39,434 nt of DNA from Bacteroidales bacterium Bact_11 (GTDB taxonomy: Bacteria > Bacteroidota > Bacteroidia > Bacteroidales > UBA932): assembly GCA_001603505.1 (NCBI GenBank), contig LUZC01000032.1, positions 1-39,434 of the forward strand, read 5' to 3'. Made by a program: the position numbers and the translations under genes. The notes below the pieces were generated by a model. It was not told the DNA's origin. It was given only the letters and a program-made list of their open reading frames with translations, and made no database searches. Shown piece after piece: positions 1 to 39,434 of the stretch. Numbering within the stretch: the stretch's first letter is position 1; every line of letters starts with the position of its first letter.

Positions 1-12
1 TTAATCCCACAA

Positions 13-210
13 TTACTGCTTTTTCAACCAAAAATATTCGTGATTATGAATACAATATGTAGAAAGAATACATATATTTACGTGATGGATTATTTTAGGC
101 AGAAAATCATCCATAAACACGAAAAAGGCAATAAAAAGCACGAAACGGAACACTACCAACATCAGATCCTTCTTCCCCGGAGACGCCTGTTCGGACTGAT
201 CCCCTTCCAA
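13..210 (-). CDS. Possible small single-pass membrane protein
   Basis: A complete 65-residue reading frame with one strongly hydrophobic stretch at about residues 18-40 (LMLVVFRFVLFIAFFVFMD), preceded by a charged N-terminus. I recognise no family. It lies at the window edge in AT-rich DNA, and its neighbours give no context. It could be a real small membrane protein or chance coding in a spacer; the spacer reading is at least as likely. Confidence 0.22.
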   Translation of the reverse strand: MEGDQSEQASPGKKDLMLVVFRFVLFIAFFVFMDDFLPKIIHHVNICILSTYCIHNHEYFWLKKQ

Positions 211-278
211 CAGAGGGCTTCGGTGGGCCCGTCGCGTCCGACGGGCTATGGCTTTGGCCGGTCCTGCGGGAGAAAAAA

Positions 279-476
279 GTGCTTTCGGAGGCCCCTCTCG
301 GCTTCTTCACTTGGGCCAAGATCGAGGTCATCCACGTGAGCCGCAGCCAGAAGACGGCATTCATCTCGTTGAAAAACCGTCAGGAAATCACCTTCCCTCT
401 CCTCAACGAAACCTTTTTCGCCGCCCTATCTTATATCAAACGCCACAATTACGCAAAAGTGTACGACATCGAATAA
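279..476 (+). CDS. Small hypothetical protein (GTG start uncertain)
   Basis: A 65-residue frame starting with GTG and ending 6 nt before the next gene's ATG. The frame stays open well upstream of 279, so the true start could be further 5'. The C-terminal half (AALSYIKRHNYAKVYDIE) reads like ordinary globular protein, with alternating hydrophobic residues, and not like a shadow frame. No domain is recognised. The spacing to the gene at 483 suggests co-transcription with it. A different frame overlaps both genes (248-652) and was judged spurious because it is Arg/Pro-rich. Confidence 0.4.
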   Translation: MLSEAPLGFFTWAKIEVIHVSRSQKTAFISLKNRQEITFPLLNETFFAALSYIKRHNYAKVYDIE

Positions 477-482
477 TCTGCT

Positions 483-1019
483 ATGGAAACACTACGATCG
501 GAGAAACTGATAGATACCCGCCTGGAATGGCTCATCGGGTATATGCTGGGAGAAGGCAGCTCCCTCAACGACCTGGCCGGCATCGAACTCTTTCCCGGCG
601 AAGAGCCGAACATCGACAACTTCGCCCGGGTTTCCGCAGAACATTTCCTTAAGCAATATGGCGCGGGCGCACGCCTGCTCGACTACACGCGCGCACAATT
701 GGCCGCGCGCGGCCTATCGCTAAAAGGCGAGCCCGTGCAAAAAATGCCGGAAACCGCATCGGCCCATCCCGCAAAGGTACTGACTGCCAACCCGATTGAG
801 GCCCCGGCCGAAACTCCGACCAAACGAAGCCGCAAGCCCGCCGCAGCAACGGTGCACGCCCCCTCCGCCGACCTATGGGAAACCCGGCGCTGGGAAGCCA
901 CCGTCGCCCTTTTCGGCGACCTTGTTTCGCGCATCGGCTACCAGAAGAAAGCCAAGGCCGCCCGCCTGGCAGTCCAGCTGGCCGACGCCCTTATGGAAGA
1001 ATACAAGAAAAATCAATAA
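483..1019 (+). CDS. Hypothetical protein, 178 residues
   Basis: No family recognised. The N-terminal half (about residues 1-85) is acidic and helical in character. A low-complexity linker rich in Ala, Pro, Lys and Thr follows at about 90-130, then a helical C-terminal segment (about 131-178) rich in Ala, Lys and Leu that starts with WETRRWE. The layout suggests two helical modules joined by a flexible linker. No signal peptide or membrane segment is visible, so it is probably cytoplasmic. It starts 6 nt after the small gene at 279-476 and ends 10 nt before the first peptide gene at 1030. That spacing places it in the same transcript as the first cassette; the second cassette has no copy of it. 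Confidence 0.6.
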   Translation: METLRSEKLIDTRLEWLIGYMLGEGSSLNDLAGIELFPGEEPNIDNFARVSAEHFLKQYGAGARLLDYTRAQLAARGLSLKGEPVQKMPETASAHPAKVLTANPIEAPAETPTKRSRKPAAATVHAPSADLWETRRWEATVALFGDLVSRIGYQKKAKAARLAVQLADALMEEYKKNQ

Positions 1020-1029
1020 GTATAAAACC

Positions 1030-1188
1030 ATGAAAAAGCACACGTATCAAGCACCCCAAGTGGACATCGTTTCTCTCCCCATTGCTTCCAGAATGCTGAC
1101 GGGAAGCAATAATGAATATAACGCATCGCTCGGGTCAATGGGCAACGGATCTTCTCAAGATAATGAGAATCTTGGCAACGATTGGTAA
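1030..1188 (+). CDS. Cassette peptide, copy 1 (52 residues)
   Basis: A 52-residue gene starting at ATG 1030, 10 nt after the preceding stop and 18 nt before the giant lipoprotein gene. The peptide begins MKKHTYQAPQVDIV, has a middle LTGSNN stretch, then a Gly/Asn/Ser-rich tail ending LGNDW. It has no lipobox and no clear signal peptide. From general knowledge, Bacteroidales genomes contain many short unannotated proteins with an N-terminal YxxPxVxxV pattern and a central L-x-G-S, often near surface-protein genes; their function is not established. A second copy at 6960-7118 differs at only three residues, and both sit directly before a giant surface lipoprotein. The conserved pairing argues that it is translated and functionally linked. 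Precursor peptide, chaperone-like partner or regulatory leader are all possible. Confidence 0.75.
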   Translation: MKKHTYQAPQVDIVSLPIASRMLTGSNNEYNASLGSMGNGSSQDNENLGNDW

Positions 1189-1961
1189 GCAAAAAAAAGC
1201 AACGATATGAAAGCACGTCATTGGTTTTATAGATGTCTGGCCTTGGCATCAGCCCTGTCCCTGGCCGTCGCCTGCGTCGACGACATCACTAACGATATCG
1301 ACCTGACCGGGAATGTGGCCAAAATCATCCCCTATTCCGTAACAGCAAACAGCGCTACCGATACGAAAGTCGGCCTCACCGCCAGAAATGATTATTATTT
1401 TGAAGATGGTGACTATCTGAAAGTTTCGGGCAAAAGAGGCGATGAAACTATTGAAGGAGTACTGACACTCCAATCAGGCGCTTCTTCCCAGACCGCCTCT
1501 TTCAGTGGCAATCTCACATGGAAAGGCGGCTCGGGAGACAAGCCTGCCGACAATTTCCCTCTGTCTTTCCGGCTGTTCAGCAAAGATCAGTCTACCGAAC
1601 CATTCACCGCCGCCATCACCGATGATATAGTGGAGGCCGTCCAGCTATTCAGCACCTTCGCCAAGGAAAGCGTGTTTTCACAAACGTCATTCCTCCTTGA
1701 GCAAGGAACCGCCTTCATCAATTTCGACCTTACCATGGAACCGGCTCCCACGGATGGCAAGTATGACATCGAGTTGTTCAACAACAAGACCGAATCGATG
1801 ACTTCCGCGCAAGTGCAGGTTACAGATGGTGAAGCCATCTTCTGCGCCGCTTTCCCCGGAGGGACCACACTGTACCAGGCCAAATTCTCGCTCGCCGGCG
1901 TTGACTTCAAATTCGCCGGTACCGCCACCGAACTCAAGGCCGGCAAGAAATACACAGTGTC
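1030..1961 (+). repeat. Duplicated 0.93-kb segment, copy 1
   Basis: This 932-bp segment covers the peptide gene, the short spacer and the first roughly 250 codons of the giant lipoprotein. It is nearly identical to 6960-7895, with a long identical run in the middle and a short cluster of changes near 1673-1705. Identity ends abruptly after the shared AAATACACAGTGTC at 1948-1961. Copy 2 is 4 bp longer because of its longer spacer. Confidence 0.9.
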
Positions 1962-4900
1962 GAAACTGGCATTCAACGACCGCCTGGTTCCTCTCACACT
2001 GGAAGCAAATAGTAATAATTGTACGATTACCCTCCGCATTCCCGATGAAACACCATCCGGTTTCTCCGGAATCCAGTATTCGACCGATAATGGAGCGAAT
2101 TGGCTGACCGCAACTGAGACAACGACGATTACACTGAATCGAGGGAAAAAAGTCCAATTGAAGGGCGATAACGCCAGTTATTGCGCAACCACTTCCAACA
2201 CTTTCATTATTCATCATGACGGGGACGACGACGACGACGATGACACACCGGACCCCACCCCTATATCCATTTTCAGCGACAAATCCTGTTTTATTTACGG
2301 CAATGTGATGAGTCTCATCAACTCGACCTCATTTGCAACGGAAACGACATTATCCGAGGGGGCGTTTACAGGATTGTTCTGCAATTATCAGACGGGTAAT
2401 GAGTCTTTCCTTCAAAGAGTCTTGGACAACTATATTGAGAATCACGATACTCGCAACCTTATCCTTCCAGCCACGCAACTTGCTGCTGGTTGCTATGGCG
2501 CCATGTTCGCTGGGACTCATCTGGAGAGAGCGCCAGAACTACCGGCACAAGCGCTGGCCGAAGAGTGCTACACGCTAATGTTCTACGGTTGCTACTATTT
2601 AGAAGAAGCTCCCGTTCTCCCGGCCACGACTTTAGCTGATGCCTGCTATGCAGGGATGTTCTATGGATGTGCGCATTTGGGAGAAGCTCCTGCTCTCCCG
2701 TATGCAGAACTAGCGGAGTCATGTTATGCCGGCATGTTCATGAACTGTACCGGTTTGACAACGGTACCGGATTTAGACATCAACAAATTGTCTTTTGAGT
2801 GCTGTTCCTATATGTTCAGCGGCTGTACCTCTTTAACCGAAGCTCCCAACATAAGCGTCTTGAGAACGAATCCCGACGAATCGGAGGCTTGTTTCAGCAA
2901 AATGTTTAATGGTTGTACCAGCCTTACGACTCCACCCGTACTAGACATCTCCACAGCTTCCCTACTGCCACCAGAATGTTTCCGTGCCATGTTCAGCGGC
3001 TGCACCAGTCTTGAAATTGCCCCGGATCTTCCTTTCACACATCTTTCCAGCGGCTGCTATAGTGATATGTTCAAGGGGTGCTCCAAACTGAGGGCCATCA
3101 CCTGTTTGGCAAGAGCCTCCAGTGAAGAGGAAATGCGATCTTATACGGGGTCATGGATGGAAGGCGTAGCCCCTTACGGCGTTTTCACCCGCAGCGGAGA
3201 TATGCCCTACTGGACACCCGCTTCTTCAAGCGGTATTCCTGTCGGCTGGAAAGTAATACCCGAGATTCCAAATTACGAAATCTATACTCCGCTGACACTG
3301 GAGGCCACCGGTACCGGCGCCATTGTCATCGACAATCCGTTCGAACTTACCATGTGGTATATGAAGAATGGGGTGGTCGCCGATCCTACCGATTCGGATC
3401 CTATTACTATTAACGTAGTTAATGGAGATAAAGTATGTCTTTTCGGCAACAACAGCGCATATGGCGGGAATAAAGACGATACAATGATCGATTGCACCGT
3501 GGATTGCTACATCTACGGTAATGTCATGAGTTTGGTGGGAGGATATGATTTTACGAATGTAACGACTCTTGATGAACCCCTTACATTTTCGAGTTTGTTT
3601 CACGGTAACGAGCATATTATCAATAACAGCAAGAAACTTGTGCTACCTGCCCAGCAATTATCCAGACATTGTTATTCCTATATGTTCGCTGGCTGTACCG
3701 GCTTGACGGCAGCCCCGTTGATTCTTGCCAAATCCACAGCTGACTATTGTTGTTCTTACATGTTTGCCTGGTGTACAAATCTGGTCGATGCACCAACAAT
3801 CGAAGTCTCGAACGCAGCGGAGAGCTGTTATTATTACATGTTCTACGAATGTACGAGTTTGACCGATGCAACCGCAAGTCTCCCCGCTGTGACATTGAGT
3901 AGAAGCTGTTATGAGAGCATGTTCGAGAATTGCACCAGTCTTGCCAATCCCCCGTCTCTCCCGGCCAACGTTTTAGCTCCTGAATGCTACGCGTGTATGT
4001 TTATGGGTTGTACCAGTCTACTTGGGATTGACAACCTCCCTGCTTCAACTTTGGTTGACAGGTGTTATACCCGAATGTTTTATGGCTGTTCCAACGTAGG
4101 GTATATCAAGTGCGGCGCAACGAATTACAATGCCGATAATTTGGGCGACTGGGTCGAAGGCGTCGCCCCCTCGGGCACGTTTGTCGCAGCAGCCGACGCA
4201 ACCAACTGGCAAGTCGGTCCTTCCGGTATTCCGCTTGGCTGGACTGTTCAAGGCCTTAGCACGACAACCAAGTTTACGTACCACATGGAGCATTGTTTGA
4301 TGGCCGATATGCCCATCTCGGTCTCCAGCGGAACGGCCTATCGCACCAACATTGTACCTGACGAAGGCTATCGTCCGACTTCCGTAACCGTGAAGATGAA
4401 CGGGACTGATATCACATCCACAAGTTATGACCCTGATACCTGGATTATCTATATCCCCGGAGTTTCCGGTCCTGTTGACATTACCGTCACTTGCACGTCA
4501 GCAGACAATTACATGATCACCTATCATATTGGCGAGAATGTTACCCTGACGAGCACCCCCGCCTCCGTCCCCGTTAACGGTTCCTTCACGACATCGATTT
4601 ATCCTGTTTCTCCTGCCAACAAGGTATTCCTGTCGGTCCGGATGGGTGGTGTAATTGTTACCGATGACTATTGGGATGACTACAACAATACTCTCTACAT
4701 CGACTGTGTGACTGGTGACGTAGACATTATTGTATCGGGCAAGGAGGTGTATTTTATCAACCTCAATGCTCCACAATGTTGGCAATCCAATCCTTCTAAT
4801 TATGTCTTTAAGGATTATTCCTATGACTGTACATTCTCCACTACTGATCTCGAATACGAGATTTATGGTGCGAAAATCACGATGGGAGGAGTCGATATTT

Positions 4901-6795
4901 CGGAGTGTTATACTCCCACTTCGCTCCATAGCGGGACTGTGCATATCGACCAGGTCACTGGGGACTTGGATATCGAGATCATCTCCAGGAATTATGTGTA
5001 TTGGGTTGATCAGAATCTGACCTATATTACTTCAAGTTTCACGGAGATGGGACTCGAAAGCGGCAGAGACTTCTATGCGGTCCTCACTCCCAGGGTAAAT
5101 TACCACCTCGATGTCGATCATATCTCCATCACCATGGGAGGCCAACCGATAGATGTTTCAGAGTGCTTTGACCCGGTGTATCGTACGATCTCTATTAATC
5201 CCGTCACAGGCAACATCGTTATCGATGCAGAGGCCGTTCCAGGCTCCAATAATTACTCGATTGAATATACCTATGATGGTGTAACCTTATCCAATACGCA
5301 AAATTCCATTAACGAATATGCTACTTATGAGTGCGTTGTAACTCCACTTGGAACCAATAATGGTGCAGATGTAAAGATTGAACGACAATATGACGATTCT
5401 GAATACTGGGAGGATATTACCTATTCCTGCTGGAATTATAGTACGAATACGATTCACATCCGCTCCGTCACCGGAAACCTGAGGATAACGGTCTCCGGAT
5501 GTCATCTTTATAGTATTACCAGGAATCTGTCTAATTGCTTTTTAATGCAGACTAATCACACAAACAGCATTAAGGAGGGAGACCCGTATCAAGGATGGAT
5601 CCAGATTAACAGTGGTTGTGTGATCAAATCCGTGACTGTATTGATGAACAACATTGACATTACAAGTGACTGCTACTCCGGTACAACAATTAGTATTCCC
5701 GCCGCAAACGGGGATATCATAATCAACGTGATCTGCGAACAAACACCCGTGTCCGTAACATATCGTCTGGATAATGACATTATTAGTGATAATACCGCCA
5801 CATCAGTCAGCCCAGGAAGCAGCTACACGACTACATTGCGTTCCAGCAACATATTCCATTATACTGCTTCAGCCGCGACAAGTTTTGGCGGTACCCAAAT
5901 GCTCATATCCAACGATGCCGTGTGGGATGAGCAGGAAGGCTGTTATATCGGATCGATCTACCTGTCACCGACCCAAACTACGGCACCATTGACAATATCA
6001 GCCTATGAAGGGACGGGGATTCAATATACCATCACCAAAAATCTGAATAATTGTTCCCTAAGTAATCCTGCTACCCGAGCGAAAGGGAGTGAGACTTATA
6101 CCACAACCATCACCCCGACATCGGGTATGGTTATGGATAATGTATCCGTAAAAATGGGATACAACGATATTACTTCAACATGCTACAATGCTTCTACTAA
6201 TACCATAACGATTGAATCCGTTACTGCCGACATTACTATAACAGCCTCTGCAAAAGAGCCTGCTCATATAGTTACATATGAACTTTCTCAAGCAATATCG
6301 CATTATGGGGACAATACTGTAGAGGTTGGTGAATTTTTCAAAGCTTCCCTGTGGAGTTCTAAAAATTTCAATTATTCAGTTTATGTTAATGGTAGCTTAT
6401 ATACCAGTGGGGCAGCAACTGAAAATGAAACCGTCAGCACAAAAAAGGGGGATAGTGGGGATGGTTATAAATACACCGCCGAAATCTATATCCCTGCCGA
6501 TGCTGTCACTGGCGACATTCGTGTTGTAGCCGAAGTAACGGAACATTCCGTTAATTATTTTATCGGCTCTAAATACATCGATGTGATAGAAGGGCCCGAT
6601 TCAGTACCGGTGGGGGAATCTTTCCATGCGGTACTGAAAAGCAGTAATGATGTTGCTTTCACTTATTCTGTATCCATAGCAGGTACTCCCTATGCCAGCG
6701 GTACAGTTGGAAGTAATGAAAACTATCGCGTTGAAATCAGTATTGCTGCTGCCGATATTATTGGCGACATAAGCATTACTGCTGACCGATTATAA
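1207..6795 (+). CDS. Giant surface lipoprotein 1: fimbrillin-like, CYxxMF repeats, beta-domain array
   Basis: An 1862-residue predicted surface lipoprotein, probably an adhesin or surface antigen. A type II signal peptide ends in LAVAC with lipid Cys23. Asp at +2 and +3 resembles the Bacteroidetes surface-export signal. Residues about 25-255 look like a fimbrillin/Mfa-like domain (TKVGL, YYFEDGD, GTAFINFDLT). Two units follow, each a header with a (Y/F)GNVMSL motif and a block of about 26-residue CYxxMFxGC repeats (DUF285/BspA-type): 8 repeats at about 417-660 and 6 at about 812-975. Each block closes with a GVAPxGxF...GIPxGW cap. A poly-Asp linker sits near 336-345. Residues about 1022-1862 hold some ten degenerate 75-90 residue beta-domains with MGG-x-DIT and VTGDI motifs. 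Domain calls rest on motif recognition. Its C-terminal two-thirds differs strongly from copy 2. Confidence 0.9.
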   Translation: MKARHWFYRCLALASALSLAVACVDDITNDIDLTGNVAKIIPYSVTANSATDTKVGLTARNDYYFEDGDYLKVSGKRGDETIEGVLTLQSGASSQTASFSGNLTWKGGSGDKPADNFPLSFRLFSKDQSTEPFTAAITDDIVEAVQLFSTFAKESVFSQTSFLLEQGTAFINFDLTMEPAPTDGKYDIELFNNKTESMTSAQVQVTDGEAIFCAAFPGGTTLYQAKFSLAGVDFKFAGTATELKAGKKYTVSKLAFNDRLVPLTLEANSNNCTITLRIPDETPSGFSGIQYSTDNGANWLTATETTTITLNRGKKVQLKGDNASYCATTSNTFIIHHDGDDDDDDDTPDPTPISIFSDKSCFIYGNVMSLINSTSFATETTLSEGAFTGLFCNYQTGNESFLQRVLDNYIENHDTRNLILPATQLAAGCYGAMFAGTHLERAPELPAQALAEECYTLMFYGCYYLEEAPVLPATTLADACYAGMFYGCAHLGEAPALPYAELAESCYAGMFMNCTGLTTVPDLDINKLSFECCSYMFSGCTSLTEAPNISVLRTNPDESEACFSKMFNGCTSLTTPPVLDISTASLLPPECFRAMFSGCTSLEIAPDLPFTHLSSGCYSDMFKGCSKLRAITCLARASSEEEMRSYTGSWMEGVAPYGVFTRSGDMPYWTPASSSGIPVGWKVIPEIPNYEIYTPLTLEATGTGAIVIDNPFELTMWYMKNGVVADPTDSDPITINVVNGDKVCLFGNNSAYGGNKDDTMIDCTVDCYIYGNVMSLVGGYDFTNVTTLDEPLTFSSLFHGNEHIINNSKKLVLPAQQLSRHCYSYMFAGCTGLTAAPLILAKSTADYCCSYMFAWCTNLVDAPTIEVSNAAESCYYYMFYECTSLTDATASLPAVTLSRSCYESMFENCTSLANPPSLPANVLAPECYACMFMGCTSLLGIDNLPASTLVDRCYTRMFYGCSNVGYIKCGATNYNADNLGDWVEGVAPSGTFVAAADATNWQVGPSGIPLGWTVQGLSTTTKFTYHMEHCLMADMPISVSSGTAYRTNIVPDEGYRPTSVTVKMNGTDITSTSYDPDTWIIYIPGVSGPVDITVTCTSADNYMITYHIGENVTLTSTPASVPVNGSFTTSIYPVSPANKVFLSVRMGGVIVTDDYWDDYNNTLYIDCVTGDVDIIVSGKEVYFINLNAPQCWQSNPSNYVFKDYSYDCTFSTTDLEYEIYGAKITMGGVDISECYTPTSLHSGTVHIDQVTGDLDIEIISRNYVYWVDQNLTYITSSFTEMGLESGRDFYAVLTPRVNYHLDVDHISITMGGQPIDVSECFDPVYRTISINPVTGNIVIDAEAVPGSNNYSIEYTYDGVTLSNTQNSINEYATYECVVTPLGTNNGADVKIERQYDDSEYWEDITYSCWNYSTNTIHIRSVTGNLRITVSGCHLYSITRNLSNCFLMQTNHTNSIKEGDPYQGWIQINSGCVIKSVTVLMNNIDITSDCYSGTTISIPAANGDIIINVICEQTPVSVTYRLDNDIISDNTATSVSPGSSYTTTLRSSNIFHYTASAATSFGGTQMLISNDAVWDEQEGCYIGSIYLSPTQTTAPLTISAYEGTGIQYTITKNLNNCSLSNPATRAKGSETYTTTITPTSGMVMDNVSVKMGYNDITSTCYNASTNTITIESVTADITITASAKEPAHIVTYELSQAISHYGDNTVEVGEFFKASLWSSKNFNYSVYVNGSLYTSGAATENETVSTKKGDSGDGYKYTAEIYIPADAVTGDIRVVAEVTEHSVNYFIGSKYIDVIEGPDSVPVGESFHAVLKSSNDVAFTYSVSIAGTPYASGTVGSNENYRVEISIAAADIIGDISITADRL

Positions 6796-6835
6796 AATAC
6801 GAATGACAAATAACGCGTTTACTCTGTTTTACTAC

Positions 6836-6879
6836 CTTATAACTTTTATCACGGTTTTAGCAGTGATAAAAGTTATAAG
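6836..6879. terminator. Perfect 17-bp hairpin after giant gene 1
   Basis: Left arm 6836-6852 (CTTATAACTTTTATCAC) pairs perfectly with 6863-6879 around a 10-nt loop. It begins 41 nt after the stop of the giant gene. No T-tract follows on either strand, so it is not a textbook intrinsic terminator. It may be a terminator, an mRNA 3'-end stabiliser or a protein-binding palindrome. A hairpin of the same geometry but different sequence lies after giant gene 2. Confidence 0.6.
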
Positions 6880-6959
6880 TGCTATATGTGCCAGATAATA
6901 CACACCGACCCTCGATTTATTTCAATCAACTGATTAACAAGAATATAAAACATATATCC

Positions 6960-7118
6960 ATGAAAAAGCACACGTACCAAGCGCCACAAGTGGACATCGT
7001 TTCTTTCCCCATTGCTTCCAGAATGCTGACGGGAAGCAATAATGATTATAACGCCTCGCTCGGGTCAATGGGCAACGGATCTACTCAAGATAATGAGAAT
7101 CTTGGCAACGATTGGTAA
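6960..7118 (+). CDS. Cassette peptide, copy 2 (52 residues)
   Basis: Second copy of the 52-residue peptide, starting at ATG 6960 and ending 22 nt before the second giant lipoprotein gene. It differs from copy 1 at three positions: Leu to Phe in the PIAS-preceding stretch, Glu to Asp after SNN, and Ser to Thr in the NGS/T-QDN stretch. Conservative changes and full preservation of the frame suggest it is under selection as a protein. A frame running into it from 6879 starts inside the hairpin region; the internal ATG at 6960 matches the copy 1 start and is preferred. A 164-bp spacer with a hairpin precedes it, so this copy may have its own promoter, though I see no good TAnnTTTG match. Confidence 0.75.
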   Translation: MKKHTYQAPQVDIVSFPIASRMLTGSNNDYNASLGSMGNGSTQDNENLGNDW

Positions 7119-7895
7119 TCAAATAAAAAGCTAATCAGATATGAAAGCACTCCATTGGCTTTATAGATGTCTGGCTTTGGCATCGGCCCTGTTCCTGGCC
7201 GCCGCCTGCCTCGACGACATCACCAACGATATCGACCTGACCGGAAATGTGGCCAAAATCATCCCCTATTCCGTCACGGCAAACAGCGCTGCCGACACAA
7301 AAGTCGGCCTCAACGCTGCCAATAAATACTTCTTTGAAGAGGGTGACATGCTGATCGTTTCGGGCAAAAGAGGCGATGAAACCATTGAAGGAGTACTGAC
7401 ACTCCAATCAGGCGCTTCTTCCCAGACCGCCTCTTTCAGCGGCAATCTCACATGGAAAGGCGGCTCGGGAGACAAGCCTGCCGACAATTTCCCTCTGTCT
7501 TTCCGGCTGTTCAGCAAAGATCAGTCTACCGAACCATTCACCGCCGCCATCACCGATGATATAGTGGAGGCCGTCCAGCTATTCAGCACCTTCGCCAAAG
7601 AAAGCGAGTTTTCCAAAATGTCATTAGACCTCGAGCAAGGAACCGCCTTCATCAATTTCGACCTTACCATGGAACCGGCTCCCACGGATGGCAAGTATGA
7701 CATCGAGCTGTTCAACAACAAGACCGAATCGATGACTTCCGCGCAAGTGCAGGTTACAGATGGGGAAGCCATCTTCTGCGCCGCCTTCCCCGGAGGTACC
7801 ACGCTGTACCAGGCCAAATTCTCGCTCGCCGGCGTTGACTTCAAATTCGCCGGTACCGCCACCGAACTCAAGGCCGGCAAGAAATACACAGTGTC
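6960..7895 (+). repeat. Duplicated 0.93-kb segment, copy 2
   Basis: Partner of 1030-1961. It covers the peptide gene, a 22-nt spacer and the N-terminal fimbrillin-like part of the second giant gene. Similarity stops sharply at about 7895, after which the two genes share only domain architecture. Confidence 0.9.
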
Positions 7896-10800
7896 CCAGA
7901 CGGTGACCGATCAGCGTTATACCCCGCTGACGATTGAAGCCCAATTCAACAATACCCGTGTTACCATTAAGAATCCGCTGACAAAGACCATCGCCTACAC
8001 CATCAATGGAACAGGATACACGGAAAGGTCCGAGACCGAGATCAACATCGATCTCGACAAAAACCAGCGCCTGCAGCTCTATGGACAAAATGATACGTAT
8101 GCCAGTTTTACCGATTTTCAGGATGAAAGCATAGAGTTCTTGAAAGACGGCCTGTATACGAATATACGCTGCTCCGACGACTGCTACGTCTATGGCAATA
8201 TCATGAGCCTCGTTCAGCCGACAGGGGTCTCTTCTTTGACGAATCCCGAGAACTTTGCCACCTTAACCACGTTGACAGCTCCCGTAACTTTCGTGGGATT
8301 CTTCACGGAAGTAGTTTACGTTCAGGGAAGCAAGCCTGATGAATGGCGTGCAGTAAGTCCTGATCATCAGCATATATTCAATCACCCCACCAAAGATATT
8401 CTCCTTCCCGCAACGGGGTTGACAATCGGGTGCTACGGGGCCTTGTTCGCATTCAGCGGAATAAGCCGGGTCAGCGAACTCCCGGCCACCAATATGACCG
8501 AGGGCTGTTATGCTGCCATGTATAGCAAATGCCCCAACATCCTCTCCGTCCCCGAAAACCTCCTGCCGGCAACCACAATGGCACCCTCATGCTACGGTGG
8601 CATGTTTGCCCTATGCGAAAACCTTTCTAATGCGCCGAATCTCCCCGCAACAACGTTGGCAACAGCATGCTACTCGTCCATGTTTTTGGCCTGTCTCCAT
8701 TTGGTGGACGTCCCCGACGTGCTCCCGGCAGAAACGCTCGCAGAGCGTTGCTACCATGATATGTTCAGCAACTGCAGACTTGTAACAGATTTCCCTGCTA
8801 TTGCGGCCACAACCGTAGCCAAACGGAGTTGTGAAGGAATGTTCGAAAACTGCTCGTCGATGACGGCGGCACCTGAACTTAAGGCCACGACATTGGTGGA
8901 TAGTTGTTATGCGGAAATGTTTGAGGGATGCAGCTATCTTACCTACATTAAATGTTTGGCAACCGACATCTCTGCAAAGGATTGTACCGCCGATTGGACT
9001 GAGGGCGTCGCACGTACAGGCACCTTTGTCCGGGATGAAAATATGGAGAGTTGGCGGATCGGCTCCGTGAACGGCATTCCGATGGGCTGGGAAATCTCAC
9101 CTTCAATGCCTTCTGTCACCTACCCGCTGACATTACAAGCCACTGGTGACGGCACGATTGAGATTGAAAATCCGCTGGAACTCCCCATTTGGTATGAGAA
9201 GAATGGTGAACCTTCCGAGCCCATTAATGATAATCCGATCTATATCGGAGTACAGGAGGATGACCAGGTGTCTCTATTCGGCAACAATAATGCCTATGCC
9301 GCCCGCCAACAAGGTGGTGGTGATGAGATCATTTTCACCCGGATCGACAGCGATGTTGATTGCATCGTTTTTGGCAACATCATGAGCCTCATAGCCGGGG
9401 CGGACTACCTGACTTCGACCGAACAACTTACTGGAAGCTACGCTTTCTATAAACTGTTTGCCGATAATTCTCATTTGAAGACCGATAGCCAACGAAAGAT
9501 ATCTCTACCCGCAACAAAACTTTCCTCCCATTGTTACGCCGGAATGTTTATGCGTTGCTTCGGCTTGACAGATGCACCGATACTCCCTGCCACTGAATTG
9601 GGAATGAGTTGCTACGAAGCCATGTTCGCGGGCTGCACCAGCCTTGTCACTCCGCCTGCGCTCCCCGCCACGGAATTGACTGGTTCTTGCTACGAAGACA
9701 TGTTTGCGAGCTGCACCAGCCTCACAAGTGCCCCTGCCCTACCTGCACTAAACGCAATCGATTATTGCTACTACGGCATGTTTGAGGACTGCACCAGCCT
9801 TACGGCTGCTCCCGATTTACCAGCCACGCGAGTACATTATGGTTGTTATTGGGACATGTTTGAAGGTTGTACCAGTCTGGTTTCAGTTCCGGCAGAACTT
9901 CCTGCAGAGACACTGGATGAATACTGTTATAAAGACATGTTCGCGGGCTGCACAAGCCTTACGACGGCACCGGCACTTCCGGCCATGGAATTGGATGAAG
10001 ATTGTTACTCAGGTATGTTCAAGGATTGTTTCAACCTTACGACGGCTCCGGAACTCCCCGCAGAAACATTGGCTGTAGGTTGCTACGCTACCATGTTCTC
10101 AGGCTGTACCAGTCTTACAACGGCACCCGTTCTTAAAGCAACGACTCTTAAAAGGCATTCCTACGATGAAATGTTTAATGGTTGTTCCAATCTTACTTCC
10201 ATTACATGCTTGGCAACCGATATCTCCGCAAATGGCAGCACGAACGGGTGGGTTGAAGGAGTTGCCGCCAACGGCACATTCACGACTGCTTCAGGCATGT
10301 ATGGCTGGGAAAGCGGTGATGACGGTATTCCAAACGGATGGACCGTTGAAGGAAGAGGCCCCTGCTATCGGTTATCCTTCGTGATTACGAACTGCTATCT
10401 TACCTATGGCTCGCAGTTGGATGCCGTCGCACCGGGTGCATCTTATTCCACCACAGTCCGTCCGTATGACCTTTGCCGCCTTTCTTCCGTGATTGTTACT
10501 ATGGGAGGAACCGACATCACCTCAACCTGCTATGACGAGGCGACTCATACCATCACGATTGATACTGTTTCGGCTGATGTACACATCGAAGTGACAGCTG
10601 ATCCAATCGATCATTTCAATGTCTCCTACGATCTCACCAATGCCACGGCCTCGAGTCAACCTGAGACCGTTGTTCCCGGGGAACCTTTTAATATTACGAT
10701 TCAACCCATTTCGCCGGCCAATAGATTAACGTTTACTGTCACGATGAACGGAGAAGTTTATTCCGACGGCCGGAGCGAGGGGCCGCACACAATCTATATT

Positions 10801-12102
10801 GGAGCTGTTACGGGTGACTTGGTCATTACGGCCATTGGTCGAACAGTGTATTCTATCGATGTCTCGACCGAAGGTTGTTCACGTAATAATTGGGCAACAA
10901 CAATAGAAGGGGGCAACTCATATGAGAACACCTTTACACCATACTACGATAGTTATGTGTTTACCCTCATGTCTGTAGAAATGGGAGGAACGGATATTAC
11001 CGAGTCCAGCTTTATTCCCAGCGAAAACAAGGTTTATATTGAACAGGTTACCGGTGATCTTCGTATAGTGGCAAGAGTGGCAGAAAGAGGTTATCCAATT
11101 ACACAACACTTAACACATATTACATCTAGTTATGTGGATGCATACACGCCAAAAAACTCTTTCTCGGCTATATTGACTCCTGATCCTGGATATACTATCG
11201 ATGTCAGCAGTGTTGTAGTAACGATGGACGGCACGGAGGTAAAGGATGCTTACGACTGGGCACAAAGAACGGTAACACTGTCGCCCGTGACTGGCGCTGT
11301 CGAGATCTGGGCCGAAGCTACTGAAGGAGCGGAGCAACGAACCATCGAATTTGAGATCACAAACGCTACAGTCAATGGCAATGTCCCGATTGTGGGTAAT
11401 ACGGCCACGCTCGATTACCTGGCAACCTACGAAGCCGATGTCGAGCCGACCGGTAGCTATGATGCGGTGATAATCAACGTTAAGCGTTGGATAGATGGAA
11501 AGAAACCATATTGGGAAGATGTGACATCAGAATATGTATTCGAAGATAATCAGATCTATATCCATTCGATCCAAGACAATATGAAAGTCATTGCCACTGG
11601 AACCTATTATTACAATATCGAAAGAAATCTTACGAACTGTAATTTATCGAACGGGAACAATCGGGTCAAAGGCGGTCAAAGTTATTCCACTTATATCAAT
11701 CCGACTGTCAGTGGTGGAACATTAACAGTTACTGTAACGATGGGCGGTTCAGATATCACGTCGTCTTGCTTCAATGGGAAAGACTACATCAATATTCCCA
11801 ACGTAACCGGGAATATTTCCATCACAGCCACGGTGGAAGGCGGATCCTCCTATGTGAATGTTTTATACGACTTAAAGGATGTCTCCTCTTCCAATTCAGG
11901 CAAATATGGGACACTAGGCGATACGTATCAAACAACTCTGACTGCCAAAAATCCTTTCATTATCAATGTTACGCACAATGGCTCTCAGATAATAAAAGAA
12001 GATACGGCCAAGTATGATGAAAAAAGTGGGTATTACATCTACGATATTTACATCTCCCCTATTGAAGGCGATATAAGTATTAGTGCATACACCAAAGGGT
12101 AA
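7141..12102 (+). CDS. Giant surface lipoprotein 2: fimbrillin-like, CYxxMF repeats, beta-domain array
   Basis: A 1653-residue paralogue of the preceding giant protein with the same plan. The signal peptide ends LAAAC with lipid Cys23, followed by Leu-Asp-Asp, consistent with surface export. Residues about 25-255 are nearly identical to copy 1 (fimbrillin-like). Two header-plus-repeat units follow, with header motifs CYVYGNIMSL and CIVFGNIMSL. The repeat blocks hold 7 CYxxMF units (about 419-607) and 9 (about 789-1030), each closed by a GVAxxGTF...GIPxGW cap. The C-terminal part, about 1074-1653, carries about seven degenerate beta-domains with MGG-x-DIT and VTGDL/I motifs. There is no poly-Asp linker. 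It probably acts as a cell-surface adhesin or antigen; no ligand can be inferred from sequence. Confidence 0.9.
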   Translation: MKALHWLYRCLALASALFLAAACLDDITNDIDLTGNVAKIIPYSVTANSAADTKVGLNAANKYFFEEGDMLIVSGKRGDETIEGVLTLQSGASSQTASFSGNLTWKGGSGDKPADNFPLSFRLFSKDQSTEPFTAAITDDIVEAVQLFSTFAKESEFSKMSLDLEQGTAFINFDLTMEPAPTDGKYDIELFNNKTESMTSAQVQVTDGEAIFCAAFPGGTTLYQAKFSLAGVDFKFAGTATELKAGKKYTVSQTVTDQRYTPLTIEAQFNNTRVTIKNPLTKTIAYTINGTGYTERSETEINIDLDKNQRLQLYGQNDTYASFTDFQDESIEFLKDGLYTNIRCSDDCYVYGNIMSLVQPTGVSSLTNPENFATLTTLTAPVTFVGFFTEVVYVQGSKPDEWRAVSPDHQHIFNHPTKDILLPATGLTIGCYGALFAFSGISRVSELPATNMTEGCYAAMYSKCPNILSVPENLLPATTMAPSCYGGMFALCENLSNAPNLPATTLATACYSSMFLACLHLVDVPDVLPAETLAERCYHDMFSNCRLVTDFPAIAATTVAKRSCEGMFENCSSMTAAPELKATTLVDSCYAEMFEGCSYLTYIKCLATDISAKDCTADWTEGVARTGTFVRDENMESWRIGSVNGIPMGWEISPSMPSVTYPLTLQATGDGTIEIENPLELPIWYEKNGEPSEPINDNPIYIGVQEDDQVSLFGNNNAYAARQQGGGDEIIFTRIDSDVDCIVFGNIMSLIAGADYLTSTEQLTGSYAFYKLFADNSHLKTDSQRKISLPATKLSSHCYAGMFMRCFGLTDAPILPATELGMSCYEAMFAGCTSLVTPPALPATELTGSCYEDMFASCTSLTSAPALPALNAIDYCYYGMFEDCTSLTAAPDLPATRVHYGCYWDMFEGCTSLVSVPAELPAETLDEYCYKDMFAGCTSLTTAPALPAMELDEDCYSGMFKDCFNLTTAPELPAETLAVGCYATMFSGCTSLTTAPVLKATTLKRHSYDEMFNGCSNLTSITCLATDISANGSTNGWVEGVAANGTFTTASGMYGWESGDDGIPNGWTVEGRGPCYRLSFVITNCYLTYGSQLDAVAPGASYSTTVRPYDLCRLSSVIVTMGGTDITSTCYDEATHTITIDTVSADVHIEVTADPIDHFNVSYDLTNATASSQPETVVPGEPFNITIQPISPANRLTFTVTMNGEVYSDGRSEGPHTIYIGAVTGDLVITAIGRTVYSIDVSTEGCSRNNWATTIEGGNSYENTFTPYYDSYVFTLMSVEMGGTDITESSFIPSENKVYIEQVTGDLRIVARVAERGYPITQHLTHITSSYVDAYTPKNSFSAILTPDPGYTIDVSSVVVTMDGTEVKDAYDWAQRTVTLSPVTGAVEIWAEATEGAEQRTIEFEITNATVNGNVPIVGNTATLDYLATYEADVEPTGSYDAVIINVKRWIDGKKPYWEDVTSEYVFEDNQIYIHSIQDNMKVIATGTYYYNIERNLTNCNLSNGNNRVKGGQSYSTYINPTVSGGTLTVTVTMGGSDITSSCFNGKDYINIPNVTGNISITATVEGGSSYVNVLYDLKDVSSSNSGKYGTLGDTYQTTLTAKNPFIINVTHNGSQIIKEDTAKYDEKSGYYIYDIYISPIEGDISISAYTKG

Positions 12103-12146
12103 TCTCGTTTCATCGTCCTAGAAAGCCAATACCCCGATATTATTAC

Positions 12147-12188
12147 TCATTACATGGATTCCGGTTTGACCTGGAATCCATGTAATGA
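12147..12188. terminator. Perfect 16-bp hairpin after giant gene 2
   Basis: Arm 12147-12162 (TCATTACATGGATTCC) pairs perfectly with 12173-12188 around a 10-nt loop that may close by two more pairs. It starts 45 nt after the giant gene's stop and lies between that gene and the convergent ATPase remnant. No T-tract is present on either strand. The geometry matches the hairpin after giant gene 1. Confidence 0.6.
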
Positions 12189-12233
12189 TATAATGAACAC
12201 TCACATAAAGCAACTTTCCGTAACCCCATGGCG

Positions 12234-12791
12234 TTAATACAGAAATCCGAATATCCAAAGCGGAATTTGGTTTCCGAAAGCATACTCGATGTCGTCTTTC
12301 ACCACATAACCTTCCTTCGCTCCAGAAATCTGCTTTTTGCCTTTTCCTGGTCCTCCCACCTCAAAGGTCTTTCCCTCTATTTCGAAGTCGGATATGGGCG
12401 ACGCCAGCGTTTCAAATTGCTGCTTCGTCCAGCATAAGAATATGGTTTCGCGTGCGTTGCCGATATCGGGCTTCTCTCCCGACAGGACATGGGCCACGTT
12501 GGGATTGTGCAGGTAGAGTTTGTCCATCTTGCGAAGTATGGCGTCGCCGTTTGCTTTCATCTGGAGCATTGAGACCAGTTCCGCTTTCTCGAGATACTCC
12601 AGGTACTTGGGCAATTCGTCGCGGTCCAAGCCCAAGTCGCGCGCCATCTCTGAATAATTGATTTTCACTGGAACGCTTGGGGAGAGGTTCCAACCGTTTC
12701 GTAAATTGAGGAACTCCCGGAAGGACCATACAGGCAAGTGGTATTCGATGACGCGACGGCTCAAGTCGGCCCTGCGGTAATTATCCCGCAA
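12234..12791 (-). pseudogene. Truncated ATPase remnant with DUF4143-type C-terminus
   Basis: The last about 185 codons of an AAA-family ATPase of the DUF4143 type, proteins usually near 400 residues. The recognisable family pieces are RRADLSRRVIEYHLPVWSF, FREFL, a helix-turn-helix-like segment (LGLDRDELPKYLEYLEKAELV) and the family-typical end IPLWIFGFLY. The Walker A and B nucleotide-binding regions are missing entirely; homology starts within about six codons of the only possible start, a TTG. The FREFL segment also seems to join directly to the winged-helix part, where intact members have roughly 90 more residues, suggesting an internal deletion too. The gene is therefore probably dead. 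Its 5' end lies next to the purF promoter. Confidence 0.75.
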
Positions 12792-12824
12792 TTATATCCA
12801 TTTACCCATCCCGGTGTATCATTC

Positions 12825-12857
12825 CTTGAAAAAATATTGAATAATTCCGTATCTTTG
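12825..12857 (+). promoter_or_regulatory. purF promoter (-33 CTTG, -7 TATCTTTG)
   Basis: The Bacteroidetes -7 consensus TAnnTTTG is matched by TATCTTTG at 12850-12857. A near-consensus -33 box, CTTG, lies at 12825-12828 with 21 nt between them. The ATG of purF follows 20 nt downstream. Confidence 0.75.
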
Positions 12858-12877
12858 CGCCTTAGCAACGTCACTCG

Positions 12878-14665
12878 ATGGAAGAGATCAAGCACGAATG
12901 CGGAATCGCCATGATCCGGCTGAGGAAGCCGCTTCAATACTACCAGGAAAAGTACGGAACAGAATTCTATGCGCTGAACAAGCTCTATCTGATGATGGAG
13001 AAGCAGCACAACCGCGGTCAGGAGGGCGCGGGCATCGCCAGCGTGCGCCTGGTCACGGATCCGGGGCATGAGTACATGTTCCGCGAGAAGGCCATGGGCA
13101 AGGACGCCATCACCAACGTGTTCGCTTCCGTCCACAAGCAGATCGAAGACACGGAGCCCGGCGAGCAGCCGCCTTTCATCGGGGAGCTCTACATGGGCCA
13201 TCTGCGCTATTCCACCACGGGACGCAGCGGAAAGAAGTACATCCATCCGTTCCTGCGGCGCAACAACTGGAAGGCCAAGAACCTGTGCATCTGCGGCAAT
13301 TTCAACATGACCAACATCGACGAGGTGTTCGGCATGCTGGCCAACCAGGGGCAGTACCCGCGCAACAGTTCCGACTCCTATGTGCTGCTGGAACTGATGG
13401 GCCACCGCCTCGACCGTGAGGTGGAACGCAACTACGTGGACGCCAAGCAACTGCAGCTGGAAGGGAAAGCCATCACCAGCTATATCGACCAGCATGTGGA
13501 GATTGCCAACGTGCTCCAGACCACCATGCCCCATTTCGACGGCGGCTACGTGGTATGCGGCCTGACGGGCAGCGGCGAGCTTTTCGCGATGCGCGACCCC
13601 AACGGCATCCGCCCCGCCTTCTGGTATGCCGACGACGAGATCGTGGCCGTGGCCAGCGAGCGCCCGGTGCTCCAGACCACCTTTGCCGCGGAATATACGC
13701 AGGTGCGTGAGATTCCGGCCGGAGAGGCCCTGATTGTCAACGGACGGGGCGAGCTGCAGTTCAAGAAGATCATCCCGCCGCGGCGCCCCGCCGCCTGCAG
13801 TTTCGAGCGCATCTATTTCAGCCGCGGCAACGACCGCGACATACACCGGGAGCGCAAGCAGCTGGGCTACCAGCTGCGCGACAGCATCCTCAAGGCCATC
13901 GACCACGACATTGAGCACACCGTGTTCTCCTATATCCCCAACACCGCCGAAGTGGCCTACTACGGCATGGTGGAGGGCATCCGGCAGCTCTATCCCGGCA
14001 TCCGCGCCGACAAGGTGGTATCGAAAGACATCAAGCTCCGCACCTTCATCACGGAGGGCAATGCCCGCAACGACCTGGCCGGACACGTGTACGACATCAC
14101 CTACGGCACCCTGACGCCCTACGTGGACAACCTCGTGGTGATCGACGACAGCATCGTGCGGGGCACCACCCTGCGCGAGAGCATCATCCGCATCCTCGAC
14201 CGGCTCCACCCGAAGAAGATCGTGATCGTGAGCTCCAGCCCGCAGGTACGCTACCCCGACTGCTACGGCATCGACATGTCGCACATGAAGGAGTTCATCG
14301 CGTTCCACGCCGTGGTGGCCCTGCTCAAGGAACACGGCAAGAGCAGCCTGATCGACGTGGTGTACAAGCAGTGCAAGGAGCAGCAGTACAAGCCGGCGGC
14401 GGGCTGCCTCAACTACGTGAAGCGACTCTACGACGCCTTCACCGACGAGCAGATCAGCCGCAAGATCGTGGAACTCCTGCGTCCCGACGACATCGGCGCC
14501 GAGGTGGAGATCGTGTACCAGACGCTCGAAGGCCTGCACAACGCCTGCCCCGGCCATCCCGGCGACTGGTATTTCAGCGGCGACTACCCCACCCCGGGCG
14601 GCTGCAAGATCCTCAACAACGCCTTCATCGACTACTACGAAAACGATTACATCAAGCATAAATGA
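12878..14665 (+). CDS. purF: Amidophosphoribosyltransferase (PurF family), 595 residues
   Basis: Catalyses the first committed step of purine synthesis, transferring glutamine amide nitrogen to PRPP to give phosphoribosylamine in the cytoplasm. The N-terminal glutamine amidotransferase (Ntn) domain has HECGIA with the candidate nucleophile Cys8, followed by [10 protein letters not shown]. The phosphoribosyltransferase domain carries the PRPP loop [12 protein letters not shown] at about residues 419-431. At 595 residues it is longer than classical PurF (about 470-510), as is usual for a second Bacteroidetes PurF-type group. Cys8 would need removal of a seven-residue leader to become N-terminal. 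The stop overlaps purC's start by 4 nt (ATGA), so both are translated together. The role as the only PurF of the cell cannot be judged from this window. Confidence 0.9.
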
Positions 14666-15609
14666 AAGCCATCACCCACACCGATTTCCACTTCCCGGGA
14701 CAGGGCTCCCGCTATGTCGGAAAAGTCCGCGACGTCTATACCATCGACGGAAAATACATCCTGCTCGTAGCCACCGACCGCATCTCCGCGTTCGACGTGG
14801 TGCTGCCCAAGGGCATCCCCTGCAAGGGCCAGGTGCTCAACCAGATCGCATCGGGATTCCTCGACAAGACCGCCGACATCGTGCCCAACTGGAAGATCGC
14901 CGAAGTCGATCCGATGGCCACCGTGGGCATCCTCTGCGAGCCGTTCAAGGTGGAGATGGTGGTGCGCGGCTACCTCGCCGGACACGCCTGGCGCGAGTAC
15001 TGCGCAGGCAAGCGCTCGCTCTGCGGCGAACCGCTTCCCGAAGGGCTGCGCGAAAACGAGAAACTCCCCCGCCCCATCATCACCCCGACCACGAAGGCCA
15101 GCGAAGGGCACGACGAGGACATCAGCCGCGAAGAAATCATCGCACAGGGACTCGTTTCCGCCGAGGATTACGCGCAGCTGGAACAATACACGCTCGCGCT
15201 CTTCCAGCGCGGCCAGGAACTCGCGGCCGAGCGCGGCCTGATCCTGATGGACACCAAATATGAATTCGGCAAGCGCGACGGGAAGATCTACCTGATGGAC
15301 GAGATCCACACGCCCGACTCCTCCCGCTACATCTATGCGGAAGGCTACGAAGACCGCCTCGCCCGCGGCGAGCGCCAGAAGCAGCTCTCGAAGGAATTCG
15401 TGCGCGAATGGCTCATGGCCGCCGGCTTCCAGGGAAAGGAAGGGCAGCAGGTGCCGCCGATGACCGACGAAGTGGTGGCGGGCATCACCGACCGCTACAT
15501 CGAGCTCTACGAGCACATCATGGGCGCCCCGTTCTGCAAGCACGAAGACGAGGACATCCCCGGCCGCATCGACCGGAACGTCAGGGCCTTCCTCGCGCAG
15601 CGCGGATAA
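14662..15609 (+). CDS. purC: SAICAR synthetase
   Basis: Phosphoribosylaminoimidazole-succinocarboxamide synthase, which condenses CAIR with aspartate using ATP in purine synthesis. The 315-residue length matches Bacteroidetes PurC. Recognisable motifs are GKVRDVY near the N-terminus, [26 protein letters not shown], and LMDTKYEFG...[12 protein letters not shown] in the C-terminal half, the family ATP-grasp-like and substrate-binding signatures. Its start overlaps the purF stop by 4 nt, which fixes the start and indicates translational coupling. It is convergent with the next gene, with only 9 nt between stops. Confidence 0.96.
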
Positions 15610-15618
15610 AGGGGCCGC

Positions 15619-16305
15619 CTAGCTCGGCAAATCCTTGTTTTTCTTGTTTTTGAAGAGTTCGTAGATCGCGCTCAGGTCGGTGTCGCGCGGGCTGCGGTCG
15701 CGGTCGCGCTCCACGTCCTGTGGCTCCGTGCCGTCGCCCGACATCAGGTAGTCGAACATCGTCTGATAGACTTCCACCAGGCTGAGGGCCGTCTCGAGAT
15801 AGCCGATGAGCGTGGCCTTCGACAGCGGATAGGTGGAGATGAACGGGTTCTCGTACTGGTCTTTCTTCTCGGAGAGTTCCCGGCCCTCCGCCGCGTAGTC
15901 GGGCTGGAGCTGGCGGCACACCGTGCGGTAGCTCTCCACTTCCGAATGCGCGCGGCCGGCCTTCTCGTCTTCGTCGAGCACCCAGAGAAAGTCTTCGAGG
16001 TCTTCCCCGGCGTAGTTCAGGCACTCGGCCAGCAGGGAAATGAGGTCGCGGAACGTGTCGCCCGGCACGTCCACCAGCAGCGACTTGTCGTGCTGGTCGT
16101 CGGGCCAGGGTTCGCCCTTGCCCGTGTCGAGGAAACGCTTACGGAGATTGTAGTAGCGGATGAGGTGCTCCTTGTCTTCCTTGGTCAGGTTGTCGTCCTG
16201 CAGCATCTCGAGGACCGGCGAGGCGGCATACGACCGTCCCCGGGCCGATTCTTCCCGGAGAATCATCTCTTCCAGCAGTTCCCGCACTTTTTTCGGTATG
16301 GCCAT
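15619..16305 (-). CDS. Hypothetical acidic protein, 228 residues
   Basis: A soluble, highly charged, mostly helical protein with no recognised domain, signal peptide or membrane segment. The sequence is rich in Glu, Asp, Leu and Arg, with an N-terminal amphipathic segment (KKVRELLEEMILREE) and a low-complexity charged stretch at about 195-207 (DVERDRDRSPRD). It is probably cytoplasmic. The start at ATG 16305 is supported by a -7 box (TATCTTTG on the minus strand) at 16328-16335. It is divergent from the thioredoxin-fold gene and convergent with purC. Confidence 0.8.
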   Translation of the reverse strand: MAIPKKVRELLEEMILREESARGRSYAASPVLEMLQDDNLTKEDKEHLIRYYNLRKRFLDTGKGEPWPDDQHDKSLLVDVPGDTFRDLISLLAECLNYAGEDLEDFLWVLDEDEKAGRAHSEVESYRTVCRQLQPDYAAEGRELSEKKDQYENPFISTYPLSKATLIGYLETALSLVEVYQTMFDYLMSGDGTEPQDVERDRDRSPRDTDLSAIYELFKNKKNKDLPS

Positions 16306-16327
16306 GTCATCTTTCTCTTGAGGGTGG

Positions 16328-16335
16328 CAAAGATA
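16328..16335 (-). promoter_or_regulatory. -7 box TATCTTTG for the 15619-16305 gene
   Basis: An exact TAnnTTTG match on the minus strand, 22 nt before the ATG at 16305. No convincing -33 TTTG is seen at 19-21 nt spacing. It lies 12 bp from the divergent box at 16348. Confidence 0.55.
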
Positions 16336-16347
16336 CGCATTTTTACC

Positions 16348-16355
16348 TATCTTTG
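16348..16355 (+). promoter_or_regulatory. -7 box TATCTTTG for the thioredoxin-fold gene
   Basis: An exact TAnnTTTG match, 22 nt before the ATG at 16378. A -33 element at normal spacing is not obvious. With the opposing box at 16328-16335 it forms a very compact divergent promoter pair. Confidence 0.55.
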
Positions 16356-16377
16356 TGGAGATTCAATCTTCCACAAC

Positions 16378-16887
16378 ATGAAAAAACTCCTGATCATCGC
16401 GCTCCTGGCCTCGTGCTGCACGCTGCTGGCCGGCGCCCAGACGCAAGGGCTGAAGAAAGTGTACGACGAATCCGTGAACCCCAACACGCAAATCGACCAG
16501 GCCCTCAAGACGGCCAAGGCGGAAGGAAAGTTCGTTGTCTGCCAGGTGGGCGGCAACTGGTGCCCCTGGTGCCTGAAATTCGCCGATTTCATCGAGAAAG
16601 ACGCCGCCATCAAGCAGCTGGTCGACGAGAATTTCGTGTACATCCATGTGAACTACAACCCGCGCGACACGAAGAACGATCCGGAGAAGGCCAAGGCGGC
16701 CGCCAAGATGATGGCCCGGCTCTGCAATCCAGGCCGTTTCGGCTACCCCGTGTTCGTGGTGCTCGACGCCAAGGGCAACGTGCTCCACACCCAGGATTCC
16801 AGTTTCCTGGAAGAGGGCGAGAGCTACGATGCCAAGAAGGTTACCCGGTTCTTCAAGAACTGGACGCCCGCGGCGGTGAAGCAATAG
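16378..16887 (+). CDS. Periplasmic thioredoxin-fold protein (CPWC)
   Basis: A 169-residue exported protein of the thioredoxin/DUF255-like group. An N-terminal signal peptide (residues 1 to about 20, ending LAGA) is followed by a thioredoxin fold. The redox motif WCPWC has Cys62 and Cys65, and a later GYPVFVVLD holds the cis-Pro typical of the fold. It probably acts as a thiol-disulfide oxidoreductase in the periplasm. A frame opening much further upstream would cover the divergent gene; the ATG at 16378 is preferred because the signal peptide begins there and a -7 box sits at the right distance. The stop is only 3 nt from the convergent DPP IV gene's stop. Confidence 0.88.
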   Translation: MKKLLIIALLASCCTLLAGAQTQGLKKVYDESVNPNTQIDQALKTAKAEGKFVVCQVGGNWCPWCLKFADFIEKDAAIKQLVDENFVYIHVNYNPRDTKNDPEKAKAAAKMMARLCNPGRFGYPVFVVLDAKGNVLHTQDSSFLEEGESYDAKKVTRFFKNWTPAAVKQ

Positions 16888-16890
16888 TCG

Positions 16891-19002
16891 TTATTTTTTC
16901 TTGAAATACTCAAAGAGGATCTCCGGCAGGGGTTCCTCGAGGAGATAACGGTACCAGAACTTGTAGTCCTGCAGCGAGGAGTGCAGGCCCTGGTCGCCGC
17001 GGTAGCCGTGCATGCCGTCGGGATAGATCATCAGTTCGAAATCCTTGTGGTCTTTCTCAAGCTGGTCGATCAGCTGCAGCGTGTTCTGGAAGTGGACGTT
17101 GTCGTCGCCCGTGCCGTGGGTGAGGCGGAGCATGTTGGTGGCGTCGCCGCGGTAGTTCCCCACCCGGTCGATGACGCGGGATGCGGCATAGCCCTCCGGA
17201 TTGTCCTGCGGACGGTCCATGTAGCGCTCGCCGTAGTGGGTGTCGTAGAGACCCCAGTCGTACACGCCGCCGCCGGCGATGCCATACTGGAAGTGCTCGT
17301 TGCCCTCGGTCACGCAGAGCGTGGTCATGGTGCCCCCGAACGAGAAGCCCTCCACGCCGATCTTGTCGTCTCGCACGAACGACAGCTTGCGGAAGTAGTC
17401 GATGCCGTCGCAGAAGTCCTGGAGTTCCAGCACGCCCAGGTAGCGGTACACGGTTTCCAGACCCTTCTTGCCCAGATGGCCGCCGGCACGGTTGTCGAGC
17501 GTCACCTGGATCACGCCGTGGTTGGCCCACCACTGGTTGGCCATCGTGAGGCCGCGCCAGCCTTCCCGCACCTGCGGATTGTCGGGCCCGCCGTAGATGT
17601 TGACCTTCACGGGGTATTTTTTCCGCTTGTCGAAGTCCACGGGCCACGTGACGGCCGCGGGCAGCCGCACGCCGTCGCGGGTGGTGATGTAGATGAGCTC
17701 CGGCAGGGCGACGGCATATTCGTCGAAATGCTCGTCCTTGGAATCATACACCACCCTCACGTGCTTGGCTTCCTCGACATCGCCCCGGGCCGGCACGGTG
17801 ATGCTTACCAGCTTCGTAGGGGTGCTGTAGTTCGAGGCCAGGGCGGCGATGGAGCGTCCGTCGTCCGACACGGTCACGCCGCTGAAGCTGTAGGGGCCGT
17901 AGGAGAGCCGCTGCAGTTCCTTGCTGCGCAGCTGCACGCGGTAGATGTCCACCCGTGTGGTAGCCTCGCGCTTGGCGGTGAAATACAAGTATTTCTTGTC
18001 GACCTTGAGCAGGTGCACGCCCCAGTTATTCCCGGTGGTGAGCTGCTCGAACTTGTTGCCGTCGTACGACAGGAAATAGATCTGCTGCCAGCCCGTGAAA
18101 TCGCGGGTGATATAGATGCCTTCCTTGGTGAAGAGCATGTCTTCCATCCAGTCGATCCAGCTGTCCTGGTGCTCCTGGTACACAAGTGCCTTATTGCCTG
18201 TTTCCGGCGTCACGGCGTAGAGTTTCAGGTTGTCCTGCGCCCGGTCCATCCAGCTGACCATCAGCTTCGTTCCGTCGCCGCTCCAGAACGGCGTGCCGAA
18301 ATACTGGTCGTCCTTCGGATTGAAATCGGCCCACACCGTCTCGCCGCCGTCGGCCGACACGAAGCCCACCTTGACTTCGGGGTTCGGGTCGCCGGTCTTG
18401 GGATAGCGCGTCTGGTTGAGCGAGCCGTGCTTCCCCTTGGCGGAATAGATGGGGAACATCGGCACTTTCGAATTGTCGAAGCGATAGAACGCCAGCACCT
18501 TGCTGTCGGGCGACCACCAGAACGCCCGGTACTGCGACGGGCGGCCGAAGATTTCCTCGTAGTACACCCAGGAGGCGTAGCCGTTCAGGATGAGGTCGCT
18601 GCCGTCATAGGTATGGCGAACCACGCGCTTTGTGCCGACTTCGATGGAATAGAGGTCGTTGTTGAGCGTGAAGGCGATCTTCGAGGAGTCGGGCGACCAG
18701 GTGGGATTGACCCAGCCCGGCACGAGCGGCTCCGCACCCGGACCCGCAGCACGGCGCTGTTCAGGCGCCAGGAGCCTCGACTGTCCGTCCTTGGGCGACC
18801 ACCCATAGCGCATGGCGCCCGCCCGGTAGAGGAGCGTGCCGTCGCTCTGGTAGCCCATAGGGAACGGTGCCGGCTTGACAATGCCCTGAGGGAATGCGTT
18901 CAGTTGTTCGGCTTCGGTGAAGCGACGGCCCGACAGGGCGGTCTGGCCCTGCAGCGGGATGATCGTCATAAGTGCCAGGATGGCGGTCAGGATATGTTTC
19001 AT
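16891..19002 (-). CDS. S9 family dipeptidyl peptidase IV-like protease
   Basis: A 703-residue exported serine peptidase (prolyl oligopeptidase clan) that probably cleaves dipeptides, often Xaa-Pro, from peptide N-termini in the periplasm. It has an N-terminal signal peptide (MKHILTAILALMTIIPLQGQ), then a beta-propeller over roughly residues 40-450 and a C-terminal alpha/beta hydrolase domain. The catalytic triad can be placed as Ser554 in GFSFGG, Asp633 in GTGDDNVH and His665 in DGMHGYRG. The frame is open upstream to 19401, but that extension overlaps the zinc peptidase gene and is Arg/Pro-rich; the ATG at 19002, directly before the signal peptide, is correct. It is the last gene of the eight-gene operon. 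Confidence 0.95.
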   Translation of the reverse strand: MKHILTAILALMTIIPLQGQTALSGRRFTEAEQLNAFPQGIVKPAPFPMGYQSDGTLLYRAGAMRYGWSPKDGQSRLLAPEQRRAAGPGAEPLVPGWVNPTWSPDSSKIAFTLNNDLYSIEVGTKRVVRHTYDGSDLILNGYASWVYYEEIFGRPSQYRAFWWSPDSKVLAFYRFDNSKVPMFPIYSAKGKHGSLNQTRYPKTGDPNPEVKVGFVSADGGETVWADFNPKDDQYFGTPFWSGDGTKLMVSWMDRAQDNLKLYAVTPETGNKALVYQEHQDSWIDWMEDMLFTKEGIYITRDFTGWQQIYFLSYDGNKFEQLTTGNNWGVHLLKVDKKYLYFTAKREATTRVDIYRVQLRSKELQRLSYGPYSFSGVTVSDDGRSIAALASNYSTPTKLVSITVPARGDVEEAKHVRVVYDSKDEHFDEYAVALPELIYITTRDGVRLPAAVTWPVDFDKRKKYPVKVNIYGGPDNPQVREGWRGLTMANQWWANHGVIQVTLDNRAGGHLGKKGLETVYRYLGVLELQDFCDGIDYFRKLSFVRDDKIGVEGFSFGGTMTTLCVTEGNEHFQYGIAGGGVYDWGLYDTHYGERYMDRPQDNPEGYAASRVIDRVGNYRGDATNMLRLTHGTGDDNVHFQNTLQLIDQLEKDHKDFELMIYPDGMHGYRGDQGLHSSLQDYKFWYRYLLEEPLPEILFEYFKKK

Positions 19003-19010
19003 GGCAGGAA

Positions 19011-19685
19011 TCAGTTTCTTCGTCCGGAAAAGATGGAAAGATAATACACGAGCGTGGCCAGCGAGCTGAGTGCCGCCACGACATACGTGAAGGCGGCTGC
19101 CCGGAGGGCGCCGCGGGCCTCGTCGCGGTTGGAAGGATCGACGATGTCGGCGCGGTCCATCCAGGCAAGCGCACGGCGGCTGGCGTCGATCTCCACGGGC
19201 AGGGTCACAAAGCTGAACAGTGTGGAAAACGCGAACAGCGCGATGCCCAGCCACATCACCTGCGGAAAGACATTGATGAGCAGCATGCCCGCCAGCAGCA
19301 CGAAAGGCACCACCTTGGCCGTGATCGACACCACCGGCACCAGTGTGGAGCGCACTCTCACGGGAAAATAGCCCGTGGCGTGCTGCACGGCGTGGCCGCA
19401 CTCGTGCGCGGCCACCGCCGCAGCCGCCACGTTGACTTCGTTGTAAACGGCCTCGCTGAGATTGACCGTCTTGTTGGTCGGGTTGAAATTATCGGTGAGC
19501 TGTCCCGGCGTGGAGGTAACCTTCACGTCGCGGATGCCATGGTCGGCGAGCATCTTGAGGGCGACTTCCCGGCCGGCCATGCCGCTGAGAAGCGGGAGCT
19601 CCGACGCTTTCTGGAATTTCCGTTGGAATGAGATCTGCACCACATAACTGAGCACAGCCACGGCGATAAACAGGATCCAATACAT
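19011..19685 (-). CDS. YugP-type membrane zinc metallopeptidase
   Basis: A 224-residue membrane protein of the putative neutral zinc metallopeptidase family (YugP/Zn_peptidase_2). It has an N-terminal membrane helix (about residues 2-18), a zinc-binding HECGH motif with His94, Glu95 and His98, and further helices at about 115-140, 143-163 and 199-218. The active site faces one side of the inner membrane; the substrate is unknown in this family. It sits 6 nt after the helicase gene and 8 nt before the DPP IV gene in the minus-strand operon. Confidence 0.92.
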   Translation of the reverse strand: MYWILFIAVAVLSYVVQISFQRKFQKASELPLLSGMAGREVALKMLADHGIRDVKVTSTPGQLTDNFNPTNKTVNLSEAVYNEVNVAAAAVAAHECGHAVQHATGYFPVRVRSTLVPVVSITAKVVPFVLLAGMLLINVFPQVMWLGIALFAFSTLFSFVTLPVEIDASRRALAWMDRADIVDPSNRDEARGALRAAAFTYVVAALSSLATLVYYLSIFSGRRN

Positions 19686-19691
19686 ACTTAT

Positions 19692-21107
19692 CTACGGTTG
19701 AAAGAAAAATTCATCCTTAAAGTTAACAAAAAATATCTTTTCCACGCCCCGCGTGATGGCCGTATAGAGCCATTTCAGGTCGTCGAGCGTGAGTTCTTTC
19801 CAGAACGGGTTGTCGATGAACACGCAGCGCCACTGCCCGCCCTGCGACTTGTGGCCCGTAATGGCCGTGGCGTATTTGATTTGCAGGGCATTGAAATAAG
19901 GGTCTTCACGCACTTTCTCGTAGCGCTTCCGGGCCCCGCGCACGTCGGCGTAATCCTCACTCACGCCCTGCCAGAGCGCACGCTGCTGTTCCGTGGAGAG
20001 CGAGGGCTGCTCGGAATCGAGCGTATCGAGTATGATCTTGGCCGACACCTCCACATCGTTGTAGTCGGGGAAAGCAAGCACCGCATCGGCGAAATGCAGT
20101 CCATAGCGGTCCTCGTGGTGCCACACCTTGACCAGCTGCGCCACGTCGCCGTTGGCGATGAAATCGAGTTCGGGCACGTCTTCCAGGAACTGGTAGCAGT
20201 TCTTGACCACCATGAGCTTGTCGCCTTTGGTGAGACGTTCCTCGCGGTAGAGCACCGAGGCGCGAATGCCTGCATTGTAGCGGTTGGCCCGCTTGTTCGA
20301 GCGGCAGAGCACCACGATGTCGTCGAGGCCGTAGCGCCCCACGGCATCGCCGATCTTCTCGATGAGCTCGCTGCCGTCGATCCGTTCCACGTCGGAAAAT
20401 CCCTTCGCCAGCAGCTTGGGCGCCTCCACGCGTTCCGCTTCAATCAGCCGCCGCACAAGCGTGGCGTTGGTCAGGATGCCCGATTCCGCGGCCTGGCGCA
20501 CCACCGTGGAGAGTTCGGCCGTCATCAGCGCGCCGTAGCGTGCCATATAGCCTTCGTCGAGCGCCGGGCTGCGCGGCAGCCCGATGGGCGGCAACTGCCC
20601 GCGGTCGCCGATAATGATGAGTTTGTCGTCGACGCCGCTGCGCACGAACTGCACCAGGTCGTCGAGCAGGTCGCCCGAACCGAACAGGTTGCCCGCACCC
20701 GCGTCGACCGTGATGAGCGAAGCCTCGTCCACGATGAAGAAGGTGTCCTTGGCCTTGTTGATATTGAGCTGGAACTCTCCCACCCCGTCGTGCACCGATT
20801 TCTGGCGGTAGATATGCTTGTGGATGGTGTAGGCCCTTTCGCCGGTGAAACCCGAGAGCACCTTGGCCGAGCGGCCCGTGGGGGCCAGCAGCACATAGCG
20901 GTAATGCAGTTCCTTGAGGGTACGCACGAAGGCGGCGATTGCCGAGGTCTTGCCCGTACCGGCATAACCGCTCACCAGCAGCAGGTCGCAGGTGTCATAC
21001 TGCACCGCAAACGCCGCGAGCGTATCGAACAGGCGTTCCTGGCAGGGCGTGGGCGGATACCCCAGATGCTCCCGCAACTTGTCGGAAAAGAACTGCGCGA
21101 CACCCAT
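19692..21107 (-). CDS. RecD-like ATP-dependent DNA helicase
   Basis: A 471-residue superfamily 1 helicase resembling the RecD/Dda group. It has Walker A GYAGTGKT (residues 47-54), a TGRSAKVL motif Ia, Walker B IVDEAS, motif III IIIGDRGQLPPIG, and C-terminal motifs ITGHKSQGGQW and LYTAITRG, which form the UvrD_C_2-type fold. It probably unwinds DNA 5' to 3' in repair or replication-fork processing. No RecB or RecC gene is nearby, so it is a stand-alone RecD-like protein. Its ATG overlaps the trkH stop by one base (TAATG), indicating coupled translation. Confidence 0.92.
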   Translation of the reverse strand: MGVAQFFSDKLREHLGYPPTPCQERLFDTLAAFAVQYDTCDLLLVSGYAGTGKTSAIAAFVRTLKELHYRYVLLAPTGRSAKVLSGFTGERAYTIHKHIYRQKSVHDGVGEFQLNINKAKDTFFIVDEASLITVDAGAGNLFGSGDLLDDLVQFVRSGVDDKLIIIGDRGQLPPIGLPRSPALDEGYMARYGALMTAELSTVVRQAAESGILTNATLVRRLIEAERVEAPKLLAKGFSDVERIDGSELIEKIGDAVGRYGLDDIVVLCRSNKRANRYNAGIRASVLYREERLTKGDKLMVVKNCYQFLEDVPELDFIANGDVAQLVKVWHHEDRYGLHFADAVLAFPDYNDVEVSAKIILDTLDSEQPSLSTEQQRALWQGVSEDYADVRGARKRYEKVREDPYFNALQIKYATAITGHKSQGGQWRCVFIDNPFWKELTLDDLKWLYTAITRGVEKIFFVNFKDEFFFQP

Positions 21108-22558
21108 TATGCACGCTTCCGATAGAGAATGAATACCAGCAGGATGGAATAGATGCCGAGACGGCCGATGATCATCTGGCCGCCCATCAGCAGTTTCATC
21201 GCCTCAGGCGCCGCGGAAAAGTTGCTCATCGACGAACCGAACGTGCCGAAACAGGGCCCCACGTTACTCATCATCGAGATCGACGCACTGGTCGAAGTCA
21301 GCAGGTCGAGGCCGAATCCGGCATAGACCACCGCCATGATAAACGTGATGATGATGTAGAGGAGCACGTAGAGCGAGACGCTGGAAATCAGGTCGCGGTC
21401 GACCGTCTGTCCGCCCGACTTCACCTGCACCACGGCGCTGGGATGCGCCATCTTGACCAGCAGGGCGCGTGCCGCCTTTACCGTGAGATACACCCGGTCG
21501 GACCGCAGGCCCGAGGTCGTGGAACCCGAGCAGCCGCACTGGATGCCGGCATACAGCAGGATCAGGATCGAAAACACCGGCCACACGTTGGTATCGGTCG
21601 AGCCGAAGCCCGTAGTGGAGATGGTGGAGACCACCGAGAAGAAACTGTGGCGCAGCGCCTCCCACACATTCGGGATCGTGCCCGTGAACACCAGGTTGCC
21701 GGCCACCAGCAGGCCCGCGATCAGGATTGTGGATAGATAGAACTGCGTGATGGGATTCTTCAGCACCTTGAACGTACGGGTGGCGAACGAAGCGTAAATC
21801 AAGCCGAAATGCAGGCTGGCGGTGATCATAAAGAAGATCAGGATCCACTCGATGAGCGGAGAATCATACGCGGCGATCGAGGCGTTCTTGATGCTGAAAC
21901 CGCCCGTGGCCGTAACGCTCATGGCATGGTTCACCGCATCGAAGAGCGGCATTCCGGCCAGCAGCAGGGCGATGAGCGAGCACACCGTGATGCCCAGGTA
22001 GACCGACACCACCACGTGGATGAACTTGTTCGATTTGTACCGGTAGTTGTTCTTGGAGATATCGTCCACGTCAATCTTGCTCATCTTGAAACGCACCGTA
22101 CCGAACGAAGGCAGGATCATCATGATGAACACCACCACGCCCAGGCCGCCGATGTAGTGGGTAGAGGAGCGCCAGAACAGCAGGCCCTTCGGCAGGGCCT
22201 CGATGTCCTGGAGGATGGTGGCGCCGGTGGTGGTGATGCCCGAGGCGCTCTCGAACCAGGCGTTGATGAGCGAGAACTCGCCGCCCCAGAGCACATAGGG
22301 CAGCATCGAGAAGATGCAGCTCAGGAACCAGGCAATCAGCAGGATGGCCAGGCCTTCGCGGGTGTTGATGTCATGGTGGCGCCGCACGAAGATCAGCGGA
22401 AAGATGCCTACCATCATGGTCAGGATCGCGCTGAGAAGCAACGGCGAGAACGAAGAGTCGAACCCGTTGAAGGCCGCCACGATGGCCGACAGGAACATGA
22501 ACACCGCGCAGCAGATCAGGGCGATGCCCACATTTCTCGAAATGACGCCCGCGTTCAT
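21107..22558 (-). CDS. trkH: TrkH family potassium transporter
   Basis: A 483-residue inner-membrane potassium uptake protein of the TrkH/KtrB superfamily. The four pseudo-repeats each end in a recognisable selectivity-filter loop: TTTGAT, TATGGF, STTGFG and SNVGPCFG. The glycine residues that line the pore are present in all four. These proteins normally need a cytoplasmic TrkA/KtrA gating ring; none is encoded here, so it must be elsewhere. It overlaps the upstream sensor-like gene by 4 nt and the downstream helicase by 1 nt. Confidence 0.94.
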   Translation of the reverse strand: MNAGVISRNVGIALICCAVFMFLSAIVAAFNGFDSSFSPLLLSAILTMMVGIFPLIFVRRHHDINTREGLAILLIAWFLSCIFSMLPYVLWGGEFSLINAWFESASGITTTGATILQDIEALPKGLLFWRSSTHYIGGLGVVVFIMMILPSFGTVRFKMSKIDVDDISKNNYRYKSNKFIHVVVSVYLGITVCSLIALLLAGMPLFDAVNHAMSVTATGGFSIKNASIAAYDSPLIEWILIFFMITASLHFGLIYASFATRTFKVLKNPITQFYLSTILIAGLLVAGNLVFTGTIPNVWEALRHSFFSVVSTISTTGFGSTDTNVWPVFSILILLYAGIQCGCSGSTTSGLRSDRVYLTVKAARALLVKMAHPSAVVQVKSGGQTVDRDLISSVSLYVLLYIIITFIMAVVYAGFGLDLLTSTSASISMMSNVGPCFGTFGSSMSNFSAAPEAMKLLMGGQMIIGRLGIYSILLVFILYRKRA

Positions 22559-23361
22559 CGCTCCAATTCCCGTTTATACGATTGATTCTGGTCCACGATG
22601 TCGCCCACTGCTTCGTTTAGTTCTTCGAGCTCGTCGTCGTTATCGAGCTTCACGTTATAGCCGCGGCCGTGGTAGCGGTATCCCTTGATACCGGCCGTCA
22701 CCTTGAGCAGCGGGTTGATCAGGTAGTAGTTCAGGTAATAGTCGAAGAGCAGCACCAGGATCAGGCCCACAAGCACGGACACCAGCCCGGGCATCAGGCT
22801 CCGGTAGGTGCCCTCGCGAACGTCCTGCGAGCTTTCGATCAGGGCGTCCTGGCAGATTGAGGTGAGCTGCATCATATAGCCGCGGAACTTCAGATACACC
22901 GGCTGGAGCCGGTTGAAGAACCAATGCTGCCGCTGGGAGTAGTCGTGCTTCCACACCTGCTCCGCTTCGGCCACCACCTGCATGTAGGCGGCGTAGGCAT
23001 ACATCACCGAGTCGGCCGCCGCCCGTTCTTCCGGGGTGACGAAACGCTTGCTCAGGTCCTCGAACGAGGCCACGAGCTCCGCCTGCGGGGCGGAGGGCAG
23101 TTCCTCGAGCTGCTCCGCGTTCTCGAGCACCAGGCCGTTCATCAGGCTGATGTTGTACTGTTCGGAAACGGACAGCAGTTCGCGGGCCGCGTTGATGCTG
23201 CGGATGTTGTCGGCAATGACGCCCGACACATAGCGGTTCATCCGGCTGAACTCGAAGATCGAGATGAGGCTGGAGAAAAACAGGATGGCTGCCAGGATGA
23301 TGCATCCGAGCAGCACCTTCCGCTTGATTCCTATCGATTTGAATGAAAACTTCGTTGCCAT
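22555..23361 (-). CDS. 4-helix-bundle receptor-like membrane protein with HAMP-like end
   Basis: A 268-residue protein with an N-terminal membrane helix (about residues 14-36), a periplasmic helical region of about 150 residues resembling the four-helix-bundle sensor of methyl-accepting proteins, a second membrane helix (about 188-210), and a short cytoplasmic HAMP-like tail with DNDDELEELNEAVGDIV. No kinase, cyclase or methyl-accepting output domain follows. It starts 8 nt after dapF and overlaps trkH by 4 nt (ATGA). The coupling suggests, as inference, that it senses an envelope or osmotic cue and acts on TrkH or another partner. Confidence 0.8.
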   Translation of the reverse strand: MATKFSFKSIGIKRKVLLGCIILAAILFFSSLISIFEFSRMNRYVSGVIADNIRSINAARELLSVSEQYNISLMNGLVLENAEQLEELPSAPQAELVASFEDLSKRFVTPEERAAADSVMYAYAAYMQVVAEAEQVWKHDYSQRQHWFFNRLQPVYLKFRGYMMQLTSICQDALIESSQDVREGTYRSLMPGLVSVLVGLILVLLFDYYLNYYLINPLLKVTAGIKGYRYHGRGYNVKLDNDDELEELNEAVGDIVDQNQSYKRELER

Positions 23362-23369
23362 GGCACAAA

Positions 23370-24200
23370 TCAGTTGGAAAGGTCATCGGGATCGATATCG
23401 GTCTCGAACACGGGCGTCGCGGGCCCCGTGAGCCATACATCGTGGAATGAGCCGTCTTCGGCCGGGATGAAATCGACGGCAAGGTGTCCGCCCGGCGCAT
23501 GCACGGTAAAGCGCACGCGGAGCGGATCCGCTTCGGAGCGGGTGAAGCAGGCCGCGCCGTGCGCATACGAGGCGATGGCCGAAGCCGTCGCACCCGTGCC
23601 GCAGGCCCAGGTCTCCGCCTCTACGCCGCGTTCGTAGGTCCGGACGGCCAGATGGTCGGGAAAAACCTCCACGAAATTCACGTTGGCGCCATGGGGGAAA
23701 CGCTCGTCCCAGCGGAGACGCTTCCCTTCCCCGTCCACGTCGTAGCGCGGCAGGTCGTCCACCCACTGCACGAAATGCGTGGAACCCGTGTCGAGCAGGC
23801 AGCCGTCGGGCAGCCAGTCGAGGCGTGCCACGTCGCGCATCTTGAGCCGTACGATGCAGCGGTCGCCCTCGCGCGAGAGAACCTCGGCGGAATGCGGCCC
23901 GTCGCAGGCCGTGAAATCGTATTTGGCGATGCCCATCCGTGCGGCGAAGGCCACCAGGCAGCGGCCGCCGTTGCCGCACATCGTGCCTTCGTAACCGTCG
24001 GCATTGTAGTAGCGCATCCGGAAATCGGCCGCGCCGCCCGCATCGAGCGTCATCAGGCCGTCGGCCCCGACGCCGAAACGCCGGTCGCACAGCCGGTTGA
24101 TCTGTACGGGCGTCAGGAAATCCGCCTGGCCGCGGCGGTTGTCCACCACCACGAAGTCGTTCCCGGCACCCTGGTACTTATATACGTGCAACTTGCTCAT
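23370..24200 (-). CDS. dapF: Diaminopimelate epimerase
   Basis: A 276-residue PLP-independent epimerase converting LL- to meso-diaminopimelate for lysine and peptidoglycan synthesis. The two active-site cysteines are Cys75 in MCGNGGRC and Cys200 in ACGTGA, and the N-terminal YQGAGNDFVVVD motif is typical. The start MSKLHVYKYQG at 24200 is chosen because family members begin just before that motif; an in-frame start at 24230 would add ten atypical residues. It overlaps the 3' end of lpxB by 23 nt, unusually long but consistent with operon packing. Confidence 0.95.
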   Translation of the reverse strand: MSKLHVYKYQGAGNDFVVVDNRRGQADFLTPVQINRLCDRRFGVGADGLMTLDAGGAADFRMRYYNADGYEGTMCGNGGRCLVAFAARMGIAKYDFTACDGPHSAEVLSREGDRCIVRLKMRDVARLDWLPDGCLLDTGSTHFVQWVDDLPRYDVDGEGKRLRWDERFPHGANVNFVEVFPDHLAVRTYERGVEAETWACGTGATASAIASYAHGAACFTRSEADPLRVRFTVHAPGGHLAVDFIPAEDGSFHDVWLTGPATPVFETDIDPDDLSN

Positions 24201-25290
24201 AGATATCGTTTGCAATCCGCCGGGAAGCACCGGGGCCCCCGAAAGCGGTTTTTAATTCTTCATAACCGGCCGTCATCGCCGTACGCACGGAATCATCGGT
24301 CAACAGGCGTTCCAATTCGCGGAACAAGCCTTCCGGCGAAGCCGCCTCCTGCAGCCGTTCAGGCACGAGGAGCCGCCCGAGCACCAGATTGGGCAGGCTC
24401 ACGTACGGCACCTTCACCACCCGCCTGGCCACCTGCCAGGAGAGCGCATCGAAACCGTAGCACACCACCTGCGGTGTGCCCAGCAGCGCCGCTTCGAGCG
24501 AAGCCGTCCCGGAGCAGACCACGGCCGCCCGGGAGGAGGCCAGCACGTCGCGGGTGCGGTCGACCACGATTTCCATCTTCGAATTGGACGGGAGATATTT
24601 CCGGAAGTCTTCCGGGCGCATCGTCGGTGCGGCGGCCAGCGTCAGCCGATAGCCGGCGAAACGTTCATCGGCCGCGAGCAGCCGTTCCAGCGCCGCATAA
24701 CGAGGCATCAGGAACTTGAGTTCGGCCTGCCGGCTGCCGGGCAGCAGGGCGATGCGGGGGCCGCCTTCCAGCGGCCGGACGGGTATCTCGGCCAGACTGT
24801 CGACCAGCGGATTGCCGAAATAGCGCGCCTCCACACCGCGTTCCCCGAACCACTCAGGCTCGAATGGAAGGATGCTGTAGAGCACATCCACGTCGCGGCG
24901 GAGGTTTTCCACCCGGCGTGCGTGATGCGCCCACACTTTCGGGGCGATGTAGTAGAACACCTTCATCCCCTGCTTCTTGGCGTAGCGGGCGATCTTCAGG
25001 TTGAAACCCGGATAATCCACCAGGATCACCGCGTCGGGCCCCCAGGCCGCCAGGTCTTTCTTGCACAGCGCCAGGTTGTCGCACAGCGTGCGGGCCCGCG
25101 CCGCCACGGCGATGCCGCCCATCACAGCCAGGTCTCGGCAGTGCCGTACCGGGGTTCCGCCGACCGCCGACATGGCGTCGCCGCCCCAGAAGCGGATGTC
25201 GCAGGCCGGGTCGCAGGCACAGAGTCCGCGCATCAGATTGGATGCGTGCAGGTCGCCCGAGGCCTCGCCGGCTATGATGTAGTATCTCAT
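24178..25290 (-). CDS. lpxB: Lipid-A-disaccharide synthase
   Basis: A 370-residue GT19 glycosyltransferase that joins UDP-2,3-diacylglucosamine and lipid X into the lipid A disaccharide at the inner membrane. It begins MRYYIIAGEASGD, the family signature, and contains DYPGFN, KVFYYIAPKVWAH, LLPGSR and a later VVCSGTASLEAAL. The start at 25290 is preferred to 25305 because it makes an ATGA overlap with surE's stop and matches the family start. Its presence shows the cell makes lipid A and so has an outer membrane. Confidence 0.95.
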   Translation of the reverse strand: MRYYIIAGEASGDLHASNLMRGLCACDPACDIRFWGGDAMSAVGGTPVRHCRDLAVMGGIAVAARARTLCDNLALCKKDLAAWGPDAVILVDYPGFNLKIARYAKKQGMKVFYYIAPKVWAHHARRVENLRRDVDVLYSILPFEPEWFGERGVEARYFGNPLVDSLAEIPVRPLEGGPRIALLPGSRQAELKFLMPRYAALERLLAADERFAGYRLTLAAAPTMRPEDFRKYLPSNSKMEIVVDRTRDVLASSRAAVVCSGTASLEAALLGTPQVVCYGFDALSWQVARRVVKVPYVSLPNLVLGRLLVPERLQEAASPEGLFRELERLLTDDSVRTAMTAGYEELKTAFGGPGASRRIANDIYEQVARI

Positions 25291-26093
25291 TGGTCCAGTT
25301 TCCAATTGTCGCGCAAACGCTCCAGTTCCTCGTAGTCCGTGGTATCCACCCGGTGCGGGACGATGGCCACGAAGCCGTTGTCCACCAGGTGATGGTCGGC
25401 ATCGGGCGCCCCGATAGGTTCCTGGTCTTCGAATTCGCCCACCATCCAGAAATAGTGCTTGCCGCGCAGGGTGATGCGGTGGTCGAATTCCTTGACCCAG
25501 CGGCCGGCTCCCTGACGGGCCATGCGCACGCCGCGGATCCTGTCTTTCGGGATGGCCGGAACATTCACGTTCAGGTAGATGCCGCGCTTGATGCCATCGC
25601 TGAGCACCCAGTCGATGATCTTGCGGCCATAGTAGAGCGTGCCCTCGAAATCGGGCGCATCGTCGTGGGTGTTGATCGACAGGCCGATCGAAGGGATGCC
25701 ATAGATTGCCCCTTCTTCGGCGGCTCCCAGCGTCCCACTGTAAACGGCGGCGGCGGAAGCGTTTGAACCGTGGTTAATGCCCGACACGAGCAGGTCGGGC
25801 AGGCGTCCTTCCATCAGGAAGCCGTTGATGCCCAGTTTGGCGCAGTCGGCAGGCGTACCGGTCAGCGTATAGCCGCGCAGCGAACCGAGGCTTCTCGTGG
25901 CGGGCTCCGGAGGAATCTTGTCGATCATCATCGGCCGGTCGAGCGTCAGCGACACCGACCGCCCGGACTGCGGCTCGCGGGGAGCCACCACCGTCACATT
26001 TCCGTACTCACGCATCATCTGGGCGAGCACCCGGATTCCGAGCGCCTGATACCCGTCGTCGTTGACAACCAATATTTCGCGTTTCCCGCTCAT
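25287..26093 (-). CDS. surE: 5'/3'-nucleotidase SurE
   Basis: A 268-residue metal-dependent nucleoside monophosphatase of the SurE family. The N-terminal motif ILVVNDDGY supplies the metal-binding Asp12 and Asp13. SGRSVSLT and SGINHGSNA with a following YSGTLGAAEEG complete the family active site. It is the first gene of an eight-gene minus-strand run with gaps or overlaps of no more than about 23 nt. The -7 box at 26111-26118 gives it a promoter that lies back to back with that of gapA. Confidence 0.95.
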   Translation of the reverse strand: MSGKREILVVNDDGYQALGIRVLAQMMREYGNVTVVAPREPQSGRSVSLTLDRPMMIDKIPPEPATRSLGSLRGYTLTGTPADCAKLGINGFLMEGRLPDLLVSGINHGSNASAAAVYSGTLGAAEEGAIYGIPSIGLSINTHDDAPDFEGTLYYGRKIIDWVLSDGIKRGIYLNVNVPAIPKDRIRGVRMARQGAGRWVKEFDHRITLRGKHYFWMVGEFEDQEPIGAPDADHHLVDNGFVAIVPHRVDTTDYEELERLRDNWKLDQ

Positions 26094-26110
26094 TTTTTTC
26101 TTTTAAACAA

Positions 26111-26118
26111 CAAAGTTA
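26111..26118 (-). promoter_or_regulatory. -7 box TAACTTTG for the surE operon
   Basis: An exact TAnnTTTG match on the minus strand, 17 nt before the surE ATG. No clear -33 TTTG is visible. It lies in the same 86-bp divergent region as the gapA promoter. Confidence 0.55.
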
Positions 26119-26132
26119 GCTAAAAAAATTAC

Positions 26133-26140
26133 TACATTTG
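26133..26140 (+). promoter_or_regulatory. -7 box TACATTTG for gapA
   Basis: An exact TAnnTTTG match, 39 nt before the gapA ATG at 26180. No convincing -33 element at normal spacing. The leader is about 30 nt and AT-rich. Confidence 0.6.
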
Positions 26141-26149
26141 CACGATTGA

Positions 26150-27181
<1,032 letters not shown>

Positions 27182-27190
27182 CATTACACT

Positions 27191-28804
27191 GTGAAACGGT
27201 TTTTGATCTTTGCAATGGCCGCCCTCGCGGCCATTGCTTGTAGTTACAAGACTACACCCGCCGGCAGCCAGCGGGCACAGGACATCGTGATCCTCTACGA
27301 CAACGACGTGCACTGCTCCGTTGACGGCTACGCCAAGATGGCGGCGTTGAAAGCCGAGAAACAGGCCGAAACGCCCTATGTGACGCTCGTCTCGGCAGGC
27401 GACTTCGTGCAGGGCGGCAGCATGGGCGCCGCATCGAAAGGCGGCTACATCGTGACGATCATGAACGCGGTGGGTTACGACTACGTGACGCTCGGCAACC
27501 ACGAATTCGACTACGCGATTCCACGCCTGAAGGAGCTCACGCAGGCGCTCACGGCCACCGTACTCTGCTGCAACCTCATCGACCTCAAGACCGACCGGAG
27601 GATGTACCCGCCCTACGCCATCGTGGACTACGGCGGGACGAAGGTGGCCTTCATCGGCGCCGCCACGCCCTACAGCTTCAATTCCTCGACGCCGGCCTAT
27701 TTCCAGGACGACAAGGGCAACTACATCTACTCGCTCTGCGCCGACACCTATTACGACAACTTCCAGAATTTCGTCGACGACGCCCGCAACCAGGGCGCCG
27801 ACTATGTCATCGCGCTTACCCACCTGGGCGACGACGTGGCTTACGATCCCATCAACTCCCAGACGCTGGCCGCCAACACCGACGGCATCGACGTGATCCT
27901 CGACGGCCATTCACACAGCCTGGTGCCGGAGCGTATCCTGAAGAACAAATCCGGCAAGCCTGTGTACTATTCGCAGACGGGGGCGCATTTCGACAACCTG
28001 GGTGTACTGGCCATCCATCCCGACGGGTCCTTCTCGTTCGACATGATCGCCACGAAAGACTATCCGAAGGAAGATCCGCGCGTAGAGGCCATCATCGACA
28101 GCCTGAAGACGGAATACGCGGCGCTGGGCGCCCGCAGGATCGGCCGCAACGACGTGATGCTGCCGGCCAAGGACGCCAACGGCGACTGGCTGGTGCGCAA
28201 CCGGGAAACATCGCTGGGCGACTTCTGCGCCGACGCCATGCGCATCACGCTGGGCACCGACATCGCCATCCAGGGCGGCGGCTCAATCCGCAAGGACCTG
28301 CCTGCGGGCGACGTGCGTTTCGATGACATTTTCAACGTATTCCCGTTCGGCAACACCATCTGCATCGCCGAGCTGACGGGGCAGGAAATCCTCGACGCGC
28401 TGGAATACGGCGTGGCGGCCTACCCCACCGATTTCGGCGGGTTCCCGCAAGTTTCCGGACTGACTTTCACATTCGACCCGTCGATTGAAAGCCCGGTGAT
28501 CTACGACGTGAACAAGGCATTCGCCAAGATGGACAGCGGCCCGCGCCGCGTAAGCGACGTGAAGGTGCTCAACCGCACCACGGGCGCCTATGAACCGCTC
28601 GATCCGCAGCGCACCTATTCGGTGGGCGGTACGAACTACCTCCTGCGCGATGCCGGCGACGGCTATGAGATGCTGAAAGGCCGCGGCCGGGACACCGGCG
28701 TGGCCGACGTGGAACAACTCGAGAAATACATCGTCGAGAACCTCCACGGCGTCATCCCGGCCAGCCTCTACGGACAGTCCGCCGGCCGGATTACGGTAAA
28801 ATAG
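27191..28804 (+). CDS. UshA-type 5'-nucleotidase / metallophosphatase lipoprotein
   Basis: A 537-residue lipoprotein of the 5'-nucleotidase/2',3'-cyclic phosphodiesterase family. It has a GTG start, a signal peptide ending AAIAC with lipid Cys17, and a dimetal phosphoesterase domain with DNDVHC, GDFVQGG, GNHEFDY and DGHSHS. The C-terminal 5_nucleotid_C domain shows LGDFCADAMR, QGGGSIR and FPFGNTI. It probably releases nucleosides and phosphate from extracellular nucleotides in the periplasm. Its stop directly abuts the convergent trmD stop with no base between. Confidence 0.93.
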   Translation: MKRFLIFAMAALAAIACSYKTTPAGSQRAQDIVILYDNDVHCSVDGYAKMAALKAEKQAETPYVTLVSAGDFVQGGSMGAASKGGYIVTIMNAVGYDYVTLGNHEFDYAIPRLKELTQALTATVLCCNLIDLKTDRRMYPPYAIVDYGGTKVAFIGAATPYSFNSSTPAYFQDDKGNYIYSLCADTYYDNFQNFVDDARNQGADYVIALTHLGDDVAYDPINSQTLAANTDGIDVILDGHSHSLVPERILKNKSGKPVYYSQTGAHFDNLGVLAIHPDGSFSFDMIATKDYPKEDPRVEAIIDSLKTEYAALGARRIGRNDVMLPAKDANGDWLVRNRETSLGDFCADAMRITLGTDIAIQGGGSIRKDLPAGDVRFDDIFNVFPFGNTICIAELTGQEILDALEYGVAAYPTDFGGFPQVSGLTFTFDPSIESPVIYDVNKAFAKMDSGPRRVSDVKVLNRTTGAYEPLDPQRTYSVGGTNYLLRDAGDGYEMLKGRGRDTGVADVEQLEKYIVENLHGVIPASLYGQSAGRITVK

Positions 28805-29479
28805 TTATTTCAGGAGTTCGGGACGGAGGGCTTTCGTGCGCTCGAGCGCCTGGGCGTCCTGCCAGGCCTGGATCTTTTTGGGATCGCCCGAAAGCAGTAC
28901 TTCGGGCACTTTCCAGCCGTTGAACTCGGCCGGTCGCGTGTAAACGGGCGGCGCGAGCAGACCGTCCTGGAACGAGTCGCTCAGGGCCGAGGTCTCGTCG
29001 CCAAGCGCGCCGGGCAGCAACCGCACCACCGCGTCGGTGATGATGGCCGCCGGCAGTTCGCCGCCGCTCAGCACATAATCGCCCACCGTGATCTCCCGCG
29101 TGACGAGATGCTCGCGGATACGATGGTCCACGCCCTTGTAGTGGCCGCACAGAATCATGAGGTTTTCCTTGATCGAAAGCTCATTGGCCACCGCCTGCGT
29201 GAAAGGCTCGCCGTCGGGTGAAGTGAAGATGATTTCGTCGTAAGTGCGCTCTGCCTTCAGCTTCTCCATCAGCAAGTACACCGGCTCGATCATCATCACC
29301 ATGCCGGCATCGCCGCCGAAACTATAGTCATCGACCTGACGCCAGCGGCCCTTGCCGTAGTCGCGGATGTTGTGGACATGGATTTCCACGAGTCCCTTGT
29401 CGCAGGCACGCTTCACGATGGAGTGGCCCAGCGGGCTGTCGAGCAGCTCCGGAACGACCGATAAGATATCTATTCTCAT
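28805..29479 (-). CDS. trmD: tRNA (guanine37-N1)-methyltransferase
   Basis: A 224-residue SPOUT-class enzyme that methylates G37 beside the anticodon using S-adenosylmethionine, preventing frameshifts. It starts [11 protein letters not shown], with [23 protein letters not shown] and the knot motif [10 protein letters not shown]. Length and motifs match the bacterial family. It is divergent from the DUF349 gene and convergent with the 5'-nucleotidase. The possible -7 box at 29488-29495 lies only 8 nt before the ATG, so its message may have almost no leader. Confidence 0.95.
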
Positions 29480-29487
29480 ACGCGATG

Positions 29488-29495
29488 CAAAATTA
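29488..29495 (-). promoter_or_regulatory. -7 box TAATTTTG for trmD
   Basis: An exact TAnnTTTG match on the minus strand only 8 nt from the ATG, so transcription would begin at or next to the start codon. No -33 element is evident. Confidence 0.45.
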
Positions 29496-29517
29496 ATGAT
29501 TATTTATAAAAAAACCC

Positions 29518-29525
29518 TATATTTG
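29518..29525 (+). promoter_or_regulatory. -7 box TATATTTG for the DUF349-yidC operon
   Basis: An exact TAnnTTTG match 27 nt before the ATG at 29553. No clear -33 TTTG. It faces away from the trmD box 22 bp to its left. Confidence 0.6.
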
Positions 29526-29552
29526 CAAGTTACAACATAAACTGTAAAAGCC

Positions 29553-31358
29553 ATGAGTGAAGATCTTAACCCCGTTGTCCCCATCGAGGAACAGCCTGTA
29601 GAACCTGTAGAAATCAAGGAAAAAGCGGAGAAGGAAGAAAAGACAGATTATTCGAACAAGGGTCTCAAGGAAATCGTCGACTCCTTCAAGGAGTTGCTCG
29701 AGGGTGAGAACATGCAGCAACTCTATAAGCATGCCGAAGCCCTGAAGGCCGCCTTCTACAAGAATCTGCGCAAGGAGAAAATCGCATCGGGCCTCGAGCA
29801 GCATACCGAAGCCGTGGAAGGCACGGAAGCGCCCGTCGAAGAAGCCCCGGAAGAGGAGTCCGTTTCCGTGAATCCGTTCGCCGAAATCGAGCGGGGGTTC
29901 AAAGATCTTTACGCCCAGTATAAGACCCGGCGTTCCGCCTATACCCAGGAGATGGAGAAGAACAAGGAAGAAAATTACCAGGCCAAGCTCGCGGTCATCG
30001 AAGACCTCAAGAACCTGGTCGAGGCCCGCGAAGACCTCAAGGAAACCTTCCCGAAGTTCCGCGAACTCCAGAACCGCTGGCGGAGCATCGGTCCGGTACC
30101 GCAGGCCCGCGTGAAAGACCTCTACGACACCTACCAGCACTACGTGGAGATGTTCTACGACTATGTGAAGATCAACAAGGAATTCCGCGACCTCGACTTC
30201 AAGAAGAACCTCGAAGCCAAGGAAAAACTCTGCGAGCGGGCCGAAGCACTCGCTGAGGAGGAAGACGCCGTGGGTGCATTCCGCACCCTCCAGAAACTCC
30301 ACGAACAGTGGAAGGAACTGGGCCCGGTGAGCAAGGAATTCCGCGAATCCATCTGGGACCGCTTCAAGGCCGCCACGGCTATCATCAACAAGAAGCACCA
30401 GGCCTATTTCGAGAGCCAGAAAGGCAACCAGAAGGAGAATTACGAGGCCAAGTGCGCCCTCTGCGAAAAAGTGGAAGCGATCGCCAAGACCGAAGTGGCC
30501 GACTCCACCGAGTGGAACAAGCTGACCAAGGAAATCGAGAACATCCAGAAAGAATGGAAGAAGATCGGTTTCGCTTCCAAGAAGGACAACCAGAAAGTAT
30601 ACGACCGTTTCCGCGCCGCCTGCGACGAGTTCTTCGCCAAAAAGCGCGACTTCTACTCCGGTTTCAAAAACCAGATGCAGGACAACCTCGCCAAGAAGAT
30701 CGAGCTCTGCGAGAAAGCCGAGGCCCTCAAGGATAGCACCGACTGGAAAAAGGGTTCCGAGGAATTCATTGCCCTGCAGCAGGCCTGGAAGGAGATCGGT
30801 CCCGTTTCGCGCAAGAAGTCGGAGCAGATCTGGAAGCGTTTCCGCGCCGCCTGCGACGAGTTCTTCAACAACCGCGAGAAGCATTTCGGCAACCAGAATT
30901 CCGAACAGGTGGACAACCTGAACAAGAAGCGCGAGCTCATTGAAGAGGTAAAGGCCTATGTGGTGGAAGACCGCGACGAGGCCCGCGAGGCCCTGCGCGC
31001 CTTCCAGGACCGCTGGAACCAGATCGGTTTCGTGCCCTTCAAGGAGAAGACGCGCGTCCAGGATGCCTTCCGAAAGGCCATCAACGAAAAATTCGCCGAA
31101 TTCCGCGAGACCGGCAGCCGCTATGCCTCCAAGGTCGACCGCACCGTGCGTACCGAACGCGACCGCCTCGTCCAGAAATTCATGAAGAAAGAGCAGGAGA
31201 TCGCCACCTGGGAGAACAACATGGGATTCTTCTCCCAGTCGAAGAACGCGGAGGTGCTGCTCCAGGAACTCAACAAGAAGATCGACGTCGCGCGGCAGGA
31301 ACTGGCCGAACTCGAAGAAAAGATCAAGGAGTTCGATCGCGAACACGAGCAGGAATAA
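29553..31358 (+). CDS. DUF349 repeat coiled-coil protein
   Basis: A 601-residue, highly charged, mostly helical cytoplasmic protein. After an acidic, Pro/Glu-rich N-terminus it carries about five DUF349 repeats of about 70 residues, each with a signature like LQxxWKxIGPV followed by a RFRAACDEFF-like helix. The Trp-Lys-Ile-Gly core is visible at several positions. The C-terminus is a Gln/Glu/Lys-rich coiled coil. The molecular role of DUF349 proteins in Bacteroidetes is not known to me. It is 3 nt upstream of yidC and probably heads that operon. Confidence 0.92.
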   Translation: MSEDLNPVVPIEEQPVEPVEIKEKAEKEEKTDYSNKGLKEIVDSFKELLEGENMQQLYKHAEALKAAFYKNLRKEKIASGLEQHTEAVEGTEAPVEEAPEEESVSVNPFAEIERGFKDLYAQYKTRRSAYTQEMEKNKEENYQAKLAVIEDLKNLVEAREDLKETFPKFRELQNRWRSIGPVPQARVKDLYDTYQHYVEMFYDYVKINKEFRDLDFKKNLEAKEKLCERAEALAEEEDAVGAFRTLQKLHEQWKELGPVSKEFRESIWDRFKAATAIINKKHQAYFESQKGNQKENYEAKCALCEKVEAIAKTEVADSTEWNKLTKEIENIQKEWKKIGFASKKDNQKVYDRFRAACDEFFAKKRDFYSGFKNQMQDNLAKKIELCEKAEALKDSTDWKKGSEEFIALQQAWKEIGPVSRKKSEQIWKRFRAACDEFFNNREKHFGNQNSEQVDNLNKKRELIEEVKAYVVEDRDEAREALRAFQDRWNQIGFVPFKEKTRVQDAFRKAINEKFAEFRETGSRYASKVDRTVRTERDRLVQKFMKKEQEIATWENNMGFFSQSKNAEVLLQELNKKIDVARQELAELEEKIKEFDREHEQE

Positions 31359-31361
31359 GGC

Positions 31362-33224
31362 ATGGACAGCAAAAGAAGCAGCATCGTCGGCTTTGCCCTG
31401 ATCGGCATCATCCTGCTGGCGTTCAGCTGGTACAACACAAAACAGTACGAAAAACGGCAACAGCAGGAGGCGCTCCTGCGCGATTCGCTCGCCGTGGAAG
31501 CAGCCCTCTCCGGAGCCCAAGCCGACTCTACGGCGGTCGACCTCGTGGAGGAAGTCCTCTCCGACAAGGCCGAGGCGGCGGACTATCAGGAAGCCTACCT
31601 CAATGCAGCCAGCCACGCCGAAGCCGAATACTACACGCTTGAAAACGACAAGGTCCGCATCCGCATCTCCTCGAAAGGCGCCCAGCCCTACGAAGTGCTG
31701 ATCAAGGATTACTTCACCTACGACAGCTCAGCCCTTTACCTGGTGCGGCCCGACAAGAGCCTGTTCGACCTGGAACTCAACACCAACCAATGGCTCAATT
31801 CCAGCGATCTGGGCTTCTCCCCCGTGGAGAGTACCGACAGCACCCTGACACTGCGCCTGCAGTTTGAAGACAGCGCCTGGATCGACGCCGTGTGGTCGCT
31901 GGCCTCCGACAGCTACATGGCCGACTACCGGCTCCACTTCGTGGGCATGGACCAGGTGCTCGACCGCCGCACCGGGCAGATGACCCTCAAGTGGGTGCTC
32001 GACGTACCCCGGCTTGAGAAGGGCTACCAGAACGAGCGCAACTACTCGGGCGTAGCCTACAAATATCTTGTCAGCAACGAGGTCAAGTCGCTGGGCAAGC
32101 GCAAGGAAACCGTCGAGGAGACATTCAACTCCTCCATCCGCTGGATCGGTTTCCAGCAGCAGTTCTTCTCAGCCATCCTCGTGGCGGAAGACGGCTTCTC
32201 CGCCGGCAAACTGGTCAACTCCTTCTATCCGGAAAACAACCCCGACGGCACGCTCATGCAATCGGGCGCCCAGATGTCGGTAACCCTCGACACGCGCAGC
32301 GCCGACTTTACCCTCCCCTTCCGTTTCTACTTCGGCCCGAACCACTTCTACACGCTGAAGGGTTACGACGAGGACTTCGAGAAAATCATCCCGCTGGGCG
32401 GCAAGGTCATCGGCACCATCAGCCGCTTCGTCATCATCCCGACGTTCAACTGGCTGAGCCGCTTCATCGCCAACTACGGGCTGATCATCCTGATCCTGAC
32501 CATCATGATCAAGCTGGTCATCTCGCCGCTGACGCTCCGATCCTATACCTCCTCGGCCAAAATGCGGGTGCTTAAGCCCGAAATCGATAAGATCAACGAG
32601 AAGTATCCGAAGCAGGAAGATGCGATGAAGAAGCAGCAGGCCACGATGGACCTCTACAAACGGGCCGGCGTGAGTATGTGGGGAGGCTGTCTCCCCATCC
32701 TGCTCCAGTTCCCGATCCTGTGGGCCATGTTCCGCTTCTTCCCGGCTTCCATCGAGTTGCGCCAGCAGGGATTCCTCTGGTGCCACGACTTGAGCGCCTA
32801 CGACTCGATCCTCGACTTCGGGTTCAAGATTCCGCTCTACGGCGACCACGTTTCGCTCTTCGCGCTGCTGATGGCCGTCACCATGTGGGGCTATTCGAAG
32901 ATGACGCTAGCGCAGCAGCCCAACACCCAGCAGATGCCCGGCATGGAATTCATGCAGGTGTGGCTGATGCCGATCATGATGCTGTTTATCTGCAACAACC
33001 TGTCGGCAGGTCTGAGTTACTACTACATGCTCTCGAACATCATCACCATCGGGCAGAACTGGGCCATCCGCAAGTGGTTCATCGACGAAGATGAACTCTA
33101 TGCCCAGCTGAAGAAGAAGGCCAATTCTAAAGAGGCACCGAAAAAATCGAAGTTCCGCCAGCGGCTCGACGAGGCCTACAAGGCCCAGCAGGAGCAGATG
33201 AAGCAGAACTACAAGAAGAAATAA
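31362..33224 (+). CDS. yidC: Membrane protein insertase YidC
   Basis: A 620-residue YidC/Oxa1-family insertase for inner-membrane proteins. It has an N-terminal membrane helix (about residues 7-23), a large periplasmic beta domain to about residue 350, then five C-terminal helices. Recognisable pieces are NWLSRFIANYGLIIL, LRSYTSSAKMRVLKPEI, and the QFPILWAMFRFF and YYMLSNIITIGQ segments. The C-terminus is strongly basic (Lys-rich), as expected for ribosome contact. Three nt separate it from the genes on either side. In many Bacteroidetes yidC follows pyrG; here it follows a DUF349 gene. Confidence 0.95.
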   Translation: MDSKRSSIVGFALIGIILLAFSWYNTKQYEKRQQQEALLRDSLAVEAALSGAQADSTAVDLVEEVLSDKAEAADYQEAYLNAASHAEAEYYTLENDKVRIRISSKGAQPYEVLIKDYFTYDSSALYLVRPDKSLFDLELNTNQWLNSSDLGFSPVESTDSTLTLRLQFEDSAWIDAVWSLASDSYMADYRLHFVGMDQVLDRRTGQMTLKWVLDVPRLEKGYQNERNYSGVAYKYLVSNEVKSLGKRKETVEETFNSSIRWIGFQQQFFSAILVAEDGFSAGKLVNSFYPENNPDGTLMQSGAQMSVTLDTRSADFTLPFRFYFGPNHFYTLKGYDEDFEKIIPLGGKVIGTISRFVIIPTFNWLSRFIANYGLIILILTIMIKLVISPLTLRSYTSSAKMRVLKPEIDKINEKYPKQEDAMKKQQATMDLYKRAGVSMWGGCLPILLQFPILWAMFRFFPASIELRQQGFLWCHDLSAYDSILDFGFKIPLYGDHVSLFALLMAVTMWGYSKMTLAQQPNTQQMPGMEFMQVWLMPIMMLFICNNLSAGLSYYYMLSNIITIGQNWAIRKWFIDEDELYAQLKKKANSKEAPKKSKFRQRLDEAYKAQQEQMKQNYKKK

Positions 33225-33227
33225 ACC

Positions 33228-33881
33228 ATGCCGATCGCCGCAGCCATCCGGCAACTGAGAAAGGAGCTGCCATCAACCGTTCAGTTGGTGGCAGTTTCCA
33301 AATTCAAGCCCGTGGAAGACATCCTGGAGGCCTACCGGGCCGGACAGCGCGACTTCGGCGAGAACCGTCCGCAGGAGCTGGCCACCAAGGCCCGGGTGCT
33401 CCCTGGCGACATCCGCTGGCATTTCATCGGGCACCTTCAGACCAACAAGGTAAAGCTTGTGGTCCCCTGCGCCACCCTCATCCATTCCGTCGATTCGGAA
33501 AGGCTCCTGGCCGAAATCGACAAGACGGCCCGGGCGCTGGGCCGCACGATGGACATCCTGCTCGAGATCCACATCGCCGAGGAGACGACCAAGCAGGGGC
33601 TCACGCCCGAAGAAGCGCTGGCGCTGGCCGGCCGCATCGGAGCATATCCCGGCGTCCGCCTGCGCGGCGTGATGGGCATGGCCACGTTTACCGATGATCA
33701 GGCGCAGGTTCGGCGCGAGTTCCGCACGCTGAAGGGCGTTTCTCAGCAGCTGCTGGCCCTGTGGCCGGATTGTGACCAGGTGTCGATGGGCATGTCGGAA
33801 GACTGGCGCATCGCCATCGAGGAAGGCACGACTCTTGTAAGAATCGGTACGTCAATTTTTGGGAAAAGAGATTCACGATGA
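33228..33881 (+). CDS. yggS: YggS/PLPBP family PLP-binding protein
   Basis: A 217-residue member of the pyridoxal-phosphate homeostasis protein family, which binds PLP but has no known enzymatic activity. The PLP lysine is Lys25 in AVSKFKP. HFIGHLQTNKV, LRGVMGMATF and the C-terminal SMGMSEDWRIAIEEGTTLVRIGTSIFG are typical. It probably buffers PLP and amino-acid metabolism in the cytoplasm. It overlaps the next lipoprotein gene by 4 nt (ATGA). Confidence 0.94.
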   Translation: MPIAAAIRQLRKELPSTVQLVAVSKFKPVEDILEAYRAGQRDFGENRPQELATKARVLPGDIRWHFIGHLQTNKVKLVVPCATLIHSVDSERLLAEIDKTARALGRTMDILLEIHIAEETTKQGLTPEEALALAGRIGAYPGVRLRGVMGMATFTDDQAQVRREFRTLKGVSQQLLALWPDCDQVSMGMSEDWRIAIEEGTTLVRIGTSIFGKRDSR

Positions 33882-34627
33882 TGAGAAGAATAATCCTGTT
33901 GGGCATGGTGCTGCTGGCAGCCGTCGCCTGCCGGAAGGTTTCCCCGGAGGAACAGATTGCCGCATTCAGCGACTACTTCAACGAACATGAGAACGGATTT
34001 GTGGACAAGCTGGAGCAGCTGGACTGCACCAAGCGCACCGATTATCTGACGCTGGTTCAGGCAAACCAGCTGGGTGCCACAGAAGTGTGGTTGCTCGATA
34101 CCGACGACAGCCGTGCGCTGGTAGCTGAGTATCGGGGACGCAAGCACAAGAAGGACACGGATCCCCAACTATCGTTGCTGACTGCCTCGCTCGACGACCC
34201 GCAGGCCTGCGCCGCCGTGCTGGCCGTGATGGAAGCGTTCAAGAAGATGAAGGTCTATCCTGCATCCACGCTGCGCACGGCATTCTACTCCCCTGCCGCA
34301 GAGGACGCAGCTACCTCAGGGCTGCATGCGCTGCACGATGACCTGGTGGAGGCGGGTGAAGTCATCTCCTACGATTTCGAGATTTCTTCCCGCCATGGGC
34401 AGGCACCCGGCACCTTCCTGATTGAAGAGAATCCGATGTTCGTCGAGCACTTCCTCCGCGAAATTCCGCCGTATTTCACGCCGCTGGGCGACTATCATTT
34501 CCAACAAGGCATTTATCCCAACGACAACTGGCCGCTCAACGCGGCGACCTATCGCTACATGCTCGACGGCCATGCGCTGCCGCACGAATCCGCCGCCATC
34601 GCCACGCTCGTCTTTTTGCTGAATTAA
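33878..34627 (+). CDS. Lipoprotein, possible degenerate M28-like fold
   Basis: A 249-residue lipoprotein with signal peptide ending LAAVAC and lipid Cys18. No family is firmly recognised. The middle and C-terminal parts (DDPQACAAVLAVMEAFKKM, TLRTAFYSP, and YPNDNWPLNA) recall the order of secondary structure in M28 zinc aminopeptidases. The metal-binding His/Asp/Glu set is not evident, so any such protein would be non-catalytic; this reading is tentative. It is translationally coupled to yggS and is the last gene of the DUF349-yidC operon, 3 nt from the convergent tamL stop. Confidence 0.75.
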   Translation: MMRRIILLGMVLLAAVACRKVSPEEQIAAFSDYFNEHENGFVDKLEQLDCTKRTDYLTLVQANQLGATEVWLLDTDDSRALVAEYRGRKHKKDTDPQLSLLTASLDDPQACAAVLAVMEAFKKMKVYPASTLRTAFYSPAAEDAATSGLHALHDDLVEAGEVISYDFEISSRHGQAPGTFLIEENPMFVEHFLREIPPYFTPLGDYHFQQGIYPNDNWPLNAATYRYMLDGHALPHESAAIATLVFLLN

Positions 34628-34630
34628 GCG

Positions 34631-36820
34631 TCAGAACGGATATCCGATGCCGAAGTGGAAGGCATAGTTCCCCTGTATCCAGTCATTCATGCCCATCCAT
34701 TCCTGCAGGCTCGGATCGTAGAGTTTCAGACCCAGGTCAAACCGGATCAGCACCAGTCCGAAATCCACGCGCGCGCCCAAGCCGGTCGACAGGGCCGTGC
34801 TGCGCAGCAGGTTCTTGAAAGTGAAAAGGCTCCGCGGATCGCGTGACTCGCCTTCCACGTCGTCCATGCCGATGTTCCACACATTGCCCGCATCCACGAA
34901 CACGGCACCCTGCAGTTTCCAGAACATCGGGAACCGGAACTCGGCATTCGCTTCCAGATGCATGTCGCCCGACTGGTTCGCGATGGTGAAGTTTGTGTCG
35001 CGCGGGGCCATGCCCGGACCCACGGAACGCGCCCGCCAGCCACGCATGCTGTTCGCACCACCCGCATAGAACAGTTTCTCAAACGGCAGGGAGAAGGAAT
35101 TGCCGTACGCATAGCCCAGACCGGCCAGACCGCGCAGGGCCAGTGCAAACTGGTCGTCCTCGCCCAGCCGGAGGGTCTCCACCGCCTGCAGTTCGCCGCG
35201 GACATACTGGGCATAAGGCACGCCGGCAATGGTGTATTCCCCGTGTTCACCCTGCTTGTAGATGCCGGTGCCGTTGAGCAGGCTCATCACATTGCCCGAT
35301 ATGTCGCACTGCAGACGCGTGTAGAAATAGGTGGTCTTGGGATTGACGGCCGGATTGGTCGTATAGTAGAACATGCCGCCGCCGCCCATGTCGAGATGGC
35401 TGCGGAATGCATTTTTCAAATAGGGATCGGTAATGCTCTTGTAGAAGTCCTCGTCGATGCGCGTGGCGCTGACGGCACTCAGTTGCAAGGGAAACACCTG
35501 GTAGTAGAAGCGTTTGTCGACGTTCCAGCTGAAACCGTACGTTCCCGTCAAGATGTTGCGGGTATATTCCGGACGGTTCTGGTAGCTGTAGGAGAATTTG
35601 ACGTCCATCTGCGGCAGGTTGATGCGGGGCATCTTCCACACAAACTCGGGGTACCAGGGAATGCTCAGCCCTGTGGAAAAGGTGAGTTCCGTGGATCGTG
35701 TGGGATTGGGCACCATGAACTGGAAGTTGCCGCGGAAGCCCAGGGTAAACACCTCACCGCCGCCGAACAGGTTCTTGTGGCTATAAGCGAGCGACGGGGC
35801 AACGCCAAACAGGCCCGTGGAGTTGAAGGAACCTTCCAGGTTGAGCTTGACGGCCTGCAACCGGGCCTGCTGGAGCAGGATCCGGCAGTCGACCTGCGAC
35901 GAGTCCAAAGGTGATTGCTGGAGCAGCATGTTGACGCTGCTGAAAAGCGGGATGCTGGAAAAACGGGCATAGGTCTGGTTGATCCGTTCCTCACTGTAGA
36001 GTTCCCCGGGTTGCAACTGATTGAGGTTGTGCAGGAACTTCGGGCGCACGCGCATACCGGGCTGCGGCAGGAGCGACACGGTACCAATCCGATATTTCCG
36101 GTGGGGCCGCGCCGCATCGGGGTTTTCGTTGCGGGTATAGTCTTCGATCTTGACAATCAGGTCGGCCTGGTTGCGCACGGTCGAGGTATCGGCATAGAAA
36201 AAGAAATAGTTCTTCGAAAAGCCCCAGTACCCATTGTTACGGAAAAGATGCGTAACCCGTTCGCTTTCGGCTTCCAGCGCTTCCTGTGAGAGGAAGTCTC
36301 CCCGCTGCAGGGTGAAGTTGGTGGAATCAGCCTCGAGCAGGGCGGCCAACGCAGTATCACGCACCTGGTAGTCGATGTTATTGATGGGAAACTGCTTGCC
36401 GAGTGTCACGTCGTATTCGACGCGGGCGAGCTTTTTCTTGTAAAAGGTCTGGGGTACGATGGCGGAATTGTAGTAGCCCTCGTATTCAAGATGGCCCAGC
36501 ATGCTTTGCACGGAGTCGTCGACGAGGGTTGAGTCGAACACCACGGGAGCCTGGCCGATTTTCTGGCAGAAGTGGTCCCAGCCGCCATCTTTCCCGTTTT
36601 GCCAATTATAGACATACAGGCCGGGGTGCCAATGGCCGATGAGGTAGTAGTTGGATTTCTGTTTGATGTAGGGAGTCAGGCCGGCGGTGTTGTATTTGGG
36701 GCCATTGGTCACGACGACGCGGTTTTCGGCCAGGCGCGACTGGCCCTCCTCCAGCAGGCGTGTCGTAGAGCAGCCCGCCGCCAGCAGCATCAGTCCGAAA
36801 ACAATCCCGATTCTCCGCAT
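34631..36820 (-). CDS. tamL: TamL-type BamA-family outer-membrane lipoprotein
   Basis: A 729-residue lipid-anchored member of the BamA/TamA superfamily, the TamL form found in Bacteroidetes. The signal peptide ends LAAGC with lipid Cys17, then STTRLLEEGQ, an opening typical of TamL. POTRA-like domains (about residues 25-320) precede a C-terminal beta barrel that starts near residue 330 and ends in a terminal Phe (GIGYPF). It probably helps insert or assemble outer-membrane proteins with a TamB partner, which is not in this window. The ATG at 36820 is chosen over the TTG at 36829 because a -7 box overlaps the latter. The adjacent TrmH-family gene is upstream on the same strand. Confidence 0.9.
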   Translation of the reverse strand: MRRIGIVFGLMLLAAGCSTTRLLEEGQSRLAENRVVVTNGPKYNTAGLTPYIKQKSNYYLIGHWHPGLYVYNWQNGKDGGWDHFCQKIGQAPVVFDSTLVDDSVQSMLGHLEYEGYYNSAIVPQTFYKKKLARVEYDVTLGKQFPINNIDYQVRDTALAALLEADSTNFTLQRGDFLSQEALEAESERVTHLFRNNGYWGFSKNYFFFYADTSTVRNQADLIVKIEDYTRNENPDAARPHRKYRIGTVSLLPQPGMRVRPKFLHNLNQLQPGELYSEERINQTYARFSSIPLFSSVNMLLQQSPLDSSQVDCRILLQQARLQAVKLNLEGSFNSTGLFGVAPSLAYSHKNLFGGGEVFTLGFRGNFQFMVPNPTRSTELTFSTGLSIPWYPEFVWKMPRINLPQMDVKFSYSYQNRPEYTRNILTGTYGFSWNVDKRFYYQVFPLQLSAVSATRIDEDFYKSITDPYLKNAFRSHLDMGGGGMFYYTTNPAVNPKTTYFYTRLQCDISGNVMSLLNGTGIYKQGEHGEYTIAGVPYAQYVRGELQAVETLRLGEDDQFALALRGLAGLGYAYGNSFSLPFEKLFYAGGANSMRGWRARSVGPGMAPRDTNFTIANQSGDMHLEANAEFRFPMFWKLQGAVFVDAGNVWNIGMDDVEGESRDPRSLFTFKNLLRSTALSTGLGARVDFGLVLIRFDLGLKLYDPSLQEWMGMNDWIQGNYAFHFGIGYPF

Positions 36821-36826
36821 AGTTTG

Positions 36827-36834
36827 CAAATATA
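36827..36834 (-). promoter_or_regulatory. -7 box TATATTTG just before tamL
   Basis: An exact TAnnTTTG match on the minus strand, ending 6 nt before the ATG at 36820. If used, the message would be leaderless or nearly so. No -33 TTTG at normal spacing is visible. Confidence 0.4.
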
Positions 36835-36903
36835 CAAAATAAATACGATGAATCGCATGCTTGCAGGGAATGGCTCAAAAACCTTTCGCTTCGCTTCATC
36901 CCT

Positions 36904-36956
36904 CCCAAAGTCAAGGCTTTGGGGCCCTCCCGTTCACATGGCCACGGGCGGCCATG
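36904..36956. other. Two hairpins in the tamL/trmH-like spacer
   Basis: The 224-bp spacer contains two adjacent hairpins: 36904-36910 with 36917-36923 (CCCAAAG/CTTTGGG, 6-nt loop) and 36937-36943 with 36950-36956 (CATGGCC/GGCCATG, 6-nt loop). A run of five T follows the second on the plus strand, like an intrinsic terminator pointing away from both minus-strand genes. No plus-strand gene lies upstream to need it; it could block antisense transcription, or be part of a dispersed element. Confidence 0.4.
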
Positions 36957-37044
36957 GGTTTTTGATCCTTTCCCTGACGCGCGTTGTCGCGATTCCTCTT
37001 GTCAATAATAAGTCCTCATCGGGACAGCCGATTACCGACTTCGA

Positions 37045-37767
37045 TCAATGACGGCGGCGGAATTCGCTGCAGGCGATGGCGGTGGCGACGGCGACGTTGA
37101 GGGATTCGCTGGTGTGGGCGCCTTGCGGGAAGGGCGGGATGAAGAGTTTTCGGGTAACGGTGGCGGCGACTGCCGGCGAGATGCCGTTGGCTTCGGAGCC
37201 CATGACGAGGATACCGCCTTTAGTCAGCGGAGTTTGATAGATGTCATCACCCTCTAGAAAAGTGCCGTAAACGGAAATGGCTTCCGTGGCGGAGGGTATT
37301 GGCGCTCGCGCCAGACAGTGCGTCAGGTCGCAATAGTGTACCCTCACGCGGAAAATCGCGCCCATCGTAGCCTGGACGACCTTGGGGTTGAAACATTCGA
37401 CGGTGTCTTCGGAAGAGAGAATCTGCCGGATGCCGAACCAGTCGGCGATGCGGACGATGGTGCCCAGGTTGCCGGGATCGCGCACGCCGTCGAGGGCCAG
37501 GACGAGTTCGTCGGGAGCGATGACCGGGGGTTCGTGATTGGGCTGCCGGACGACAGCCAGGGCGGGCGACGGATGGGTGAGCTGGCTGATGCGGGCCATG
37601 GCCTCTTCACCGATGTCTTCGGCGCGAAAATGTGCCACGACGTCCCAGCCCGACTGCAGGGCCTCTGCCACGAGTTTTTCGCCTTCGACCACGAACAGCC
37701 GCCGCTCGTCGCGGAACTTTTTCTGTCCCAGCGCCCTTATTTCCTTTATCTCGTTCTTCGACAGCAT
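37045..37767 (-). CDS. TrmH-family RNA 2'-O-methyltransferase
   Basis: A 240-residue SPOUT-class SpoU/TrmH methyltransferase, probably acting on rRNA or tRNA ribose. An N-terminal substrate-binding domain (KKFRDERRLFVVEGEKLV) is followed by the knot domain with LDGVRDPGNLGTIVRIADWFG, GGILVMGSEANGIS and SLNVAVATAI, its three signature motifs. The start MLSKNEIKEIR at 37767 matches the usual family opening; an in-frame ATG at 37776 adds three residues. The substrate nucleotide cannot be told from sequence, so no gene symbol is given. Confidence 0.92.
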   Translation of the reverse strand: MLSKNEIKEIRALGQKKFRDERRLFVVEGEKLVAEALQSGWDVVAHFRAEDIGEEAMARISQLTHPSPALAVVRQPNHEPPVIAPDELVLALDGVRDPGNLGTIVRIADWFGIRQILSSEDTVECFNPKVVQATMGAIFRVRVHYCDLTHCLARAPIPSATEAISVYGTFLEGDDIYQTPLTKGGILVMGSEANGISPAVAATVTRKLFIPPFPQGAHTSESLNVAVATAIACSEFRRRH

Positions 37768-37836
37768 CTGAATCATGGAAAATCATCTGGCGGCCTGCAA
37801 CGGACGCAATTGAAAACCAATTAGTTACATATATTA

Positions 37837-37859
37837 CTCCCCCTCATTTTCGAGGGGAG
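37837..37859. terminator. Hairpin between rfbB and the TrmH-family gene
   Basis: CTCCCCCTC at 37837-37845 pairs with GAGGGGAG at 37852-37859 with one bulged C and a 6-nt loop. It lies about 50 nt after the rfbB stop on the minus strand. It has no T-tract, so termination is uncertain. The rest of the 37777-37909 spacer shows nothing else clear. Confidence 0.4.
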
Positions 37860-37909
37860 CAGTTCTTGCAAGTCATTGACTGTTAATTGCGTACATTGCA
37901 GCGCAAAAG

Positions 37910-39133
37910 TTAGCGGTTCTTGTACATGTCCTCGTAGTACCGCTGGTAGTCGCCGCTGGTGACGCTGTCCATCCATTCCTGGTTGTCGAGATACCAGCGC
38001 ACCGTCTTCTCGATGCCTTCCTCGAACTGAAGCGACGGCTCCCAGCCGAGTTCCTTCTGGAGTTTGCTCGAATCGATGGCGTAGCGCAGGTCGTGGCCGG
38101 CACGGTCGGTAACGTAGGTGATCAGATGCTCGCTCGTTCCTTCGGGGTTGCCCAGCAGGCGGTCGACGGTCTTGATGAGGACCTTGATCAGGTCGATGTT
38201 CTTCCATTCGTTGAAGCCGCCGATATTGTAGGTTTCGGCGACCTTGCCTTTGTGGAAAATCAGGTCGATGGCCCGTGCGTGGTCTTCCACGTAGAGCCAG
38301 TCGCGCACGTTCTCGCCCTTGCCGTACACCGGCAGGGGTTTTCCATGGCGGATATTGTTGATGAACAGCGGGATCAGTTTCTCAGGGAACTGGTATGGGC
38401 CGTAGTTGTTCGAGCAGTTGGTCACCACGGTAGGCAGGCCGTAGGTGTCGTGGTAGGCGCGCACGAAGTGGTCGGAGCTGGCCTTGGCGGCGCTGTAGGG
38501 GCTGTGCGGCTGGTACTTGAGGTCTTCCGTGAAGAACTGCGTGCCGTAGGCCAGGTGGTGCTTTCCGCTGGAAGCCTTCGTCGAGAAGGGCGGTTCCACG
38601 CCCGCCGGATCTGTGATTTCAAGGGCGCCGTAGACTTCGTCCGTGGAGATATGGTAGAAGCGGCACTCCGTTGCGGGTGCATCTCCTTCACATCCGCTAC
38701 GGCGATCCGCACTGGCCTCCCCGCAAAAACTCCGTGAAGGAGATGCACCCGCAACGGGCAATCGGTAGGCGAACGGCTCCCATGCCAGTTTCGCAGCCTG
38801 GAGAAGGGTCAGCGTGCCCATCACGTTGGTCTTGGCGAAAGTAAACGGATCCTTGATGCTCCGGTCCACGTGGCTCTCGGCGGCGAGATGGATCACGCCG
38901 TCGACTTTCTCTTCCTGCATCAGTTTCAGGATACCCTCGAAATCGCAGATGTCCATCTTCACGAAGCGGTAGTTGGGCTTGCCCTCGATGTCCTTCAGGT
39001 TGGCCAGGTTGCCGGCGTAGGTGAGTTTGTCGAGATTGATGATCCGATAATCAGGATACTTGTTGACGAACAGACGTACGACGTGGCTGCCGATGAACCC
39101 TGCGCCGCCGGTGATGAGGATGGTGCGTTTCAT
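37910..39133 (-). CDS. rfbB: dTDP-glucose 4,6-dehydratase with in-frame insertion
   Basis: Extended short-chain dehydrogenase making dTDP-4-keto-6-deoxyglucose from dTDP-glucose, for rhamnose and other sugars in surface polysaccharides. The Rossmann motif GGAGFIGS (residues 9-16), HLAAESHVDRSI, the active-site STDEVYG and the YSAAK catalytic motif are intact, as are NYGPYQFPEKLIP and VRDWLYVEDH. At 407 residues it is about 30 longer than relatives. The excess is residues about 126-156, an Arg/Ser/Cys/Gly-rich stretch encoded by a 90-bp palindromic element, placed between AAKLAWE and RFYHISTDEV. Since frame and catalytic residues are kept, the enzyme may still work. No other dTDP-sugar genes are adjacent. 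Confidence 0.93.
   Translation of the reverse strand: MKRTILITGGAGFIGSHVVRLFVNKYPDYRIINLDKLTYAGNLANLKDIEGKPNYRFVKMDICDFEGILKLMQEEKVDGVIHLAAESHVDRSIKDPFTFAKTNVMGTLTLLQAAKLAWEPFAYRLPVAGASPSRSFCGEASADRRSGCEGDAPATECRFYHISTDEVYGALEITDPAGVEPPFSTKASSGKHHLAYGTQFFTEDLKYQPHSPYSAAKASSDHFVRAYHDTYGLPTVVTNCSNNYGPYQFPEKLIPLFINNIRHGKPLPVYGKGENVRDWLYVEDHARAIDLIFHKGKVAETYNIGGFNEWKNIDLIKVLIKTVDRLLGNPEGTSEHLITYVTDRAGHDLRYAIDSSKLQKELGWEPSLQFEEGIEKTVRWYLDNQEWMDSVTSGDYQRYYEDMYKNR
38668..38757. repeat. 90-bp palindromic element inside rfbB
   Basis: Perfect 24-bp inverted repeats, 38668-38691 (begins CCGTTGCGGGTGCATC) and 38734-38757, enclose a 42-nt central region that contains a short direct repeat (ATCCGC twice). 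Its length of 90 bp keeps the reading frame and it adds 30 codons with no stop. This segment lies where related RfbB proteins have only a short loop. No second copy was noticed elsewhere in the window and no clear target duplication is seen. Confidence 0.85.
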
Positions 39134-39159
39134 TTCTTGAATAGTTTCTGATAATTAAA

Positions 39160-39191
39160 CAAATTTAACACAATCCCGTCGTTTTCACAAA
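39160..39191 (-). promoter_or_regulatory. rfbB promoter (-33 TTTG, -7 TAAATTTG)
   Basis: On the minus strand TTTG at 39188-39191 and TAAATTTG at 39160-39167 are separated by 20 nt, a full match to the Bacteroidetes sigma-ABfr type consensus. The -7 box ends 26 nt before the rfbB ATG. It is the best promoter in the window. Confidence 0.8.
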
Positions 39192-39210
39192 AACCAAGCC
39201 CTATTTTTCG

Positions 39211-39218
39211 TATCTTTG
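39211..39218 (+). promoter_or_regulatory. -7 box TATCTTTG for the BACON lipoprotein
   Basis: An exact TAnnTTTG match 27 nt before the ATG at 39246. No -33 TTTG at the usual spacing. It is divergent from the rfbB promoter. Confidence 0.6.
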
Positions 39219-39245
39219 TAGAAATACCAAAACCAAATTGCGAAA

Positions 39246-39434
39246 ATGAAACGACTTCTGCTACTGCTCGCGCTGCTTCCGGCGGTATTTGCCGGATGTA
39301 CGCCCGAGACATTATTAACCGTTTCTACTCCCCCCCTAGAGTTTGATAATCAGGGTGGTAGCATCTCTGTCAACTTCGTAGCCAACAAGGCCTGGAGTAT
39401 TTCCAGCAATGTCACATGGTGCAAGGTTTCACCC
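39246..39434 (+). CDS. BACON-domain lipoprotein, partial (cut by window end)
   Basis: The first 63 codons of a lipoprotein running off the window. The signal peptide ends VFAGC with lipid Cys18. The following residues (LEFDNQGGSISVNFVANKAW and WCKVSP) match the start of a BACON domain, an immunoglobulin-like fold common in Bacteroidetes glycan-binding or surface proteins. The full domain content is unknown. Confidence 0.8.
   Translation, partial: MKRLLLLLALLPAVFAGCTPETLLTVSTPPLEFDNQGGSISVNFVANKAWSISSNVTWCKVSP

What the first reader, a model, noticed from the sequence alone, without database searches (positions are those of the whole stretch)
38668..38757. 90-bp palindromic element embedded in frame in rfbB
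A perfect 24-bp inverted repeat with a 42-nt middle adds 30 codons to an essential-type sugar enzyme without breaking the frame, between AAKLAWE and RFYHISTDEV where relatives have a short loop. This resembles the way Rickettsia palindromic elements insert into genes. Such protein-embedded elements are, as far as I know, little described in Bacteroidales.
Basis: partly seen in the sequence, partly recalled or inferred. Interest (0 to 1): 0.8.

Follow-up and report, generated by a model that had tools for sequence, protein, structure and literature searches.

The report
Palindromic repeat embedded in bacterial enzymes
A 90-base hairpin-forming repeat, scattered between genes in related uncultured bacteria, has also landed in frame inside ordinary enzymes, much like the selfish palindromes known from Rickettsia, and it keeps its two arms matching while its middle stays constant.

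Summary
In detail: a perfect 24-bp inverted repeat with a 42-nt middle (38668-38757) lies in frame in rfbB. It is the only copy found in this genome's assembly, but 12 of 40 genomes of the genus, own included, carry the family; I collected 72 copies at 40 sites. It was not found in 294 other Bacteroidales genomes. Architecture: a constant 42-nt core between arms, mostly 20-27 bp, that differ between copies yet stay complementary. Intergenic copies sit mostly between convergent genes (39 of 56) and rarely between divergent ones (2 of 56). Three genes hold it in frame: rfbB (8 genomes), mnmG and folC (1 genome each). In RfbB it encodes a loop predicted as disordered. The same loops hold other palindromes in relatives (a CGTC-type REP; a second constant-core family, B, also at 36864-36976 here), so they are recurrent landing sites. 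At some orthologous sites the core is inverted. No mobilising gene was found. The Rickettsia analogy holds as "works like", not as membership. Best reading: a genus-restricted, non-autonomous palindromic element, tolerated at gene ends and in surface loops, with arms re-copied from each other as DNA (inferred).

The parts
38668..38691 (+). left arm of element A (24 bp)
   Evidence: 100% complementary to 38734-38757
38692..38733 (+). constant 42-nt core of element A
   Evidence: 37-row alignment A2; core pattern search of the genus
38734..38757 (+). right arm of element A (24 bp)
   Evidence: arms covary across copies
37910..39133 (-). rfbB (dTDP-glucose 4,6-dehydratase), 407 aa, carrying the element in frame
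   Evidence: low-confidence loop at residues 123-154 of the model
36864..36976 (-). probable copy of a second constant-core palindrome family (B), between genes
   Evidence: inverted repeat I2, 20-bp arms 90% complementary, 73 nt between; 73% over 67 nt to the B core, E 1.6e-4

Best explanation
Element A is a genus-restricted, non-autonomous dispersed palindrome of the REP/RPE kind. SHOWN by sequence: a near-constant 42-nt core flanked by arms, mostly 20-27 bp, whose sequence varies between copies but stays complementary within a copy; scattered copies mostly at the 3' ends of genes, between convergent genes; in-frame copies in three genes; core orientation that differs between orthologous sites; loops of rfbB, folC and mnmG that other palindromes also occupy in relatives. 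INFERRED: it spreads in trans by an enzyme not identified here; insertions survive where they do little harm (3' intergenic gaps, surface loops), helped by several open frames; the arms are kept matching by DNA-level re-copying of one arm from the other (hairpin template switching or an equivalent), which could also flip the core. In rfbB it adds a loop, probably disordered, before the strand that leads to the STDE motif (its catalytic role is recalled), without destroying the fold.
For: Dispersed family: 12 of 40 genomes of the genus, 72 copies in 40 site groups. Arms: 21 of 24 pairs with two-sided changes; 95.8% of 888 cells paired against 40-49% when slid by 1-3 columns. Inner 16 bp of 67 copies: 1030 Watson-Crick, 17 G-T, 10 A-C, 15 other; 47 of 67 perfect, so few wobble intermediates. 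Context of 72: convergent 39, tandem 15, divergent 2, in genes 10, contig edge 6; control gene pairs convergent/tandem/divergent 20/51/38 with a gap of 40 nt or more, 39/88/39 without that limit. Coding copies: rfbB in 8 genomes, mnmG and folC in G015. Frames: 31 of 57 non-coding copies have four or five open frames; mean 3.3 against 2.1 for plain shuffles, which do not keep the palindrome. Flips at orthologous sites. Model: pLDDT under 50 at 123-154, between helix 96-118 and strand 159-163; fold matches solved RmlB structures.
Against: No mobilising gene: among 192 called flanking proteins the only family with two members beside copies of one genome is one pair in G015; 0 of 30 Y1_Tnp loci carry A motifs (exact motifs, about 1.5 kb either side). 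No target-site duplication or exact ends could be fixed: at one junction, sites with and without A differ by more than A. No sign of recent movement in this genome. Arm matching could come from selection on the hairpin instead. Low pLDDT may partly reflect that no other row of the 20-row alignment carries the insert. Translation is not shown.
Confidence: 0.7

Rival explanations
1. A is a functional RNA or terminator-like 3' element: a transcribed hairpin with a conserved loop, selected at gene ends, whose few coding copies are accidents.
For: Placement at 3' ends between convergent genes, often 1-20 nt after a stop codon; conserved loop with covarying stem; several sites shared between genomes.
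Against: Very few wobble pairs, and 17 G-T against 10 A-C cells, so no clear strand asymmetry; the core occurs in either orientation at some orthologous sites; no Rfam match at E up to 1 around the element; a run of four T within 12 nt beyond an arm in 7 of 67 copies, much as at random places (102 of 1340).
Confidence: 0.2
2. The rfbB copy is domesticated at the nucleotide level: its core is a DNA or RNA site under selection inside the gene, rather than a passenger.
For: In six rfbB genes third codon positions vary in 2 of 15 core codons against 172 of 280 flanking codons (P 2.7e-4); in seven, outer arms diverge 34% on average, the core 10%; five genomes keep only this copy as far as found.
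Against: The rfbB tree interleaves A, REP, B and short loops, so some copies may be separate insertions and the pooled P is inflated. On three contrasts within apparent single insertions (two of them share a branch): third positions 4 of 42 observed, 9.45 expected (P 0.026), first positions 5 of 42 against 1.25 (P 0.008). The changes fall at the element's own degenerate positions.
Confidence: 0.15
3. The arms are target-derived: the core inserts into the tip of hairpins that already exist (REPs, terminators), and the arms are the old stems.
For: Family B in G011 rfbB sits between GTCATGCCC and GGGC, like the halves of a REP; one A copy sits between GTCATGCCCGG and CCGGGCATC (L159); private outer arms and 3' gene-end positions would follow.
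Against: The inner ~13 bp of the arms are nearly constant and the outer parts share a loose CGTTGC/CGTAGC consensus; REP sequence lies within 80 nt of only 18 of 72 copies.
Confidence: 0.12
4. The residues are an ordinary RfbB loop and the palindrome is chance.
For: The loop before the STDE strand varies in length in the genus.
Against: The same DNA recurs in 72 places, mostly intergenic, and in unrelated enzymes; shuffles never give it.
Confidence: 0.01

Closest known systems
Rickettsia palindromic elements (RPE); Wolbachia palindromic elements (recalled and cited in the papers seen)
   Same: Small palindromic repeats (105-146 bp for RPE, PMC2229807 passages) both between genes and in frame inside conserved proteins.
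   Different: An exact-core scan of genomes of 84,980 species found only Bacteroidales/Bacteroidia records. RPE are reported to lose arm identity with time (PMC6649704 passage), whereas 47 of 67 A copies keep the inner 16 bp perfect. A constant core with private arms is not described in the passages I saw.
REP and REPIN elements, GTAG- or CGTC-tagged
   Same: Placement next to 3' ends and between convergent or unidirectional genes; intragenic copies; dimers and clusters (PMC3733652 section 15). The companion repeat here, CGTC-ATGCCCGG-cttga-CCGGGCAT, fits that paper's CGTC type (8-9 bp stem, 4-5 nt loop), and the paper equates RPE-4 and RPE-6 with CGTC repeats and finds them not linked to transposase genes (passages).
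   Different: A is longer, has no fixed GTAG or CGTC end tag, conserves its centre rather than its ends, and was not found beside the Y1_Tnp genes examined. The REPIN comparison is recalled.
Coding palindromes in Nematomorpha mitochondrial genes (PMC6649704, passages)
   Same: Perfect inverted repeats inside translated genes; template switching is offered there as a possible cause of matching arms.
   Different: There both arms encode conserved protein sequence; here a dispersed repeat adds a loop that short-loop relatives lack.
MITEs such as Correia/NEMIS, ERIC, RUP (PMC2229807, passages)
   Same: Small, non-autonomous, hairpin-forming, several found fused in frame to genes.
   Different: Listed MITEs mostly have terminal inverted repeats and target duplications; here the ends vary and the middle is fixed, and no parent transposon was found.

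Membership tests
Rickettsia palindromic elements | palindromic repeat of about 100-150 bp forming a long stem-loop | tested here: met
   90 bp with a 24-bp stem; full copies mostly 82-104 bp, somewhat shorter than the 105-146 quoted
Rickettsia palindromic elements | dispersed copies both intergenic and in frame in conserved protein genes | tested here: met
   72 copies; rfbB, mnmG, folC
Rickettsia palindromic elements | sequence homology to an RPE family | tested here: not met
   Exact core pattern only in Bacteroidales/Bacteroidia records; an exact pattern would miss diverged relatives, and no RPE sequence was aligned
REP/REPIN | GTAG or CGTC tag at one end, conserved ends | tested here: not met
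   Arms vary most towards their ends; only a loose CGTTGC/CGTAGC
REP/REPIN | linked Y1 transposase (RAYT) flanked by the same repeat (GTAG type) | tested here: not met
   PF01797 matches in 27 of 40 genomes, none in G018, which has A copies; 30 of the 68 listed matches were examined and show no A or REP-M motif, several have other hairpins on both sides
MITE | conserved terminal inverted repeats shared with a parent transposon; target-site duplication | tested here: inconclusive
   Ends not conserved; no recurrent flanking gene beyond one pair; no clean pair of empty and filled sites
known structured RNA or intrinsic terminator | Rfam match, or hairpin followed by a T-run | tested here: not met
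   No Rfam match at E up to 1 in 38500-38900 nor at gathering score in the window; T-run in 7 of 67 copies, random 102 of 1340
protein-embedded element (translated) | expressed and translated through | not testable with these tools
   Frames are open through the element in 8 rfbB (one cut by a contig end), 1 mnmG (5' end outside the fetched stretch) and 1 folC; no proteome at hand

The most novel reading that the evidence does not exclude
A and B are two members of an undescribed class of bacterial palindromes built inside out: a fixed core carries the identity, while the arms are private to each copy and are continually re-copied from one another at the DNA hairpin, which also inverts the core. 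Such a unit keeps hairpin perfection without conserving ends, exchanges places with REPs at shared landing sites, and so keeps rewriting disordered loops of housekeeping enzymes across a genus.
Probability: 0.3. Interest if true: 0.78.

Novelty: new variant of a known kind. Interest (0 to 1): 0.62.

Why it matters
It would extend protein-embedded palindromes, best known from Rickettsia and Wolbachia, to uncultured Bacteroidales, where dozens of species genomes allow comparison of filled, differently filled and short loops in the same enzyme. The design with a constant core and matching arms makes it possible to ask whether palindromes in genes are held perfect by replication errors or by selection, and shows one way in which new loops enter conserved enzymes.

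Tried and rejected
Own-genome spread of A: rejected (only the rfbB copy), though REP-M (17 exact) and family B (8 matches) are in this genome. RAYT mobilisation: not supported at the 30 of 68 loci examined. Known RNA family: no match. Phages, plasmids, viral contigs: no match. Spread beyond the genus: 0 of 294 other Bacteroidales genomes with the covariance model, under stricter filters. Coding copies suspected in L062, L034, L046, L117, L152, L154 and L201: set aside as doubtful frames, as lying upstream of the likely start, or as a truncated element. Single origin of the rfbB copies: not supported; the label needs 4 changes on the tree (starred branches force 2), shuffled mean 4.2, 291 of 500 shuffles as low. 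RNA-level selection from wobble asymmetry: inconclusive. T-run test for a terminator: no clear excess. Empty site: one convergent junction has 3 nt between stops in G023, A in G008, G063 and G028, B-like sequence (31 nt at 84%, E 5e-5) plus REP-like sequence in G024, and other hairpin-like sequence in G004 and G001, so exact ends were not obtained.

Left out of counts: two copies cut by contig ends (L155, L040) and three tandem units of L037; in A2 37 rows, without indel-bearing copies (L056, L061, L062) and tandem part-copies (L037, L010); the truncated copy in L201 and the second tandem units in L010 (G023) and L164 (G063) are not among the 72. The control gene pairs come from loci around Y1_Tnp, folC and mnmG plus the window and L203; they are not a random sample and two of them (L204, L234) hold A themselves. 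The gene caller was a home-made codon score. The site groups rest on at least one shared flank of 100 nt or more. In folC 23 of 30 and in mnmG 10 of 30 fetched orthologues were readable by my motif; G018 folC, whose match holds a stop, was not examined.

Full report
OBSERVATION. The window holds a perfect 24-bp inverted repeat, 38668-38691 and 38734-38757, 42 nt apart, first of the ten inverted repeats listed for the window. Shuffles do not give it. It lies in an open 407-aa frame, 37910-39133 minus strand, a dTDP-glucose 4,6-dehydratase by family and by solved relatives. Against a congener with a 10-residue loop the net gain is 29 codons.

A DISPERSED FAMILY. The window's genome (1.88 Mb in 105 contigs, 81% complete) shows no second copy. 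Others of the genus do: with the core as a pattern 12 of 40 genomes (own included) match, reversed-pattern controls give none, and a covariance model finds the same 12. Five of them show only the rfbB copy: G000, G004 and G033 list one match, G027 and G034 list it twice because the reverse strand also scores. In 294 other Bacteroidales genomes there was none, under stricter filters. An exact-core scan of genomes of 84,980 species gave 20 contigs, all titled as Bacteroidales or Bacteroidia, many with ruminant sources in their titles. None was found in phages, plasmids or viral contigs. I collected 72 copies: 33 in G015, 7 each in G018, G008 and G063, 6 in G028, 4 in G023, 3 in G011, 1 in each of the five others. 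They fall into 40 site groups.

ARCHITECTURE. In 37 aligned copies the middle 42 nt is nearly constant (ATCCGCTACGGCnnTCCGCACnnGCCTCCCCGCAAAAACTCC) while the arms differ. Of 24 arm pairs 21 show changes on both sides, 95.8% of 888 cells are paired, and slid controls fall to 40-49%. In 67 copies the inner 16 bp hold 1030 Watson-Crick, 17 G-T, 10 A-C and 15 other cells; 47 copies are perfect there. Few wobble intermediates and no clear strand bias point to DNA-level correction more than to selection on an RNA; this is inference. At orthologous intergenic sites the core can point either way relative to the flanking genes: one of five copies in the L038 group, one of four in the L060 group, two of five in the L034 group and two of four in the L056 group oppose the rest; the L045 and L050 groups (three each) agree; the L042 group could not be judged.

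PLACE. Of 72 copies 39 lie between convergent, 15 between tandem and 2 between divergent genes, 10 in genes and 6 at contig edges. Control gene pairs with a gap of 40 nt or more are 20, 51 and 38; without that limit 39, 88 and 39 (not a random sample). By site group: 23 convergent, 10 tandem, 1 divergent, 4 edge, 2 in-gene (the mnmG group counts as tandem because three of its four members lie downstream of the gene). REPs of other bacteria are reported mainly between convergent and unidirectional genes (PMC3733652 section 15). There is no clear excess of T-runs beyond the arms.

INSIDE GENES. rfbB carries A in 8 of the 28 genus genomes whose loop was read: G000, G004, G027, G033, G034, G015, G018, and G023 with a tandem pair. 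In G015 mnmG carries A after REP-derived units (HARPEDDRHARPEDDRHARPD) and folC carries A as well. rfbB and folC read the same frame (SRSFCG), mnmG a frame of the other strand. In folC 19 of 23 readable orthologues have no insertion at that place, G036 and G007 have the REP peptide IPGQAGND there, G019 another insertion; in mnmG 10 of 30 orthologues were readable and G027 has IPGQARNE. In rfbB G036, G007 and G013 have REP peptides, G011 a third palindrome, B, and G028 an unassigned longer loop; the other 15 have a short loop. So three loops in three enzymes recur as landing sites. The rfbB tree does not group A carriers: G023 (A) is sister of G011 (B) at 100/98, G015 (A) pairs with G036 (REP) at 83/91, and G027, G004 and G033 (A) lie beside G024 and G001 (short loop) at 90/86. 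Turnover or repeated insertion is the natural reading; well-supported branches force only two changes.

FAMILY B AND REP-M. B has a core of about 70 nt with private arms; 14 of 24 rows have arms of 12-33 bp without mismatch, in the best register near the core. It matches in 24 of 40 genomes, 8 times in this one, and once in the window at 36864-36976. REP-M (exact GTCATGCCCGG...CCGGGCATC) is in 18 of 40 genomes, 17 copies in this one. B in G011 rfbB lies between what look like the two halves of a REP, and one A copy does likewise (L159); REP-M sequence lies within 80 nt of 18 of 72 A copies.

WHAT IT DOES TO THE PROTEIN. A model of the window's RfbB (mean pLDDT 81, 20-row alignment) leaves residues 123-154 under 50, between helix 96-118 and the strand that leads to the STDE motif, and the fold matches solved RmlB structures. 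The segment 175-195, apart from the element, is also under 50. As the other rows of the alignment are relatives from viral contigs, none chosen for carrying the insert, low confidence there is expected in any case; a disordered surface loop remains the most likely reading.

HOW THE CORE EVOLVES IN THE GENE. Across six rfbB genes third codon positions vary in 2 of 15 core codons against 172 of 280 flanking codons (Fisher P 2.7e-4), first positions in 4 of 15 against 29 of 280 (P 0.07). In seven copies outer arms diverge 34% on average, inner arms 6%, core 10%. Because rfbB may have been hit more than once, the pooled test is too strong; on three contrasts within likely single insertions, two of which share a branch, third positions show 4 of 42 against 9.45 expected (P 0.026) and first positions 5 of 42 against 1.25 (P 0.008). 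The core follows the element's pattern rather than the codon pattern; whether by recent arrival or by selection on the nucleotide sequence is open.

MECHANISM. Shown: dispersal, matching private arms, either orientation of the core at orthologous sites, placement, in-frame copies. Inferred: mobilisation in trans, tolerance as the filter, arm re-copying. Not found: a mobiliser. PF01797 matches occur in 27 of 40 genomes, but the 30 loci examined carry no A or REP-M motif and several are flanked by other hairpins; CGTC repeats are reported to lack a linked transposase (PMC3733652 passages). Among 192 flanking proteins, which form 29 groups of relatives, only one group has two members beside copies of one genome. 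Target duplications and exact ends are unknown.

LITERATURE. Seen: passages of PMC2229807, PMC6649704 and PMC3733652, and section 15 of the last. Seven searches listed no paper that I recognised from title or abstract as describing this element; many subscription papers are not held, and one Rickettsia paper that I asked for was not. The names A, B and REP-M are mine.

Noticed in passing
window 36864-36976 (minus strand): A probable copy of a second constant-core palindrome family (B), 20-bp arms 90% complementary with a 73-nt middle.
   Followed up: partly
L264 and other B loci: Family B: core about 70 nt with private arms, matches in 24 of 40 genomes of the genus; one copy in frame in G011 rfbB between REP-like halves.
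   Followed up: partly
L037:2011-2255: Three further A units in tandem at about 83-nt spacing, downstream of the A-bearing mnmG gene in G015.
   Followed up: no
L120-L149: Several Y1_Tnp genes of this genus are flanked on both sides by their own hairpins (e.g. AATCGGTTGCG...CGCAACCGATT, TCTTTCTGTCC...), apparent RAYT-REP sets unrelated to A.
   Followed up: no
L328-L341, junction homologous to L045:1470-1580: One convergent gene junction holds 3 nt in G023, element A in G008, G063 and G028, B-like plus REP-like sequence in G024 and other hairpin-like sequence in G004 and G001.
   Followed up: partly
window 6836-6879 and 12147-12188: Two short perfect inverted repeats (17 and 16 bp, 10-nt loops), not examined.
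   Followed up: no
L206 (G019 folC): folC of G019 has a long different insertion in the same loop, origin unknown.
   Followed up: no
L205 (G018 folC): The folC match of G018 holds one TGA stop; not examined.
   Followed up: no
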